Assembly (NCBI GenBank): GCA_018003015.1
Contig: JAGNEZ010000002.1
Location: 124,001-188,000, forward strand
Length of the DNA: 64,000 bases
Direction: 5' to 3'
Source: Phycisphaerae bacterium
Lineage (GTDB): Bacteria > Planctomycetota > Phycisphaerae > UBA1845 > PWPN01
Part shown: one piece after another, positions 1 through 64,000 of the stretch
Numbering within the stretch: the stretch's first letter is position 1
Layout of the letters: the number at the start of each line of letters is the position of its first letter
Position numbers and translations under genes: made by a program
The notes under the pieces: generated by a model
Databases searched by the model: none
The model's input: only the letters and a program-made list of their open reading frames with translations
Told to the model about the DNA's origin: nothing

Positions 1-1
1 C

Positions 2-1042
2 GCCGGCCGGACCAAGCACACCCATCATTCGCTCTCCCTGTGTCGCGGGCTGATCGATCTGGCTCGGGTCACCGGGAAGAAGGAGTACCTGGCCAAGGTC
101 GAGGACTATCTCGCCTGGTGCCGGGAGTCCCGCACGGTTGATGGCGGTCTGCCCGAAGAGATGCCGGGCTCACCCCAGGACGAGGGATGTGCGTTGGCAG
201 ATTGGATCGTCGTCAACTTGATGATGTACACCCTCACCGGCGAGGAGCGCTATCTCGATGACGCCGAGCACACTCTGGTGAACCACTTCTTCACCAACCA
301 GTTTCACACCGGGGGGTTCGGACATCGCACCTTTGCTCAGGACATCGTCGGTGGGAAGAACTGGCAAGGTTGGGATGGGCGGTTCGGCAGCGAGAATCCC
401 GGCTGCTGCTCGCTGTGGGGGCAGTGGGCTTTGGGGCAGGTGGGGCGGTTCATTGCCACCGTCGCAGACGGAACGCTGAACGTCAACCTCTATCCCGCGG
501 CCGAAATCAGAATCGCCGAATGGGGCATGTGTCTGGAAATCAGCAGCGACTTTCCGCGTATGGAACGGGTGCGGATTCGGGTGACGTGTGAAAAGCCTCG
601 ATCGTGCGTTCTGTCTCTGCGGGTGCCCCTTTGGGCGCGATCAGCGAAGGTGACATGCGACGGGTTGCCGATGGGAAGTACCGGCCCGGGTCGGCGGGTG
701 GTGATATCGCGTGACTGGCGGGCGTCGGCCGTCGTGGACGTCGCACTCGGAACGGAAGTGTACGGTATTCCGTGGCCCGCCGAGGATCCGAAGGCAATGG
801 CCGTTTTTGAAGGCCCGTTGTGCCTGGGGCTCTCGAGCGCGGAGGCCAATGTGGACGTGCCATGGACCGTTCGTGTGGACGGCGCCGGCCGACCGGTCTT
901 GGATGCCGCCGGGCGGGTGTGGGTGGTCGACCCTTCGGATCGCGTGAGAGTGCTGGACGTTGTCTCGGCCGGGTGGCTGACGCCCGACGTGAAGGAGCCC
1001 GCGCGGAAGCGCATCTTGTTCCAGACCAGGAAAGCTGAGTGA
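2..1042 (+). CDS. GH127-like (DUF1680) glycosidase, 5' truncated
   Basis: The reading frame is open from base 2, so the N-terminus lies outside the window; about 346 residues remain. The visible part looks like the C-terminal half of the GH127/DUF1680 family, whose known members are beta-L-arabinofuranosidases. It has the alpha-barrel helices with an HTHHSLS segment, then a GCCSLWGQWALG segment where GH127 enzymes carry a Cys-Cys motif, then NVNLYPAAE and a beta-sandwich (LSLRVPLWA). The substrate cannot be read from this fragment. The stop overlaps the GTGA of an alternative start of the following lipoprotein gene, so the two are probably co-transcribed. The GH51-like gene at 51483 fits the same arabinose-polysaccharide diet. 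Confidence 0.75.
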   Translation, partial: AGRTKHTHHSLSLCRGLIDLARVTGKKEYLAKVEDYLAWCRESRTVDGGLPEEMPGSPQDEGCALADWIVVNLMMYTLTGEERYLDDAEHTLVNHFFTNQFHTGGFGHRTFAQDIVGGKNWQGWDGRFGSENPGCCSLWGQWALGQVGRFIATVADGTLNVNLYPAAEIRIAEWGMCLEISSDFPRMERVRIRVTCEKPRSCVLSLRVPLWARSAKVTCDGLPMGSTGPGRRVVISRDWRASAVVDVALGTEVYGIPWPAEDPKAMAVFEGPLCLGLSSAEANVDVPWTVRVDGAGRPVLDAAGRVWVVDPSDRVRVLDVVSAGWLTPDVKEPARKRILFQTRKAE

Positions 1043-1050
1043 GGGCGGAC

Positions 1051-1941
1051 ATGAGAACAATGGCTGTGGCCCTGTGTGGGATGCTGGTGTGGGTGGCGGG
1101 TTGTTCACCCGTTGGGGCTCCGGAAGGCGCGATCATCCGCGAGTATCACGGGACCGATCCCGAGTGGATCGAGCAGGCGAAGAGACTGAAGGAAGCCGGT
1201 CGGCTTCTGGAAACGAAGGAGGTCAAGGCTCAGCTCCGCAAGTCCTCATGCCAGCTGTCGCTTGCCCCGGTCAGGATCCGACCGCTGAGCGGGGGTGAAC
1301 TCTGGAATCTGGCTCGCAGCGCCCACGTACGAGTGGGCTACTACTTCCTGTGCAGCAAGTGCAGCAAATGGCACTTCAATGTCGCCGGCGGCTATGCGAT
1401 TACCGGCGACGGCGCCGTGGCAACCTGTTTCCACGTGGTCGATCCCAAGGACATGAGAGAGGGCTACCTGCTGGCCGTGACCGATGCTGGGGACGTCGTG
1501 CCGGTGACGGAGATCCTCGCCGGCAGCCGGTTCACCGATTCCTGCATCGTCAAGATCGCGTCGGACAAGCCGCTGCGGCCGCTGCCGCTCAGCGGCCGGA
1601 TCGCCCCGGGCGACGACGTCTGGTGTTACAGCGATCCAGCCAATCGCCCCGGGTTCTTCAGTCGGGGCATGGTGAACCGCATCTACCAGCACCTGCATCC
1701 AGCCAATTCGAAGGAGCGATACCCGGTGCGGATCAACGTCTCGGTGGAGGGCGCACCCGGCTCCAGCGGTGCCGCCGTCCTGGATCGGTTCGGGAATGCC
1801 GTCGCCCACTTCTCGGCCGTATCGGTCCACGGTGAGAGACTGCGCTCCGCGGGTACCGACCAGGCCCACGGCAGCGAGACGGTGATGGTGTTCCACGATA
1901 CCGTCCGCGCCGCCGACGTTCTCGCTCTCATCAAGCCCTGA
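1051..1941 (+). CDS. trypsin-like serine protease lipoprotein
   Basis: 296 residues. The N-terminus has a lipoprotein signal ending in WVAGC, so the protein is probably lipid-anchored outside the cytoplasm. The body matches the chymotrypsin/trypsin-like fold: CFHVVD supplies the His, FTDSCIVKI the Asp, and APGSSGAAVLD the Ser. A CSKCSKWH pair lies before the catalytic His. I chose ATG 1051, preceded by GAGGG; a GTG at 1039 overlaps the upstream stop and is also possible. It may process proteins in the envelope. There is no PDZ domain, so it is not a typical DegP. Confidence 0.75.
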   Translation: MRTMAVALCGMLVWVAGCSPVGAPEGAIIREYHGTDPEWIEQAKRLKEAGRLLETKEVKAQLRKSSCQLSLAPVRIRPLSGGELWNLARSAHVRVGYYFLCSKCSKWHFNVAGGYAITGDGAVATCFHVVDPKDMREGYLLAVTDAGDVVPVTEILAGSRFTDSCIVKIASDKPLRPLPLSGRIAPGDDVWCYSDPANRPGFFSRGMVNRIYQHLHPANSKERYPVRINVSVEGAPGSSGAAVLDRFGNAVAHFSAVSVHGERLRSAGTDQAHGSETVMVFHDTVRAADVLALIKP

Positions 1942-1988
1942 GCAGTGGCGGCAGTCAGTGAACCGGCGGCTATCCTGCGCGGCGTATG

Positions 1989-3170
1989 CTACTGTGGGGC
2001 GGCGGCCAGGAGGTCGCGGGCCAGCGGATGGTTGGGATCGGCTTCCCGTGCCTGACGATAGTGGCGAATGGCCTCGGTGGCCTGGCCCACGGACTCGAGT
2101 GTGCGACCCATGAGGTAGTGGGCCACAGGATCACTGGGGGTGAGCTTGAGTGCCGTCTCGAGGGCCGTCCGGGCCCGAGCGTTGTCCGCCTGGCGAGTGC
2201 AGACATAGCCGAGCAGCAGCCAATGCCCGGCGTTGCTCGGCGCAAGTTGACAGGCCTTCTCGATGCTCTGGCGGGCAGTGGTGTAGTCCCCCTGACGGAT
2301 GGCCGCTCGGGCCAGATAGGCGTGGGGATCGGCGTGGGCCGGTTCCAGCCGCGCGGCCTCCCGGAAGACGTCTCGGGCGGAGGCGGGATCGGCATGCTCG
2401 AGGTGGGCCAGGCCCAGGGCCAACCGAGCTGACCAGGGGGCGTCTTTGCGACCGGCCACCACCGGAGTCAGCACGGAGATAGCCTCCTGATAGTGGCCCG
2501 CGCGGGACAGGGCGGTGCCAAGGCGCGCCTGGGCCTGGGCATCGTGCGGAACGAGCAAGGCCGCCTCGCGATAGGCCGCGACCGCTTCCTTGCATTCCCC
2601 CAGCGAACTGTGGACGTTGCCCGTGAAAGTACACATTGCCGGATTGCCGGCGAAGTCGGTTCGGCGGGTGCGGACCAGCTCCATCGCCTCCGAGAATCGT
2701 CCCAGCGTAACCAGGATCTCCCCTTGCGCAATGACGTACGCCGGATTGTTGGGTGCGAGTTGAGCGGCACGGCGGTAATGCTCGAGAGCGCCCTGGGCAT
2801 CATCGGTCCATTCGGCGATGACACCGAGAAGGTGCTCAGTCTCCGCGGAGGAACCGCTCAACTGGATGGCGGTGTTCAGCGACGAGCGCGCCCCGGCCAG
2901 CTCGCCGCGTTCAAGGTTCAGGCGAGCGGCCAGGATGTGAGCGTCCGCGGACGAGGAATCGAGGGCCAACGCCTCCTTCAACTGACGCTCGGCATCCAGG
3001 ATCCGTCCAGCCTGAAGGTGTTCCTGGGCCAGCTGGAGCTTGACCTGTCCGCGGACTTTCTCCCATCGCCCCTGTGCTTCCTTCTTGATGTCCGTCGGGG
3101 CCAGGGCAGTACAGCCGGTTAGTGCCATCAAGGCACAGGTGGTCATCCACAGGCTCATCGTGCGCATCAT
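1989..3170 (-). CDS. TPR-repeat lipoprotein next to the secretin
   Basis: 393 residues. A lipoprotein signal ends in MALTGC, followed by about nine tetratricopeptide repeats through residue 390. Typical TPR spacing is visible, for example LGTALSRAGHYQEAISVL and IRQGDYTTARQSIEKACQ. It starts 12 bases after the stop of the secretin gene on the same strand. That position suggests a pilotin/PilF-like role in inserting or stabilising the secretin in the outer membrane. This role is inferred from position and fold; TPR lipoproteins have many other jobs. Confidence 0.8.
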   Translation of the reverse strand: MMRTMSLWMTTCALMALTGCTALAPTDIKKEAQGRWEKVRGQVKLQLAQEHLQAGRILDAERQLKEALALDSSSADAHILAARLNLERGELAGARSSLNTAIQLSGSSAETEHLLGVIAEWTDDAQGALEHYRRAAQLAPNNPAYVIAQGEILVTLGRFSEAMELVRTRRTDFAGNPAMCTFTGNVHSSLGECKEAVAAYREAALLVPHDAQAQARLGTALSRAGHYQEAISVLTPVVAGRKDAPWSARLALGLAHLEHADPASARDVFREAARLEPAHADPHAYLARAAIRQGDYTTARQSIEKACQLAPSNAGHWLLLGYVCTRQADNARARTALETALKLTPSDPVAHYLMGRTLESVGQATEAIRHYRQAREADPNHPLARDLLAAAPQ

Positions 3171-3182
3171 GGGTCGATCGTC

Positions 3183-5147
3183 CTATGGTTTGGATTCAGC
3201 GGAACTCGTGCCGGCGGGTTTCGCTTCGGATTGCCGCTGGCCCCCGCTCCGGTTCGTGTCCATGATCGGCAGATCCAGGCTCGGCCGTCCGTGGAGAGGT
3301 CGAGTATCGCCTTCCGTTCTCAGGATCTCACGCAGTACGAAGTTGTTCGCCGTGCTGCCATCGGCTTCCCACGCTCGCTCGTTGGTGAGTCTCTCGCTCA
3401 GCTCGATGGCTTCCAGGAACATGGGGTTCAAGTGGGTGGCCAGGCGGGCGTCCCAGAGGGCCCGCTGTGTGTTCCCCTTGGCAAGGTGCTGCATGGCCCA
3501 GTGATAGTGGGCCTGGGCCAGCCGCTCGCGGCCGTACGGCTGCAGCCCGGCCCGCAGCCCGGCTCGGTATCGTTCGACGTTCTCCATCGCCTTGCGGCTT
3601 TCCTCGTTGAGCTGGTCGTCGTCCTTCACAATGTGGACGGTGAGCAGGATGATGACCTCCTCCCGCTGAGTGTTGTCGGCCGTGTTGCGGAAGAGGACGC
3701 CGGCCAGCGGGAGGTTGCCAAGGTAGGGGATCTGGCTGCGGGCCGCCTTGCTGACCTCGCGGAACAGGCCGCCGATCAGGATCGTGTGTCCGTCGCGAAC
3801 GGTGATGTTCGTGGTGACCTCGGTGGTCTGTTCAAAGGGCAGGTTGGCCGCGGTGAGACCGCCACTGCTGTCCTTGGGATGGATCTCCATTCGAACGTAG
3901 CCGTTGTTCTCGATGAACGGCCGGAAGATCAGCTGAGTGCCGGTCTCGAGGAACTGCACCGTCTGGGTGGCGGTGGTTTCGGTGACGGTCGTGGTCAGAT
4001 AGCCGTCACGCCGCCCGACGATCACTTCGCCACGCTGCTTGTTCAAGGCGAGGACTTTCGGGTTGGCGATGACCGTCGTGTCAGTGACTGACTCGAGGGC
4101 CCGAACGAACGCTCCCACGTGGTCCTTGATGATCCCGAACGTGAAACCGCCTGCGGGCACCGCGGAGGTGAAGTCCTCCCTGAATGCCATGTTGGTTTCC
4201 TGGAGCATCCCCTGGGGTACGTCGCCGGTGGTCAGATCGGTGACGCCCGTGGAAACCGAGTTCAGCATTCGAAGGTCAACGCCGGTGACAATGTTGAAGT
4301 CGATGCCCATGGCGTTGTCCTGGTTCAATTGGGCACGGAGAATGGTGGCTTCGATCAGCACTTGCTTGGGGCGAGCATCGATTTCGTCGAGTACCTTGGC
4401 TATGGCGGCCAACCGCTCCGGCGTGTCGATGATCAGCAGGTAGTCCTCGTTGGCCAGGCTGTTGCCGCCCGACTCGGTGTCTCCTTCCGATACGCCTACT
4501 TGGGTTTTGGACGTGACCGTGATTCGGCCTTCCTTGCTCAGCAGCGGCTGCAGCAGTTTGCTGGCCTCCTCTCCGTTGACGTGCTTGAGATGGAAGACGC
4601 GGCACTCGGGCGGGCGTTCAGCGTCCTGGATCCTGGCCAGCTCTTCGCTGGTGTAGACGTAGATGAGGCCGTCGCTCTCCCGCCAGCCGCAACCGTTGGC
4701 CTTGAGGATCGCATCCAGCGTCTGCTCAAGCGTTAGGTCGTAGAGATCCGCGGTGACTTTCCCTTCCACGTCCTTGGCAGCGATGATGTTTCTGCGGCTC
4801 TGACGGCTGAGGGCCTTGAGCACGGTCGACAAATCCGCGTCCGCGACGTGCAGTTCGATGGTACCTCGCGACGACACCTGCACTTCCGGCTCGGGGGCAT
4901 CGTCGGCCAGCCGGCCCTCAGGTGACGCCTCCGCCTTCATCGACTCGCCCTCTAAAACCGACCCTTTCGCCGGACGAGCCGCGGACAGCCCGAGTAGCCG
5001 CGACAAAGCACCGGCCGCAGGGCGGGTCGAGGCGGGCCGGGTTGCCGGTCGCCTCTCGGCCGCCAGAAGCGGGGCGGTAGCCCAGCCTAGCTGAGCTGCC
5101 AGAAGCACGAGCAGAAGACGCAGCCGGTAACGCCTCGATCGGATCAT
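3183..5147 (-). CDS. secretin (GspD/PilQ-like outer-membrane channel)
   Basis: 654 residues. After a Sec signal (LLLVLLAAQLGWATAPLLAA) comes an STN/N0 domain around residues 105-175, a ring-building domain (FHLKHVNGEEASKLLQPLL), and the conserved secretin beta-domain with VLIEATI, VIANPKVLALN, DGHTILIGGLF and the closing EEVIILLTVHIV. A C-terminal extension of about 100 residues resembles a TPR-like tail. The frame extends upstream to 5525, but that would run into the divergent kinase gene. ATG 5147 is preceded by AAGGA and leads into the signal peptide. It is divergent from the secretion operon that starts at 5452 and should be its outer-membrane pore. Confidence 0.93.
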   Translation of the reverse strand: MIRSRRYRLRLLLVLLAAQLGWATAPLLAAERRPATRPASTRPAAGALSRLLGLSAARPAKGSVLEGESMKAEASPEGRLADDAPEPEVQVSSRGTIELHVADADLSTVLKALSRQSRRNIIAAKDVEGKVTADLYDLTLEQTLDAILKANGCGWRESDGLIYVYTSEELARIQDAERPPECRVFHLKHVNGEEASKLLQPLLSKEGRITVTSKTQVGVSEGDTESGGNSLANEDYLLIIDTPERLAAIAKVLDEIDARPKQVLIEATILRAQLNQDNAMGIDFNIVTGVDLRMLNSVSTGVTDLTTGDVPQGMLQETNMAFREDFTSAVPAGGFTFGIIKDHVGAFVRALESVTDTTVIANPKVLALNKQRGEVIVGRRDGYLTTTVTETTATQTVQFLETGTQLIFRPFIENNGYVRMEIHPKDSSGGLTAANLPFEQTTEVTTNITVRDGHTILIGGLFREVSKAARSQIPYLGNLPLAGVLFRNTADNTQREEVIILLTVHIVKDDDQLNEESRKAMENVERYRAGLRAGLQPYGRERLAQAHYHWAMQHLAKGNTQRALWDARLATHLNPMFLEAIELSERLTNERAWEADGSTANNFVLREILRTEGDTRPLHGRPSLDLPIMDTNRSGGQRQSEAKPAGTSSAESKP

Positions 5148-5451
5148 TCGCCCGTCCTTGGCTCCTCTTTCCAGTAGCGGTACCTCGGTCCGGGGGCGGT
5201 CGGCCGCGGTCGGACCTGGGCACGTTGGGGGCGAGTCCTTCGCCTGGTTATCGGTATCGACGCCTGAAATGCGGACCTTTAGCTGTGGAATGCGGACCTT
5301 CGGCCACAAACCATAGTGCCAGGGGTGGGCTATGGGTGTTAAGTCATGCGGGGGCCGGAACGATAACACGGGAGGGTGCTCTGTGCCCCAGTTTCCAGGA
5401 GGGAGACGGTTAGCGGACGTTGGCTGGTGGTTATCGGCCCGGAGGTCCAGG
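5148..5451. other. divergent intergenic region between secretin and kinase operons
   Basis: This 304-base region must hold the promoters for both the leftward secretin-TPR pair and the rightward kinase-secretion operon. I see no strong sigma70 promoter. It contains the direct repeats at 5268-5300 and, on the minus strand, ACCGATAA at 5255-5248. Confidence 0.6.
5268..5300. promoter_or_regulatory. paired direct repeat, possible regulator binding site
   Basis: The 12-mer AATGCGGACCTT occurs at 5268-5279 and again at 5289-5300, exactly 21 bases apart. Two helical turns is the spacing at which a dimeric regulator would contact the same face of DNA. The receiver protein encoded nearby has no DNA-binding domain, so the cognate factor is unknown. 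Confidence 0.45.
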
Positions 5452-7377
5452 ATGAGATGGGGATACGCAAAGGCCCGGCAGCACCGCCCGGATGGCATCC
5501 CGGGTTGGGTCGGCCTGAGTCTCACGGGTCTATACCTTGGGGTGAGCCTTGCGCTGGGGGCCGTCTCCCTCTGGTCTCATCGCCTTGAGACGCAGGCTCA
5601 GGAACGAGATTTCCTGCTTCGGCAGACCTTCTGGCTGGCGCGGGCCGTGGGCAACACCGCCCAGGGCGAGTCCTATGATGCGGCCGTGAGCGAGCTGAGG
5701 CGTGCCCGGCAGGACCCGAGTATTCGGCGTTGCGAGATCGTGGGGCGAGACGGGCGCATCCTCGCGAGTACGGAGCAATCACGCGTCGGCAAGGCCCTGA
5801 GCGAGGAACTGGCCGGCCGATTGATCGGCGTCGCGGATGTCGAAGCGGTTTCCATGCCCCTGGAATCAGAGGGGGAAGCTTCCACCGTGGCCATCCGGCT
5901 CCGCAAGACCGCTGCACCGGCTCGGGCGGCCAGCGGGCCGACCGAAAGTGCCGTCTCATCGCCGACATCGAAACGTCCGGTTTCGCTGGCCTGGCTGGTG
6001 GTCGAAGGTGCTCGAGCGAAGGGTCGCGGAGAGGTGTTCGCCTGGTGGGCGTCTATCGGATACGTAGCCTTGGCAGGGATGGGCCTCTTCTGGGTACTCT
6101 ACCGGGCCGCCAGCCGGGCGCTGCGGCCCATGGCGACGATTCGAGAACGCCTCCTGAGCAGCGGAGACCAGATCGCCGAGCAGCTGGCCACCATGCGCGT
6201 AAATGACTCGATGGATCAGGCGGCAGCGGCGTGGAACCGGCTGATCGAGTTCGCGAACGACATGCAGGAGGAGATGCGCTCGGCCCACCTGCGGACGGCA
6301 GTTGAGTCGACGCTCGACGGCTATCGATCCGAGCGACTCGCGGCGGTTCTCCGTCAGATGCCCCACGGCGTGCTGATCGCGGAAGATGACGGCAAGATCG
6401 CTTTCGCCAACCGATCGGCATCACGGATGCTTGGCATGCGCGAGGAGGATTTGGCCGGCAGGGAGGTCAGGGAGGTCCTGCCCGAACCGATATCGGCGGG
6501 TGTGCTGAGCGTTAACCGGGGCCCAAGCCGCTGGACCGACCACACCCTCGAAGGTACCGAGGGTTCGACCACAATCCGCTTCATGGCTGTTGCACTGGAG
6601 AAAGCGGCGGTCGTAAGTGGTAAGGTCATCTTCCTGCAGGACGTAAGCCAGTTCAAGGAGGTCGAACGGGCCCAGGACGACTTCCTCTACCACGTGACCC
6701 ACGAGCTGAGAACACCCCTAACCAACATCCGGGCCTACGCCGAGACCCTGGCGGGCGGCGTGCTCGACGACCCGGTCGCCCTGCGCGAGTGCTACAACGT
6801 GATCTCCGGCGAAACGGAGCGGCTGGGTCGGCTGGTCGAGGGCATTCTCAGCGTGTCGCAGCTCGAGGTTGGCTCGGCTCGCCTGTCGTTTGGGGAGGTG
6901 TACGCCGATCGCATGGTCCGCGACGCCGTTCAAGACATGCAGGCCCAGGCCGAGGCCAAGGGCATCGACTTGCGGCTGCGGCTGCCTCCCAAGCTCCCGG
7001 TGATCCGCGGTGACAAGGAACGGTTGGCCGCGGTCATGGCCAACCTGGTCGGCAACGCGGTCAAGTACACCCCCTCGGGAGGGCATGTGGAGGTGTCCTG
7101 CGTCGTAGAGAAGGAGAACGAGCATGCTCAGGGTCCGGGGGTGCTTCGCATCTCGGTGTCCGACACCGGCGTCGGGATCGACGAAGCCCACCACGAGAAG
7201 ATCTTCGAGAAGTTCTATCGGGTCCACGACGAGCGCGTCGAGGCGGAGCCCGGCACCGGGCTCGGTCTGGCCATCGTCAAGGAGACGATTCGGCTCCACG
7301 GCGGAAACGTGACCGTGGAGAGCACATTGGGGCGAGGGTCGACATTCCATGTCACCTTGCCGGTCAGCAATGCCTGA
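5452..7377 (+). CDS. membrane sensor histidine kinase with PAS domain
   Basis: 641 residues. There are two membrane helices (about 17-41 and 196-219) flanking an extracytoplasmic sensor, a linker, a PAS domain (about 295-395), a HisKA domain with phospho-accepting His417 in HVTHELRTP, and a HATPase domain with N box (about 535), G1 DTGVGID (561-567) and G2 GTGLGLA (601-607). All catalytic motifs are intact. ATG 5452 follows GGAGG by six bases; the longer frame from 5332 adds an unstructured leader. It heads the secretion operon and probably phosphorylates the receiver at 7410. Confidence 0.92.
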   Translation: MRWGYAKARQHRPDGIPGWVGLSLTGLYLGVSLALGAVSLWSHRLETQAQERDFLLRQTFWLARAVGNTAQGESYDAAVSELRRARQDPSIRRCEIVGRDGRILASTEQSRVGKALSEELAGRLIGVADVEAVSMPLESEGEASTVAIRLRKTAAPARAASGPTESAVSSPTSKRPVSLAWLVVEGARAKGRGEVFAWWASIGYVALAGMGLFWVLYRAASRALRPMATIRERLLSSGDQIAEQLATMRVNDSMDQAAAAWNRLIEFANDMQEEMRSAHLRTAVESTLDGYRSERLAAVLRQMPHGVLIAEDDGKIAFANRSASRMLGMREEDLAGREVREVLPEPISAGVLSVNRGPSRWTDHTLEGTEGSTTIRFMAVALEKAAVVSGKVIFLQDVSQFKEVERAQDDFLYHVTHELRTPLTNIRAYAETLAGGVLDDPVALRECYNVISGETERLGRLVEGILSVSQLEVGSARLSFGEVYADRMVRDAVQDMQAQAEAKGIDLRLRLPPKLPVIRGDKERLAAVMANLVGNAVKYTPSGGHVEVSCVVEKENEHAQGPGVLRISVSDTGVGIDEAHHEKIFEKFYRVHDERVEAEPGTGLGLAIVKETIRLHGGNVTVESTLGRGSTFHVTLPVSNA

Positions 7378-7409
7378 TTGGCGGGCGACCTGTGACGAGG
7401 AGCCTGTTC

Positions 7410-7799
7410 ATGGCGGTCATCTTGGTGGCAGAGGACGATGTGCACATCCTCCGCGTCGTCGCCCTGTGGCTCAAGCGAAACGGGCACCAGGTCAGCGAGG
7501 CGCGCAACGGGTCCGATGCCCTACATCGCCTTCGCGCAGGAGGCATAGACCTCCTCGTGTCGGATATCAACATGCCCGGCATGAGTGGGATCGAACTCCT
7601 GCAAGCCGGCAAGGCGGAGGGCCTTCTGCCCAACGGCGCGATCCTGCTGAGCTCGCGCTGCGATCAGAAGGAAATCTCCGACGCGATCAGAACCAATGGT
7701 GGAGTCGTACACCCCAAGCCGTTCAGCCCTTCCCGGCTGATCCAGGTGATTGAGGACAAGCTGGCGGTGGTCGCGGGGCCGGCATCTGCTCGGGGATAA
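7410..7799 (+). CDS. single-domain response regulator
   Basis: 129 residues, essentially one receiver domain. It shows the acidic cluster EDD (8-10), the phospho-acceptor Asp52 in SDINMPG, the switch Ser81/82 and Lys103 in HPKPF. There is no output domain, so it should act by protein contact, perhaps on the HD-GYP protein that follows four bases later. ATG 7410 is preceded by GAGGAG at 7 bases; a GTG at 7392 is less likely. Confidence 0.88.
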   Translation: MAVILVAEDDVHILRVVALWLKRNGHQVSEARNGSDALHRLRAGGIDLLVSDINMPGMSGIELLQAGKAEGLLPNGAILLSSRCDQKEISDAIRTNGGVVHPKPFSPSRLIQVIEDKLAVVAGPASARG

Positions 7800-7803
7800 T
7801 CTG

Positions 7804-9039
7804 ATGACAGGGTCCAACGAAACAGCACCTGCATCTTGCCCCGGCCCTGCAAGCGGAACCGAGGGAGTCCTCGGCGGCATGACCGCCAGCCTCGAATCCC
7901 TGCTCAAGGAGAACGAGGGACTGGCAGACGAGGTCCTGCGAACCTACGAGCAGCTCAACTTGATCTTCGACGTGACCGCCCAGATCGCCGGGCTCACCGA
8001 CGCCTACGAGGTCAAGCGACTGCTCTGTGAACGACTCAAGGCCATCCTGAATGCTCAGGGGGTTTGGTGCGTGGGCCGGTCGAGCCTCATGGACGAGTTC
8101 ATCCTCCGTGATCCGGTGGCCTGCGGAAACTGCACGCTGCCGCCAGAGGTTGAACTGGAGATCAACGAACTGGCCAGCCGGGCCATCCACGAGGAGCGGG
8201 TGGTGGTTCGCACCGTGTCATCGCCTTGTGCAGGTCTACCCTCCGGTGGTACGCACGCTATGGCCGGGCCACTTCGATCGCGCGACGGAGGACCGCCCCT
8301 GGTCGTGACCGCAGTCCGGTGCTGCGCCGAATTCACCGCCGGGGACATGCTGCTGCTTGACTCCGTGCTGGCCTATGGCGGCCACGTGCTCCGCAACATG
8401 CACCTGGTCGAACGGCTGAAACGAACTTCGTTCGAGGCGGTCCGCGCACTGGTCAGTGCGATCGATAAGAAGGACCCGTACACCTGCGGCCACTCCGAGC
8501 GGGTCGGCGTACTCGCCCGGCTGACCGGCCAGGAACTCGGCCTTTCGCCCGAACAGCTTCAAGAGTTGGAGTGGGCCGGCTTGCTGCACGACATCGGCAA
8601 AATCGGGATTCCCGAGGCGATTCTCAACAAGCCCGGTAAGCTCACGGATGACGAATACGCGATCATCAAACGCCATCCGCAGATGAGCTACGAGGTCCTC
8701 AAGCCGGTCGCCTCGCTCGCAGGTGTCATGCGCATCGTGATCGAGCACCACGAGAACTTCGACGGGACGGGTTACCCGAACGGCCTTCGGGGGGAAGAGA
8801 TCTCCCTGGCCGGGCGGGTCATGCACGTCGTCGATGTCTTCGACGCATTGACGTCCGACCGGTCCTACCGCCGCAAGTTCGACACACGCCGGGCCCTCGG
8901 CATTATTCAGCAGGAATCGGGAACGAAGATGGATCCCGCGGTCGTCGAGAAGTTCATTAAGGTCGTGGAGCGGGTCGAGCGACTGCGGCCCCCGGAACTG
9001 GAGGAACTCTTTGGCCTCGGGCCACAGGAGGCGGGATGA
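7804..9039 (+). CDS. GAF-like plus HD-GYP cyclic-di-GMP phosphodiesterase
   Basis: 411 residues. Residues about 30-190 resemble a GAF sensor preceded by a short coiled coil. Residues about 205-385 form an HD-GYP domain with intact His262-Asp263 in LLHDIGKIG and HHENFDGTGYP (about 315-325). The family hydrolyses cyclic di-GMP in the cytoplasm. The gene lies four bases after the receiver gene, and its last codons overlap the next gene (ATGA). It therefore looks like the catalytic output of the preceding kinase-receiver pair, adjusting the second messenger close to the secretion ATPase. Confidence 0.9.
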   Translation: MTGSNETAPASCPGPASGTEGVLGGMTASLESLLKENEGLADEVLRTYEQLNLIFDVTAQIAGLTDAYEVKRLLCERLKAILNAQGVWCVGRSSLMDEFILRDPVACGNCTLPPEVELEINELASRAIHEERVVVRTVSSPCAGLPSGGTHAMAGPLRSRDGGPPLVVTAVRCCAEFTAGDMLLLDSVLAYGGHVLRNMHLVERLKRTSFEAVRALVSAIDKKDPYTCGHSERVGVLARLTGQELGLSPEQLQELEWAGLLHDIGKIGIPEAILNKPGKLTDDEYAIIKRHPQMSYEVLKPVASLAGVMRIVIEHHENFDGTGYPNGLRGEEISLAGRVMHVVDVFDALTSDRSYRRKFDTRRALGIIQQESGTKMDPAVVEKFIKVVERVERLRPPELEELFGLGPQEAG

Positions 9040-10352
9040 TGAGCTTGAGCACGGTGACGTCGAGTTTCCTCGATTGGTGGTCCGCTCAGGACACCGAAAC
9101 GTGCCTGTGGCCGGCCTTTGATCTGTTCGTTCGCGAAACCCTTCTGGACATCGCCGGAGCCAAGCGGGTCCGCCTGTTCCACACCGCCGAGAACGGCCGG
9201 GTCCTGCGCTCGTTGTCCCAGGACGCCCGAAGCGCCTCCGGCGCGATCGCGCCGACCACCCTCATGGGCCACGTGCTGAATCTGGGACGGGTGTATGTCC
9301 AGGGCGACTGGAGCCACGGTCCGATGGTAGACCGGCTTGCGGCGGAGTCGGCGCAGCAGGTGCTCAGTTCACTCCAGCTTCCTGAACCAGGATCCGGCCG
9401 GGCGACGCAGAGCCCCCGACCGGTGCTTGAGCAGGGACCCGTCGCCTGGATGTTCCCGATCCTCTGTCCCGCCTCACCCGAGGCAAGCGGCGGCGTGCAG
9501 GGCGCCGGCAGGCAGGCCGTCGGTCTGGTGGTGGTAGGCGATTTGCCTGAAACCAGCTTGTCAGACCGATCCATGCTCGACGGGCTGTCGCAGTTGATCA
9601 GTGCCTTCTGGCTGCACGTCCGCGACTACGAGCATCTGCAGATCGCCCGGCGGACCGACCGCGGCAGCGGAGTGCTCAATCGAGCCGACTTCCTCAGCAC
9701 CGGGGAGAGTGCGACCGCCGAGGCCAGACGGGAAGGAGAGCCGATCGTCGTCATGGCCGTTGCGGTGGAGGGCCTGCGCCGATTCGACGATCTGGGACAC
9801 TGGACGCTTCGCGATCGCATCATCCTCGAAGCGGGTCGCGTTCTGAGGCGCAAGCTCCGCAACGATGATCTCGTCGGCCGATTCAGTGACGATCGATTCG
9901 TGGTTCTTCTTCGCTGGCTGGACGTGGGACTCGGCCGCCTGATTGCCGAGAAGGTGATCGGGTGGGTGCGAGAGGCATTGCAGACGGCCGTCGGAGGCCT
10001 TGCTGCCGGGTCAGACGAAGGGAATCCCGGAGAGGGTGATTTCGCTAGCTGCCAGTCAGTTATGGCTTTAGACTCCGTCAAGATCCGCTGCGGGCTGGCT
10101 TCGAATCACCGAGTGGCACGCCCCCGACCGGAGAACGCCGAGACGGCCTTGGCCGAGGTCGAAGGCCTGCCGGTTCAACGGCTGACCTTTGCCGACCTGC
10201 TCAAGCGGGCCCTGGCGGCGTCCGGCGAGGCCCGCCGGCTCCAGCAGGACCTGTACGTGGCTGATGAAACACCACCGGCCCGGTCCTTGGCTACTCCGTC
10301 CAAGCCGCAACCGGCTCAGCAGGCGGTCCTGTGCGGGGAGGGACAACCGTGA
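9036..10352 (+). CDS. GAF-like protein with degenerate GGDEF domain
   Basis: 438 residues. The N-terminal 200 residues resemble a GAF-type sensor domain. Residues about 205-400 show the GGDEF fold (VLNRADFL, LRDRIILEAGRVLRRKLRNDDLVGRF), but the signature loop reads FSDDRF where active enzymes have GG(D/E)EF. It is therefore probably unable to make cyclic di-GMP and may bind a nucleotide or a partner instead. It overlaps its neighbours on both sides (ATGA and GTGA), implying translational coupling to the HD-GYP and STAS genes. Confidence 0.75.
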   Translation: MMSLSTVTSSFLDWWSAQDTETCLWPAFDLFVRETLLDIAGAKRVRLFHTAENGRVLRSLSQDARSASGAIAPTTLMGHVLNLGRVYVQGDWSHGPMVDRLAAESAQQVLSSLQLPEPGSGRATQSPRPVLEQGPVAWMFPILCPASPEASGGVQGAGRQAVGLVVVGDLPETSLSDRSMLDGLSQLISAFWLHVRDYEHLQIARRTDRGSGVLNRADFLSTGESATAEARREGEPIVVMAVAVEGLRRFDDLGHWTLRDRIILEAGRVLRRKLRNDDLVGRFSDDRFVVLLRWLDVGLGRLIAEKVIGWVREALQTAVGGLAAGSDEGNPGEGDFASCQSVMALDSVKIRCGLASNHRVARPRPENAETALAEVEGLPVQRLTFADLLKRALAASGEARRLQQDLYVADETPPARSLATPSKPQPAQQAVLCGEGQP

Positions 10353-10684
10353 AGATCGAGCGCCAGAAGGTCGGAAGCGTCGGCGTGGTCGCTCCTCGCG
10401 GGTCGGTAACCCAAGCCGAGGTCGAGGAGCTCGTGTCGGCCATGGAGATGACCCGGCAGTCGGCCGCAGGCCGGGTCGTGCTCGACCTGAGCGGCGTTCC
10501 CTACGCGGATTCCCTGGCCCTGGAGGCCTTGCTGGATTTTGCGGACCGCCAGCGATCGGCCGGCCAGAACGCAAAGGTCGCCGGACTGACCGACACCTTG
10601 CGCGAAATACTGGATGTGACCGATCTCCTCGGGGAGTTCGAGCCATTCGATTCGGTTGAAACCGCGGTGAGGAGTTTCCTGTAG
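10349..10684 (+). CDS. STAS-domain protein (anti-sigma-factor antagonist-like)
   Basis: 111 residues, one STAS domain. The segment VVLDLSGVPYADSLALEALL corresponds to the strand, loop and helix where SpoIIAA-like proteins carry the phosphorylatable Ser (here in ADS). The function is protein-protein regulation, usually by binding a serine kinase or anti-sigma factor. No such kinase is encoded beside it; it sits between a GGDEF-like gene and the secretion ATPase gene. I chose GTG 10349, behind GGGGAGGG and overlapping the upstream stop. Confidence 0.82.
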   Translation: MKIERQKVGSVGVVAPRGSVTQAEVEELVSAMEMTRQSAAGRVVLDLSGVPYADSLALEALLDFADRQRSAGQNAKVAGLTDTLREILDVTDLLGEFEPFDSVETAVRSFL

Positions 10685-10686
10685 CC

Positions 10687-12516
10687 GTGCTGCGTCAAAA
10701 GGTACAACTCGGCCAGACCCTGCTGGAAGCCGGCGTGATCAACCAGGATCAGCTCCGCGCCGCCCTGGCAGAGCATCAACAGAGCGGCCACAGACTCGGC
10801 GAAATACTGGTCAAGCAGGGCGTGGTGACGGCCGCCGCCCTGGTCCAGACCCTGGCCAACAAACTTGGGGTCAAGGGCTGCCACCTCCGCCACGGGCTGG
10901 TCGACCCCGCGGTGGCCAGACTCATCGACCGGGAGGAGGGCAAACGGCTCAAGGTCCTCCCCATGTTCAAGATCCGCAACCGGCTCATCGTCGCCATGGC
11001 CGAGCCCCAGAACCTGCCGACCATCGACCGCCTGCAGCAGCTCACTGGTTGCGAGATCCGGCCCATCCTCACCCTGGAGAAGGACGTCGAGGAGTTCTCA
11101 CAGAAATACCTGACTGGCGACGTGTCCGTGGATGACTTCCTGGTGTCGCTCAAGGAGAGCGATGTGGAGGTCGTCGAGCGTGAGAGCGTGGACGACTCTC
11201 CCGTCACCGACCTGGACCAGATGATCGACGGTAGCCCGGTGATCAATCTGGTCAACCTGGCCATGCTCACCGCGATTCGCGACGGGGCGAGCGACATTCA
11301 CGTCGAGCCGGACCGCAAACGGACCCGGATCCGCTATCGCATCGACGGTATTCTCCGGGAGTTGATGAATCCGCCGGCGACGATGCACGCGGCCATCGTC
11401 TCCCGAATCAAGGTCATCGGCAAGATGGACATCGCCGAGAAACGCCTGCCCCAGGAAGGGCGAGTCCACATCGTCGCAGAGGGGCGAGAGATCGACATCC
11501 GCGTGTCCAGCATGCCCACCATTCTCGGCGAGAAGATCGTGCTTCGCATCCTGGATAAATCCAATCTCAAGATCGAGCTGGCAACCCTCGGTTTTCAGCC
11601 CGAGGCCCTCGCCGCTTTCCGCCGCATGCTGATGAAGCCCCACGGACTGGTGCTGGTCACCGGCCCGACCGGCAGCGGTAAGACCACCACCCTCTATTCG
11701 GCCCTCGACCTGCTCCGCAGCACGGAACGTAACATCGTGACCGTCGAGGACCCGGTCGAGTATCAGCTCGACCTGATCAACCAGATCCAGGTGGCAGATC
11801 ACGTCGGCCTGACGTTCTCACGGGCCCTGCGTTCGATTCTGCGGCAGGACCCGGATGTGATCATGGTCGGCGAGATTCGCGATTCCGACACCGCCCGCGT
11901 GGCGATCCAGGCGGCTCTGACCGGCCACCTGGTGCTGAGCACCCTTCACACCAATGACAGCCCCGGGGCGCTGGCCCGCCTGACGGACATGGAGGTCGAA
12001 CCCTATCTGATCGCCTCCGCCCTGAACGGTGTCGTCGCCCAGCGGCTGGCACGCACAATCTGCGGTAACTGCCGGACCTCGTATTTCCCCTCCCCGGCGG
12101 CCCTGCTCCAGGCAGGTTGGGAAAAGGCTGGCCCGCGGGCCTTCCAGAAGGGCGAGGGATGCCGCCAATGCCACGACTCCGGCTTCCGGGGCCGGATGGG
12201 AATCTACGAGATCCTCGAGGTCGACGACGGCCTGCGCGAGCTGATCCATCGGCAGCAGGACGAACAGGACATCAAACGCTACCTCCGCGATCGCGGCTGG
12301 CGCTCCCTTCGCGAGGAAGGCCTGCATCTCGTCGAGAACGGTCGGAGCACACTCGAAGAGGTCCTGCGGGTCACCCATTCGGATACCCAGGAGGAAATCC
12401 GGGCCGAGAGTCGCCCGGCGTCGGCAGCCAAGAACACCGCAGGTTGTCCAGAGGGCCAACGGGATCATTCGACACCAGCCTTGGCTGGAGCCGCTCACGG
12501 AAACAGGAGTGATTGA
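10687..12516 (+). CDS. GspE/PilB-family secretion or pilus assembly ATPase
   Basis: 609 residues. The N-terminus holds two MshEN-like motifs (LGQTLLEAGVINQDQL at about 8-23 and RLGEILVKQGVVTAAALVQT at 36-55). In other family members such motifs bind cyclic di-GMP. The ATPase core has Walker A GPTGSGKTTT (326-335), an Asp box (VEDPVEYQ), Walker B (DVIMVGEIRDSD) and a His box (LSTLHTND). A zinc-binding pair, CGNC at 459 and CRQC at 492, is intact. It powers pseudopilus assembly from the cytoplasmic face. The last 40 residues are a low-complexity tail. GTG start two bases after the STAS stop. Confidence 0.95.
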   Translation: MLRQKVQLGQTLLEAGVINQDQLRAALAEHQQSGHRLGEILVKQGVVTAAALVQTLANKLGVKGCHLRHGLVDPAVARLIDREEGKRLKVLPMFKIRNRLIVAMAEPQNLPTIDRLQQLTGCEIRPILTLEKDVEEFSQKYLTGDVSVDDFLVSLKESDVEVVERESVDDSPVTDLDQMIDGSPVINLVNLAMLTAIRDGASDIHVEPDRKRTRIRYRIDGILRELMNPPATMHAAIVSRIKVIGKMDIAEKRLPQEGRVHIVAEGREIDIRVSSMPTILGEKIVLRILDKSNLKIELATLGFQPEALAAFRRMLMKPHGLVLVTGPTGSGKTTTLYSALDLLRSTERNIVTVEDPVEYQLDLINQIQVADHVGLTFSRALRSILRQDPDVIMVGEIRDSDTARVAIQAALTGHLVLSTLHTNDSPGALARLTDMEVEPYLIASALNGVVAQRLARTICGNCRTSYFPSPAALLQAGWEKAGPRAFQKGEGCRQCHDSGFRGRMGIYEILEVDDGLRELIHRQQDEQDIKRYLRDRGWRSLREEGLHLVENGRSTLEEVLRVTHSDTQEEIRAESRPASAAKNTAGCPEGQRDHSTPALAGAAHGNRSD

Positions 12517-12518
12517 GC

Positions 12519-13757
12519 GTGGCGTTCTGCTATCAGGCGATCGATCCTTCCGGCCGGGCGGTGCGCGACCTGATCCATGCCGCCTCAGTCGATGAAGCCG
12601 CGCGCTTGCTCCAGGCTAAGGGACTCCTGGTTACCCGGCTGACCGAGACGGCGGAAAGGGAGACGGCCACCGAGACCCCAGCTGCCGCCGCGAGCCATGC
12701 CTCCAAGAAAACCGGACGCGTGCGCTCGCGCGATGTGGTCTACTTCACCCAGCAGATGGCCATGCTGCTCGGCAGCGGAGCCCGAATGGTGCCCGCCCTG
12801 CAGGCCGTCGAACACCAGGCCCAGAGCGACGCCATGAAACGGCTGATCCGCCAACTCCGGGCTCGGGTCGAGGATGGCGTTCCTATGAGCGTCGCGTTGG
12901 CCGATCATGCCAAGGTCTTTGACGGCGTGTTTCGCAGCCTGACCGCCGCCGGCGAGTCCACCGGACAGATGCCCGGGGCCTTTACCCAACTCGCGGAATA
13001 CACCAGGAAGCAGCAGGAAATACGGCAGCGGCTGATCGGCGCCCTGACCTATCCGGCCGTGCTGGTGCTCATGTGCTTCGGAGTCATGGGCGGCCTGTTC
13101 GGCTTCGTGCTACCCCGCTTTCGCTCGCTGTTCTCCACGCTCGGTGCCGATCTGCCGGCCTCGACACGCATCATGATGGACCTCTCCGATGTCATCGGCA
13201 ACCACTGGCTCGTGGTGCTTGTCGCCGTCGCCGCGACGGTCACAGGTCTGGTGCTCGCCTTTCGCAGCTCCGCGGGCCAACGCTGGTGGGCGGGGGCGTT
13301 CACCCGCGTTCCCGTTGCCGGTTCGATCGTTCGGCGGGTGATCCTCGCCAAGTTCTTTCGAGTCTGGGGCGTGCTGGTGGCCAACAACGTCGGGGTCATC
13401 GACGCACTCCATCTGGCCCGGGGCACCACGCGAAGCCGGGCCTTTCATGGCCTGATCGACCACTTGGCTGAGGCCGTGACCGATGGCCGTCTCATCGGCA
13501 GCGCCCTTCGCGAGTCAGCGCTCGTGCCGCCCACGATGGCTGCCGCGGTCGCCACCGGGGAAGAAAGCGGGCGGCTGGGTGAGTCACTGTTATTCATCGC
13601 CGGGACCCTCGAATCGGAGAACTCCCAGCTCCTGGCATCCCTGTCGCGGATCATCGAGCCGGTGATTCTTGTGGTTATGGGTGTGGTCGTTGGCCTCGTG
13701 GCCGTTTCCCTGTTCATGCCGTTGTTCGATGTGGCTACACTGGCGGGAGGAGCCTGA
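12519..13757 (+). CDS. GspF/PilC inner-membrane platform protein
   Basis: 412 residues. It has two copies of the T2SSF domain (about 70-190 and 275-395) with membrane helices at about 170-195, 225-245 and 380-405, the usual topology. Motifs such as FTQQMAMLLGSGARMVPAL and TGEESGRLGESL are typical. It forms the membrane base on which the ATPase drives pilin assembly. I chose GTG 12519, nine bases after AGGAG; TTG 12513 is too close to the same site. Confidence 0.93.
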   Translation: MAFCYQAIDPSGRAVRDLIHAASVDEAARLLQAKGLLVTRLTETAERETATETPAAAASHASKKTGRVRSRDVVYFTQQMAMLLGSGARMVPALQAVEHQAQSDAMKRLIRQLRARVEDGVPMSVALADHAKVFDGVFRSLTAAGESTGQMPGAFTQLAEYTRKQQEIRQRLIGALTYPAVLVLMCFGVMGGLFGFVLPRFRSLFSTLGADLPASTRIMMDLSDVIGNHWLVVLVAVAATVTGLVLAFRSSAGQRWWAGAFTRVPVAGSIVRRVILAKFFRVWGVLVANNVGVIDALHLARGTTRSRAFHGLIDHLAEAVTDGRLIGSALRESALVPPTMAAAVATGEESGRLGESLLFIAGTLESENSQLLASLSRIIEPVILVVMGVVVGLVAVSLFMPLFDVATLAGGA

Positions 13758-13759
13758 GC

Positions 13760-14878
13760 GTGAAGTGGCCCAGTTCCAGGCGATCGCTGGTGGCGGTGGA
13801 CTGCGGGGCCCGCTCGGTCCGGGCGGTGCAATTGGCGTTTGGGGAGGAGCTCCCGACCGTCGTACACTGGCTCAACACCGAGAGCCGTTTACCCGTGTCA
13901 TCGCCCACCCCAGCGGAAACCGCCGGTGCGAACAACGCGACGGACGCATCCGTGAGACTGGCCGGAATCGAGCAGTTCGAGACCCGTCGGGCGGGTCTTG
14001 TGGTCGGATCATCGGAAGTCGAGTACTGCCTGCTCACCGTCCCGGGGGCGGTGTGGTCGCAGGATCCGGCCACCCTGGCCGACGCGATCCGCTGGGAAGT
14101 CGGAAGGCGGCTCAGCTGCCCCATCGACGAAGCCGAACTCAGCGCATGGCCTTTGCCCGCTCCGATGGGTGGCGGATCCAACGCCATGGCCGTGGCCGCC
14201 CAGCGCCCCGGCATCGTCACCGCGATCGGATCGCTCGATTCGGAACACATGGACTGCGAGTGGGTCGAGCCGGCCGCTCTTGCCCTGGTCAGGGCATGCC
14301 GGGCGTCGGCCTTGTGCGAACAGGACGAAATCTGGGGCGTGCTCGACCTGGGCCATACCGGTAACCGGCTCTATGTGGCGGTGGATTCTACGCCCGTGTT
14401 TGCCCGGAGCGTCCGTGGCGGCGGGCACGGCTGGACGCAGCTGATCGCCAAGGAACTGCGCGTCGAGCCCGCTCTCGCGGAGGACTACAAGCGAAAGAGC
14501 GGTATCGGCACCGACATCCGTGGGTGCCGCACCTCACCCAGCTCGATGGAGCGACTGAACGAAGCGGCCTTGCCCGGCGTCCTACTGTCGATCCTCCGCG
14601 GGCCGCTCACGGATATGCTCGCCGATGTCGAACGGGCGTTCCGGTTCGTCATGGAACAGTATCCGCGGCGTCAGGCCGGTGCCCTGGTTCTCGTCGGCGG
14701 CGGCTCGAGGATGCCGGGCCTGGCCGACTGGCTGACCCGGGAATTGGGCGTCAAGGCCGCCCCGGCTGGATCGAACGGCGTCCTCAAGGTGACCCCGTCG
14801 CATCCCATATCCCGAACGGAAATCTACTCGGTCATGGCCGGCTGCCTGGGAATGGCCCTGGGGGAGGGACCGCCATGA
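13760..14878 (+). CDS. pilM: PilM-like (GspL cytoplasmic part) assembly protein
   Basis: 372 residues of actin-like ATPase fold. It shows LVAVDCGARSVRAVQLAF near the N-terminus, WGVLDLGHTGNRLYVAV mid-protein and LVLVGGGSRMPGL near the C-terminus, the phosphate and adenosine motifs of FtsA/PilM proteins. PilM links the ATPase platform to PilN in the inner membrane. GTG start behind GGAGGA, two bases after gspF. The stop overlaps the start of the next gene (ATGA). Confidence 0.85.
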   Translation: MKWPSSRRSLVAVDCGARSVRAVQLAFGEELPTVVHWLNTESRLPVSSPTPAETAGANNATDASVRLAGIEQFETRRAGLVVGSSEVEYCLLTVPGAVWSQDPATLADAIRWEVGRRLSCPIDEAELSAWPLPAPMGGGSNAMAVAAQRPGIVTAIGSLDSEHMDCEWVEPAALALVRACRASALCEQDEIWGVLDLGHTGNRLYVAVDSTPVFARSVRGGGHGWTQLIAKELRVEPALAEDYKRKSGIGTDIRGCRTSPSSMERLNEAALPGVLLSILRGPLTDMLADVERAFRFVMEQYPRRQAGALVLVGGGSRMPGLADWLTRELGVKAAPAGSNGVLKVTPSHPISRTEIYSVMAGCLGMALGEGPP

Positions 14879-15483
14879 CCGCCCGAGTCAACCTCCTGCC
14901 CGCCCAGTTCCGGCGTCGTCGCCGCGATCGCCGTCGTCGCCGCCTGTGGATCAGCGCCTGCCTGGTGGTGATAGGTGCTCAGCTCGTGGTATTCCTGCTC
15001 ATGAGCGACCGGGTCCGCGAGGTCGAGCGACAACGCGCCCAGGCAGTCAGGCTGGCCAAGCTACTCGAACAGGAGAAGACGGATCGCAAGACCGTTCAGA
15101 TTGAGGCCGCGGCCATGGCTCGCGAAGTCCGGGCGGCGGAGCGGCTCCGCGAGAAGCACTGCTGGAGCCGGTGGCTCGGCAACCTCGGCCTGATTGTGCC
15201 CGATCGCGTCGTGCTGACCAGCATCCAGACCGACCCGCCCAAGTACGTGGATTCTCCGGCCTTCGAGATCAGGACCGCCGCCAGCAAACAGAAACCTGCG
15301 GCGGCATCCGGCGTGTCGGCCATGCGGATCGCCGGCAACGCCGTCGAGCACCGCGATCTGCTGGCCTTGCTGGAGGCCATCAACGGGACCCATTTGTTCC
15401 AGACCGTGCGGCTGGAGGAGGCAAGAAGGGGCAAGCCTGGCCAGCAGGAAGGTGTGAGCTTTCGCGTGACTTGCGAGTGGTAG
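14875..15483 (+). CDS. pilN: PilN-like inner-membrane assembly protein
   Basis: 202 residues. The N-terminus reads TARVNLLP, the classic PilN motif that docks into PilM. It is followed by an Arg-rich stretch, one membrane helix (about 24-44), a coiled coil and a small periplasmic domain. ATG 14875 overlaps the upstream stop and is much better than the earlier in-frame starts, which lie inside pilM. Together with the next two genes it forms the alignment complex between inner membrane and secretin. Confidence 0.85.
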   Translation: MTARVNLLPAQFRRRRRDRRRRRLWISACLVVIGAQLVVFLLMSDRVREVERQRAQAVRLAKLLEQEKTDRKTVQIEAAAMAREVRAAERLREKHCWSRWLGNLGLIVPDRVVLTSIQTDPPKYVDSPAFEIRTAASKQKPAAASGVSAMRIAGNAVEHRDLLALLEAINGTHLFQTVRLEEARRGKPGQQEGVSFRVTCEW

Positions 15484-15492
15484 GAGTCGGCC

Positions 15493-16083
15493 GTGAAGAT
15501 CGGACGAGTCAATCTGGGTCTGGTGGACACGATCGGAGCGACGGCAGTGGCCGTCGTGGCGATCGCCGGCACTACCCTCCTCCTCACCGGGCCGATCCGC
15601 GAGGCCCGCGGGCTCTGGCAAGCCCAGTCGACGTGTGCCCACGTGGTCCGGGAACTCGACGCCCTCCGTAGCGAGACGAGTCGTTTCCGCGCCGAGGCCG
15701 ACGCCGCCCGCCGGCAACTCGCGTCTATCGGCGGAGGCCTGCCCGGGGCCAACCAGGTCGAACGCTACCTCGCTCACGTGACCACCCTCGCTTCCGCCCA
15801 GGGGATTACCGTCGATTCCCTCGTCCCGACCCCGCCGCGCGAACGGGAGGACCACCGCGAGATCCATGTGTTCTTCACCGGCCGGGGGACGTTTCCAGCT
15901 TTCCACCGGCTCTTGCGCGGCATCGAGAGGGAATTGGACTACGCGGATGTAACCCACCTGTCGGTCTCCGCCCTCGGTTCATCCGACGGCCCGGATTGCC
16001 AGATGGAATGGTCGCTGCGGATTCGTACCAGTCGTGAAGGCCAGGTGATGGTCAAGGCGGTGTCGCATGCTGTCGCCCCGTAA
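15493..16083 (+). CDS. pilO: PilO-like inner-membrane assembly protein
   Basis: 196 residues. There is one membrane helix (about 15-35), a coiled coil to about residue 80, then a ferredoxin-like periplasmic domain with VERYLAHVTTLASAQGITVDSL and a FTGRGTFPAFHRLLRGIE segment typical of PilO. It starts nine bases after pilN at GTG 15493. It should pair with PilN. Confidence 0.82.
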   Translation: MKIGRVNLGLVDTIGATAVAVVAIAGTTLLLTGPIREARGLWQAQSTCAHVVRELDALRSETSRFRAEADAARRQLASIGGGLPGANQVERYLAHVTTLASAQGITVDSLVPTPPREREDHREIHVFFTGRGTFPAFHRLLRGIERELDYADVTHLSVSALGSSDGPDCQMEWSLRIRTSREGQVMVKAVSHAVAP

Positions 16084-16642
16084 GAAGTACATCTACGGCA
16101 CCATCTTCGGGCTCGCCTGCATCGGCTTCGCCGTCGATCGCATCATCGGTCCCGGACCAGAGGAGGCCGGAGCCCGAGAGGCCGCGGCGGGGCCCGCGAA
16201 GGCGGCTGCCCCCTCGTCCGCCGCCACCGCGGCCGGGGGTACCAAGTCACCGCCCGCTCCAAGCGAAGCCGCCGCCGCTGCGGAACCCATCAGCCCGGCG
16301 GCCCAGAGAATCAGGAACCTGCCGGAGATCACCGAGGTGCGCGATCTGTTTCGGCCGACGGCCACCGAACCGGCATTGTCGGAGACCGAGCAGGCCCGCG
16401 AACAGGATGCGGAGCTCGACGAGGTCGCCGCCTTCGTGACTGCGCATCGCCTGGAAGGAACCTTCAACGACGGCAGGAACCGCATGGCAATGGTCAACGG
16501 CCGCGCCCTGCGACCAGGGCAGGTGCTGGACGGTTTCCGGCTGGAAAAGGTCGAGCCTTATCGGGCCGTCTTTCGAAACAGAGATCGCGAGGCCGTTCTG
16601 ACCATGTCCCAAGACAGTCCGAGAATGCAGCAGAAAAGATAG
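16067..16642 (+). CDS. PilP/GspC-like bitopic protein
   Basis: 191 residues. One N-terminal membrane helix (about 8-25), a 50-residue Ala/Pro-rich linker, then a compact domain near residues 125-185 with GTFNDGRNRMAMVNGRAL and GFRLEKVEPYRAVFRNRD. This resembles the homology region of GspC and PilP, which contacts the secretin N0 domain. The gene overlaps pilO by 17 bases. The assignment rests on layout and position more than on strong sequence similarity. Confidence 0.7.
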   Translation: MLSPRKKYIYGTIFGLACIGFAVDRIIGPGPEEAGAREAAAGPAKAAAPSSAATAAGGTKSPPAPSEAAAAAEPISPAAQRIRNLPEITEVRDLFRPTATEPALSETEQAREQDAELDEVAAFVTAHRLEGTFNDGRNRMAMVNGRALRPGQVLDGFRLEKVEPYRAVFRNRDREAVLTMSQDSPRMQQKR

Positions 16643-16678
16643 CGGAATCGCCCGTCGTTTTTCCGATGACGTTCTTTT

Positions 16679-16704
16679 TAAGCCTCGCAGTGCGGCAACC
16701 GATA
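16679..16704 (+). promoter_or_regulatory. possible sigma28-like promoter before the major pseudopilin
   Basis: TAAG at 16679-16682 is followed after about 16 bases by CCGATA at 16699-16704, within ACCGATAG. FliA-type promoters read TAAA, 15 bases, GCCGATAA. The match is partial. The position fits a separate promoter for the abundant pseudopilin. Confidence 0.25.
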
Positions 16705-16771
16705 GCACGGATGTCCCCGGTAGAGGGGTCAATTTGTGAGTCGCATTGCCGGCAAAGGATGGAGTACCACC

Positions 16772-17305
16772 GTGTACGCGAACAAGAACGAGAGCCGAAC
16801 GGGTTTCAGTCTTGTCGAGCTGGTCATCGTCATTGTGATTATCGGCGTCATCGCCGCGATCGCGATCCCGCGAGTGAGCCGCGGAGCGCGTGGCGCCGGC
16901 GACTCCGCCCTGCGTTCCGACCTGGCGGTGCTGCGCAATGCCATCGAGCTCTACGCCTCGGAGCACAACGGGGTCTTCCCCGGCGCTAACGCCGCGGGTG
17001 GCAGCTTCGGCGCCGCGGAGACCGCCGACGCCTTCAAGAACCAGTTGCTCATGTATTCCGATGCCAACGGCGCTGTGGCCGAGACCAAGGACACCACTCA
17101 CGTGTATGGGCCTTATATCCGCAAACAGATCCCCGCCCTGCCTACAGGCACTAACCGCGGCAGCAACGAGGTGACCATCACTGCATCGACCCCGGCGGCT
17201 GGCGGTACAACCGGTTGGGTTTACTGCCACAAGACCGGGGAAATCATCGCCAACTGTGCCGATACCGAGAAGGACGAATCCGACAAGCAGTACAACCAGT
17301 ACTAG
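16772..17305 (+). CDS. gspG: major pseudopilin GspG-like
   Basis: 177 residues. A short positively charged leader precedes the prepilin cleavage site G/FSLVE, with Glu at +5, and a hydrophobic helix (LVIVIVIIGVIAAIAIP). The rest has the GspG features of a regulated length and Asp/Asn-rich C-terminus. I chose GTG 16772, which follows AGGATGGAG by about seven bases; GTG 16736 would lengthen the leader by 12 residues. It should be processed by a prepilin peptidase encoded outside the window and polymerised by the GspE/F machine. Confidence 0.9.
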   Translation: MYANKNESRTGFSLVELVIVIVIIGVIAAIAIPRVSRGARGAGDSALRSDLAVLRNAIELYASEHNGVFPGANAAGGSFGAAETADAFKNQLLMYSDANGAVAETKDTTHVYGPYIRKQIPALPTGTNRGSNEVTITASTPAAGGTTGWVYCHKTGEIIANCADTEKDESDKQYNQY

Positions 17306-17347
17306 GTCAGGGCAATCCGGCCTATTCCTTTGAGCATTGCGTTTCCC

Positions 17348-17381
17348 GGCGGCAGCGGCACGATGACGTGTGGCTGCCGCC
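17348..17381 (+). terminator. stem-loop after the major pseudopilin gene
   Basis: GGCGGCAGC (17348-17356) pairs perfectly with GCTGCCGCC (17373-17381), and the loop can fold further (CAC/GTG). There is no clean T tract after it. It lies between gspG and the minor pseudopilin genes, where a partial terminator or 3'-protecting hairpin would raise gspG mRNA relative to its neighbours. Confidence 0.4.
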
Positions 17382-17400
17382 TTCGTTCGGGTGACCGACC

Positions 17401-18498
17401 ATGGCCAGGACGAGAACCAGTCAGCCTATGCGATCGCGGCGCTATGCATTCAGCCTTATCGAGTTGAGCGTCGCTTCCAGCTTAACCGTCATCGTCATGC
17501 TCGCCGTCGGCGGAGCCCTGCACCTGATGACCCGCGGGGCCGCGGGCATCCAGGCATCCTCCCAACTGAACGCCGATGCCTCTGTCGCCATGGCCCGCAT
17601 GCGCCGCGAACTCGGGGCCGCCGTCACCGTCACCAGTCTCACCCCCACCCACATCGAATTCACCCATCCCGATGTCGACGACGACGGGGCCGACGACCTC
17701 ATCATCTATGACTGGCCGGGCGTCGCCGGCAGCTCGATCACCCGACAGGTCGCCGGCGGTACCGCCGTGCCCATCGTCGAAAACGTCAGCGAGTTCTCCA
17801 TGACCTCGACCTGCTCCACCGTGGCTTTGCCCGGCGAAACCAGCGATCTGACCGGTGAGGTCGTGCTCGCATCGCACGAGGCCATTCCATCGGGCTCGAC
17901 CGGATCGTTCGGAGCCGGGCCGATGTCCTCTTCCTCATGGCGAGGCGAGGGATTCAGCGTGTCAGCGGACGACCTCGAGTCGTACAGCATCACCAGGGCC
18001 AAAGTGTACCTGAAAGGCACGGGTCTCACGGGTACGCTCTACCTGTCAATCCGCAGTGCCTCGACAAATATCACCTATGAGACGGAGACTCTTTCCCTGA
18101 GCTCATTGTCCTCGGCTGAGTATCTCTGGTACGAGTTCACGTTTTCCAGCCTCACCGCGATGAGCCCCGGCACGACCTATTCACTCATCGCCTATACGAA
18201 CACCAGCTCAATCGGGGCTAATTTCGGGCGCGACGAGTACGACACCAATCCCGTGGGCAGCGACTACTACAAGTACTCCACCACCAGCGGCCTCACTTGG
18301 TCAGCCGACTCCGACCGCGATTGCCGTTACATCCTGTACGGCCAGCTGAAGTACGACTCGCCGCAGGAAGGTCAGGCCAGCACCCGCAAGTACCTGACCG
18401 GCTTGACTCTTCGGTTCAAACTCGCCCAAGACACCAACATCGCCGAGATGACCTCCGGCGCGTCCTGTCTCAATCGTCCGGAGATCACCGGCTTGTAG
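17401..18498 (+). CDS. minor pseudopilin (GspJ-like) with inserted beta-rich domain
   Basis: 365 residues. The N-terminus has a prepilin signal, but the cleavage site is A/FSLIE, with Ala rather than Gly at -1 and Glu at +5. The first 135 residues look like GspJ (MTRGAAGIQ, MARMRRELG). Residues about 140-330 are an extra Ser/Thr/Tyr-rich domain with repeated beta-strand patterns. The pseudopilin body appears to resume with LTGLTLRFKLAQ near the end. GspJ proteins are usually near 200 residues, so this is a domain insertion. Confidence 0.75.
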   Translation: MARTRTSQPMRSRRYAFSLIELSVASSLTVIVMLAVGGALHLMTRGAAGIQASSQLNADASVAMARMRRELGAAVTVTSLTPTHIEFTHPDVDDDGADDLIIYDWPGVAGSSITRQVAGGTAVPIVENVSEFSMTSTCSTVALPGETSDLTGEVVLASHEAIPSGSTGSFGAGPMSSSSWRGEGFSVSADDLESYSITRAKVYLKGTGLTGTLYLSIRSASTNITYETETLSLSSLSSAEYLWYEFTFSSLTAMSPGTTYSLIAYTNTSSIGANFGRDEYDTNPVGSDYYKYSTTSGLTWSADSDRDCRYILYGQLKYDSPQEGQASTRKYLTGLTLRFKLAQDTNIAEMTSGASCLNRPEITGL

Positions 18499-18509
18499 GA
18501 GTGGAGGCA

Positions 18510-18986
18510 ATGTCGGCTCGACTTCAACTCGGGTTCGGCTACATCGAGGCCGTGGTCAGTGTCGCGGTCATCGGTACCACGGTGGCCATGGCTCTGCACA
18601 CCTTCGGATCCTTCGCCAGGGGCGCCCTATTCGATCGTGAGACCGCGATCGCTACCGAGCTGGCCGCCCAGTTGGCCGCGGAGATCCGCCCCCAGGCGTT
18701 CGAGGACCCCGGTTCAACCATCGTCTTCGGTCCGGAGACCGACGAGACCGACGGCACCCGCCAGGACTTCGACGACGTCGACGACTACAACGGCTGGACG
18801 GCTACTCCACCCCAGCGGCGCGATGGCACGCCCATGGGCGAGTACCCGAACTTCAGCCAGAACGTCGTCGTGGAGTTCGACGGCTCGACGGATTTGAAGA
18901 AGATCACCGTGACCATCGCCAAGGACGGTAAGGCACGGGCGGAACTCCACTTGTTGAGGGCCCGACATGACGCGGACGCGCGGTGA
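18510..18986 (+). CDS. minor pseudopilin (GspI-like)
   Basis: 158 residues. The leader MSARLQLG is followed by the cleavage site G/FGYIE and a hydrophobic helix (AVVSVAVIGTTVAMAL). The C-terminal domain is small and acidic. ATG 18510 is preceded by GGAGTGGAGG; an earlier in-frame start lies inside the previous gene. The gene overlaps the next one by 20 bases. The subunit class is judged from size and order. Confidence 0.78.
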   Translation: MSARLQLGFGYIEAVVSVAVIGTTVAMALHTFGSFARGALFDRETAIATELAAQLAAEIRPQAFEDPGSTIVFGPETDETDGTRQDFDDVDDYNGWTATPPQRRDGTPMGEYPNFSQNVVVEFDGSTDLKKITVTIAKDGKARAELHLLRARHDADAR

Positions 18987-20220
18987 TCGTCTCAAGCGAG
19001 CTCGACGTACCGCTCGTCGGGGTGTGGCCGTGTACATCCTGGTGCTCGGCGTCGCCACCATCCTGGCCATGACCGGCTTCACGCTCCTGTCCGTGGCTCG
19101 CGCGAATCACCGAATCCACGACAGCCTGCAGAAATCGCTCCAGGCCCAGTGTGTCGCCCAGGCGGGTATCGAGAAGGCGTTCAACTACATGTATGCCAAC
19201 CCCACGTGGCGGCAGACCATGCCCAACGGCAACTGGTTTACTAACCAGGCTTTTGGCGCGGGCGAGTATGCGGTCAGGGCCACCGACTCCGACGGCAGTC
19301 TCGCGGACGACGAGGGCGATGCCTTGACTCTGACCAGCAGCGGCAGGGTCGGCGATGCCGCACACAAGGTGAAAGTGACTCTGGCTCCTCGGCCGCATCC
19401 CGCCCTGGCTTTCGCCGCATTCGGGTATTACCAGGCGGGCGTTCGCACAAACGCGGTGATTCAGGGACCCATGCGGTCCAATGGCAGCATGTGGAGCGAC
19501 GGTAACCTCGATCCCGGGGGCAATGCGTTTTTCGAATCGCTTCAGGGAGCCTACATCAATTCCGCCCTGACGCCCTCCAGGTACGCCTCGACGTCAATGA
19601 GCTATCCACAGCCGAGCCTGTCCTCCTACCTATCGCTGGCGACACCCGTCACTGGCACAACGGGTGCAACGGCCAAGCTGAGCAAGTACGTTCTGACGCC
19701 GACCCGCAATTCGGAGTCTTCCGCGAACGTAAATGCCAATGGCATCTACTCCCTCGACTGCTCGAATCGAGCGGTGGTCATCGAGAAACTGCGCCTCAAA
19801 GGGACACTCATTATCCATAACACTTCGCAGACAGTGACCTTCCAGCACCAGCTGCTGATCGAGCCGAGTGGGTATTCCTTTCCCTCCATCCTGATCTTCA
19901 CCAATCAGAGCAATGTCGAGTTCAACCTCGACCAGGCGACATTCTCGGAGTCGAGCGATTCGATGGACTACAACGAAGACGGTGACAAGACGGATTCGCC
20001 GGCTTCGTCCTTGAAGGGTATTGTATGGACCGACGGTTCGTATATCACGATTCACCGCTCCAGCGCGGGCGTCACGGGGTGCATCATCGGAGGCGGCATC
20101 GAGGTCCACGATAGAGCTGTGATTGACGACGACCCCCAACTCGCCCAGGTCATGATTCCCGGCTTCATCGATACCAGCATGAAGGTCATCCCTGGTTCGT
20201 GGCGGGAGGAGGAGCCGTGA
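18967..20220 (+). CDS. PilX/GspK-like tip protein
   Basis: 417 residues. The N-terminus is Arg-rich, then GVAVYILVLGVATILAMTGF, an N-terminal membrane segment without the canonical FxxxE prepilin site, as in the PilX/GspK class. The large C-terminal region has many beta strands and a beta-helix-like pattern (repeated Val/Ile with small residues at about 250-400). It may cap the pseudopilus tip. It overlaps both neighbours, ending in GTGA shared with the next gene. Confidence 0.68.
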   Translation: MTRTRGDRLKRARRTARRGVAVYILVLGVATILAMTGFTLLSVARANHRIHDSLQKSLQAQCVAQAGIEKAFNYMYANPTWRQTMPNGNWFTNQAFGAGEYAVRATDSDGSLADDEGDALTLTSSGRVGDAAHKVKVTLAPRPHPALAFAAFGYYQAGVRTNAVIQGPMRSNGSMWSDGNLDPGGNAFFESLQGAYINSALTPSRYASTSMSYPQPSLSSYLSLATPVTGTTGATAKLSKYVLTPTRNSESSANVNANGIYSLDCSNRAVVIEKLRLKGTLIIHNTSQTVTFQHQLLIEPSGYSFPSILIFTNQSNVEFNLDQATFSESSDSMDYNEDGDKTDSPASSLKGIVWTDGSYITIHRSSAGVTGCIIGGGIEVHDRAVIDDDPQLAQVMIPGFIDTSMKVIPGSWREEEP

Positions 20221-20738
20221 GCCGGGTACTGAGGTGGAGCTCGTTGCGGTTTGGTTTTGCGAGAGCCTTCAGATCGGAGAGCTGCCGGCCGGGGGGCTTT
20301 TCGCTGATCGAGGCGGTCGTGGTCATGGCCATCATGGCCGTGCTCTCGGCCATCGCCATCCCCAGGTTCGCCAACGCGCTTCAGGGCAAGGCGGTCGACC
20401 TGGCCGCCCGGCGGCTGGCCACCGACTTGCGCCTGGCCCAGGTTCAGGCCATCAAGACGGTCCAGCAGCAGAGCGTCACCTTCAGCGTGCTGGCCAACTC
20501 CTATACGCTGGTCGACATGCCCCATCCGGATCATCCGTCTGCGATCTACACGGTCAAACTCGGCGAGCCGCCCTACGAAGGCGCCGCCATCGCGTCCTTC
20601 GACTTCGGCGGCCCGGACACCCTCATCTTCGACCGATTCGGCGGGCCTTCCTCGCCGGGGACCGTGGTGATCGTCCTCGGGGGACGCCAGAAGACGGTCC
20701 GCGTCGGGGCAGGCGCCGGCCGCATCACCATCGAATGA
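20217..20738 (+). CDS. minor pseudopilin (GspH-like)
   Basis: 173 residues. A 26-residue leader with several Arg residues precedes the cleavage site G/FSLIE and a hydrophobic helix. The body has the GspH pattern: LRLAQVQAIKTVQQQSVTF, then a short beta domain ending GAGRITIE. GTG 20217 follows GGAGGAGG and overlaps the previous stop. This is the last gene of the secretion operon; the convergent aroC ends only 12 bases away. Confidence 0.82.
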   Translation: MSRVLRWSSLRFGFARAFRSESCRPGGFSLIEAVVVMAIMAVLSAIAIPRFANALQGKAVDLAARRLATDLRLAQVQAIKTVQQQSVTFSVLANSYTLVDMPHPDHPSAIYTVKLGEPPYEGAAIASFDFGGPDTLIFDRFGGPSSPGTVVIVLGGRQKTVRVGAGAGRITIE

Positions 20739-20750
20739 CGCCGGCGAGCC

Positions 20751-22067
20751 CTACTTCCGCCACAACGCCTGGTAGCCCAGATGCATCATCAGATGATCGA
20801 GCAGAACCAGGGCGGTGAAGGCCTCCGCCACCGGCCAGATCCGGGCAACCAGCGTGGGATCTCTGCGGGTCACCGCCTTCAGCACCGTCTCTTCCCTGGA
20901 CACCTTGTCGATCGTGTGCTGGTCCTTGCTGATCGTCGGCGTGGGCTTGACCGTGAGCCGGACGATGAGCGTCTGGCCTGTGGTCAGCCCCCCAGTGAGA
21001 CCGCCGGCCTTGTTGCTCCCGAAGTAGACCTTCCCGTCCCTGGCGAAGAGCTGATCGTTGCACTGCGAGCCGGTCATGTCCTTGACCTGAACGCCGGCCC
21101 CGATCTCAACCGCCTTGACCGCCCCGATGCTCAGCATCCGCCCGAGTTCGCCGTCCAGCTTCTTGAAGACCGGCTCGCCCATGCCGGCCGGCAGACCGGT
21201 GGCCTGGACCTCGACCACGCCGCCGCTCGAGTCGCCCGCCTTCTTGATCGCCACGATGCGGTCGAACATCTCGTCGGCAGCCGCCAGGTCGGGGCAGAAA
21301 AGCTGGGGATGAACGCCGTACTCCGCCCGCACCTCATCCTCGTTCATCGGGATCTGCGGAAAACGCTCGATGAGATCCTCGACTTCCTTGAGCACCGGGA
21401 GCTTCTCGAGAAAACGCATGCCCGGCTTGATCCGGCCGGCCTTGTAGACGTGATTCCAGATCGGGTCGTGAACCTTGCGCACCCGCCGGTAAGCCTCCGC
21501 CCGGGCCCGGATCTCCTCGATCGGCATGTCCGGGGCAACCACCCCGGCGGCCTCCTTCACGTACCCGGTGACCTCGATGCCATGATTGGCCAAGACTCGC
21601 TTGGCGACCACGCCCGCGGCCACGATCGTCGAAGTATACCGCCCGCTGAAAATGCCCGCCCCGATCGCATCGTCCCAGTGGTCGTACTTCATGTAAGAGG
21701 CGTAAGAGGCGTGACCCGGCCGCGGTGTCCGGTTCGTGGACTGGTACTGCTCGATGTGCTCGAAGTGCCGGTCCAGGTTCGGAATGAGAATGACCATCGG
21801 GGTGCCGTTCGTGTACCCGGCGTTGGTGAAACCCGGCATCGTGTCCGCCGCGTTCACCCCATTGTAGATGATCGGAATGTCCGGCTCGCGCCGCGGCGAG
21901 GTGAGATCGCCTTGCCCGGGTTTGCGGATCAACAGGTCCTCGTAGATCTGCTCCTCGGTCACCAGAAGCCCCGGCGGCACGCCCTGTAGATGGATGGTCA
22001 GACCCTCCTGGTAGGAACCGCCCGCCACCGTGGTCCGGAACATCGTACCCAGATCGCAACCCAGCAT
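20751..22067 (-). CDS. aroC: chorismate synthase
   Basis: 438 residues, somewhat longer than the usual 360-400. The enzyme converts 5-enolpyruvylshikimate-3-phosphate to chorismate using reduced FMN. Family motifs are clear: GDLTSPRREPD near the FMN site, the RPGHASYASYMKY block, and GGVVEVQATGLP. ATG 22067 follows GGGAGG by about eight bases. It is the last gene of a leftward aroK-aroA-phosphatase-aroC group. An internal segment around residues 195-240 (PIWNHVYKAGRIKPGM) is somewhat longer than in enterobacterial forms. Confidence 0.95.
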   Translation of the reverse strand: MLGCDLGTMFRTTVAGGSYQEGLTIHLQGVPPGLLVTEEQIYEDLLIRKPGQGDLTSPRREPDIPIIYNGVNAADTMPGFTNAGYTNGTPMVILIPNLDRHFEHIEQYQSTNRTPRPGHASYASYMKYDHWDDAIGAGIFSGRYTSTIVAAGVVAKRVLANHGIEVTGYVKEAAGVVAPDMPIEEIRARAEAYRRVRKVHDPIWNHVYKAGRIKPGMRFLEKLPVLKEVEDLIERFPQIPMNEDEVRAEYGVHPQLFCPDLAAADEMFDRIVAIKKAGDSSGGVVEVQATGLPAGMGEPVFKKLDGELGRMLSIGAVKAVEIGAGVQVKDMTGSQCNDQLFARDGKVYFGSNKAGGLTGGLTTGQTLIVRLTVKPTPTISKDQHTIDKVSREETVLKAVTRRDPTLVARIWPVAEAFTALVLLDHLMMHLGYQALWRK

Positions 22068-22160
22068 GATTCGGCCTCCCTCGGCTCAAATGCGCAAGCC
22101 CGATACCAATGCCATAATACTCGATGCGAACGCGCTTCCACCAGCGTTCCGTATCGCCCT

Positions 22161-22820
22161 TCACGCGTTCGCCTCGGCGCCGGCTTCGATCGTGCCAATG
22201 TCGCGAAGATGGTGAATATCGCCCCAGGTGCCCAGCTTCCACGCTCCCTGGCAGACAAAGAACGTGTTGATCGTGGCGTTGAACAGCCGGTAGCTGAGGG
22301 GAATCGCCAAGTCGATACCCAGCGCTCGGCGAAGCAGGCCGTTCAGGACACCGCCGTGGGTCACGATCAACACCCGTTCGCCGGCGTGCCTGGCCGCAAT
22401 CTCGTTGACGCAGTTCACGGTGCGCTCGTACCGCTGCCGGCCGCTCTCGCCGCCGGGGACCGCGTGATCGGGGTCGCCCGAGACGAACCGGCGGTGATCG
22501 TCGGGAAACCGCTCCAGGATCTCGGACATGGTCAGCCCCTGGAAAACCCCCAGCTTGCGTTCTCGCAGCCGCGAGTCGGTCACGATCGCCAGGCCGGTGG
22601 TCCGGGCGATGGGCTCCGCCGTCTGGAAGGCCCGGCCCAGATCGCTGCTGTACAACCCGCCAAACCGCTCCTGGCCAAGCCGCCGGGCGATGGCCTCCGC
22701 CTGACGCACACCCAGCAGACTCAGGCCGCTGTCCAGGTGGCCCTGAAGGCGGCCTTCGACGTTCCACCGCGTCTCTCCGTGACGCACGACGATCAGTTCG
22801 GTCATGGGCTTGTGGTTCAT
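22161..22820 (-). CDS. histidine phosphatase (phosphoglycerate-mutase-like)
   Basis: 219 residues. It has the RHGETRWN signature with the phospho-accepting His, LGLYSSDLGRAFQTAEP-like contacts, a LRERKLGVFQGLT motif and the second catalytic His in VLIVTHGGVLNGLL. Members include CobC-type phosphatases and phosphoglycerate mutases; the substrate cannot be told. It starts about 17 bases after aroA; ATG 22805 is an alternative, and no start has a good Shine-Dalgarno. Its place inside the shikimate operon is unusual. Confidence 0.85.
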   Translation of the reverse strand: MNHKPMTELIVVRHGETRWNVEGRLQGHLDSGLSLLGVRQAEAIARRLGQERFGGLYSSDLGRAFQTAEPIARTTGLAIVTDSRLRERKLGVFQGLTMSEILERFPDDHRRFVSGDPDHAVPGGESGRQRYERTVNCVNEIAARHAGERVLIVTHGGVLNGLLRRALGIDLAIPLSYRLFNATINTFFVCQGAWKLGTWGDIHHLRDIGTIEAGAEANA

Positions 22821-22837
22821 GGCGCTGCCGGGAACGG

Positions 22838-24118
22838 TCAACCGTCCGGCTCCAGGCGCAAGGCAGCCCCGAGACCGGTCATGCACCCCAAGAACGTGGG
22901 GAAAGTCACTTCCATGGCCTCCGCCGTGCTGATCCGCGTCTCGCCGGCGATGGCCGTGGCCGCAACCGCCAAGGCCATGACCACGCGATGATCGCCATGG
23001 CCTTCCACGCTCGCCCCGCGAAGATCACTCTGTTCGATGATCAGGCCGTCCGGCCGTTCCGTGATCCGGGCGCCCATCTTCGCCAGTTCACGCCTCATGA
23101 CCGCGATCCGGTCGGTCTCTTTGAGTCGGGCCTGGGGCACGTTGACCAGCACGGTGCGCCCCTGGGCGAAGCAGCCGACCACGGCCATCATCGGCAGGGC
23201 GTCAGGCGTGGCGTTCATGTCGATCTCGCAGCCGGTCAGCCGGCCCGGGCGCACGCGGACACCCCGAGGTCCGATCTCGATGTTGGCTCCCATCGCCCGC
23301 AGGTAATCGACCACCGCCTTGTCGCCCTGCGTGTCGCCGAAGTCCAGCCCCTCGACGAGCACGTCGTTGTCGCCCAGCACGCCGGCGGCCAGGAAGAACG
23401 TGGCCGAGGAGAAGTCGGCCGGCACGCGAGCGTCAAACGCCCGGTAGCCCTGTCCGCCGGGGATGCGAAACCACCTCAGTCCGTCCCGCTCCAGGCGAAT
23501 CCCGCAGCGATCCAGCCAGGCCAGGGTGATGTGGACGTAGGGCTGCTCGTTCAGCAGCGGAACGTCGATTTCGCAGGCCCCATCCGCCAGCGGGCAGTTG
23601 ATCAGCAGGCTGGAGAGGTACTGGCTGGTCACCGCTTCAATGCGGGTCTTGCCGCCGCGGAGGCGGCCACGGGCCACGACCGGGGCGCAGCCGTTGTTGA
23701 GCGTGCTGCAGACGTCGGCCCCTAGGTCGGTCAGGGACTGGGCCAACGGCCCGATCGGCCGGCGGCGGATCTGGTCGTCACCGGTGAATACCGCGGCCTG
23801 CTCCAGCAGCAGGGCGGCCGAACCCAAGGCCATTCGCAGCGTGGTCCCGGAGTTGCGGACATCGATGACATTGGCCGGCGCAATCGGTCGACCCCCCGTG
23901 CCTCGGATGAGCCATCGCCCCGGCGACGTCTCGATGGTCGCGCCCAGCGCCCGGTAGGCGTCGATCGCCGCCAGCGTGTCCGCGGAGTCCAACCCGGCTT
24001 CAATCCGGCTCTCGCCGTCGGCCAGGGCCGCCAGGCACACCGCTCGGATCGAATGCGACTTCGAGCCGGGAATCGCGACCGTCCCTTTGAGGCGGGATGC
24101 CTCGCCAACCAGTCTCAT
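22838..24118 (-). CDS. aroA: 5-enolpyruvylshikimate-3-phosphate synthase
   Basis: 426 residues, normal length. The enzyme joins shikimate-3-phosphate and phosphoenolpyruvate. Visible signatures are PGSKSHSIRAVCLAALADG, the NSGTTLRMALG loop, SSATFFLAAGVL and the KETDRIAVMRREL motif near residue 340. ATG 24118 is preceded by AGGAT; the longer frame from 24232 lies in aroK. The gene starts 17 bases after aroK in the same operon. Confidence 0.95.
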   Translation of the reverse strand: MRLVGEASRLKGTVAIPGSKSHSIRAVCLAALADGESRIEAGLDSADTLAAIDAYRALGATIETSPGRWLIRGTGGRPIAPANVIDVRNSGTTLRMALGSAALLLEQAAVFTGDDQIRRRPIGPLAQSLTDLGADVCSTLNNGCAPVVARGRLRGGKTRIEAVTSQYLSSLLINCPLADGACEIDVPLLNEQPYVHITLAWLDRCGIRLERDGLRWFRIPGGQGYRAFDARVPADFSSATFFLAAGVLGDNDVLVEGLDFGDTQGDKAVVDYLRAMGANIEIGPRGVRVRPGRLTGCEIDMNATPDALPMMAVVGCFAQGRTVLVNVPQARLKETDRIAVMRRELAKMGARITERPDGLIIEQSDLRGASVEGHGDHRVVMALAVAATAIAGETRISTAEAMEVTFPTFLGCMTGLGAALRLEPDG

Positions 24119-24135
24119 GTCAATCCTGCGTCCTT

Positions 24136-24666
24136 TCAGCCTCGCTCGAAGGGGATATGAAGGGCCGCCAGGACCTCGTCCGCAAGCTCGGCTGGCGATC
24201 GGTGCCGGGTGTCCATCACCACATCCGCCCACCGGGCATACAGCGGCTCGCGTACGGCCAGAGCCTTGGTCACGACCTCAAGGCCACGGCTTGGGTCCGC
24301 CGGGGGACGGTTCACCAACCGCTCCTTGTCCCCCAGAATCCGCCGCCAGAGCACTTCCGCCGGGGCGGTGAACCAGACGATCCTGCCGTTGCGTTTGAGT
24401 GCCGCCGGATTGGACGCCCGGAGCACGACGCCGCCACCGGTGCTGATGACCTGTCGGTCACGCCGGGCCACTTCCGCCACCACCTCGCTCTCCAGGTCGC
24501 GAAAGGCCTGCTCCGCACCATCGGAGAACAGATCCCGGATCGTGGCCCCCGTCCCTTCCTCGATGAGCGCATCGGTGTCCACGAAAGACCACCCGAGCCG
24601 CGATGCGAGTAGCCGCCCAACAGTCGTCTTCCCGCAGCCGCGATACCCGATCAGGACAAGGTTCAT
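24136..24666 (-). CDS. aroK: shikimate kinase
   Basis: 176 residues, the family's usual size. It phosphorylates shikimate at the 3-hydroxyl using ATP. Walker A is GYRGCGKTT (7-15), the shikimate-binding Asp is in DTDALIEE, the GGG motif is ISTGGGVV, and the lid Arg lies in KERLVNRPP. The ATG shares one base with the TAA of the large FG-GAP gene upstream, so its translation is probably coupled to that gene. Confidence 0.95.
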   Translation of the reverse strand: MNLVLIGYRGCGKTTVGRLLASRLGWSFVDTDALIEEGTGATIRDLFSDGAEQAFRDLESEVVAEVARRDRQVISTGGGVVLRASNPAALKRNGRIVWFTAPAEVLWRRILGDKERLVNRPPADPSRGLEVVTKALAVREPLYARWADVVMDTRHRSPAELADEVLAALHIPFERG

Positions 24667-27600
24667 TACTGAATCGAGTTTGACCCGGTGTTGCTGCCGT
24701 ACATCAGGTACATCTCGCCGGAATCGATGCGCCGCTGGCTGGGCTCGAGCGGGTTGATGTAGTCCGCCTTGCTGACGCCGAGCATGATGTCGTCGAAACC
24801 GTCGCTGTTGATGTCACCGGCGGCAGAGACGAAGTCGATCGGAGCCTCTTCCGCGGTATCCGCGGCGTATGGGCTGACGAAAATGATGCCCGGCAGTGAG
24901 GCGGTGCCGACCTGGTCGAGGTTGAAGCTCTGATTGCGGAGGTGCGGCCCGCCAAAGATCAGGTAGGCCACGCCGTGCCGTCGGATGCCGTCCACCGTGC
25001 GGTACTCGTCGGACGCGCAGATCAGGAGGTCATCCATGTTGTCGCCGTTGAAGTCGCCGACATTGCTGATCACTGAACCGGCGTGCCCGCCCGGCTGCGT
25101 GCCGTAGAACCGGACGCCCGGAAGCTGGGCCGTGGCGATCTGGTCGACACTGAAGATGTTCTCCCCGGTGAGCCGGCGGCCGCCAAAGACAATCCCGATG
25201 AAACCCGAGTCCGTGCCCCCGGGCCCATCGGCATACTGGGCGCTGAGCCCGATGTCCGGCAAACCGTCCTGGTTCATGTCGCCGACAATGGCCTGCATCG
25301 AGCCAAATCCGTCATCCTGACGCGTCCCCCAGATCTCCATCCGCGGCGGGTTGAGGGTCTGCAGATCGACAGTCGGCCAATCGGGCCGCCCGAAGATCAC
25401 GTACACGATACCGGCGCGCTGAATGCCGTTACGGCTGGCTCCGGGCGCCCCGCACAGAATGTCCTGGCTGCCATCCAGGTTATAGTCGCCCGCCGCCGCA
25501 CCGTAACCCAGATGGTCGCCCGCCGCCTTGCCGATAATCGCCGTGTAGGTGGGAAACCAGTAGGTTCGGCCGCACGCCGGGCAGTCTCCGACCTTGTCAT
25601 AGACGGGAATGGATTGGCTGTTGTTGGGAATCTGCGTGATGTCCGTCATGTTGATGAAATCGTTGTTGGGCGTGACCACGACGTTACCGCGCCCGCCCCA
25701 GGCGTTGGGCGCCGAGATCAGCACCGTCGTGCCGAATCGCGAGGCCGCGGCGCTCAGCCCGCCGCCGCTGATAGCCATGGGCGGCATGGTCCGGACCGTC
25801 TCGCCGAACTGATTGTCAGGAATGATCGATGACGGCGTGACCGTCTGACTGGTGTTCAGAACCACTTCCTCGTCTGTGTACCACGCACCGCGGAACCGGG
25901 CTCCAAACCAGCCGGCGCCGTCGATCCGATCACTTCCGCACCTGTCCAGCGCGAGCACGCTGGGAAACGACGAACTCGCCAGGTCGTAGGCGGCGGTGTC
26001 GTTGTTGTCGCTGGCGATGAGAAACGCGTATCCGCCATCGATCGGGGTCGACCTGGTCACATCGAGATCGTTGGTGCAGTCACCGAACTCGCGATAGTCA
26101 TACCCGGTCATGGCATCGCCGAGAACCTCGCCGCAGGAAGGATCGTTCGTCTCCGGGTTCGGCAGGTAGTCGAAGTTGCAGGAAGGCATGTTGTTCTCCC
26201 CGCAGCAGTCGCAAGGGTCGTCGTCGTGGTCCTCGGGAAAAACCTCCACGTGCGGCACGCCCAGCATGAAGTCCGGCCGGCCGTCGCCGGTGACGTCTCC
26301 CATTCGGCACGCGGAGGTGATCCCCGTGGTGCCGGATGTGGCCGGCATGTAGAACATCGCCCCCGGATAGGTCGTCGTGATGCTGTTGAGGGGGACTTCA
26401 CTCCCGAACTTCTGGGCGTTGGCCAGACCCATGATCAGGTGGGCCATCCCGACGTTGCCGATCTCGTAACCCCGACCGTAGCGGCTCACAATGACGAAGT
26501 CATCCACGCCGTCGTTGTTGATGTCGCCGACATCGGTGCCGCCGGAGCCGGCTTGGTCACCGGCGTTGAAACCCAGAAACCGCGTGCCGGTGACGGTCCG
26601 TCCAACCTTTCCGAGGTCAATGGTGCCGGCGCCCATCCCGGTGATGCTGATGGTGCCCGGAGCATACGCGTTGACCGGCAGATTGACATGGTCCCACTCC
26701 AGGCCACGCACGTAGTAGGGGCTGCCGTCATCCCGCAGAGGAATAATGCCCACATCAATCGACAGGGTGAAACTGCTCGGGCCGGTCAGCTGGTTGACCA
26801 TGACCGGGTTGCCTTGATTGTCCAACACCGGGTTGCCCTGGGCGTCCGTCAGCGGGACCTGAATGATCAGCCCGCAGCCGTTGTCCTTGCCGCAGCTCAG
26901 GATGATGACCTTATCCAGCGTCAGCGCCGTCGGGACTTCGGTGAAAATGTCCTCCAGCGGTGCCGGGTAGCTGCCCGCGGCGCACATGCGAGTGAACACG
27001 GTCTGGCGATCGCCCAGACCGTTGGTCAGGAAGTAGTCGACAACGCCGTCGATATCGTTCGTCGGGTCGTTGTCGTAGTCGAGCATCAGCACAATGTCAG
27101 GTTTGGTCGACGGGGTCTTGCCGTCGGCGTCCGGGTCGTTGCCGCAGTACTGGATCGCGACCGTGTCACCCTGAGCGGCGCCGAGGTTGATGGCCGGCTC
27201 CGGCATGCTGATCGTGGGAGCCATGTTCCCCGGCAACAGACCGTGGCCGTAAAGCAGGATCCGCCCGGTCGCGGTCACCAGCATGTCCGGGTTGGTGCCA
27301 TCCGTGACTTTGGCCACGATACGGTAGGTTGCAGCCTGCAGATTGAACAGGCCGGTGTTGAGCAGGAACGACCCGACGTTGCCCTGGTCGCTGGCCAGGG
27401 CCAGGGGCATCACCACCAGCTCGTTGCCGTTACCGTAGATGTTGTCGGGATCAAGCAGGAGAGTGATGGCCGCAGTGGCCGCCAGGTCCTGTTCAGTCCA
27501 CTGAACCAGCATCGAGTCGCCAATCTCAATGCTGACATCCGAAAGCGGGTTGGTGAAGACCAGTCGCGGTGACGTCGAGGAGCCGCCCCCCGTGGTGTCG

Positions 27601-27761
27601 TCGCCAGTCGTCCATCCGCCGGTAGACCAGGTGCCGCCAATGGGCACGACACGGCCAGGCGTTGCGGTCGGGCAACCCTGTCCGACAACCATGGGCAGAG
27701 ACAGCAGGAGGCCGATCGCCGTGATTGTGCCAATGCCGAGGCTCTTGCGATATCCCGCCAT
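24666..27761 (-). CDS. large FG-GAP / calcium-binding repeat lipoprotein
   Basis: 1031 residues. A signal peptide ends in VVGQGC, so it is probably a lipoprotein. A Thr/Gly-rich segment follows, then an Ig-like region (about 60-370) and many FG-GAP repeats with Asp-rich calcium loops such as DINNDGVDD, DYNLDGSQD, DMNQDGLPD and DFNGDNMDD. This architecture forms an integrin-alpha-like beta-propeller on the cell surface. A Cys-rich insert (CDCCGENNMPSC) lies near residue 540. I chose ATG 27761, behind AAAGGAT; 27797 is possible. It opens the transcript that carries aroK, an unexpected partnership. Confidence 0.82.
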   Translation of the reverse strand: MAGYRKSLGIGTITAIGLLLSLPMVVGQGCPTATPGRVVPIGGTWSTGGWTTGDDTTGGGSSTSPRLVFTNPLSDVSIEIGDSMLVQWTEQDLAATAAITLLLDPDNIYGNGNELVVMPLALASDQGNVGSFLLNTGLFNLQAATYRIVAKVTDGTNPDMLVTATGRILLYGHGLLPGNMAPTISMPEPAINLGAAQGDTVAIQYCGNDPDADGKTPSTKPDIVLMLDYDNDPTNDIDGVVDYFLTNGLGDRQTVFTRMCAAGSYPAPLEDIFTEVPTALTLDKVIILSCGKDNGCGLIIQVPLTDAQGNPVLDNQGNPVMVNQLTGPSSFTLSIDVGIIPLRDDGSPYYVRGLEWDHVNLPVNAYAPGTISITGMGAGTIDLGKVGRTVTGTRFLGFNAGDQAGSGGTDVGDINNDGVDDFVIVSRYGRGYEIGNVGMAHLIMGLANAQKFGSEVPLNSITTTYPGAMFYMPATSGTTGITSACRMGDVTGDGRPDFMLGVPHVEVFPEDHDDDPCDCCGENNMPSCNFDYLPNPETNDPSCGEVLGDAMTGYDYREFGDCTNDLDVTRSTPIDGGYAFLIASDNNDTAAYDLASSSFPSVLALDRCGSDRIDGAGWFGARFRGAWYTDEEVVLNTSQTVTPSSIIPDNQFGETVRTMPPMAISGGGLSAAASRFGTTVLISAPNAWGGRGNVVVTPNNDFINMTDITQIPNNSQSIPVYDKVGDCPACGRTYWFPTYTAIIGKAAGDHLGYGAAAGDYNLDGSQDILCGAPGASRNGIQRAGIVYVIFGRPDWPTVDLQTLNPPRMEIWGTRQDDGFGSMQAIVGDMNQDGLPDIGLSAQYADGPGGTDSGFIGIVFGGRRLTGENIFSVDQIATAQLPGVRFYGTQPGGHAGSVISNVGDFNGDNMDDLLICASDEYRTVDGIRRHGVAYLIFGGPHLRNQSFNLDQVGTASLPGIIFVSPYAADTAEEAPIDFVSAAGDINSDGFDDIMLGVSKADYINPLEPSQRRIDSGEMYLMYGSNTGSNSIQ

Positions 27762-27862
27762 GCGCAACGCATCCTTTTGCTCGTGCTGTGGTTTCATTCC
27801 CAGGCAGACAAACACCCCCGCGCGCCCTCTGCCCGCCGAAGGTGGCCTGCCGCCTGTTTTGA

Positions 27863-27895
27863 CCCGCAAGATCCACAAGCACAACCTCTTGCGGG
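27863..27895 (-). promoter_or_regulatory. perfect inverted repeat at the start of the FG-GAP-aro transcript
   Basis: CCCGCAAGA (27863-27871) and TCTTGCGGG (27887-27895) form a 9-bp stem with a 15-base loop. It begins within a few bases of the predicted transcription start, so it would be a 5'-terminal RNA hairpin, or else an operator. Confidence 0.45.
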
Positions 27896-27902
27896 CCGGC
27901 GT

Positions 27903-27932
27903 ATTCTACGGAATAGGCAAGAGTCCGGTCAA
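27903..27932 (-). promoter_or_regulatory. sigma70-type promoter for the FG-GAP-aro operon
   Basis: On the minus strand, TTGACC (27932-27927) is followed after 18 bases by TAGAAT (27908-27903). Both boxes are close to consensus. The start point would be near 27896, giving a leader of about 135 bases before ATG 27761. Confidence 0.6.
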
Positions 27933-28015
27933 GGTGGCACCTTGGAGCCCGATCCAGGCCTTGAAACGCACCCCTCCCAGCTCAAGGACGCCGTCGCCGC
28001 CGATCGAAGCGGACT

Positions 28016-28714
28016 TTACCGGTCATGCCGCCCGGCCAATCGCTCCAGCTCACGCATCGCACCCCCGGGATCAGCTCGGCCAAATACCGCCGAACCCGCC
28101 ACCAGCGTGTCCGCCCCCGCCTGGACCACCGCCGCCACCGTGTCCGGCCCAATCCCGCCATCCACCTCCAGACGCTGATCCGCCCTCAGCAGCCCACGCA
28201 ACGCACGGCACTTGTCCAGCGTGGATGGGATGAACGTCTGTCCCCCAAAACCAGGCCACACGCTCATCACCAGAACCAAGTCCACCGACGCGATAACCTC
28301 TCCCAGAGCCGAAACCTCCGTCCCCGGATTCAACGTCACACCCACCCGGGCACCAACCCCGCGAATGTGGTCAACCACGCGGAGGGGTTCATGCGATACT
28401 TCAATATGAAAAGTGAGTAGATCGCTGCCGGCTTGCACAAACGCCGCCGCGTAGCGGACCGGATCCGTGATCATCAGGTGCGTGTCAAAAAACAGCCGCG
28501 AGACCTTACGCAGCTTCTCAATCACCGGGATGCCGAAGCTGATATTCGGTACAAAGTGCCCATCCATGATGTCCAGGTGCAGGATCTCGGCACCAGCGGC
28601 CTCAATCTTGGCGACGTCATCGGCCAGACGAGCGAAGTCGGCCGCCAGAAGCGAAGGCGCAATGCGGATCCGCGGAGTCGCTAGCTGCCAGGTGTCTTGG
28701 GCTGCAGTGGGCAC
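28016..28714 (-). CDS. rpe: ribulose-phosphate 3-epimerase
   Basis: 232 residues of TIM-barrel enzyme interconverting ribulose-5-phosphate and xylulose-5-phosphate. It has IAPSLLAADF at the N-terminus, LHLDIMDGHFVPN with a metal-binding His and Asp, THLMI, SVWPGFGGQ and the second catalytic Asp in EVDGGI. GTG 28714 follows GGAGG (28728-28724) by nine bases; TTG 28735 is in frame but has no ribosome site. It lies directly downstream of pgk, behind a terminator-like hairpin. Confidence 0.94.
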   Translation of the reverse strand: MPTAAQDTWQLATPRIRIAPSLLAADFARLADDVAKIEAAGAEILHLDIMDGHFVPNISFGIPVIEKLRKVSRLFFDTHLMITDPVRYAAAFVQAGSDLLTFHIEVSHEPLRVVDHIRGVGARVGVTLNPGTEVSALGEVIASVDLVLVMSVWPGFGGQTFIPSTLDKCRALRGLLRADQRLEVDGGIGPDTVAAVVQAGADTLVAGSAVFGRADPGGAMRELERLAGRHDR

Positions 28715-28728
28715 GGTCGGTCGCCTCC

Positions 28729-28761
28729 AAAACAAAGCCCCGGGCTCGGGTGCCCGGGGCT
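28729..28761 (-). terminator. intrinsic terminator after pgk
   Basis: On the minus strand a 9-bp GC stem (GCCCCGGGC/GCCCGGGGC, 28760-28752 with 28745-28737) with a 6-base loop runs straight into TTTGTTTT (28736-28729). That is a textbook terminator. The rpe Shine-Dalgarno begins one base later, so read-through or attenuation would control rpe. Confidence 0.75.
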
Positions 28762-28790
28762 CGAAGTATACGGGACCCTATCTGCACAAC

Positions 28791-30029
28791 TCAGGCTTCG
28801 TCGAGCACTTCGACGGCCTTGAAGCTCTTGCCTTCCATGAACTCCAGACTGGCGCCGCCGCCGGTGCTGACGTGGCTGACCTTCTTGCTCATGCCCATCT
28901 GCTCAATGGCTGCGGCACTGTCCCCGCCACCGATCACGGTAATCGCACCCTTGGCCGTGACGTCCACCAGGGCTTGGGCAACCGCCAGCGTGCCCGCGTC
29001 GAAGGGCTTCATCTCGAAGACACCCATCGGGCCGTTCCAGGCCACCGTCTTGGCCCCGGCGATGATCTTCCTGAACATCTCCACGGTCTTGGGGCCGATG
29101 TCAAGACCCTGGAGTCCGTCCGGAATGTCCCCTGCCAAAGTCTGCGCGGCCGCCCCGGCCTTGAACTCGGCAGCCGCCACCACGTCCACCGGCAGCTTGA
29201 GCTTCTCACCGCCAAGCTGAAGCAGCCGCTTGGCCTCGTCCACCTTGTCAGCCTCCACCAGGCTTGTCCCCACCTTCTTGCCTTGGGCCAGCATGAAGGT
29301 GTAGTTCATCGCCCCACCGATCAGCACGGTATCGCATTTCTTCAGCAAGGCCTCGATGACCGCGATCTTGTCCGAGACTTTCTTGCCGCCCAGAATGGCG
29401 ACGAACGGCCGCTTCGGACGGTTCAGCGCCTCGCCTAGGTACTCCAATTCCTTCTTGACCAGGAAGCCGACTACCCGGGGCTTGCCGGCCATCTGCTGGG
29501 GAACGGTCAACATGCTGGCGTTGTCACGGTGGCAAGTGCCAAATGCGTCGTTCACGTAAACGTCGGCCAGGGCGGCAAGCTGCTTGGCAAACTTCTCCTT
29601 CTTCTCCTTGAGGGCCGGGTCGTCCTTGGCCTTCTTGTCCTTGATCTGCTCTGCCGCGTGAAAACGAACGTTCTCCAGCAGGCAGCAGTCACCGTCCTTC
29701 ATGCCGGCCACGATCTTCTCGACCTCCGGGCCGACACAGTCCGGAGCAAAGACCACCTTCTTGCCGATGAGCTGACTCAGCCGATCGGCACACGGCTTGA
29801 TCGTCCACTGCTTGTCGGCCCCCGGGTCCTTGCCCTCCGGCCGCCCCAGATGGCTCATCAGAATCAGTCGGCCGCCACCCTTGAGCACCTGCTCGATGCT
29901 GGGCAGAGCCATGCGAATCCGGCGGTCATCCGTGATGTTCCCCTTGTCGTCCTGGGGGACGTTGAAATCCACCCGCATCAGAACCCGCTTGCCCTTCACG
30001 TTCACGTCAGCAATTGTCTTCTTGGCCAT
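28791..30029 (-). CDS. pgk: phosphoglycerate kinase
   Basis: 412 residues, normal length. It transfers phosphate between 1,3-bisphosphoglycerate and ADP in glycolysis and gluconeogenesis. Signatures are RVLMRVDFNVPQD, LMSHLGRPEG, LLENVRFHAAE, FVAILGGKKVSDKI, WNGPMGVFE and the nucleotide loop VIGGGDSAAA, followed by STGGGASLEF. ATG 30029 follows GGAAGGTG. An acidic-basic stretch rich in Lys lies near residue 140. It is followed by a strong terminator and rpe. Confidence 0.96.
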   Translation of the reverse strand: MAKKTIADVNVKGKRVLMRVDFNVPQDDKGNITDDRRIRMALPSIEQVLKGGGRLILMSHLGRPEGKDPGADKQWTIKPCADRLSQLIGKKVVFAPDCVGPEVEKIVAGMKDGDCCLLENVRFHAAEQIKDKKAKDDPALKEKKEKFAKQLAALADVYVNDAFGTCHRDNASMLTVPQQMAGKPRVVGFLVKKELEYLGEALNRPKRPFVAILGGKKVSDKIAVIEALLKKCDTVLIGGAMNYTFMLAQGKKVGTSLVEADKVDEAKRLLQLGGEKLKLPVDVVAAAEFKAGAAAQTLAGDIPDGLQGLDIGPKTVEMFRKIIAGAKTVAWNGPMGVFEMKPFDAGTLAVAQALVDVTAKGAITVIGGGDSAAAIEQMGMSKKVSHVSTGGGASLEFMEGKSFKAVEVLDEA

Positions 30030-30482
30030 TCTGCACCTTCCATGCTCCAAACCCACAGACTCGATTCCTGTGACCGGTCGGTATTGTGACGCAAGCTCTC
30101 ACGGAAATCCAGATCCACAACGGCCGACCCGCCGGTGGCCCATCAGGACCACCAGCGGCGACTCGAGGAGGAGGGCAATCAGACCCGGCCCGGGCCGGTC
30201 AGGCGAGCGGCAAGGGCCACTCACCCACACGGGTACGCAAAACAAAACCGGCGTGGCGGTCTGCCCGCCACGCCGTGGCCATCACAGCTCTTTCCTTCTC
30301 GCTCCCTTGTCCCCCAGACTTCTTCGCGATCCCCCAGAACGTTCCTTCCCCTTCAGGCCCCTCCTCCCTTCGACTCCAGCACCACCGTCGCTCAGTGGTT
30401 CCGTCGACACGGTCACGCCCATGGGGAGATAACCTCCGGTGCCCCCCCTCACCGGTCGGTCACACCGACACTTCCATCGGCA
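30030..30482. other. intergenic region between sodA end and pgk start
   Basis: This 453-base stretch has no credible gene. It holds the sodA terminator at 30239-30274 and, nearer 30030-30110, the presumed pgk promoter, where I see no clear boxes. Positions 30300-30400 are pyrimidine-rich on the plus strand. Confidence 0.6.
30239..30274 (-). terminator. intrinsic terminator downstream of sodA
   Basis: On the minus strand GGCGTGGCGG pairs with CCGCCACGCC (30274-30265 with 30259-30250), a 10-bp stem with a 5-base loop, followed by GGTTTTGTTTT. It lies about 210 bases after the sodA stop. Confidence 0.75.
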
Positions 30483-31298
30483 CTATTGCCTGGCCTTCGC
30501 GTATTGCTCCGCCACGAACTCCCAGTTCACTAGGTGCCACCAGGACTCAATGTATTCCGGTCGGCGATTCTGATATTTCAGGTAGTACGCGTGCTCCCAC
30601 ACGTCCAACCCCAGGATCGGCTTGCCCGGGGCCTCCGCAATCCCCGCCATCAGCGGGTTGTCTTGGTTCGGTGTCGAGGATACGAACAGCTTCCCGTTGC
30701 CGCCGACCGACAGCCATGCCCAACCCGAGCCAAACCGAGTAGTGGCCGCCTTGTTGAAAGCCTCCTTGAAGGCCGCAAAGCCGCCCAGATCCCTCGTGAT
30801 CGCCGCGGCCAGCTCGCCGCTCGGCTCACCACCGCCTTTCTTGCCGGCGGGGGCAAGACTCTTCCAGAAAAGACTGTGGTTGAAATGGCCGCCGCCGTTG
30901 TTGCGCACCGCAGTGCGGATCGCTTCCGGCAGCTTCGCGACCTCGACCACAAGATCCTCGATCGTCTTCGCCGCCCAGTCGGCATGGCCTTCCAAGGCCT
31001 TGTTGACGTTGGCCACGTAGGCCGCATGGTGCTTGCCGTGGTGTATCCGCATCGTCGTTTCGTCGATGTACGGCTCGAGGGCGTCGAAGGCGTACGGCAA
31101 ATCGGGCAGTGTGTAAGCCATGTGTTTGTCTCCTTGTTGATGTTGGGTCCGTCCCGAGGGGTCTCCCGAGTTGGAGGGGCGCTTCTCGGCGCCCATCACG
31201 GCCGACTTCGGAATCAGCAGGGCGGTTGCGGTCGCACCCCCAAGAACAGACCTTCCGAGTTTCAGCAGGAACTGCCTGCGGGCAATGGGATTGGTCAT
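30483..31298 (-). CDS. sodA: Mn-type superoxide dismutase with Tat leader and internal start
   Basis: 271 residues from ATG 31298 (behind GAGGTGG). Residues 1-37 are a Tat signal ([10 protein letters not shown], then a hydrophobic stretch), residues 38-59 a linker, and residues 61-271 a full superoxide dismutase. The metal ligands His86, His141, Asp232 and His236 are all present. NQDNPL and [18 protein letters not shown] mark the Mn rather than Fe type. A second ATG at 31121 (Met60) stands exactly where a cytosolic SodA begins, with its own AAGGAG. One gene may thus give exported and cytosolic enzyme. It follows a sigma70-type promoter with a palindrome. Confidence 0.93.
31119..31135 (-). promoter_or_regulatory. 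internal ribosome binding site and start inside sodA
   Basis: AAGGAG (31135-31130) lies eight bases before ATG 31121. It is a stronger site than that of the upstream start. Translation from here gives a 212-residue leaderless SOD beginning [10 protein letters not shown]. Confidence 0.6.
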
Positions 31299-31320
31299 CG
31301 TGTCCACCTCATTTGGCAAA

Positions 31321-31335
31321 TGAGACTCAGTCTCA
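31321..31335. promoter_or_regulatory. 7-1-7 palindrome, Fur-family-like operator at sodA
   Basis: TGAGACTCAGTCTCA is a perfect 7-1-7 inverted repeat. It matches the symmetry and outer TGAGA/TCTCA half-site form of some Fur-family boxes. It sits about 10-24 bases downstream of the predicted sodA start point, a place where binding would block transcription. Confidence 0.5.
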
Positions 31336-31351
31336 AAACCAACTCGGTCAT

Positions 31352-31380
31352 ATTGTAGGCATCCTCCTGCCCCCAGCCAA
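31352..31380 (-). promoter_or_regulatory. sigma70-type promoter for sodA
   Basis: On the minus strand TTGGCT (31380-31375) is followed after 17 bases by TACAAT (31357-31352). The start point would be near 31345, giving a leader of about 45 bases to ATG 31298. Confidence 0.6.
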
Positions 31381-31480
31381 TTCCATTCCTGCTTTTTCGG
31401 CCTACGCTGGGGGATGAGGATCTTCAGTGAATGTAAGAGTCTTTAGAAAATGATGTTAGACGTGCATCGCTTTCCGCGCG

Positions 31481-31541
31481 GAATGCCGCCTCAGGTGTAG
31501 CTCGCCAGCGACCCGTCCCCGGCACCTCGGGTGCGGCATTC
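31481..31541. repeat. 61-base interrupted inverted repeat downstream of UroD-like gene
   Basis: GAATGCCGC (31481-31489) pairs with GCGGCATTC (31533-31541), and AGGTG (31493-31497) with CACCT (31523-31527). It lies 53 bases beyond the UroD-like stop codon and upstream of the sodA promoter. It may terminate the former gene, although no T tract follows on the minus strand. Confidence 0.4.
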
Positions 31542-31593
31542 GCTAGTCTTTGTGGGTAGCTAGTCCGAGACGCGGGGCAACCCTCCCGAGGCC

Positions 31594-32646
31594 TCAATCT
31601 CCGTAACCCCCAAAATCGCGGATGGCATCAAACATCGCCAGTACATTCTCAACCGGGGTCTCCTCAAGGATCGAGTCATGGCTGGCGCCGGCTACATACC
31701 CGCCGCCCGGCTTCATGATCGCTAGCACTTCTCGTGTTCGGGTTCGGACCGAGCCGGGATCACCATCGATGAGCACGTGGTGGGAGTCGATGGCTCCGTT
31801 GAATAAGATCTGGCGGCCATAGCGGGCTTTGAGGGTCGCAAGGTCCATGCCGCGACAGGACGGCTGGATGGCGTGAAGCCCGTCGAGCCCAGTCTCGAGC
31901 ATGGCGGGTATCAGCGGGGCAAAGCCTCCACAGCAGTGCATCATGACCTTGAGGCCGTAACCGTGGCCGAGGTCCACCAAGTGCCGCAAGTGCGGAAGGA
32001 TGAAGCGGCGGAACAGGGGCTCGCCCAGCAGGGGGCCGGTTTGACTGCCAAAGTCGTTGCCGATGAAGAAGATGTCGATCACGTCGCCCGCGGCGTCGAA
32101 GATACGACGGCTGACCTCGGCGTAGTAATCGACGATGTGGCCAAGGACGGCGTCGACCACTTCGGGCTGGTCGTACATCTTGAGCATGAGGTTCTCCATA
32201 CCCAAGAGGTCAATCGCGTCATGCCAGAAAGGGGACCAGTCGCCGCCCAGGATGGCGTATTGCCGCCCGTAGCTCACCGCGCTGGCTCGGATCTGGTTCA
32301 CGTCCATCCAGCTGGGGTCGGGCCAGGCGTAAGCATGAACCTGATCGAGGGTGGCGTCGGCCAGAGGGTGCTCCATCGGCTGGCCGTAGCCCAGTCCCCG
32401 CCGGTTACTGCCAAAGACCGTGCGATGGCTGGCTCCGGGCGGCAAGGGGAAGGCGGGCCCATCGTAGCGGGCCCAGACCCGGCGGAAGTCGTCGCCGAAC
32501 CGCACGAGCAGCCCTTCATCGTCGAGCCCGAGGGCCCGCTTGGCCTTCACCCAGAACTCCGGCGACGACCCGCACCAGGCCGGCACCCGATCCGGCTCCT
32601 CGTGCTCGAAGGCGGCCAGCACACGCTCACGCGATGTCAGGGACAA
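31594..32646 (-). CDS. uroporphyrinogen decarboxylase-family protein 1 (HxCG type)
   Basis: 350 residues. It begins LTSRERVLAAFEHEEPDRVP, the common opening of the family, and has the TIM-barrel motif HCCGGFAPLIPAML with a Cys in IQPSC some 28 residues later. An HxC...C arrangement binds zinc in MtaA/MtbA-type methyltransferases of the same superfamily. No heme genes lie nearby. I chose TTG 32646, seven bases after GGAGGAGG; the longer frame overlaps rhaM. It overlaps rhaM by 10 bases, so a role in sugar or methyl-group metabolism is more likely than heme synthesis. Confidence 0.82.
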   Translation of the reverse strand: MSLTSRERVLAAFEHEEPDRVPAWCGSSPEFWVKAKRALGLDDEGLLVRFGDDFRRVWARYDGPAFPLPPGASHRTVFGSNRRGLGYGQPMEHPLADATLDQVHAYAWPDPSWMDVNQIRASAVSYGRQYAILGGDWSPFWHDAIDLLGMENLMLKMYDQPEVVDAVLGHIVDYYAEVSRRIFDAAGDVIDIFFIGNDFGSQTGPLLGEPLFRRFILPHLRHLVDLGHGYGLKVMMHCCGGFAPLIPAMLETGLDGLHAIQPSCRGMDLATLKARYGRQILFNGAIDSHHVLIDGDPGSVRTRTREVLAIMKPGGGYVAGASHDSILEETPVENVLAMFDAIRDFGGYGD

Positions 32647-32963
32647 TGAAATACCTCCTCCATGTTCGCCCACCACTCGCCGGGGGCCCGAGTGGGGAGC
32701 GGGTCCTGGCACGGCATGCACACCGCCCACCATCGCTGGGTGGTCGTGTCCGCGGCCATCCGGGCCATGTCCGCCGCGAAGTCGGTGCCCATGTACTCGA
32801 AGTAGCTGAACAGATAACCATCCTTGTGGTAGATCGAGTAGTTGCGGATGTTGCACTCCCTGATCATCTTCAGGACATCGGGCCAGACGGCCGCGTGCAG
32901 GCTTCTGTACTCCTCGAACTTCTCAGGACGTACCTTCAGAACCATGCCGTATCGCTGCATCAT
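32637..32963 (-). CDS. rhaM: L-rhamnose mutarotase-like protein
   Basis: 108 residues, the family length. It opens MVLKVRPEKFEEYRSLHAAVWPDVL, with the catalytic His in LHAAVW, then IYHKDGYLFSYFEY and a closing EEVFHC. The family interconverts alpha and beta rhamnose anomers. AGGAG stands just before ATG 32963, which is followed at once by a second ATG. It is co-directional and overlapping with the UroD-like gene downstream. No other rhamnose genes are in the window. Confidence 0.88.
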   Translation of the reverse strand: MMQRYGMVLKVRPEKFEEYRSLHAAVWPDVLKMIRECNIRNYSIYHKDGYLFSYFEYMGTDFAADMARMAADTTTQRWWAVCMPCQDPLPTRAPGEWWANMEEVFHCP

Positions 32964-33041
32964 GTCGCTCCTCTCAACACGCCCGGATCGAAGGTTCGCG
33001 GGCGCGGATCACCCTGAAAAGAACGGCTTGGAACGGACGGG

Positions 33042-33079
33042 GCGACGAGGCCATGGGTCCCGACTTATGACCTCGTCGC
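33042..33079. terminator. hairpin between prepilin-like gene and rhaM
   Basis: GCGACGAGG (33042-33050) pairs with CCTCGTCGC (33071-33079), extended by CAT/ATG after one mismatch. It lies 41 bases past the stop of the prepilin-like gene on the minus strand. The T-rich stretch is about 20 bases further on, so termination is plausible but not classical. Confidence 0.4.
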
Positions 33080-33119
33080 GGGACGTGTCAATGCCGTGGC
33101 CTGGTATGCCCGCTGCACT

Positions 33120-33956
33120 TCAGGGAGTGGCGTGGGTGACACCCTTGGCGCTGGCGGGCTTCTGGACAGTCAGCTTGCCGTAGGCTCCACTTTTGGTGGT
33201 GTCGCTCCAGAGCATGTCCTCCCAGGATTTGCCGGAAATCCACATGTCCTTCACCCGCACGCACATCGCGTTGTTCGAAAAGTACTTGCCGTAGGTGTGC
33301 GGCGTGGCGGGCAGATTGACCGAGCCGACACTGCCATCGAGGAAACCGATGTTCCCGAACTTCTTGAGATGCCGCGTGGTTACCCCGTCGTCGTTGTCCC
33401 AGGCGCTGTTGGTGACGCCGACGAGATACCAGTCCGGATCCTCCTCGATGATCATCATCGGACGCAGAGGACGCATGTTCGTCCTGTGGTCGGACGTGCT
33501 GTAGTTGCTCAGGCTCTTCGACTCGTACTGGTAGTGCGCGCCCCTTACCCAGTTGGGATCTACGCCGCTCATCAGCGTGCTGCCGGTGTAGCTGTACCGC
33601 AGAGTGTTGCCGGGACGCAGCGTCTCGTCCGTCGGACAGCAGAAGATGTTCTTGTTGGCCCCCAGGTACTTGTAGATGGTGCCGTCTTCCGGCTGCCTTC
33701 CTCCTCTGTTCGCACCGCCCAGCCAGTCGGCATTGCGGTCTTCACTGATCCCCGGCGTTCGCCCCTTGTTTGCCGAGGCGTAGGCCAGGAAGGCGATGCT
33801 GAACTGGTGCAGCTGGCTCTGGCACATGACCATCCGCGACTGCTCACGCGCCCGAGCGAATGACGGCATCAGAACGGCGACCAGCAACGCAATGATCGCC
33901 ACCACCACAAGGACCTCAATGAGGGTAAAACCTCGACCACCGTCCATCGGTTTCAT
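33120..33956 (-). CDS. prepilin-like protein with N-terminal methylation site
   Basis: 278 residues. A short leader MKPMDGGRG is followed by the cleavage site G/FTLIE and the helix VLVVVAIIALLVAVLMP. The body has FARAREQSRMVMCQSQLHQF, YASANKGRTPG and, late, a FLDGSVGSV motif close to the H-X9-DG signature of planctomycete pilin-like proteins. These occur in large numbers in planctomycetes, and their role is unknown. It is separate from the secretion operon and follows a small membrane protein gene by 40 bases. Confidence 0.85.
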   Translation of the reverse strand: MKPMDGGRGFTLIEVLVVVAIIALLVAVLMPSFARAREQSRMVMCQSQLHQFSIAFLAYASANKGRTPGISEDRNADWLGGANRGGRQPEDGTIYKYLGANKNIFCCPTDETLRPGNTLRYSYTGSTLMSGVDPNWVRGAHYQYESKSLSNYSTSDHRTNMRPLRPMMIIEEDPDWYLVGVTNSAWDNDDGVTTRHLKKFGNIGFLDGSVGSVNLPATPHTYGKYFSNNAMCVRVKDMWISGKSWEDMLWSDTTKSGAYGKLTVQKPASAKGVTHATP

Positions 33957-33996
33957 GTCCGGCCTCCGCTCGAGTTCCGATCTGATCTCTCCCGGA

Positions 33997-34410
33997 CTAC
34001 CTGCTCATGCGATTCAGATCCGCCAGGTGCCGCTCGATCAGATCTTTGACCTCGCCGTCCTTCTCTTCCTTCCCGAGATCCTGCAACGCCTGCTTCGCTT
34101 CACCGACCGGACCGATCCGGCGAATGATCATCACCAGGTGCGTCCTCAGGACCGGATCGTCCTCCGCCTTCCGGTACGCCGCGACAATGCCGGGAATGAC
34201 CTTGACGCCGCGCCGGCCCAGTTCAATCACCATCGGGTCCCGCTCGTCGGACTTCGCGGCGATCAGCCGGGCCAGAACCTGCTCGTCGCTGCCCTTCACC
34301 GAGGCGGCCAGCCCGCCCAGACCCCAGAGCAGGATCGCGATGACCGCCACACCGCCCACGACGCCCACTGCAGCCCAAACCTTCCATGCCCCGTCCGTGG
34401 AGGTCTCCAT
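33997..34410 (-). CDS. small single-pass membrane protein, HEAT-like C-terminus
   Basis: 137 residues. One membrane helix (VWAAVGVVGGVAVIAILLWGLGG, about 10-32) is followed by a helical region with the feel of HEAT repeats (VIELGRRGVKVIPGIVAAYRK). I do not recognise a family. ATG 34410 puts the helix near the N-terminus. A longer form from GTG 34545 adds 45 disordered residues but has no ribosome site. It precedes the prepilin-like gene by 40 bases on the same strand. Confidence 0.6.
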   Translation of the reverse strand: METSTDGAWKVWAAVGVVGGVAVIAILLWGLGGLAASVKGSDEQVLARLIAAKSDERDPMVIELGRRGVKVIPGIVAAYRKAEDDPVLRTHLVMIIRRIGPVGEAKQALQDLGKEEKDGEVKDLIERHLADLNRMSR

Positions 34411-34618
34411 GCCCGTGTCTACGCTCCGATGTGTTCGCGTTCGCCCTCGTCCGCTGCTGTCGCCCGACACCTCCCCGGATCGAACAACGCTCTCTGCATC
34501 GATTGTATCCTCATCAACCGCCCCAGGGTAGCCCCCAGTGCTCACCCAGGCAAAAACAAACCTTCAGCCCGCCTTCTGCTGCGGTCGAGAAGCGCTGCGG
34601 TCGATTCCGGGATTCGGC

Positions 34619-35773
34619 TCACACGGAACGGTCGAACTCGCCCAACTGAAGCGGGTAGCGGCCATGCTCCCTGACCAACTGAACCATGTAGTCATAACTG
34701 GCAAAATCCACGTTCTCCGGGATCGAGTGGTCCGACTGAATAACGTAACCGCCACCCTTGGCCGCGTTCAGCTTCGTGAGAACCTCACGGCGGATCCGGC
34801 ATGGGTCGTTGGTGGCCAGCACCCGGGCGTCGATATTGCCGTTGAATGACCACCGCTGCCCATACTTCCGCTTGAGCTCGACCACGTCCAGCCCGGCCTT
34901 GGCTTCAAGCGGGTTGTACGCGTCCACCCCGGCCTCAATCATGTCCTCGTAGATGCCCGATGCATTGCCGCAGCCATGGTAAATCGCTTTAAGCCCCGCG
35001 GAGTGGATCACGTCGCAGATCCGCTTGAGCTGGGGTTTGTACACCTCGCGCCAGTACCTCGGCGAGAAGAACATGCCCTTGACGTAGGCCACGTCACCCC
35101 AGATGTACAGGCCGGCGAGCCGCTCGCCCCCAACCGCGATCTGGGCCTCGGCGATGCCCACCACGAAGTCCCCAAGCCGCTCAATGAACCGGGCAATCCG
35201 GCCAGGCTCCTCCCCCATCTTCAGGAGCGCGTTCTCCGTTCCGATGATCCGCCAGAGCATCTCGTGGGGCTCGCAGACGCTCCCAAATACGCAGAAATCG
35301 CCGGCGTACGCGTCAATGCGGTCGATCCAGGCCGGCAGGCCCAGGTTCAGAGCATCACCCACCGCGTTGATCTGGTCGTCGATCGCCACGCTGAAGCGGC
35401 GCTCGTCCCGCGGGTCATCGAATCGCAGGGCGTCGATCTCCTCGAAGGTCTTCGTCTCAAAATCACGGTACGCAGGCATGGGGCAGCACGAGCGGAGCTC
35501 GATCGTCGCTCCAAAGCCGGTCTTGACCACCTTGCGGTCCTCGCCATCCTCCACGACGCGAACACCCTCGATGTGCGGGTCCATGTTGGGATTGATGACC
35601 ACCATGTCCAGGTCCCAGTATCGGTAAGGGTCGAAGTTGTGCGGCAGGTGGTTCTCGCGCTTGGCCCGGCGGATGAAGTTGGTCCAGAAAAACTCCCCAA
35701 TGGGCACCCGGTCGGGTTGCCGGCGACTGAGTGCGGTGATCACTCGCTGACTCTTGGCGTTGGCTTTGCCCAC
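34619..35773 (-). CDS. uroporphyrinogen decarboxylase-family protein 2
   Basis: 384 residues. It begins with SQRVITALSRRQPDRVPIGEFFW and holds YHGCGNASGIYEDMIEAG, the HxCG motif in the barrel. The later region (YGQRWSFNGNIDARVL, GGGYVIQSDHSIPENV) matches the same family. A second Cys after HxCG is not evident, unlike the paralogue at 31594. I chose GTG 35773, nine bases after GAGG; upstream ATGs have no ribosome site. It is transcribed divergently from a third paralogue at 35920. Confidence 0.8.
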   Translation of the reverse strand: MGKANAKSQRVITALSRRQPDRVPIGEFFWTNFIRRAKRENHLPHNFDPYRYWDLDMVVINPNMDPHIEGVRVVEDGEDRKVVKTGFGATIELRSCCPMPAYRDFETKTFEEIDALRFDDPRDERRFSVAIDDQINAVGDALNLGLPAWIDRIDAYAGDFCVFGSVCEPHEMLWRIIGTENALLKMGEEPGRIARFIERLGDFVVGIAEAQIAVGGERLAGLYIWGDVAYVKGMFFSPRYWREVYKPQLKRICDVIHSAGLKAIYHGCGNASGIYEDMIEAGVDAYNPLEAKAGLDVVELKRKYGQRWSFNGNIDARVLATNDPCRIRREVLTKLNAAKGGGYVIQSDHSIPENVDFASYDYMVQLVREHGRYPLQLGEFDRSV

Positions 35774-35863
35774 GGAAGAAATCCTCGCTGCAAGACCTGA
35801 TCTCCTGATGCGGAACACGGTAGTCATGACCACGCGAGCCCGCAAGGGGGCAGTCCCGGCCGG

Positions 35864-35881
35864 CCACGGCCGTGGTATACT
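35864..35881 (+). promoter_or_regulatory. palindrome abutting a -10-like box before UroD-like gene 3
   Basis: CCACGGCCGTGG (35864-35875) is a perfect 12-base palindrome directly followed by TATACT (35876-35881). No good -35 box is present, which suggests an activator or repressor site. It lies in the 146-base gap between two divergent UroD-like genes. Confidence 0.35.
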
Positions 35882-35919
35882 CGAGGCCGGCGCGACCCGG
35901 CCTTTCAAGGAGAACCACG

Positions 35920-37041
35920 ATGACCTCCAAGGAACGAATGATGCGAGCCCTGGCGCGTGAGAAGCCCGACCGCCTTCCCGTCACCGTTCATCAGTGGCAG
36001 CCCTATCACCTGAACACCTATATGGACGGGATAGACGCCCTGGCCGCTCTCCGGGCGACCGGCATGGACGCCGCCATTCAGTACTTCGAGACCATGGGCC
36101 AGTTCTGGGTGCCCGAGTCCACCGCAACCGCCGGTGTGCCCAACTGGCGCGACGAGGCGACAGTCGTCGACGCTGATCCCCTCCACTGCGTGGTTCACCA
36201 TACCATCGCCACGCCCGGCGGCCGGCTTTCCTACAAGACCGAGGGCAACCTGATCACGACCTGGATCACCGAGTACCTCATCAAACACCCGGAGGACGTG
36301 GATCTGATCCAACGCTACATGCCCATCGCCCGTCTGGATCGTCAGAAAGTGGCGGCCGCCTACGACGCCGTCGGTGACGCCGGCGTCCTTCGAGGCTTCG
36401 TCTGGGGTGACCAGGCCGGCTGCTGGCAGCACGCGTGCTGCCTCATGGATGTGCAAGAACTCATTTTCGCCGCCCACGACGACCCCCCTTGGGTCCATCG
36501 CCTGATGAGCGTCCTCCTCGAAAAGAAGCTCCGATTCATCGAGGAATCGCTCCGCGGGGCTAGGTTCGATCTCATCGAGACCGGCGGCGGGGCAGGCAGC
36601 GACACCGTTATTTCCCCGGCCATGCATCGCGAGTTCTGCCTGCCGTACGACCGGCGCATGCATCAGGCCCTGCACGACGCCGGTCATCGGGTGAGCTACC
36701 ACACCTGCGGCGGGATGATGCACATTCTCGACCAGATCGTGGCCAACGGGACCGATGCCTCCGAGACGCTCTCACCGCCTGGCGTCGGCGGAAACATCTC
36801 CGATCCCGGCAAGGTCCGGCAAGCCTTCGCCGGCAAGGTCGCGATGATCGGCGGCATGGATCAGTTCAACGTCCTGACCCGCGGCACGGCCAACCAGATC
36901 CGGGCCGAGGTCCGGCGTCTCTTCGAGGGCTTCGGCCGCGACGGCGGCTACATCCTCTCCGTGGCCGACCATTTCTTCGAAACACCGGTCGAGAACCTGC
37001 GGGTCTACTCCCAAGCCGCTCGAGAATGCGCGTACGACTAA
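35920..37041 (+). CDS. uroporphyrinogen decarboxylase-family protein 3
   Basis: 373 residues. It begins TSKERMMRALAREKPDRLPV and contains SYHTCGGMMHILDQI (HxCG), ETGGGAGSDTVISPAMH and GGMDQFNVLTRGT. The fold and motifs match the family, but substrate residues of true HemE cannot be matched with confidence. ATG 35920 follows AAGGAG by about seven bases. It diverges from paralogue 2, so the pair may share control from the gap between them. Confidence 0.82.
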   Translation: MTSKERMMRALAREKPDRLPVTVHQWQPYHLNTYMDGIDALAALRATGMDAAIQYFETMGQFWVPESTATAGVPNWRDEATVVDADPLHCVVHHTIATPGGRLSYKTEGNLITTWITEYLIKHPEDVDLIQRYMPIARLDRQKVAAAYDAVGDAGVLRGFVWGDQAGCWQHACCLMDVQELIFAAHDDPPWVHRLMSVLLEKKLRFIEESLRGARFDLIETGGGAGSDTVISPAMHREFCLPYDRRMHQALHDAGHRVSYHTCGGMMHILDQIVANGTDASETLSPPGVGGNISDPGKVRQAFAGKVAMIGGMDQFNVLTRGTANQIRAEVRRLFEGFGRDGGYILSVADHFFETPVENLRVYSQAARECAYD

Positions 37042-37192
37042 CGGCGAAACCTCAGAGACGGAGTGGCGCGACGCAACCGTATCGAGATCCTCCTCCCTCG
37101 ATCGGCCAGCCCACCCTTTCTCGACAAGGGAGTCGACCGCGACGACATGGCCCGGCCGACTCAGTGCCGGACACAAGGGCGGTCTCCTGGGT

Positions 37193-37324
37193 GTGGCCGC
37201 CCTGGTCGCCTTGCTCTATACCGGGGTCATCTTCAATCACGAGGCGTGGATCCACCGCTTTGGGCACAACGAAACCGCTCTGGCGATCGAAAAACGCCTG
37301 CATCGGGCGGGGCAGACGATGTGA
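37193..37324 (+). CDS. possible small membrane protein lacking a normal start
   Basis: The frame that ends at 37324 reads as a plausible membrane protein. From about 37166 it has Ala-Gly-His-Lys-Gly-Gly-Leu-Leu-Gly, then a hydrophobic helix (VAALVALLYTGVIF), then NHEAWIHRFGHNETALAIEK and a short tail. No ATG, GTG or TTG occurs in frame between the previous gene's stop and GTG 37193, which lies inside the helix. Either a weak GTG or CTG start is used or the N-terminus has been lost. The family is not recognised. Confidence 0.3.
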   Translation: MAALVALLYTGVIFNHEAWIHRFGHNETALAIEKRLHRAGQTM

Positions 37325-37411
37325 TCCTGCCGGCTCAGGCAGACTGATCGTGGCGACGGAACATCATGTAGACAATGAGATTAGGAACGCCTCGGCTTCG
37401 ATCCAGGACCA

Positions 37412-37441
37412 TTGGCGGCAAACAAACTCACAGGGTATAAT
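37412..37441 (+). promoter_or_regulatory. sigma70-type promoter for the lysozyme-like gene
   Basis: TTGGCG (37412-37417) is followed after 18 bases by a perfect TATAAT (37436-37441). The start point near 37448 gives a leader of about 100 bases. Confidence 0.6.
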
Positions 37442-37547
37442 CCCCTGCACTACTCCGAGAGTCCTCGGATGCCGCCAAGGAAGCACGGATGCTGACTGGA
37501 GCCGCGAAGGTGCGAAATGGTGAGGGATCGACGAGAGGTTCCCAACA

Positions 37548-37952
37548 ATGCGCCCCGCATGGCTGCTTTCACTGTCCGCCTTCTGCTTCGGTCTCTGCTC
37601 CCTGACCGCGACCGCCGACCTGCGCTCATTCCTCGACGCCGTTGCCCAGGTCGAAACCGGAGGCTCCGCGAATCCCGCCTTCGCCCGCGGCGACAGCGGC
37701 CGGTCGCTGGGACCCTATCAGATCAGCTGGAAGTACTGGAAGGATAGCGGGGTGAAAGGCAGCTACCGTTGGGTCACGAACAAGGCCTACGCCGAACAGG
37801 TGATGCTCGCCTACTGGCGGAAACACTGCCCCCAGGCCCTTGCCCGTCGGGATTACAGGACCCTGGCCCGAATCCACAACGGTGGCCCGAACGGCACTCG
37901 CGAGCAGAAAACCTGCGCTTACTGGCAACGCGTGCGCCAAGCCATGCGCTAG
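37548..37952 (+). CDS. i-type lysozyme-like (destabilase family) secreted protein
   Basis: 134 residues. A signal peptide spans about 1-23. The mature part lines up with animal i-type lysozymes: VETGG with Glu36 where those have the catalytic Glu, RGDSGRSLGPYQI with Asp49 in the catalytic Asp position and the GPYQI strand, a YW pair, then ARIHNGGPNG and YWQRVRQAM at the end. Most of the disulfide cysteines of the animal enzymes are missing. It probably cuts peptidoglycan outside the cytoplasm, either the cell's own wall or that of prey. Transcribed from its own promoter; a pseudouridine synthase gene follows after 38 bases. Confidence 0.72.
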   Translation: MRPAWLLSLSAFCFGLCSLTATADLRSFLDAVAQVETGGSANPAFARGDSGRSLGPYQISWKYWKDSGVKGSYRWVTNKAYAEQVMLAYWRKHCPQALARRDYRTLARIHNGGPNGTREQKTCAYWQRVRQAMR

Positions 37953-37990
37953 CCAATGCAATCAACCTCGATTTGTGGTACAAGCTCGCC

Positions 37991-38872
37991 ATGGCTCTTG
38001 AACGCTTGCAGAAGGTCCTCGCCACCGCCGGTCTCGCTTCGCGCCGCGAGTGCGAGGAGATGATCCTCGACGGCCGGGTCGCAGTGAACGGCAAGCAGGT
38101 CTCCACCCTGCCGGCGCTCGCCGATCCCCAGTCCGATCGAATCACCGTGGACGGACAGCTACTTCGCGCCCCTCGCAAGGTCTACTTCATGCTCCATAAA
38201 CCCAAGGGCGTGCACTGCACAAACGATGATCCGCAGGGCCGAACTCGGGCGATCGATTTGCTCCCCCGCATCCCCGAACGCGTGTTCCCCGTCGGCCGGC
38301 TCGACGCAGACAGCACCGGCCTGCTGCTCCTGACCAACGACGGCGAATTGGCCCAGCGAATGACGCATCCGCGATTCGGCGTGCCCAAGACCTACCGCAT
38401 CCATCTGCCCGGTCTCGTGGGCAACAATGAGATCGCCCGCTTGCTGAAAGGCGTCTGGCTCCACGAAGGCAAGGCCCATGTCTCCGAGGCGAGCATCGTT
38501 CACGCCGGACGCGACGGCAGCATGATCGAAGTCACGCTTCGCGAGGGACGTAACCGCGAGATTCGCCGGGTGATGGCCAAACTGGGCTTCAAGGTCCGCA
38601 AGCTGGTCCGAATTCGCATCGGGCCACTGTCGCTGAGCGGCCTGCCAATCGGTGCATCCCGGCCGCTGAGCCCCGACGAGGTCAAATCGCTGCGCCACTA
38701 CCGACCGCCAGCACCCAGGAAGAAGCCCGCGGCCGAAACGGGGAATTCGAAGATGGAAAAAAGTGTTAAAAAGAGCACGGAGCGCAAGACCACGCCCGCG
38801 GCTCAACCCGACAGGAATACCCGCCGCATCGCCGCCGCCCCCGACGGGACCACGATCCTTCGCCGTCGGTGA
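37991..38872 (+). CDS. RsuA/RluB-family pseudouridine synthase
   Basis: 293 residues. An S4 RNA-binding domain (RLQKVLATAGLASRRECEEMI, 5-25) precedes the synthase domain with the catalytic Asp in VGRLDADSTGLLLLTNDG, and KTYRIHL and GRNREIRRVM motifs. It modifies uridine in ribosomal RNA. The last 60 residues form a Lys/Arg-rich tail (KKPAAETGNSKMEKSVKK) that is common in RluB. It could be RluB, RluE/F or RsuA. ATG 37991 matches the usual N-terminus; longer frames lie in the preceding gene. Confidence 0.9.
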   Translation: MALERLQKVLATAGLASRRECEEMILDGRVAVNGKQVSTLPALADPQSDRITVDGQLLRAPRKVYFMLHKPKGVHCTNDDPQGRTRAIDLLPRIPERVFPVGRLDADSTGLLLLTNDGELAQRMTHPRFGVPKTYRIHLPGLVGNNEIARLLKGVWLHEGKAHVSEASIVHAGRDGSMIEVTLREGRNREIRRVMAKLGFKVRKLVRIRIGPLSLSGLPIGASRPLSPDEVKSLRHYRPPAPRKKPAAETGNSKMEKSVKKSTERKTTPAAQPDRNTRRIAAAPDGTTILRRR

Positions 38873-38896
38873 TCGACGCCGCGGCAGCCAATGACC

Positions 38897-40207
38897 TCAG
38901 AATCGCCCGAACAGATCGTGGTCCGGCCATTGGGTGACCCGATCGGCCGCTTCATGAAGCAGGCCGTCGATGGCTTCGCTGGACGGCATGGACTTGCCTT
39001 CCGATCGCTGATTGAAGAGCGCCACCCAGCTCAAGCCATCCCAACGCCGCACCAGCACGGTAAAAGTGCCCGGCAGGCTGCCGTTGTGCCAGGTGTTCAT
39101 CCGGCCCGCACCCACGATGCGGACCGACCATCCCAACGCGTAGAAGCGCTGATCGCTGTCCGGCACGCCGGGTGGCCGCTTCCACATCTCCTCCAACGAG
39201 GCCGCCGACAGCAGAGGACGCTTGCCCTTCGGATCCAGGGCCGCACTGAACCGGGCCAGGTCGACGGCCGACGCGATCCATCCGCCGTGAGCGTCCATCG
39301 TGTGGAGGTTGAAGCCACCGTAGGTCTCGGGGACCTTTGCCGGCGGGTCCGCTCCCATCACGCTGTCCTCCTGGCTGTTCGAGGGATCCACGTATTCGAC
39401 CTCGCCGGGGAAACGCTGAGCAGGCAACGAGTGCCCGACGCGCATGCCGCCGGCCCCGACGGGAGCCAGCACACGCTCGCGAATGCAGTCCTCATAGGTC
39501 AGACCGGTGACCTTCTCGATGATCCGGCCCAGGATGCAGTAGCCAAAGTTCGAGTACGCGTACTGTGTGCCCGGATCGAACTGGAGGGGCTGGGTGGCCA
39601 TGTAGTCGATGACCATTTGCGGCACGGTCGGCAGGGGACGCCCCAGCGCCTTGGCGATGATCTGGTCGCGGAACATGGGATCAAAGGCCTTGTCACGGTC
39701 CCATCCGCCACGGTGAGTCAGCAGGTGCCGCACCGTGACCTGCGCGATTCGCTTGTCCTTCCAGCGGCTGACGTCGAGGAGCTCGCCGATCGGCTGATCA
39801 AGACGGAGCTTGCCCTGCTCGACAAGTTGAAGCATGCCGACGGCGGTGATCGGCTTGGAAATACTGGCGATCCGGAACATCGCGGTCGGCGGGACAGGCG
39901 GCTTTCCCTCAGGCGCCCACCTGTACCCGCGAGCCAGAACAAGCCGCCCGTGTCGCAGGACCGCCAGACTGCCGGCGGGGATGTTGCGATCCTTCATGTA
40001 GCTGGCCATGACCTCGTCGAAGGCGCTGAGCCCGGCAACCTCAGGACCGGTCTGCGTCCAGACACGAACCGGTCCGGACGACGGCTGGCTCGAGGGATGC
40101 GCCCCGGAGTCACGCGCACGGTCTCCAACGGAAACACAGGCAAGCGACATGAGACACGGGATCGTGGAAAGGAGGATGATCGGTCCGACTGCACGTCGAT
40201 GGTTCAA
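38897..40207 (-). CDS. beta-lactamase-fold serine hydrolase
   Basis: 436 residues. A signal peptide (IILLSTIPCLMSLA) may carry a non-ideal lipoprotein Cys. The penicillin-binding fold motifs are SISK (catalytic Ser and Lys), YSNFGY (YxN) and WHNGSLPG near the C-terminus. Such class C-like proteins include peptidases and esterases; resistance to beta-lactams cannot be inferred. I chose TTG 40207, eight bases after AGGAG; GTG 40216 overlaps that site. It stands 210 bases downstream of xylA, on the same strand. Confidence 0.82.
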   Translation of the reverse strand: MNHRRAVGPIILLSTIPCLMSLACVSVGDRARDSGAHPSSQPSSGPVRVWTQTGPEVAGLSAFDEVMASYMKDRNIPAGSLAVLRHGRLVLARGYRWAPEGKPPVPPTAMFRIASISKPITAVGMLQLVEQGKLRLDQPIGELLDVSRWKDKRIAQVTVRHLLTHRGGWDRDKAFDPMFRDQIIAKALGRPLPTVPQMVIDYMATQPLQFDPGTQYAYSNFGYCILGRIIEKVTGLTYEDCIRERVLAPVGAGGMRVGHSLPAQRFPGEVEYVDPSNSQEDSVMGADPPAKVPETYGGFNLHTMDAHGGWIASAVDLARFSAALDPKGKRPLLSAASLEEMWKRPPGVPDSDQRFYALGWSVRIVGAGRMNTWHNGSLPGTFTVLVRRWDGLSWVALFNQRSEGKSMPSSEAIDGLLHEAADRVTQWPDHDLFGRF

Positions 40208-40417
40208 CTGTTGCACTCCTGTCCGTGATCCCGGTCGTCGTCCCCCAATGGGAATCCCCGCCTTGCCGGCGAGACCATCATAGCAGCCGCTCGCAGGAGG
40301 GAGCAGGGGGCGGGACGCATCGATCCCCGGTGGCCAGGAACAAGCGAGTGTGGCTGATGCTCGCCACCCTCCCCGCCGATCATGGGAACCTTCGCTCGAA
40401 GGCGTGCTCGACACCCC

Positions 40418-41731
<1,314 letters not shown>

Positions 41732-41883
41732 GGTCGTTCACTCCTTCTGTTCGATAACCCGGCGCGGTCGTGGCCAGTCCGGTCGCACGGACACGGCTGA
41801 ACATGCGGCGTTGCCTTCCAGCACCGCTCGACGGCTTGTTGTAATCGCACCAGGGGAGACGGTCAATCGGATCGGAGGAGTCG

Positions 41884-42579
41884 TCACGCACCCACGGGCT
41901 CGAGGAACAGCGGGTCGGCCATGCCGGCCTTGCTGAAGCCCAGCGCCCTATTGACACAACCAAGGCAGCGGCCACAGGGCTTGGCCCCGCTCGCGTAACA
42001 ACTCCAGGTCAACGCGTAGGGGACCTCGCACTTGAGCCCCAGCCGCACGATCTCGGCGCGGCTGAGATCAACCAGCGGAGCATCCACCAGGATGTCCTGC
42101 TTGGCCGGGAAGGCGTAACGCAGGGTCAGATTGAAGGCTTGGACGAACTCACGCCGGTAGTCGGGATACAGCTGGGCTAGCGTGGGGCCTGTGCCGCCCG
42201 GGCCCTCGCTGATTCCTACGAAGATCCGGCGGGCCTTGATCGCCCCGGCCCAGGCGGCGGCCAGACCGAGCATCGAGGGTAACACGCCGGGCGCGAAGGT
42301 CGACGGCGTCTCCTGGCTGAGCGTGTTGGCATCCTCGATGGAAAGCCGCTTGGATACTCGACTGTTGCCGCCAAACGCGGCCATACAGGGTAGCTCCGCC
42401 GCCAGCGTCTTCTCGATACCGAAATGAGCGGAAAGCTGCTCGAAAGCGGCCAGTTCACGGTCCGCGGATCGGTGGTTCCACCCGACATGAAGCAGGACCG
42501 GTTCGTACTGCTCTCGGGCAATGGCGGTAATGACCGCGCTGTTGACACCCCCGCTGACGAGAACCACCGCCCGGTCCAT
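41884..42579 (-). CDS. QueC-like PP-loop enzyme
   Basis: 231 residues. It aligns with 7-cyano-7-deazaguanine synthase: PP-loop VSGGVNSAVITA (8-19), YPDYRREFVQAFN, DAPLVDLSRAEIV, and the four zinc-binding cysteines in SCYASGAKPCGRCLGC. The usual SGGxDS motif reads SGGVNS, with Asn for Asp. The family makes preQ0 for queuosine. No other queuosine genes are near, so it may be a divergent paralogue. ATG 42579 follows AAGGAGG by eight bases; the gene is divergent from the symporter. Confidence 0.8.
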   Translation of the reverse strand: MDRAVVLVSGGVNSAVITAIAREQYEPVLLHVGWNHRSADRELAAFEQLSAHFGIEKTLAAELPCMAAFGGNSRVSKRLSIEDANTLSQETPSTFAPGVLPSMLGLAAAWAGAIKARRIFVGISEGPGGTGPTLAQLYPDYRREFVQAFNLTLRYAFPAKQDILVDAPLVDLSRAEIVRLGLKCEVPYALTWSCYASGAKPCGRCLGCVNRALGFSKAGMADPLFLEPVGA

Positions 42580-42727
42580 GTACAGAGCCTCCTTACGGTA
42601 ATCGGTTCATCGGCTCGGATACCCGGCGGAATCAGTTTCCCCGGAGGCTGGGCTGGACAAAGCCGGGGTAAGGTCCGAGAATGCGAGGCTGGTCTCAATG
42701 CCGTGCGGAAGGGAGCGTCGGCCGGTC

Positions 42728-44380
42728 ATGCCCATCGCGTTCTCCACAGTCGATTGGTCGATCGTGGCCGTCTACCTGTTGATCGCTACCGTGCCCGGGT
42801 TCCTCTGTCGCAGGTACGTTCGCGGCCAGGAAGACTTCCTCCTGGCCGGGCGGACGCTCAGCGTGTACTTGGCCGTCGCCACGCTGACGGCCACGGAAAT
42901 GGGACTGGTCACCGTCATGTACATGGCCGAGATGGGCTTCCGAAACGGCTTCTCGGGCATGATCCTGGGATTGATCGCCGTGGTAACGTCGGGATTCGTC
43001 GGGCTGACCGGCTTCATGGTCTCCGGCCTGCGAGCCTCGGGCGTGACCACGGTCGCGGAGTACTACGAGAAGCGCTACAGCCGAGGTGTGCGGATCCTCG
43101 GGGGAGTGATCATCGCGACGGCGGGCATCCTGAATTACGGCGTCTTCCTCCGAGTGGAGGCCGATTTCGTCCGGCTGATCACCCAGATGCACGACTTGAC
43201 CCTCTCGGCCGGGTGGCTCGGGGACGCTCCGGTCGTCGTGCCGTCAATCAAGCTGGCCATGGTCATTCTCGTGACCCTCGTCCTGGTCTACACCCTTCTG
43301 GGCGGCATGGTCTCCGTGGTGCTGACCGACTACGTCCAATTCATCGTCCTGTCCGCCGGCATGGCCGCCACGACCTGGTGGGTGCTGACCACGCCATTGG
43401 TCGGCGGGCTCCAGGGAATGGCCGCCGCAGTCAATACCTACCGCCCGGACTATGGAATGAACCCCTTCGTGACCGCTAAGGAGGGAGCGCTCGGCATCGG
43501 CGTGGCCTGGATCATCTGGCAGCTCATGCACTGGACGGCCACGAGCAACTGGCAGACGCAGGCCTTCCGTACCGCGGCGACCGACTCGCCCAGGACGGCG
43601 AGGATCATGTGGGTGCTGACCGGCGTGAACTACTTCGGCCGGGCGATCATCCCCATGCTCTGGGGCGTGGCCGGTCTGGCCTTCGTCGCCGCGAAAGGAG
43701 CCGAGGCAGTGGCCAACGCAGACTCGCTGCAGGCCATGCCCAGCCTGCTGACCCACCTGCCGGCCGGTCTGGTCGGCTTCATGCTGGCCGGCATGCTCGC
43801 GGCCCTGATGTCCACGCACTCCAGCTACCTGCTTGCCTGGAGCGGCGTCCTCACCCAGGATGTGGTTGCGCCGGTCCTCGAGCTCCTTGGCGTCACCCTG
43901 CCCGCGTCCCTGCGAATCTGGATCACCCGGTTCTTCATCCTCTGCCTGGCCGCGTTCCTCCTGTGGTACGGGCTATGGTTCAAGGCCAGCGGGGCAATCT
44001 GGAACTACCTGTCCATGACCGGGACAATGTATCTCTCCGGCGCCGCCGCTCTGGTGGCCTTGGGCCTGTACTGGAAGCGGGCCAATGTGACCGGAGCCTA
44101 CTGTGCCATCCTGGGGGGAGCGTTACCCGGTCTGACCTACCTCACCCTGCGGATGGCCAGCCTGGTCATCGAGCCCGCGATCCGCGATGCCGGGTACGTT
44201 CCGCAAACCGCCATCGCCCGGATGAGCGCCGCCCTGACCGAGACGTGGACCGGGATCCTCAGTTTCCCGCTGGCCGCCCTCGGGATGGTCGTGGGCAGCC
44301 TGTGGGCCGAGGGCCGGCGCGATCAGGCGACCGGGCCCCGGATCGGCACCGGTTCTTTCATGGCGGGAGGTGGGGCATGA
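42728..44380 (+). CDS. sodium:solute symporter (SSS family)
   Basis: 550 residues with about 13-14 hydrophobic helices. The segment opening WSIVAVYLLIATVPGFLCRR and the following RGQEDFLLAGRTLS are typical of the SSS family, as is the YYEKRYSRGVRILGG block. It probably imports a sugar, amino acid or short organic acid with sodium. ATG 42728 lies about 12 bases after GGAAGGGAG; ATG 42698 is possible. The last bases overlap the start of a small membrane protein (ATGA). Confidence 0.88.
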   Translation: MPIAFSTVDWSIVAVYLLIATVPGFLCRRYVRGQEDFLLAGRTLSVYLAVATLTATEMGLVTVMYMAEMGFRNGFSGMILGLIAVVTSGFVGLTGFMVSGLRASGVTTVAEYYEKRYSRGVRILGGVIIATAGILNYGVFLRVEADFVRLITQMHDLTLSAGWLGDAPVVVPSIKLAMVILVTLVLVYTLLGGMVSVVLTDYVQFIVLSAGMAATTWWVLTTPLVGGLQGMAAAVNTYRPDYGMNPFVTAKEGALGIGVAWIIWQLMHWTATSNWQTQAFRTAATDSPRTARIMWVLTGVNYFGRAIIPMLWGVAGLAFVAAKGAEAVANADSLQAMPSLLTHLPAGLVGFMLAGMLAALMSTHSSYLLAWSGVLTQDVVAPVLELLGVTLPASLRIWITRFFILCLAAFLLWYGLWFKASGAIWNYLSMTGTMYLSGAAALVALGLYWKRANVTGAYCAILGGALPGLTYLTLRMASLVIEPAIRDAGYVPQTAIARMSAALTETWTGILSFPLAALGMVVGSLWAEGRRDQATGPRIGTGSFMAGGGA

Positions 44381-44586
44381 GTGGCTGGTTGGATTGCTGG
44401 AAGACCGTCCTGTACCTCGCCATCGTCTCCTACTTCGGGCTTGCGATCGTGGTCTCTATCGGCGGCTTCTTTGACGTGAAGCGCATGTTCAAGCGCCTGG
44501 GTGAGGCGAAGAGTCGGCCCGAGCACGTCACACCGCCGCCCGCCCTGCCGGTTGGCGAAGTTGACCGTTCCCAGGGCCATGCTTGA
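44377..44586 (+). CDS. small accessory membrane protein of the symporter
   Basis: 69 residues. One membrane helix (TVLYLAIVSYFGLAIVVSIG, about 10-29) is followed by FFDVKRMFKRLGE and a Pro-rich tail. Small proteins of this type are often encoded right after SSS symporters. ATG 44377 overlaps the symporter stop and is preceded by GGGAGG. It may stabilise the transporter. Confidence 0.72.
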   Translation: MSGWLDCWKTVLYLAIVSYFGLAIVVSIGGFFDVKRMFKRLGEAKSRPEHVTPPPALPVGEVDRSQGHA

Positions 44587-44598
44587 AACGGATCCCAC

Positions 44599-45789
44599 TT
44601 GCGACCCCGCTCACACATCAAGTTCCTGCGGATCTATCCGCTCTCGATCCCGCTGCGAAAGGCGTTCGGCCATGCCGCCCATGTGCGGCAAGACGCCGAC
44701 CCGATCGTGATCCAGGTCGAACTGGCTGACGGCACGGTCGGCTACGGCGAAACGCTGCCCCGGCCGTACGTCTCCGGGGAGACCCCGGAATCTGTCATTC
44801 GGACGATCCAGGACGAGTGGCTGGAGGGCTTGGTCAGACTGCGGCCGGCCGGCTTCCCCGAGGCGATGGAGTGGATCGCCGGCCTGCCGACGCACAACGC
44901 CGCGGGACATTGCGCCACCGCCGCCCGGGCCGGGATCGAACTCGCCTTGATCGATGCCTATTGCCGGCACTTCGGCATGCCGGTTGGCGAGGTCGTGGGC
45001 TGGTTCGGGCTCTCCGGGCTCGGTTCGCCGGAGAGCATCCGCAGGATGCGGTACAGCGCGATCCTGTCCGGTGACAATCCCGGTAGTCTGACCCGCAAGA
45101 CGCGGCTGATGTGGTGGTACGGCCTGCGTGATTTCAAGTTGAAGGTCGGCTACGAGGATGACGAGCAGCGTATTCGCTCCGTAGCCCAGACCCTGGGCCG
45201 GTCGCTGGGCCGAACGACGACGCTCCGGCTGGACGCCAACGGTGGCTGGACACTGGATCAGGCCATCGATCGCCTTCGGGCCGTGGCCGACTTGCCGATT
45301 GCGTGTGTCGAGCAGCCGCTGGCGAAGAGCCGGGACGTTGACCTTGTGGTTCTCAGGCAGGCGGTGAAAGTGAACGTCATGCTCGATGAGTCGCTGGTCA
45401 CGATCGAGGATGCCCAACGGCTGCATGGCCTTGGCGTTCTCGACGTGCTGAATGTCCGGATCAGCAAGAACGGCGGATTCCTGCCCGGGCTTCGCCTCGC
45501 CCACTTTGCCCGCAGAAACAACTTGGACTATCAGCTCGGGTGCATGGTCGGCGAAACCAGCATCCTGTCGGCCGTGGGGCGGCGATGGCTGGAGCAGGTG
45601 CCCGGCGCAAGCTTCGCGGAGGGCAGCTACGGGCGGTTCCTGCTTTCCGGCGATATTACCTCCCGGCCGGTGGGCTTCGGCCTGGGCGGCCGTCCGAAAC
45701 CGCTGCCCGGCCCAGGCTGGGGCGTGGAGCCCGATCCCGCGCTGCTCGAACGCTACGTCCGGCCAGGAGTGATCGAGTTCCCGTTCTAG
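44599..45789 (+). CDS. enolase-superfamily epimerase (dipeptide-epimerase-like)
   Basis: 396 residues. The C-terminal barrel has the full catalytic set: FKLKVG (the KxK base), RLDANGG, CVEQPL and MLDESL (three acidic metal ligands) and ISKNGG (the opposite Lys base). This arrangement is that of the MLE subgroup, such as L-Ala-D/L-Glu epimerase. TTG 44599 starts 12 bases after the small accessory gene, so enzyme and transporter likely share one transcript; the transported compound may be its substrate. The exact reaction is not known. Confidence 0.82.
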   Translation: MRPRSHIKFLRIYPLSIPLRKAFGHAAHVRQDADPIVIQVELADGTVGYGETLPRPYVSGETPESVIRTIQDEWLEGLVRLRPAGFPEAMEWIAGLPTHNAAGHCATAARAGIELALIDAYCRHFGMPVGEVVGWFGLSGLGSPESIRRMRYSAILSGDNPGSLTRKTRLMWWYGLRDFKLKVGYEDDEQRIRSVAQTLGRSLGRTTTLRLDANGGWTLDQAIDRLRAVADLPIACVEQPLAKSRDVDLVVLRQAVKVNVMLDESLVTIEDAQRLHGLGVLDVLNVRISKNGGFLPGLRLAHFARRNNLDYQLGCMVGETSILSAVGRRWLEQVPGASFAEGSYGRFLLSGDITSRPVGFGLGGRPKPLPGPGWGVEPDPALLERYVRPGVIEFPF

Positions 45790-45814
45790 CGGAATGCCCC
45801 GGGCACGATCGCCG

Positions 45815-46531
45815 CTACTTCCCCTTCGCCTCATAGCACAGGAGCGTCCCCTGATCACGCAGATAGAGTCGCCCGTGGGCAATGGTCGGGTGAGGCCACG
45901 CCTTCTGCCGGGCTCGGTCCGGCTGGGCGAAACGTCCCTGCTCCGCGAAACCGTCCGGAGAGGCCCTAACCAGTATAAAGATATCTTTGTCTTCTTCTCG
46001 GAAGTACAACATCCCGTCCGCGAACGAAACGCAGCCCTTCCGGAGTTTGTCCTTCTCCGCCCAGAGCACCTTGCCGCTGCTGATCTCCTGGCAGACCAGC
46101 CCGCGGCCGTCGGAATGGCCAAATACCTTCCCGCCGGCCTGGACCACGCCACCGTGGTGGTTGGCCATCTCCTTGCTCGCGTAGACCTCCTCGACCGAGA
46201 ACCGGCCGTCCTTTGCCGTGATCCTGAATGCGTGGCAGCCGACGTCGTATCCGGAGGTCACGTAGGCAAGGTCGCCCACCGTGCAGAGGCGGTCACCCAC
46301 AACGGCAATACTGGCATAGCCCGTGCCCAGGCCAGTGGCTTTCCAGGCCAGAGCCGGCCCGTCGGGCCCCCATCGCTGGAGCAGCCCGGTATCGGCCGAC
46401 CGGCCGTCGCGAGCCGGACCCCGCCACTGCGGCCAGTCGGCGGCACGCACCCAGGTGGCCACGGCCAGGGACGCAACGCCAACCACACACAGCGTGAACC
46501 TGAATCCTGTCCCTTTGTTCGTCATGTCCAT
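45815..46531 (-). CDS. shortened PQQ-type beta-propeller protein
   Basis: 238 residues. A signal peptide precedes ADWPQWRGPARDGRS, the standard opening of planctomycete PQQ-propeller proteins, and the C-terminus (NHHGGVVQAGG, AWPHPTIAHGRLYLRDQGTLLCYE) is the standard ending. The usual protein is about 400-450 residues. The jump from CTVGDLAYVTSG to the last blades suggests an in-frame loss of about 170-200 residues, leaving roughly half the propeller. It may be a decaying gene or a trimmed functional one. GTG/ATG starts at 46534, 46531 and 46525 are all possible. Confidence 0.7.
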   Translation of the reverse strand: MDMTNKGTGFRFTLCVVGVASLAVATWVRAADWPQWRGPARDGRSADTGLLQRWGPDGPALAWKATGLGTGYASIAVVGDRLCTVGDLAYVTSGYDVGCHAFRITAKDGRFSVEEVYASKEMANHHGGVVQAGGKVFGHSDGRGLVCQEISSGKVLWAEKDKLRKGCVSFADGMLYFREEDKDIFILVRASPDGFAEQGRFAQPDRARQKAWPHPTIAHGRLYLRDQGTLLCYEAKGK

Positions 46532-46793
46532 CACCCGTCAGACAGCCTCGACGGCGAGCTTGCCCGGTGGCGCCACCGGGTCCACGCAGTGTTGTATGCC
46601 CGCATACCCCGGACGACGATGTGCCCGCCGGGCCCTGGGGGCTCATCCGCTCGCTATCCGGTGTTCACGACTCGGCCCGTCCCGTGGCTGTGTCCGTCCA
46701 GGGTGTGCCGGCATGTCCGCAGGGCCGAACAGCGAACGCCGGCGGTCGTCGCCGCAACCGCCGGAAGGCGATGGGTGCGCAGCTATAGAAGGT

Positions 46794-47207
46794 TTAGCCA
46801 GTTAATGCAGTCATTTCGTTCGGCGGCGCTGCCCCGGGATCCCCCCCTACTTCCCGCTTGCCTCGGTGCAAACATCTGGGCGTATTGACGCAGGTGTCCG
46901 GGAGGCGGAGTCGTTCGACGGGGCGGCCTTGGACTAGGTGCGACTCGACGATCTCGGGCACGTCAGCGGGGGTCACGAAGCCGTACCAGACGGCCTCGGG
47001 GTAAACGACCAAAGTGAGGCCGTGTTCGCACTGGTCAAGGCAGCCGGCGGCATTGATCCGGACGCGGCGGCTGAGGCCCCGGCTGGATAGGGCCTGTTTG
47101 AGCGCTTCACGAACCGCCTCCCCCTGCCTAGCGGCGCAGCAGCCCCGCGGGTGGCCGTCGGGGCGGACGTTGGTACAGACGAAGACGTGACGTTCGAAAC
47201 CGGGCAT
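46794..47207 (-). CDS. thioredoxin-like [2Fe-2S] ferredoxin
   Basis: 137 residues. It shows HVFVCTNVRPDGHPRGCC early and INAAGCLDQCEHG later, the four cysteines of the thioredoxin-fold [2Fe-2S] family. It carries electrons in the cytoplasm; partners are not encoded beside it. The last 25 residues are a Pro/Gly tail. ATG 47207 follows GGGAGGAG by about seven bases. It is divergent from the GmhB-like gene across 53 bases. Confidence 0.85.
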   Translation of the reverse strand: MPGFERHVFVCTNVRPDGHPRGCCAARQGEAVREALKQALSSRGLSRRVRINAAGCLDQCEHGLTLVVYPEAVWYGFVTPADVPEIVESHLVQGRPVERLRLPDTCVNTPRCLHRGKREVGGDPGAAPPNEMTALTG

Positions 47208-47260
47208 GAAGACTCCTCCCAAGGTTGCATTCGGCATTATGTTAGTCCATAGTACTCACC

Positions 47261-48160
47261 ATGGGAACGCCGGCCGTGTTCTGGGATCGGGACGACACGC
47301 TGATCGCGGATCCGGGCTATCTCAACCATCCGGACCAGGTCCGACTCATGCCCGGTGCCGCGGAGGCCTTGCGGCGCACCACGGCCGCGGGCTTCGAGAA
47401 TGTTGTGATCACCAACCAGTCAGGTGTGGCCCGAGGCCTGATCGATGAGCCGACGCTGAGGAGCATCCACGAACGTGTTCACACTTTGCTGGCTGAGGCG
47501 GGCGCCAGGCTTGATGCCATCTACTACTGCCCCTTCCTGCCGGGTGATGAGGCGGTCGTTCCGGAGTACCGCCAGGACAGCGATCTCCGCAAACCCAAGC
47601 CGGGAATGTTGCTCAAGGCTTCGCTCGAGCGCAAGATCGAGTTGGTGGCATCGTGGATGATCGGGGATTCGCTTCGCGATACGCAGGCGGGCCGATCGGC
47701 TGGGTGCCGCACGATCCTGCTCCGCAACGGCAAGGCCGCGGCCTCCGAGCCGCCGAAGGACACCTCGGTTGACTTCACGGCCAACACGCTCGGCGAGGCC
47801 GTGGACATTGTGCTGAAACACACCCGGAAGACGGAGAAGACCGCGGCTGCCGTTCAGCCGGCGGCTCCCGCCGATCCGGCCGCCATCTTGCAGGAAATCC
47901 TGACTTTCCTGAAGATGGCGGATCGCCGGGCGCAGTCGGAGGACTTCGCGCTCCCGCGCCTGGCGGGGGCAGTCATCCAGATCATGGCCATCGGGGCGAT
48001 GCTCTGGGCCATCTTCGGCTGGCTGATCGAGCCAGGGGGCATCAGGACACAGATGGATCAGTTGCTGGCTCTGCAGACTGGAACCACCCGCCTGCTCTTC
48101 GCGGTCATCCTGCAGTTGATGGCCCTGACCTGCTTCACCGCGTCCTCTCGAAAGAGGTAG
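47261..48160 (+). CDS. GmhB-like HAD phosphatase with C-terminal membrane helices
   Basis: 299 residues. Residues 1-185 form a HAD-IIIA domain: FWDRDDTLIADPGYL (nucleophile and general acid Asp), VVITNQSGVARGL, RKPKPGML and WMIGDSLRDTQAG. The known family member dephosphorylates heptose 1,7-bisphosphate. The Cys-rich zinc loop before RKPKPGM in GmhB is gone; one Cys remains (YYCPF). Residues about 235-295 add two membrane helices (IQIMAIGAMLWAIFGWLI, LLFAVILQLMALTCF), which is not usual. It may dephosphorylate a sugar at the membrane. Confidence 0.78.
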   Translation: MGTPAVFWDRDDTLIADPGYLNHPDQVRLMPGAAEALRRTTAAGFENVVITNQSGVARGLIDEPTLRSIHERVHTLLAEAGARLDAIYYCPFLPGDEAVVPEYRQDSDLRKPKPGMLLKASLERKIELVASWMIGDSLRDTQAGRSAGCRTILLRNGKAAASEPPKDTSVDFTANTLGEAVDIVLKHTRKTEKTAAAVQPAAPADPAAILQEILTFLKMADRRAQSEDFALPRLAGAVIQIMAIGAMLWAIFGWLIEPGGIRTQMDQLLALQTGTTRLLFAVILQLMALTCFTASSRKR

Positions 48161-48210
48161 CCGCCCTGTCTTGTGGGCGTCGCATCCGGATACCAAGACC
48201 TTGCCGACCG

Positions 48211-48227
48211 CTGAGCGCCGCGCTCAG
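48211..48227. terminator. short perfect palindrome between convergent genes
   Basis: CTGAGCG and CGCTCAG flank a 3-base loop. It overlaps the stop of the leftward coiled-coil gene and lies 50 bases past the GmhB-like gene. It could act in both directions, but no T tract follows. Confidence 0.3.
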
Positions 48228-48982
48228 TGCCGCATGGCGATGCTGACGATGGCCGCGACGATGGTGGTGAGCGCCAGGGCCAGGGTGACGACGAACAACA
48301 TGATGAATCGCCGGCCCTGAGTGGTAATCAGCGATCGGATCATGCCGCTCTGTTCATCGGTTCTGAGGCCCATTTCCCGCAGCAGGTCGGTTTGGCTGCT
48401 GCTGGCTTGGCCGACGCCGGCCACCGCATTACCGAGCCGGTCCAGGGTCTGGTTGCTGACCACGTTCTGTTCGCCGACCATTTCGAGCTGTCGACTGATG
48501 TTGGCCAGGGCTTCCGTTTGGCTACGCGTCACCCGCGGGATCTCGCTGATAGCCTCGGTGAGTCGGTGGGTGTGGGAGGTGGTGCTCTCGAGCTGGCCGG
48601 CGATCGACTCGAGCATCTGCGTCTGCTGGCGGCACATGTCCGGCTGATCGGCGAGCGTGCGGGCGAGCTGCTCGACCGCCTTGCAGGTCCGGTCCGCGCG
48701 TTCGGCCTGCTCGACCATGTGTCGTTGAATCTCGTCGATCAGGCGAGTGACCCGCTCGTAGCCCTCCTGAAGCTGGAGGAGGGTCTGGTCCCGTCGCGGC
48801 CAACGGACCAGTCCAGCCGGCTTGTCTGTGGTGAGATCGGCCTCCTCGGCGGCGGTCTCCGCGGGCGCAGCCAGCAGACCGTCCTGTCCTACCGGGGGCA
48901 GGTTGTACTGATCGCTGTTGCGTCGAGTCCGTGCGAGGGTGTTCTTCAGACGATGCCACCAGTTCTTCGGATCAGAGACCAT
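48224..48982 (-). CDS. tail-anchored coiled-coil membrane protein
   Basis: 252 residues. A disordered N-terminus (1-65) is followed by a long heptad-rich region (70-215, for example TLLQLQEGYERVTRLIDEI) and a C-terminal membrane helix (FIMLFVVTLALALTTIVAAIV). It recalls the helical part of chemoreceptors but has no signalling tip. I cannot assign a function; it could be a scaffold on the inner membrane. The convergent gene is the GmhB-like phosphatase. Confidence 0.7.
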   Translation of the reverse strand: MVSDPKNWWHRLKNTLARTRRNSDQYNLPPVGQDGLLAAPAETAAEEADLTTDKPAGLVRWPRRDQTLLQLQEGYERVTRLIDEIQRHMVEQAERADRTCKAVEQLARTLADQPDMCRQQTQMLESIAGQLESTTSHTHRLTEAISEIPRVTRSQTEALANISRQLEMVGEQNVVSNQTLDRLGNAVAGVGQASSSQTDLLREMGLRTDEQSGMIRSLITTQGRRFIMLFVVTLALALTTIVAAIVSIAMRH

Positions 48983-49022
48983 GCGACTTCAGTCCTCAAG
49001 GCGGGCCAGAGCCCTGTGATGT

Positions 49023-49940
49023 CTACTTCCCCACGGCGGTTGCGCGCGAGCCGGAGTCCGTACCCGCCCGAAGCGTTCCGCCGTCCGGAGGCACGAAGCG
49101 AATTGCGGCCAGAATGGCCTCGCGATTGACTTCCCAACAACGAGCGGGAGAGACGTTGCCTGGCAACTCCAGCGTTATGGTCGGAATGCGCTGGTCCACG
49201 CCGGCCCACGTGCCAAAGCTGCCCGGGGTCTCGTATCCCATGGTGGGCAGGACCGGATAGCGGTTGTAGCGGCTCATGATCGTGGCCAGCGCGTGGGCCG
49301 GGCCGTCGTAGTTGTTCCCGTGCCGGCCCGCGGCGATCGAGTGGATTGAGACGATCTTGGCCGGCTGCAGCCGCCGGGTGGCCATCAGCACGGCCCGGGT
49401 CTCCGCTTCACTGGCCGGCCGCCGACCGCCGGCAAACCTGCCCGAAGGACGGGCGGGGAAATTCGAGGCCGGGAAGTTCCGGTTGATGTCCACGCCGTTG
49501 CGGTTGGCCCGCGTGCCGTGGGCCACGCCGTCAGGGTTCACCTCCGGAATGATCGCAATACGCCGATCCGGGTAGACCTCAGGATGATCCCTCAAGTAAC
49601 CAACGAGCGAACGGCAGAGCTCGACACCGGTCGACTCGTTTCCATGGAAGCCGCCCATGATGAGTGTCGTCTCGCCGCGCCGACCGAACACGATGGCTTC
49701 GATCGGCCGACGTTCCAGCGACGTGCCGAGCACAAGGGTCTCTTCGACCGACTTGGCGGTGGCACGCGAGCCGGGAAGGGGGGGCGGCGGGGAGTACTCC
49801 ATCTCGGGGGGCAGAACAACCTGCCGAGCAGGCTTGTGGGTGGCCGGTCTGTGGCAGCCGATCGCAGCCAGACAGGCAACCGCCGCGATGAGCGCACGCC
49901 TTCCCCTCGACTGGGATCGCCCCTCCATGCGGATCGTCAT
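49023..49940 (-). CDS. M14-family zinc carboxypeptidase-like lipoprotein
   Basis: 305 residues. A lipoprotein signal ends in LAAIGC, then a Pro-rich linker. The peptidase domain has GGFHGNESTG with the HxxE zinc pair, NPDGVAHGTRANRNGVDINRNFP, the third zinc ligand in SIHS and the catalytic Glu in LELPGNV. This resembles murein tripeptide amidase MpaA and related M14 enzymes. An exported position suggests work on peptidoglycan peptides or imported peptides. ATG 49940 follows GGGAG. Confidence 0.82.
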   Translation of the reverse strand: MTIRMEGRSQSRGRRALIAAVACLAAIGCHRPATHKPARQVVLPPEMEYSPPPPLPGSRATAKSVEETLVLGTSLERRPIEAIVFGRRGETTLIMGGFHGNESTGVELCRSLVGYLRDHPEVYPDRRIAIIPEVNPDGVAHGTRANRNGVDINRNFPASNFPARPSGRFAGGRRPASEAETRAVLMATRRLQPAKIVSIHSIAAGRHGNNYDGPAHALATIMSRYNRYPVLPTMGYETPGSFGTWAGVDQRIPTITLELPGNVSPARCWEVNREAILAAIRFVPPDGGTLRAGTDSGSRATAVGK

Positions 49941-50134
49941 GGCTGCTCCCGCGGCATGGGCAATCGAGTGAGCTCGACAATTCGAATCGGAACACGGGTT
50001 CGCTCACGCGGCTTGCCGTGCATCCTTGCCATCATCATAGACTACCATCGGACAAGGGCAAATCCAAGTGGGCGTCACCGCTCCCATCGGACCGGGCTTC
50101 ACGATCGGCTGACGCGGTGTTATCGTCGGCGGCC

Positions 50135-51376
50135 ATGGAAGCGGTCATCTTGAGCATCGGGAACGAGATCATCACCGGGCAGACGGTGGACACCAACAGC
50201 GCCTGGTTGTCGCGGCAAGTATCGGAACTCGGTATCCGCGTTCCTCGGCATGTCACCGTGGCGGACGACCTCAAAGCCATCCGGGAGGAAATCGAGCAGG
50301 CCGCCCGCAAGACGGACCTCGTCCTGGTAACCGGAGGCCTGGGACCAACCGAGGACGACCTGACCCGCCAGGCGCTTGCCGCCGCCATGGGCGTAGACCT
50401 GGAGATTCGGGAAGAGTACGTCGAACGAATCCGGGCCTTCTTCACCGCCCGGGGTCGGCAAATGCCGGAGAGCAACAAAGTGCAGGCTTTGTTTCCGGCA
50501 GGCAGCGAGCCGATCGACAACACCTGCGGAACGGCTCCAGGCATCAAAGCGCTCTGCGGCCAGACCACCGTCTTCGTCATGCCCGGCGTGCCTCGGGAGA
50601 TGCAGGAGATGTACCGACTCGCCGTCCGCCCCTTCCTGGTCCGCGAAACCGGGGGGGCGAGGATGCTGGCGGTCACCCTGCATACCTTCGGAGCCGGGGA
50701 GTCGGACATCGGCGAACTGATCCGAGATCTCATGGACAGGAAACGCAACCCAACGGTCGGGACGACCGCCAAGCAAGGCGTCATCAGCGTAAGAATTCAC
50801 TCATACGGACGCAATCAGGAGGAGTCTCGCCTGCTGCTCGAGGAGACCGCCGCAGAGGTTCGCAAGCGTCTCGGGACCCTCGTGTTCGGACAGGACGAGG
50901 ATACACTGGCTCATGCCGTCGGTCGCCTTCTGATCGCCAAGCAGAAGACGCTGGCGACAGCCGAGTCCTGCACCGGAGGCCTCATCGCAAAGCTGATCAC
51001 CGACGTGCCCGGCAGCAGCGACTACTTCCGTCAGGGCCTGGTGACCTACGCAAACCAAGCCAAGACGCGCCTTCTAGGTGTTCCGGCAGGTCTGATACAG
51101 AAATACGGGGCCGTAAGTCACGAGGTGGCCGAGGCCCTGGTGACGGAAGCCCGTCTCCAGGGGGAGGTCGATTACGCCGTCAGTGTCACCGGCGTTGCAG
51201 GTCCAGGGGGCGGGACTGCCCAGAAGCCTGTCGGGTTGGTGTACATCGGGCTGGCCGACGCGACCGGGTGTGAAGTGACCAGGCACCTGTTTGGCGATCA
51301 CCTGACTCGGGCTGAGATCCGGGAACGCACAGCATGGACGGCCTTGAACCGACTGCGGTTGAGCCTGTGCGCATAA
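50135..51376 (+). CDS. cinA: CinA-family nicotinamide-nucleotide amidase
   Basis: 413 residues. The N-terminal MoCF-like domain (AVILSIGNEIITGQTVDTNS, VTGGLGPTEDD, FVMPGVPREMQEMY) acts as a pyrophosphatase in other CinA proteins. The C-terminal PncC domain has AESCTGGLIAKLITDVPGSS and SVTGVAGPGGG and deamidates nicotinamide mononucleotide. Both domains are complete. ATG 50135 matches the family start. It is divergent from the M14 peptidase gene. Confidence 0.93.
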   Translation: MEAVILSIGNEIITGQTVDTNSAWLSRQVSELGIRVPRHVTVADDLKAIREEIEQAARKTDLVLVTGGLGPTEDDLTRQALAAAMGVDLEIREEYVERIRAFFTARGRQMPESNKVQALFPAGSEPIDNTCGTAPGIKALCGQTTVFVMPGVPREMQEMYRLAVRPFLVRETGGARMLAVTLHTFGAGESDIGELIRDLMDRKRNPTVGTTAKQGVISVRIHSYGRNQEESRLLLEETAAEVRKRLGTLVFGQDEDTLAHAVGRLLIAKQKTLATAESCTGGLIAKLITDVPGSSDYFRQGLVTYANQAKTRLLGVPAGLIQKYGAVSHEVAEALVTEARLQGEVDYAVSVTGVAGPGGGTAQKPVGLVYIGLADATGCEVTRHLFGDHLTRAEIRERTAWTALNRLRLSLCA

Positions 51377-51482
51377 TTCGATGTGTCAAGGCAACTTGGC
51401 ATGTTTCCTCGACGATACATTGGTGTCGGACTTGGGTTAGAATGCGACCGATTTCGCCCGGGTCTGGTTTGGAGGCCTATCG

Positions 51483-54185
51483 ATGTTGGTGCGGGATGGT
51501 CTGAGGTTCTGGCTAGCCGTGCTCATCGCCATGATGTGGGGTCTGTCGTCGATCGAAGGTGCGCCCGCGCTGAGGAACGGCTCGTTCGAGGAATCGGGTC
51601 TGGACGGCGAAGCCGGTCCGCCGAAGGATTGGGAGGTTCCCGTCCTGGGCGCGGCTCCCACGGTGGGCCAAGACTCCAAGACGGTGAAGGTGGGGAAGTA
51701 CTCGGCTCGGATGTCGGCCCGCCAACCGACGATGGCAGGCCTCCAGCAGGTTGCCGATGTGGAGGCGGGCAAGGCTTACGTCCTCCGCGGGTGGGTGAAG
51801 ACGGACCAGTTGGAGCCGCGAGAAGGGGCGGGCATGCTGGCCACGCTGCTGGTGGGGCCGCTGCAAGAACCGGACGCGAGCAAGACGGTCGTGGGTCCCA
51901 GCCTTCGCGGCTCGACGGACTGGACGCGTGTCCGCGTTGAGTTCAAGGGCCCGCTGCAGGGCAAGGTTTTCATCTTCTGCACGCTCTGCGGCGAGGGCAA
52001 CGCCACAGGAACGGTGTGGTTCGACGGCTTGGAGTTGCTGCCAGCCGAGGAGGCGCCGCCCGAACCGGCCACCTCCCAACCAGCGACGGCCACGGCGCCG
52101 GCCACGGCGCCCGCCTCCACCACCGCTCCGGCGAGCCAGCCTGTCGCATCTGCCCCTTCCACTCAACCGACAACCCAGGCCAGCGGCACGCAACCCGCCG
52201 GCAGCCAGCCGGCCGTTCCGCAGATCGCCGGAACACTGCCGGCAACCAGCCAGCCCCAGCGTCCGTCAGATGCTCAAATACTGCCCCCGATCACCGTGAC
52301 GACGGAAGCGCTATGCGCCAAGCCGGTCAGCCCGATCCTGTACGGCAACTTCATCGAGAGCGGTTTTGGTCGCCAGGTGGACGGCATGTGGTCGGAGATG
52401 CTTTACAACCGGAGTTTCGAGGCGATCACTCCGCTCAAATCTTCGGTCTGGCGATGGCTGCAGCGCAAGCCGGGCGACGTCCTGGCCAATGAGGTATGGC
52501 ATCACTCCGGCTATGAGGAGAGCCCCTGGTACCTGGCCGAAGGCAACCCGGCGGCGTCGCTGGACTACCCTCGCTACGGCAGATTCCATCATGGCCTGCA
52601 GGCCGCCCAAGTGACCAATAAGGCGACCGACAAGCCGGCGTACATCGTTCAGGACGGCCTAGTCCTCCGGCCGGGGATGACCTATACCCTTCGCGGCGCC
52701 CTCCGGTCGGCCGACAACAGCGAGTTCGCCATCACCATCGGCATCTACCCGGAGAAGAGCCTGGACAAGCCGATCGCGCAGAAGACCATCGGTGACATTG
52801 ACCCAGAGTGGAAGGCCGTCGAAGCACCCTTGGCGAACGCCGAGTTCGCGGGCCGCGGGAGCCTGGCCATTTCCGTTCCGCCGGGCAAGGCGCTCCGTCT
52901 GGATGGTCTGTCGCTCATGCCCAACGACCACGTCAAGGGTTGGCGCAAGGACGTCGTGGAGATAGTCAAACGGACTCGCCCGCGAATCATCCGGTTCCCG
53001 GGTGGCTGCTACGCGTCCTTCTACAATTGGCGCGACGGCGTCGGCTCACGGACCGATCGTCGGCCGCGGGAGAGCGAGTACTGGGGCGGCCTTGAGTACA
53101 ACGATGTCGGTACGGTCGAGTTCGTGGACCTGTGCCGGGAAGTCGGAGCGGAGCCGTTGCTCTGCGTGAACATGATGACCGGTTCGGCGGCCGAGGCGGC
53201 CGAGTGGGTGGCCTACTGCAATGTGGCCGAGAGTCATCCGATGGGTGCGCTGCGTCGAGCCCACGGGCACGAGGCCATGGGCGTGAGGTTCTGGGAACTG
53301 GACAACGAGCCGTACCGCAGGTTCGGACCGATCGAGTATGCGAAGCGGTGCATCGAGTTCGCTCGCGAGATGAAGAAGGTGGACCCGTCGATCAAGGTGA
53401 TCATGGCGGGGTACGAGAGCTACCGCCCTGCGCTGCCCCAAATGCTCGGCGAGGCGGGCGACGCCATCGATTTCGTCTCCGATCGAGGCACCGGCGAGGC
53501 CTACCTTCGCGAGCTCCTCAAGGTGATCGCCGAGTACAACGCGGCCAAGCAGCAGGACGTCCAGCTGTGCAATACCGAGTGGCTTGCCCCGCTGGATAAC
53601 GTGCCGTTCATCTCCGACAAGGGGCGCGAACCGCAGCCGGCCGAGAAGACGATCCAGAATCAGCAGATCCGCTGGGCCTATGCAATGAACCTGGTCCGTC
53701 AGTTCCTGGTGTTCCAGCGGCTGGGCGGGGACTTCGTCTTCGCGAACTTCAACAATATGGCCAACACCTGGGGGCAGAACGTCATCGAATGCCCCAAGGA
53801 GAGGGCTTTCCTGTCCGCCGCGGGGCGGGCCTTCGAACTCGTTTCCCAGTCACCCGCGGCGTGGCCGCTCAAACTCCAGGGCTACGAGGAAACGCCGAAC
53901 CTGGTCGCCCAGGTCGCCTGGGACGTCCGCCGTCAGGCCCTGGTGTTCAACGTCGTCAACAGCGGGGCCACTTACCTGGTGGTGCCGTTCAATCTGGCGG
54001 CACTCAAGCCGGTCGTGACCAAGGTCGACATCTCCACGCTTCATGCGGCGTCGCCGGCGGCGTTCAACTCGGTCAGCGATCCCGAAGCGGTTGACCGCGA
54101 GGACACTCGAAAGCCGGTGGTCAACCTGGAGAATCTCATGCTTGAAGTGCCGGCGTTCTCGGTCGTGCAGGCGGTACTGCACTGA
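51483..54185 (+). CDS. GH51-like alpha-L-arabinofuranosidase with carbohydrate-binding module
   Basis: 900 residues. A signal peptide (about 1-26), a beta-sandwich CBM-like domain (27-185), a Ser-Gln-Pro-Ala-Thr linker (190-265) and a GH51-type catalytic region. The acid/base Glu lies in FWELDNEP and the nucleophile Glu in NTEWLAP, as in GH51. A second beta-sandwich lies before the barrel (about 325-470). It should remove arabinose from polysaccharide outside the cell. GGAGG precedes ATG 51483 by about eight bases. TAGAAT at 51436 may be its -10 box. Confidence 0.85.
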   Translation: MLVRDGLRFWLAVLIAMMWGLSSIEGAPALRNGSFEESGLDGEAGPPKDWEVPVLGAAPTVGQDSKTVKVGKYSARMSARQPTMAGLQQVADVEAGKAYVLRGWVKTDQLEPREGAGMLATLLVGPLQEPDASKTVVGPSLRGSTDWTRVRVEFKGPLQGKVFIFCTLCGEGNATGTVWFDGLELLPAEEAPPEPATSQPATATAPATAPASTTAPASQPVASAPSTQPTTQASGTQPAGSQPAVPQIAGTLPATSQPQRPSDAQILPPITVTTEALCAKPVSPILYGNFIESGFGRQVDGMWSEMLYNRSFEAITPLKSSVWRWLQRKPGDVLANEVWHHSGYEESPWYLAEGNPAASLDYPRYGRFHHGLQAAQVTNKATDKPAYIVQDGLVLRPGMTYTLRGALRSADNSEFAITIGIYPEKSLDKPIAQKTIGDIDPEWKAVEAPLANAEFAGRGSLAISVPPGKALRLDGLSLMPNDHVKGWRKDVVEIVKRTRPRIIRFPGGCYASFYNWRDGVGSRTDRRPRESEYWGGLEYNDVGTVEFVDLCREVGAEPLLCVNMMTGSAAEAAEWVAYCNVAESHPMGALRRAHGHEAMGVRFWELDNEPYRRFGPIEYAKRCIEFAREMKKVDPSIKVIMAGYESYRPALPQMLGEAGDAIDFVSDRGTGEAYLRELLKVIAEYNAAKQQDVQLCNTEWLAPLDNVPFISDKGREPQPAEKTIQNQQIRWAYAMNLVRQFLVFQRLGGDFVFANFNNMANTWGQNVIECPKERAFLSAAGRAFELVSQSPAAWPLKLQGYEETPNLVAQVAWDVRRQALVFNVVNSGATYLVVPFNLAALKPVVTKVDISTLHAASPAAFNSVSDPEAVDREDTRKPVVNLENLMLEVPAFSVVQAVLH

Positions 54186-54274
54186 GAAGCTGTCCCGCCA
54201 GGCGCGGGTCCGGCATCCCGCCAATCAAGCGACAGGATGGACACTTTTCTCGCGCTCCCCGACCCAGGCAGACG

Positions 54275-56923
54275 CTATCCCCCGGCGGTCATGGCGTATA
54301 CCGTGCCGTCCCAGGTGGTCACGATGAGCGTGTTACCCGTGGCCGCGGCGGTGGAAGCGATGGGTACGCCGAGGCGGTGCCGCCAAAGCAGCTTGCCGCT
54401 GTTCACGTCGAGCCCGTAGACGAATCCGTCGCTCGCCCCGAAGTAGACCGTTTCGCCCACGATGATCGGTGAGCTGCTGATCGTCGAGGTGATTCGCTTG
54501 TAGGGCAGCGACGAAGCGAGGTCTCGGCCGACCGGGAATCGCCAAATGAGCTTGCCGGTGGCCTTGTCGAAGCCGTGCATCGCGGCGGTGGGGCGGCTCT
54601 CGCCGGGGAAGGCGACTTCCGCGCCGCCGAGGCAGATCATCTTGTCGCCCACGGCGGGTGTGCCGGTCTCGTCGCCGAGGGGGACGGCCTGAGACTTGAT
54701 GCCGGCCCCTTTGGCGTCCGGGGCCTCGCATGAGGCCGTCCAGAGGGTCTTGCCCGAACTCCCGTCAAGGCAACACAGTGTCTTGCCGTTGTGGAAGACG
54801 TACAACCGGTCGCCGGCCTGGTCTCGCTCGACCACTGCGGGGACGACGGCCACGGTGGAGACCGATGTTTTCTCGAGGTTCCAGATGATCCTGCCGGTGG
54901 CCGGATCCAGGGCTCGTACGAACGGTCCGCCCTGGTAAACCACACCCGAGCCGAGGCTGGGTCCGGTGTAGAGGTTAGGCCACCAGTCCTTGCCGCCTTT
55001 CTGATCCCACAGCGGCTTGCCCGTCGCCAACTCGAACGCGCCAAAACCCTCGGAACGGCCGGCGTACACGGTCTTGCCATCCGTCACCGGGAAACTGACC
55101 TCCCAACGCTGGTTCTTGACGTTGGCCAGCGGTGCGGTCCATCGCGTCTGCCCCTGGAGATCGAAGCAGTAGAGTGTACCGGCCTGCGAGACGGCCAGCA
55201 CGTTCTCATCCCAGACGGAGGGGCTGTGTTTGACCGACGAATCGACCGGCGCTCGCCAGAGTCGCTTTCCGGTGACCAGATCGAGGCCAACGACCGCGCA
55301 GTCGTCGAGTGAGTCATGGAAGCTGGTGGCCGCGTACACCCGGTTGTCTGCAACGACCGGTCCGGCGATGTGAATGCTGCCGCCGATATTCGTGGCCCAT
55401 GCAAGGGACAACGGCGGTTGGGGGCCGGTCTTCAGATAGCCGCGGTGGCCGGCATCGTTGTGGAAGAACGGCCAGGCCTCGCCCATGGTCGGCTTCGCCG
55501 GCTCGCCGGTTCCGAGCGTGAATGGGCTCTCGTCCTTCCATGTCGTGCCGTCCGCCGCAGTGACCTCCACCTGTATCTTCTTGGGGCCCGCCACAGCCCT
55601 CGCCAGGGCAGGGCACTCGCCCGCCCAGGACCAGGCGCCCTCTGCGGCCAGCCTGCCTTCCGCAATCGGCTTGGTATCGGCGGCGTTGCCCTCGAGGATT
55701 CGGTATTCCACGCCGTTGACGCGCACGGCCGTATCGTAGGCCAGTACGCGGATGGGCACGCGTCCGTGTGCCTCGCCATCCTTGGGCGGATTGAGGATCT
55801 CGACGCGCTTGTTCTGCTCGCCGACCCGCCATTCGCAGCGGAGCCTGTCGCCGTCGACGTGAATGACGCGGAATCCTCGCGGGCTGCGGTCGATACCGCC
55901 GAACCGAAGCGTAGCGCTGTTGACGTCTAGGATGCCCTTGTAGAGTTGCTCACGCCGGCCGTGCCAGTGGCCGCTGAAGATGCCTGCGGTCTGGTATCGG
56001 GCCCACCATTCGAGTTCCGGATTGGTGGGAACATAGTGTTGGAAGACCAGGATGCGCTTGTTGGCTGCGTTGAGCTTGATGTCGGCCTCGATCCATGCCT
56101 GCTGCCGCTGGTAGCCGGCTTTGTCGCGATCGGCGGCGATGATGTCCTTGCTGATGAAGTGATAGGGGCCCGAGCTGAAGGAATAGTAGCGCGGGCCGAG
56201 AGCCTTCTCGTAGTTCTGCGTCTCCCGCGACTGGCCGCCGTAGTCGTGATTGCCGATGGTGTTGTAGACCGGCAACCGGGCGTTTTCGATGCCCACCACG
56301 AAGCCCTTGAACTCCTCCGGCTTCGTGCCGCGGTTGGTCAGGTCACCGGTGGTCACGACGAAGATCGGCCGGTCGCTCAGCCGATTGACCGTGTCGATGT
56401 CCTCGTTCATCGTCTTGATCGTCGTGGGATCGTCGGTGACGTGGGTATCGGTCAACTGGACGAAGGAGAACTTGTCCGTCAACCGCGCCGGATCGCGGAC
56501 CAGGCCGATGTCCGCGGATTGTGTTTTCGCGGCGAATCGCTCGAAGTCGGCCTGGACGTAGAACCTCTTGGACGCCCGCCAGCCGGATGGCGTGCAGACG
56601 AAGACCGATCCAGTGATCCGCTCTTTGAGGACGAACTTGAACTCCCCCGAGGCCGGTGTCACCACGAACTCGAGGCCGTTGGATACGGACATGCCCTCCA
56701 GGGCGGGCTCACCGGCGTCCCGAGCGCCGTTCGCGTTGAGATCCTCGAACACGACACCCTGAAGTGTGGTCGTCCGTGCAGGCACCGGTTTCTTCGCCGG
56801 TGCCGTCTGAGCGACCCGCGTGGTCGCTCTGGTGGCTTGAACGGTGGCCTGGGCAAGAGCCAGGGAGGCCGACATGAGGCAGACGATCGTGGCCGATGGA
56901 ATCCGAACCGACTGGATACGCAC
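54275..56923 (-). CDS. metallophosphoesterase fused to a PQQ-type propeller
   Basis: 882 residues. A signal peptide (about 1-24) is followed by an SdrD-B-like beta domain (VVFEDLNANGARDAGEP) and a calcineurin-like phosphoesterase with complete metal motifs (DTHVTDD, GDLTNRG, GNHDYGG, FQHY, GHWHG; about 155-340). Residues 490-880 form a seven-to-eight bladed propeller with repeated GKxLWR and DGTVYAM units. All three parts are exported. The substrate is unknown; a surface phosphate-scavenging role is possible. GTG 56923 follows AAGGAGG, so the longer frame is not used. Confidence 0.85.
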   Translation of the reverse strand: MRIQSVRIPSATIVCLMSASLALAQATVQATRATTRVAQTAPAKKPVPARTTTLQGVVFEDLNANGARDAGEPALEGMSVSNGLEFVVTPASGEFKFVLKERITGSVFVCTPSGWRASKRFYVQADFERFAAKTQSADIGLVRDPARLTDKFSFVQLTDTHVTDDPTTIKTMNEDIDTVNRLSDRPIFVVTTGDLTNRGTKPEEFKGFVVGIENARLPVYNTIGNHDYGGQSRETQNYEKALGPRYYSFSSGPYHFISKDIIAADRDKAGYQRQQAWIEADIKLNAANKRILVFQHYVPTNPELEWWARYQTAGIFSGHWHGRREQLYKGILDVNSATLRFGGIDRSPRGFRVIHVDGDRLRCEWRVGEQNKRVEILNPPKDGEAHGRVPIRVLAYDTAVRVNGVEYRILEGNAADTKPIAEGRLAAEGAWSWAGECPALARAVAGPKKIQVEVTAADGTTWKDESPFTLGTGEPAKPTMGEAWPFFHNDAGHRGYLKTGPQPPLSLAWATNIGGSIHIAGPVVADNRVYAATSFHDSLDDCAVVGLDLVTGKRLWRAPVDSSVKHSPSVWDENVLAVSQAGTLYCFDLQGQTRWTAPLANVKNQRWEVSFPVTDGKTVYAGRSEGFGAFELATGKPLWDQKGGKDWWPNLYTGPSLGSGVVYQGGPFVRALDPATGRIIWNLEKTSVSTVAVVPAVVERDQAGDRLYVFHNGKTLCCLDGSSGKTLWTASCEAPDAKGAGIKSQAVPLGDETGTPAVGDKMICLGGAEVAFPGESRPTAAMHGFDKATGKLIWRFPVGRDLASSLPYKRITSTISSSPIIVGETVYFGASDGFVYGLDVNSGKLLWRHRLGVPIASTAAATGNTLIVTTWDGTVYAMTAGG

Positions 56924-57079
56924 GTGATCCTCCTTTTTCGCAGTTGTCCTGTTATTGCGGGCTGGCGGCAACGGGCATCATGCCGGAGTCCCAACGCTGA
57001 CCGGCGCGCCGTTGACACCTGGACGGCCGGCCGCTCGCTTCGGTGATGCCGCATCCGGCGGCCGCGCTCGGCACGAGAG

Positions 57080-58186
57080 CTAGAGGGCTGAGCAGACCAG
57101 GTCGCCGACCTGGCTCGTGCCGTACCCCATCTTGCCTGCCGACTGGCTCTTCATCTTCGGGCAGGTCTTCTGGATCGCTTCCTCAACCAGAGTGCCGGCT
57201 CGTTCGACGGGGGCGTCTTTCTTCTGTCCACCGACGACGCGGAGCAGCATGCCCATGGCGGCGATGGCGGCAATCGGATTGATGACATTCTGCCTCGTGT
57301 ACTTCGGGGCACTGCCGCCCATGGGCTCGAACATGCTGACGCCCTCGGGATTGACATTGCCGCCGGCCGCCACCCCTAATCCGCCCTGGATCATGGCCGC
57401 CAAGTCGGTAATGATGTCACCAAACATGTTGGGGACGACGATGGTATCGTAGAACTCGGGGCTCTTGATGAACCACATGCAGCAGGCATCGACATGGTTG
57501 TAATCCCGCTCAATATCGGGATAGTCCTTTTGGCCGATCTCGTGGAACGTCCGGAACCACGTGTCGCCGCAATAGGTCAGGACGTTGGTCTTGTGGACGA
57601 GGGTGAGCTTACCCTTGCCCGTGCCCGCTCTCTTCTTGGCTCGGGCGAACTCGAAGGCATAGCGGATGCATCGCTCGGCGCCGAAGCGGGTGGTGATCAT
57701 CTCCTGGGTGGAGACCTCCTGGGGTGTGCCCTTGCGGAGGAAGCCGCCCGTGCCCGCGTAGAGGTCTTCGGTGTTCTCCCGGATAACATCGAAGCTGATG
57801 TGCTCGGGACCCTTGTCTCTGAGCGGCGACTCGACGCCGGGGTAGAGTCTGACCGGGCGGAGGTTGATGTACTGGTCGAGCACGAAGCGGAGATGCAGCA
57901 GGAGGCCTTTCTCCATGATTCCCGGGGCGATGTTCGGGTCGCCGACCGCTCCGAGGTAGATCGCGTCGTACTTGCGGAGTTCGCTGGTCTGCTCGGGGGT
58001 GACCAGGGGGATGTTCTGGGCCTTGGGATCGCCGCCGCGGGCCAGGTAGGCCCTGCCGCTGAGATCGAAGTCGGTCGTGTTGTACTGGAACCCGGCCTTC
58101 GCGGCTACCGCCTTGAGTACCTTGAGGCCTTCGGCCACGACTTCAGGTCCGGTACCATCCCCACCGATGACAGCTATGTTCAGCAC
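57080..58186 (-). CDS. leuB: 3-isopropylmalate dehydrogenase
   Basis: 368 residues. It oxidises 3-isopropylmalate in leucine synthesis with NAD. It has IAVIGGDGTGPEV, the RPVRLYPG substrate segment, FDVIRENTEDLYAG, the VHKTNVL catalytic Lys, PNMFGDIITDLAA (metal-binding Asp) and FEPMGGSAPKY near the end. Isocitrate or tartrate dehydrogenase is less likely. GTG 58186 follows AAGGAG by seven bases; the longer frame runs into the divergent lipoprotein gene. No leuA, leuC or leuD is near. Confidence 0.87.
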   Translation of the reverse strand: MLNIAVIGGDGTGPEVVAEGLKVLKAVAAKAGFQYNTTDFDLSGRAYLARGGDPKAQNIPLVTPEQTSELRKYDAIYLGAVGDPNIAPGIMEKGLLLHLRFVLDQYINLRPVRLYPGVESPLRDKGPEHISFDVIRENTEDLYAGTGGFLRKGTPQEVSTQEMITTRFGAERCIRYAFEFARAKKRAGTGKGKLTLVHKTNVLTYCGDTWFRTFHEIGQKDYPDIERDYNHVDACCMWFIKSPEFYDTIVVPNMFGDIITDLAAMIQGGLGVAAGGNVNPEGVSMFEPMGGSAPKYTRQNVINPIAAIAAMGMLLRVVGGQKKDAPVERAGTLVEEAIQKTCPKMKSQSAGKMGYGTSQVGDLVCSAL

Positions 58187-58314
58187 GAGCACACTCCTTG
58201 GCAGAGTCGAGAAAAACCTGAATTCCGGCACGGGCCATGGAAAAACAGGAGCAAACACGGTATCAAAAGCAGGCCGGGTCTTCAAGACGTCCGGCACATC
58301 GAAAGGGACCAGGA

Positions 58315-59283
58315 ATGACCAGAATGAGCATGAGCGGCGTTTCAGGGCTGTCGAGCGTGCTGTGGATCACGCTGCTCAGCGGTTGCGGGGCCACGTCTCC
58401 GAAGCCGGTGGCGGTGGAGTACGGCGAGTGGGCACCGGCCGCCCGTATTCACGGATTGCGGGTCAAAACCGACCATTACGAGATCCGCACCACGGTGCGG
58501 GATCGCGAGCTGATCGAGTGTGTGCCGGTATTCATGGAGACGGCTTTTGGCGAGTATCAGCGGGTGATGCGACCACCGGCGGAGCGGCCCGAGCGCCTGA
58601 TCACGTACTTGTTTGAGACCCGCGGCGAGTGGGATCGCTTCACCCGGGCCTTCGTTCCCCAGCGGGCCGACATGTACTTGCGCATCCGGGAGGGGGGCTA
58701 CATGGACTACCCGACCGCCACGACGGTGGCCTACGATCTGACTCGAGACCGCACGCTGGCCCTGCTGGCTCACGAAGGCTGGCACCAGTATCTGGCCGGC
58801 CACTTTCCCGAGCCGGTCGTCGCCTGGCTCGATGAGGGCTTGGCCTGCCAGTGGGAGGCGTTTGACCTGAAGGACGGCCGGCCGGTGTTCAAGTCCAGGC
58901 AGAACCTGTTTCGGCGAAACAACCTCCGTGACGCCCTCACCAGCACCGATCGCTGGATTCCCCTCAAGCGGCTTGTGGAGATGAATGCCGGTCAGGCCGT
59001 GGCCGAGACTGGGGCCACGACCCGGAGCTACTACGCCCAAGTGTGGGCCCTGATCATGTTCCTGAAGGAGGGTCGCAATGCCTCCTACACCCAGGGCTTC
59101 GCGAAGCTGCTGGCCGACGCCGGCACTCGGAGGACGGCCGTCGCGGTCAGCGGCTACCGGCTCACGACGCCCGGAGGCGAGGGGCTGAGCACGGGCGAGA
59201 CCGTCTTTCGCCACTACATCACCCCCGATCTGGACGCCTTCGAAAAGGAGTTCCTCGCGTTTTCGCGCGTGTTGGTGAAATGA
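58315..59283 (+). CDS. HExxH metallopeptidase-like lipoprotein (DUF1570-like)
   Basis: 322 residues. A lipoprotein signal ends in LLSGC. The body includes [18 protein letters not shown], the zinc motif [15 protein letters not shown] and, about 20 residues on, [11 protein letters not shown] with a third Glu ligand, the gluzincin layout. Similar planctomycete proteins are annotated DUF1570. Its target is unknown. ATG 58315 lies just after AGGA. It is 53 bases before a NagB-like gene. Confidence 0.75.
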
Positions 59284-59336
59284 GGTATCCGGCTTTGCCG
59301 GCTGCCGGTTGCCCTGTCCCAGAGGAGAGGTTCATC

Positions 59337-60266
59337 ATGGCACGGCCGTTGAGCACGATTGCACCGGGCTGGTGGGATTACACGACATTGCCCAGGGAAC
59401 TGCTTGCGGAGGTCTCTCGCCTCACGGCTGAGGACATCCTGAAGCTGGGGCGAGAGGGGTTCCGGGTCGTGTTCTATGACGACCTGCGGGAGTTCTTCCT
59501 GGCAGAGGCTTTGGAGTACATTGAGGCCTGGCGTCAGGCCAGGCCGGACGAACCGGTGGGTATCTGCGGTCCGATCGGGCCGACCGAGCAGTTGCCGCTG
59601 GTGGCCCAGCTGGTCAATGCCCTGGAGATCAACCTGGGCCACGCCCACTTCTGGGGCATGGACGAGTGGTACATGAACGGGAAGGAGGTGGGTGAGGATC
59701 ACCCGTTATCGTTCGCCAAGTGCGATCGGGAGATGTGCTTCAACCGCATCCGGCCGGACCTGAGGATGCCGGAGTCGAACCTCCATTTCCCCAAAGCTGA
59801 TCCGGCCGCGTACATCCGGAGCTGGTCCGAGGCCCGGTGCGCGATCATGCAGGGTGGGCAGGGCGAGGTCAAGCACTGGGCATTCAACGACCCGCCCAAG
59901 CGCGCGGGCAAGCATGCCGACGAGCCTCCGACGCCGGCCGAGTATCGCAGGCAGACCACCCGGGTGGTCGAGCTTCACCCGTTGACCCTGGTGCAAAACG
60001 CCCGGACCTCTGGGGGTGGCAACATCCCGAGCGTACCGAACATGGCGATCAGCGTGGGGCCGGTGGAGACTTGGCGGGCGGGCAGGGTATCGATCTGGCA
60101 TCCTGGGTGGCACGACAACCCGTTCGGCATCCGGCTCAGCGCGTACATGATCTCCAAGCGGCTGCCGGACGCCTCGGTGCCGATGTCTCTGCTGGCCGAC
60201 CATCCGAACGTCCAGTTCAACTACTACCGGCCGGGCATTGGGACCTGTGACGCGGAGATGCACTGA
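59337..60266 (+). CDS. divergent glucosamine-6-phosphate deaminase-like protein
   Basis: 309 residues with a NagB-type fold. It keeps FWGMDEWY (NagB FNMDEY) and the later [15 protein letters not shown] region. The key catalytic block reads [14 protein letters not shown] where NagB has GG(I/V)GxDGHIAFNEP: the His stays, the Asp of the triad is replaced by Val and the Glu by Asp. The reaction may therefore differ from deamination of glucosamine-6-phosphate. ATG 59337 follows AGAGGAGAGG. Confidence 0.72.
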
Positions 60267-60682
60267 CGTCGAGCCCGGCGGTTGTGGTCTGAGGTGATGA
60301 CGGTGTGCCCGCCGTCCGATAACGCCGCGCATTCACGGACGTCGTGGGGTCATCTCGGCGGCGCAGGGGGTTATTGCCTCTCCTGGGATGCTCAGCTTAC
60401 CCGTATTGCCACAATATCGGAGTGATCGTCCGGGGAGGGGGGATCTACCGCCGCGGCTCATGTTGACTTCCCGGCTGGAGGAGGAATAGTGTTTACTGAG
60501 GAGAGGCTTAGAGGCTGACACGGAGAGCGGAAAGCACCGGCGCAGGCGGATGCCCGGTGGTTGGAGATGGATTCGTGGCTGGGCCGCGGAGCGGCCGCCC
60601 GAAAGCAACGAACGGAGGAGGTCTCAGATTCGATTGAGCGGGCCTGATGGATCGGGTTCCCGTTCCAGGGGGCAGGTTCAGA
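60267..60682. other. intergenic region before the PEP-CTERM gene
   Basis: This 416-base region must contain the promoter for the PEP-CTERM gene. TTGACT at 60463-60468 has only a weak -10 partner (TAGTGT, 60487-60492). A 9-codon frame (GTG 60489 to TGA 60518) follows a strong GGAGGAGG and might be a leader peptide. No gene is otherwise evident. Confidence 0.4.
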
Positions 60683-61909
60683 ATGAGAACCGCACTCGAG
60701 GCGATTGCCGCCGTGGCGTTCGTGGCCGCTCCTTCTCTGGTCCTCGGTGAAATCAAGACTGAAGTCGTTCGGGTTGGCAACCCGGGAAATCCCGCCGACA
60801 CGTCGGGTCTGGGTGCTACTTCCTATGAGTTCTTCATGAGCAAGTACGTCGTGACCAACGACGAGTATGCTCTTTTTCTCAATGCGGTGGCCAAGAACGG
60901 TGATGCCTTTGCCCTGTACCATCCGGGGATGGCTTTTCACAGGCTGGGAGGGATCGCGCGTCGCGGGGCGGGGACGTCGGCGTCGCCGTTCAGCTATCAC
61001 GTCAAGCCCGGCATGGGCAGGATGCCGGTCAACTTCGTATCGTATTTCGACGCCATCCGGTTCGCGAACTGGATGACCAACGGCTACCTGATGAGCGGTA
61101 CCGAGTGGGGTTCCTACACGATCACCGGCGGCGGGCCGGATTCCGGCAGCGTGGGGCCGCGGACCGGCAACGGTCCCTGGGTCGTGCCCACCGAGGATGA
61201 ATGGTACAAGGCCGCCTACTATGATCCAGCGAAGGCCGGTACCGGCGGATACTGGCAATATGCCACTCGGCGGGACGAGGGTCCTGTTGACTCCGGCCGG
61301 GTGATCGCGGGCATGATCGCGGAGGTCGGCGGCCTGTTCAGCGAGTTGACCAGTGCGTACGGCACGGTGGGCCAATGGGGCAATGTGCGTGAATGGACGG
61401 AGAGCCAGCTGGGCGGCGAGTACGTGCTTCGTGGTGTCGTTCTGACCGAGTTGGACAAGGGCAAGGATCAGTCGCGCACGCTGGTGGCGGGCAACCACGC
61501 GGATGCGTTCACTGGTTTCCGGATTGCCCGGATCTCGACCATCACCGGTGAGCCGGTTTCCCGGCTGGGGCTGGGCAGTCTTCGGCAGGACATTGTGGAC
61601 ACCGGATTCGGCGGCATGGGCGTGACCGGTATGAGTTGGGTGAGCCAGGATGGCGGTTTCTCGGGGGGTGGCGGTGGCGGTGGCGGCGGTGGTTCGGCCG
61701 GGCTGTCTGATTCCTCGATGAGCCAGGACACCCCGGAGGCCTTTTCCGTGCCCACGTTCCCGGATTCGCCCCAGCACCCGATTCCGGACATCACGGACGG
61801 CTCGGATGACAGTAATCCTCCCTCGGATCCTCCGGTGACTCCGGAGCCGGCCACGAGTCTCATGCTGATCTTCGGGGCGGCGGTGTTTCTCCATTCGCGG
61901 CGGCGTTGA
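60683..61909 (+). CDS. SUMF1-domain exported protein with PEP-CTERM sorting signal
   Basis: 408 residues. After a signal peptide (about 1-22) comes a formylglycine-generating-enzyme-like domain (SKYVVTNDEYALFLNAVA, FANWMTNG, WVVPTEDEWYKAAYYDP, GQWGNVREWTES), a poly-Gly stretch of ten residues, an acidic Pro/Ser linker and the sorting tail VTPEPATSLMLIFG with a final SRRR. The PEP motif, hydrophobic helix and basic end are what exosortase recognises; no exosortase is in the window. The SUMF1 domain may have lost its copper or cysteine site. ATG 60683 starts the signal peptide. Confidence 0.83.
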   Translation: MRTALEAIAAVAFVAAPSLVLGEIKTEVVRVGNPGNPADTSGLGATSYEFFMSKYVVTNDEYALFLNAVAKNGDAFALYHPGMAFHRLGGIARRGAGTSASPFSYHVKPGMGRMPVNFVSYFDAIRFANWMTNGYLMSGTEWGSYTITGGGPDSGSVGPRTGNGPWVVPTEDEWYKAAYYDPAKAGTGGYWQYATRRDEGPVDSGRVIAGMIAEVGGLFSELTSAYGTVGQWGNVREWTESQLGGEYVLRGVVLTELDKGKDQSRTLVAGNHADAFTGFRIARISTITGEPVSRLGLGSLRQDIVDTGFGGMGVTGMSWVSQDGGFSGGGGGGGGGGSAGLSDSSMSQDTPEAFSVPTFPDSPQHPIPDITDGSDDSNPPSDPPVTPEPATSLMLIFGAAVFLHSRRR

Positions 61910-62410
61910 GTGGGTCGGTTGAAGCGGGGCGGGTCCGTTGCGGCCTACGGGCCTGGATGGCAAGGGTGATTCGCCGGCCAATCGCCTTGGTTGGACAGCC
62001 GCACGGCCGCACACGCGGGGCATTGTTCGTCGACCAGCTGGACGTATTCGCGGTCCTCGCCGGGCACGATCCGTCAGGTTCTTCATAGTTCTCAGATGGC
62101 CATCGCCAGCCTCGCCCGTTGTCGCCGACCCCCCGGGGGAGTATCCACTCGATCGGATTGGCTGTCCAGTTCGTTGTTGGCTGGTGAGTCGTCTTGCCTG
62201 CCGTCTGCCGTTCAAGCCGTGGCGGCGGGTTCTCCGTTGGGTGTTCCTGGCGGTGTTTTTGAGTTGTGTGAATGGCCGTTTCATGCTACACGTAGACACC
62301 GGGGAGTTTGTGGCATTGACAGCCGCGAGCGACGATTCGCGGTGGGCCGCACCGAGCGCGGCTGTGGATGGGGGCGAGGATATCGGGATCAGGTGAGGAG
62401 GCGTTGCACG
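61910..62410. other. intergenic region with no supported gene
   Basis: A 501-base gap between two rightward genes. A frame ending at 62396 contains a hydrophobic stretch (LRWVFLAVFLSCVNG) but is Arg/Pro-rich elsewhere and has no good start. GAGGAGG near its end serves the next gene. Confidence 0.5.
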
Positions 62411-63472
62411 ATGGAGACCCAACAGCCGTTCGATCGGGGTGGCCTGAGCCGCCGGGCGTTCATTCAATCGGCCTCGGTGATTGCGGGCACGGCGGCCGTG
62501 GCGGGCATGGCGGGCGGACCGGGTGCGGCCAAGGCCGCCGAGTTGGCGGAGCCGACCGCGAAGGGCCGGATGAAGGTTGGCTGTCTGAGCTGGTGTTTCC
62601 ACAGTTTCGCGGGCGGGGTGGATCCGACCGAGGCCATCGACACGGTTGGTGGCCTGGGGTTTGACGGTATCGAACTGATCGTCAACGCCCGCGAGGACAT
62701 GAAGACGGTCTGGGCGGGTGAGAGCCTGGACCGGATTCGCTCGCGGTTGGACAGGCACAAGCTGCAGGTGTCGCAATTCGTTCTCTTTCAGCCGGTTGTT
62801 CCCGGGCTGGCCAGCCCGGAGAAGAGGGTCCGTGACGAGAACGTTGGCGCCTTTGAGGCCGGCTGTCGGATTGCCGCCAAGTTGAATGCTCCGATCATCG
62901 ACATTGTGTCGCCCTGGCCTACGGGTTACGGCGCGGAGCATGGTTATCTGCCGCGTTTTTACGAGATGTCCAATCCGGGCCGTGACGACAAGTTCCACAT
63001 TGGGATTGCCGACGATTTCGAGTGGTCGAAGGTCTGGAGCGATTTCGTCGAGACGACGCGTGAGTGCGTTCGTCTGGCGGGATCGTTGGGCTTGAAGATG
63101 ACCATCGAGCATCACACGCATTGTCTGATTCACGACGCCACCTCGTTCATGTGGCTGTGCGAGGCCGTTGGCGACCGCAACCTGGGCTACAATCTCGATG
63201 CCGGCTGGACGCTGTCGCAGCGGGAGTATCCCCCGCTGGCGATCCACAAGGTTGGCCCGCGGCTCATGAACCTGCACATGCGGGACATTGACGGGCAGAT
63301 GCGCCGTTTTCCGCCGTTCGGCACCGGGGTCATGGATCACAAGGCGATCGTCGAGGCATGCCGGAAGATTCACTTCAACGGTTTCTTCTCCATTGAGCAG
63401 GACAAGGGTGGTTTCGACATGCTGGAGACCTGCAAGCGATATCTCCGCATTATGCGGGAGGACATTGGCTGA
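62411..63472 (+). CDS. Tat-exported sugar isomerase/epimerase-like TIM-barrel protein
   Basis: 353 residues. A Tat signal (SRRAFIQSASVIAG, about 15-28) precedes an AP-endonuclease-2-type barrel: GLGFDGIELIVN, a Glu in MTIEHHTH, the metal-binding HMRDIDG and a terminal Glu in FSIEQD. The family includes xylose isomerase-like sugar isomerases and inosose enzymes; the substrate is not known. ATG 62411 follows GAGGAGG by about nine bases. A nitrilase-family gene follows. Confidence 0.85.
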   Translation: METQQPFDRGGLSRRAFIQSASVIAGTAAVAGMAGGPGAAKAAELAEPTAKGRMKVGCLSWCFHSFAGGVDPTEAIDTVGGLGFDGIELIVNAREDMKTVWAGESLDRIRSRLDRHKLQVSQFVLFQPVVPGLASPEKRVRDENVGAFEAGCRIAAKLNAPIIDIVSPWPTGYGAEHGYLPRFYEMSNPGRDDKFHIGIADDFEWSKVWSDFVETTRECVRLAGSLGLKMTIEHHTHCLIHDATSFMWLCEAVGDRNLGYNLDAGWTLSQREYPPLAIHKVGPRLMNLHMRDIDGQMRRFPPFGTGVMDHKAIVEACRKIHFNGFFSIEQDKGGFDMLETCKRYLRIMREDIG

Positions 63473-63529
63473 TCCACGGGCGTGTTTGGCGCGTTTTGGC
63501 TGTCTATGGCGGGGACGAGGAGACGTCCC

Positions 63530-64000
63530 ATGCGAAGATCTGCGGCGGTCTTTGGCCTGTTGATCTTGGGATGTTCGGGTTGCCTGGATGAAGGGAGGCT
63601 TCCGGCCGTTCGTTCGTCTCCTGCCGGGGTTCGGGTTGGCGGCATCGTTCTCAAGTGGATCGCCGCCGACAAAGATCGGAATCTGGCTAGAGCCGAGCCG
63701 CTGATTCGTGAAGCCGCGGGTCAAGGCGCGAGGATTGTCGTCACGACCGAGTGTTTTCTTGACGGCTACGCCATCCGCGACAAGGGAATTCCGCAGGGTC
63801 GTTGGCTGGATCTCGCCGAACCGATCCCCGGAGGCGACTATTTCGAGCGTGTTCGCCGGCTGGCCGATGAACTCGACATTCATCTTGTGGCGGGTATGCT
63901 GGAGCGTGACGGCGAGCAGACCTGCAATACGGCTGTTCTGATCGGGCCTGATGGCCGGCTGATCGGCAAGTACCGCAAGCAGGATTTGGGGCATGAGCTT
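63530..64000 (+). CDS. carbon-nitrogen hydrolase lipoprotein, 3' truncated
   Basis: The frame runs off the window; 157 residues are visible. A lipoprotein signal (LLILGCSGC) is followed by the start of a nitrilase fold: VGGIVLKW, VVTTECFLDGY with the catalytic Glu and IGKYRKQD with the catalytic Lys. The Cys of the triad lies beyond the end. Members hydrolyse amides or nitriles. ATG 63530 follows GAGGAG by about nine bases. Confidence 0.78.
   Translation, partial: MRRSAAVFGLLILGCSGCLDEGRLPAVRSSPAGVRVGGIVLKWIAADKDRNLARAEPLIREAAGQGARIVVTTECFLDGYAIRDKGIPQGRWLDLAEPIPGGDYFERVRRLADELDIHLVAGMLERDGEQTCNTAVLIGPDGRLIGKYRKQDLGHEL

Follow-up and report, generated by a model that had tools for sequence, protein, structure and literature searches.

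An i-type lysozyme homologue on the chromosome of a Phycisphaerae bacterium, and its relatives in other bacteria and phages

The lysozyme gene and its surroundings

The gene described here lies in a 64-kb window (the whole stretch of DNA analysed, 64,000 nucleotides), which belongs to a 6.86-Mb assembly of 144 contigs that is 98.7% complete. Its parts, and the putative control elements preceding it, are collected in Table 1.

Table 1. Features of the lysozyme gene and of the region upstream (positions in the window)
Feature	Position	Strand	Size and basis
Promoter-like TTGGCG-18-TATAAT	37412..37441	+	1 found versus 0.1 expected in 37000-38100
Putative transcribed leader	37442..37547	+	about 105 bases; SD-like GAGAGG at 37533-37538, by eye
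i-type lysozyme (PF05497) homologue, CDS including stop	37548..37952	+	134 aa; profile, PDB and fold matches
Likely Sec signal peptide, residues 1-23	37548..37616	+	hydrophobic core, A-T-A before D24; cleavage site by eye
Mature i-type lysozyme domain, residues 24-134	37617..37949	+	model residues 23-134 align with i-type lysozymes
Glu36 codon, predicted general acid	37653..37655	+	conservation; alignment to 2dqa and leech destabilase
Asp49 codon, predicted second catalytic residue	37692..37694	+	conservation; alignment to 2dqa and leech destabilase
His110-Asn-Gly-Gly signature	37875..37886	+	78/78 aligned rows

The hydropathy of the putative signal peptide peaks at 2.13, and the same residues form a low-confidence stretch of the AlphaFold2 model, while the mature domain has a calculated pI of 10.2. 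Both promoter-like hexamers are conserved in the alignment with the sister species (locus L010), and the SD-like motif, as judged by eye, is located 9 bases upstream of the ATG. Among 13 genomes of the family, the leader is present in just the two of the genus. The promoter-like site and leader together (37412-37547) share 93.4% identity over 136 bases with the sister species in a BLAST comparison. A riboswitch in this leader was considered and rejected: no Rfam family reached its gathering score anywhere in the window, the leader itself gave three matches at chance level, and its folding energy is ordinary (z -0.42). Downstream, at 37991, begins a gene for a pseudouridine synthase (Pfam domains S4 and PseudoU_synth_2), and since only 38 bases separate it from the lysozyme stop codon, the two genes may be cotranscribed.

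The genes around the lysozyme (34.6 to 42.6 kb) are conserved in the sister species. Four of them, tested against Pfam, correspond to URO-D, the pseudouridine synthase, the beta-lactamase family and, below the cut-off, a xylose-isomerase-like TIM barrel; two more frames, one URO-D-like and one QueC-like, were recognised by eye. The two URO-D-like frames, 34619-35908 (-) and 35872-37041 (+), lie beside the lysozyme gene on opposite strands with a 37-base overlap; the latter is the Pfam-tested one, and both have further distant copies in L010. A prophage setting was rejected, as the neighbours examined are chromosomal genes of ordinary kinds, retained by the sister species, and none next to the lysozyme gene was recognised as a phage gene. 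Secretion, toxin or immunity genes were likewise absent from the few neighbours examined. When six neighbours (one compared in the wrong frame) were searched for beside the 44 genome loci described below, several of which are short, a match was found in L010 alone, which indicates movement or rearrangement. The comparison with L010 gives dS and dN values of 0.154 and 0.035 for the whole gene, and of 0.142 and 0.028 for the mature part; the gene is under purifying selection, with a dN/dS of about 0.23.

Family membership and predicted fold

An earlier note on this DNA had described the product as a bacterial relative of the animal i-type lysozymes, and had proposed a PF05497 search and a structure prediction as checks. 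Both were run, and they bear out the relationship; neither of the two outcomes named as contrary to it, a missing PF05497 match and the fold of a different lysozyme class, was obtained. In a Pfam search, the Destabilase profile PF05497 matches residues 29-131 with an E-value of 4.1e-8 and a score of 33.9 bits, above the curated cut-off of 26.2. Just one other family is matched, PF11860 Muramidase, at 15.4 bits and thus below its cut-off of 22.3, and the SLT profile (PF01464) gave no match at a maximum E-value of 10. A phmmer search of the PDB returned leech destabilase 8bbu (2.6e-12), Tapes 2dqa (6.2e-9) and the Meretrix entries 3ab6 (1.2e-7) and 4pj2 (1.4e-7), and the next match after these four i-type sequences is unrelated (0.55). 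With a profile built from a 78-row microbial alignment, comprising the lysozyme protein and 77 relatives (44 genome and 33 viral representatives), the same four sequences were retrieved at 3.4e-22 to 3.5e-18, followed by c-type lysozymes at 0.094 and weaker.

The AlphaFold2 model has a mean pLDDT of 87.9, with ten-residue blocks of 89 to 99 from residue 31 onward. Searched with Foldseek, it retrieves i-type lysozymes at ranks 1 to 6, and with VIA-align 2 at ranks 1 to 5, the latter with Z scores of 14.4-14.9 and an rmsd of 2.1-2.8 over 105-110 residues. GH23 lytic transglycosylases (SLT, PF01464) are the next family in VIA-align 2, at a Z of 10.7 and lower; they share a related lysozyme-superfamily fold, but score lower by about 4, their SLT profile does not match, and the lysozyme protein has a second catalytic Asp. 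With the animal i-type lysozymes (8bbu/8bbw, Tapes japonica 2dqa, Meretrix lusoria 3ab6/4pj2), the protein has in common the profile, the predicted fold, the Glu and Asp pair, and the G-P/Y-Y/F-Q-I and HNGGP signatures. It differs from them in sequence, with 24-34% identity, in its bacterial setting and in its likely bacterial export signal.

For the protein itself, NCBIfam gave no match and PHROGs weak ones alone (best 0.014); eight further family members also gave weak PHROGs matches, the best (0.0018) being to an endolysin family. In Pfam, seven of these eight score above the threshold for PF05497, one narrowly, at 26.9 bits, and L048, at 18.1, fails to reach it. Among the distant relatives, a protein from a Clostridia MAG (L051) scores above both the Destabilase and the SLT cut-off in Pfam, and possibly represents a link between the two families.

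Active site and cysteines

The residues highlighted in the earlier note, namely, Glu36, Asp49, GPYQI (55-59) and HNGGPNG (110-116), are found at these places, and the catalytic pair aligns with that of destabilase-type lysozymes. More precisely, Glu36 and Asp49 fall on the Glu and Asp of 2dqa in the phmmer alignment, and on the leech destabilase pair in the profile alignment. In the 78-row alignment, 75 rows carry Glu at the position of Glu36 and the other 3 are gapped; at that of Asp49, Asp occurs in 72 rows, with 3 gapped and 3 bearing a different residue. The six rows that lack an Asp49 equivalent (L043, L048, L049, L050, L052 and L053) are all distant genome rows. The His110-Asn-Gly-Gly signature is invariant.

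Leech destabilase has also been linked to isopeptidase activity: the paper on this enzyme (PMC10126035) names Glu34 and Asp46 for the muramidase reaction and proposes Ser51 and His112 for the isopeptidase one. In the profile alignment, Ser53 of the lysozyme protein is in register with leech Ser51, and His110 of the HNGG motif with a conserved leech His. The position matching Ser51 is occupied by Ser in 35 of the 78 rows and by Ala in 40, and an isopeptidase action of the Ser51 type is therefore no general feature of the microbial family.

The same note had pointed out that the disulfide cysteines of the animal enzymes are nearly all missing, an observation that can be extended to the microbial group sampled. 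The protein has four Cys, two in the putative signal peptide and two in the mature part (C94 and C123), and the sister species has a Ser at C123. Domain Cys counts range from 0 to 4 in the 44 genome representatives and from 0 to 3 in the 33 viral ones, versus 9, 11 and 12 in three animal fragments. With its two mature Cys, the lysozyme protein, a member of the PF05497 family, is thus placed outside the disulfide-rich animal subgroup.

Occurrence in bacterial genomes

The lysozyme gene is chromosomal and present in single copy: PF05497 has one match in the source genome, and none in 14 control genomes. The same profile identified 7 of 61 relatives and 3 of 294 genomes of the phylum, the source genome included in both counts. 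With profile A2, 7 of the 13 genomes of the family, some of which are incomplete, were found to carry the gene, and the phylum sample of 294 genomes, where up to 16 first-look candidates were scored per genome, yielded 4 including the source, one of them covering 49 positions only. A search of PLSDB plasmids gave no match.

A scan of GTDB genome contigs returned 44 loci from 58 candidates. By title, 31 belong to Planctomycetota (including Phycisphaerae and Planctomycetia), 6 to Verrucomicrobiota and 1 to Kiritimatiellae, i.e., 38 of the 44; the remainder are titled Clostridia (1), Betaproteobacteria (1) or simply bacterium (4). Since all 44 titles refer to metagenome bins (42 MAGs and 2 bins), single contigs may be misbinned; the Betaproteobacteria row (L032) is placed among viral rows in the tree. 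The 70 frame residues that precede the domain include a hydrophobic 12-mer in 38 of the 44 genome and 28 of the 33 viral representatives, the frames being read from stop to stop, so that some of these stretches may precede the true start. In a simple hydropathy test, the viral copies L060, L067, L068, L083 and L089 show no hydrophobic segment before the domain.

Relatives in phages and viral contigs

Scanning of the IMG/VR viral contigs confirmed at least 583 stretches, from 600 candidates, that encode relatives of the lysozyme protein. The best 80 of these, with 42-54% identity to it in the best segment, were kept, and 33 remained after removal of near-duplicates at 85%. Like the planctomycete protein, these 33 are Cys-poor; in contrast to its gene, theirs lie among phage genes in the loci sampled. 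The top match in BFVD is a destabilase-like protein (UniProt A0A6J5P067), entitled 'Destabilase [uncultured Caudovirales phage]', which shares the predicted fold at 37% identity.

In 20 viral loci, 66 of the 119 long ORFs listed were scanned. The matches include terminase large subunit, portal, head-tail adaptor, RNA polymerase, primase/helicase, DNA polymerase and integrase families. The lysozyme of L083 (6001-6312) is located between primase/helicase and DNA polymerase genes, and this locus reads as a T7-like phage, with RNA polymerase, a gp2.5-like protein, primase/helicase, DNA polymerase and exonuclease. Lysis genes were searched for after ten T7-like-looking loci had been set aside: the other 23 loci contain 465 ORFs, of which 114 are close and on the same strand, and among the 87 of these scanned, no holin or spanin was found in the families listed for the matches (25 of 30 matched families). 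The terminase small subunit was matched by at least two of these short neighbours.

Among the phages of INPHARED, the lysozyme protein found no match, and two viral relatives used as queries both retrieved the same 7 Cellulophaga phage records. The proteins of Cellulophaga phages Calle_1 (gene 55) and phi38:1 (gp032) share 30.5-33.6% identity with these two queries but, unlike them, have no match to the lysozyme protein itself. The Calle_1 record calls the product 'lysozyme (Destabilise-like protein)', while in Pfam, at E-values up to 1, the protein matches SLT alone, at 19.4 bits and below the cut-off of 21.3. In PHROGs v4, where no strong family was obtained for any of ten proteins tested, it matches a tape-measure family (2.5e-5, 40 residues). 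The i-type lysozyme of phages may serve as an endolysin; as the report on phage Calle names an amidase as its potential endolysin (PMC8776804), this should not be assumed of every phage copy.

Phylogeny and exchange between phages and hosts

The tree, rooted at the midpoint, comprises 82 rows and 121 columns, and 21 of its 79 inner branches were drawn open. On it, the virus label must change 10 times, at least three of these changes being required by well-supported branches. Placing the 33 viral rows in one clade is rejected with a p-AU of 3e-7, and with 3e-5 when L131 and L132 are left out, a set chosen after the tree had been seen. Because a single viral clade is rejected, copies appear to have crossed between phages and hosts; the intermixing of phage and host copies in this tree supports exchange between the two kinds of lineages.

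The lysozyme row and the sister species L010 are joined with full support (100/100). Measured along the branches, its closest rows are L010 followed by L011-L014, from the same family, the grouping of L011 with the lysozyme-L010 pair being weak (93/28). Elsewhere, 21 genome rows, most of them titled Planctomycetota, group in a clade (100/99) whose neighbours are conserved, with an EamA transporter present at 13 loci and a glycosyltransferase of family 9 at 14 among them. Together with the intermixed tree, this argues for stable inheritance of the host copies in places, with phage exchange operating over a longer scale. As a separate observation, in 14 loci (L021, L023, L026, L027, L028, L029, L034, L035, L036, L038, L041, L044, L045 and L047) with an EamA transporter and/or family 9 glycosyltransferase neighbourhood, the i-type domain follows a hydrophobic segment, which is perhaps membrane-anchoring.

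The animals form one branch of unsure place, and the branch parting the 72 phage and bacterial rows from them has 91/83. The animals are represented by three fragments of odd composition, and the deep forks are weakly supported at 121 columns.

Proposed function and alternatives

We regard it as probable, if narrowly so, that this gene encodes a Sec-exported i-type lysozyme acting as a periplasmic muramidase on the cell's own wall. The mature protein would be exported by Sec into the periplasm, where it would most likely hydrolyse the MurNAc-GlcNAc beta-1,4 bond of peptidoglycan; Glu36 would be the proton donor and Asp49 the second carboxylate, and the predicted substrate is the wall of the cell itself. 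The source genome encodes a GT51 peptidoglycan glycosyltransferase, and no SLT, YceG/MltG or SLT_2 match was detected in it with profiles that matched 8, 8 and 3 of the 14 control genomes, respectively; with GT51 present and these three families undetected, an exported own-wall muramidase is the simplest reading. None of the 13 family genomes was matched by SLT (PF01464), whereas 7 of them carry the lysozyme gene, which is therefore no universal replacement of the lytic transglycosylases, nor the sole solution. The earlier note had left the choice between a self-wall enzyme and a weapon against neighbours, and the evidence leans to the former. The latter, in which the enzyme would be released at neighbouring bacteria as a weapon or for digestion, we judge improbable. 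The likely export signal, the high pI and the patchy distribution speak for it, the animal relatives are used as weapons or digestive enzymes, and the enzyme may be released outside the cell. A plain signal peptide, however, directs a protein to the periplasm, the few neighbours examined include no secretion, toxin or immunity gene, and the PliI inhibitor family is matched elsewhere in the genome just partially (E 2.6e-4, 23 bits versus a cut-off of 27), over positions 57-86 of 123 and in a frame of 1290 residues.

Somewhat less improbable, but still unlikely in our opinion, is that a phage endolysin gene entered the lineage and was retained, whether to lyse a fraction of the population, to provide defence or to work as a recruited enzyme of the wall. 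The abundance of viral-contig relatives among phage genes in the loci sampled, the rejection of a single viral clade, and the absence of the lysozyme-gene neighbours from beside the other 43 genome loci are in line with such a capture. On the other hand, the rows nearest to the gene come from its own family (with the weak support noted for L011), no phage gene was recognised adjoining it, the 21-row genome clade with its conserved neighbours documents long residence in hosts, and the deep forks are weakly supported. Two further proposals concern the chemistry and appear very improbable. For a peptidase or isopeptidase in place of a glycosidase, one can invoke Ser53 and His110, in register with the residues proposed for leech; yet the Ser position is shared between Ser and Ala across the family while the glycosidase pair is near-invariant, and the same paper reaches the conclusion that two animal branches gained isopeptidase activity independently (PMC10126035), which also counts against this proposal. 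From these alignments, an isopeptidase role of the lysozyme protein is not favoured. A lytic transglycosylase with GH23-like chemistry in an i-type fold has in its favour that GH23 domains are the next structural neighbours and that the distant relative L051 exceeds the cut-offs of both families. Against it, Asp49 is present and conserved, and SLT does not match the protein. To our knowledge, typical GH23 enzymes have no counterpart of Asp49.

Significance

Lysozymes of the i-type are usually treated as immune and digestive enzymes of invertebrates. Bacterial and viral PF05497 members have been on record before: the leech destabilase paper mentions metagenomic sequences of both kinds, which formed a branch that was left out of the published tree (PMC10126035), and the PhaLP 2.0 report has one mention of 'destabilase', among miscellaneous domains in predicted lysins (PMC13237592). 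No study devoted to bacterial or phage members was found among the top-listed results of searches in open-licence PMC papers. The interest of the present data resides in the abundance of the family in phages and in the origin of the animal enzyme. Given the planctomycete gene and its relatives in related bacteria and uncultivated viruses, a supposedly animal lysozyme type is also a little-studied microbial enzyme. According to another report, early-branching animals are largely without i-type lysozymes (PMC12855814). We can tentatively propose, as an idea more doubtful than likely, that the i-type lysozyme is an old microbial wall enzyme and a large, little-recognised class of phage lysins, exchanged with planctomycetes and Verrucomicrobiota, and that animals did not invent it but acquired it from a microbial source of this kind and then added disulfides.

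The Cys-poor, probably exported versions from planctomycetes and phages provide a sequence set for testing the origin of the i-type, and their viral members may represent a little-studied class of phage lysins. For the bacterium itself, the gene supplies a candidate glycan-cleaving wall enzyme in a genome where three common families of lytic transglycosylases were not detected.
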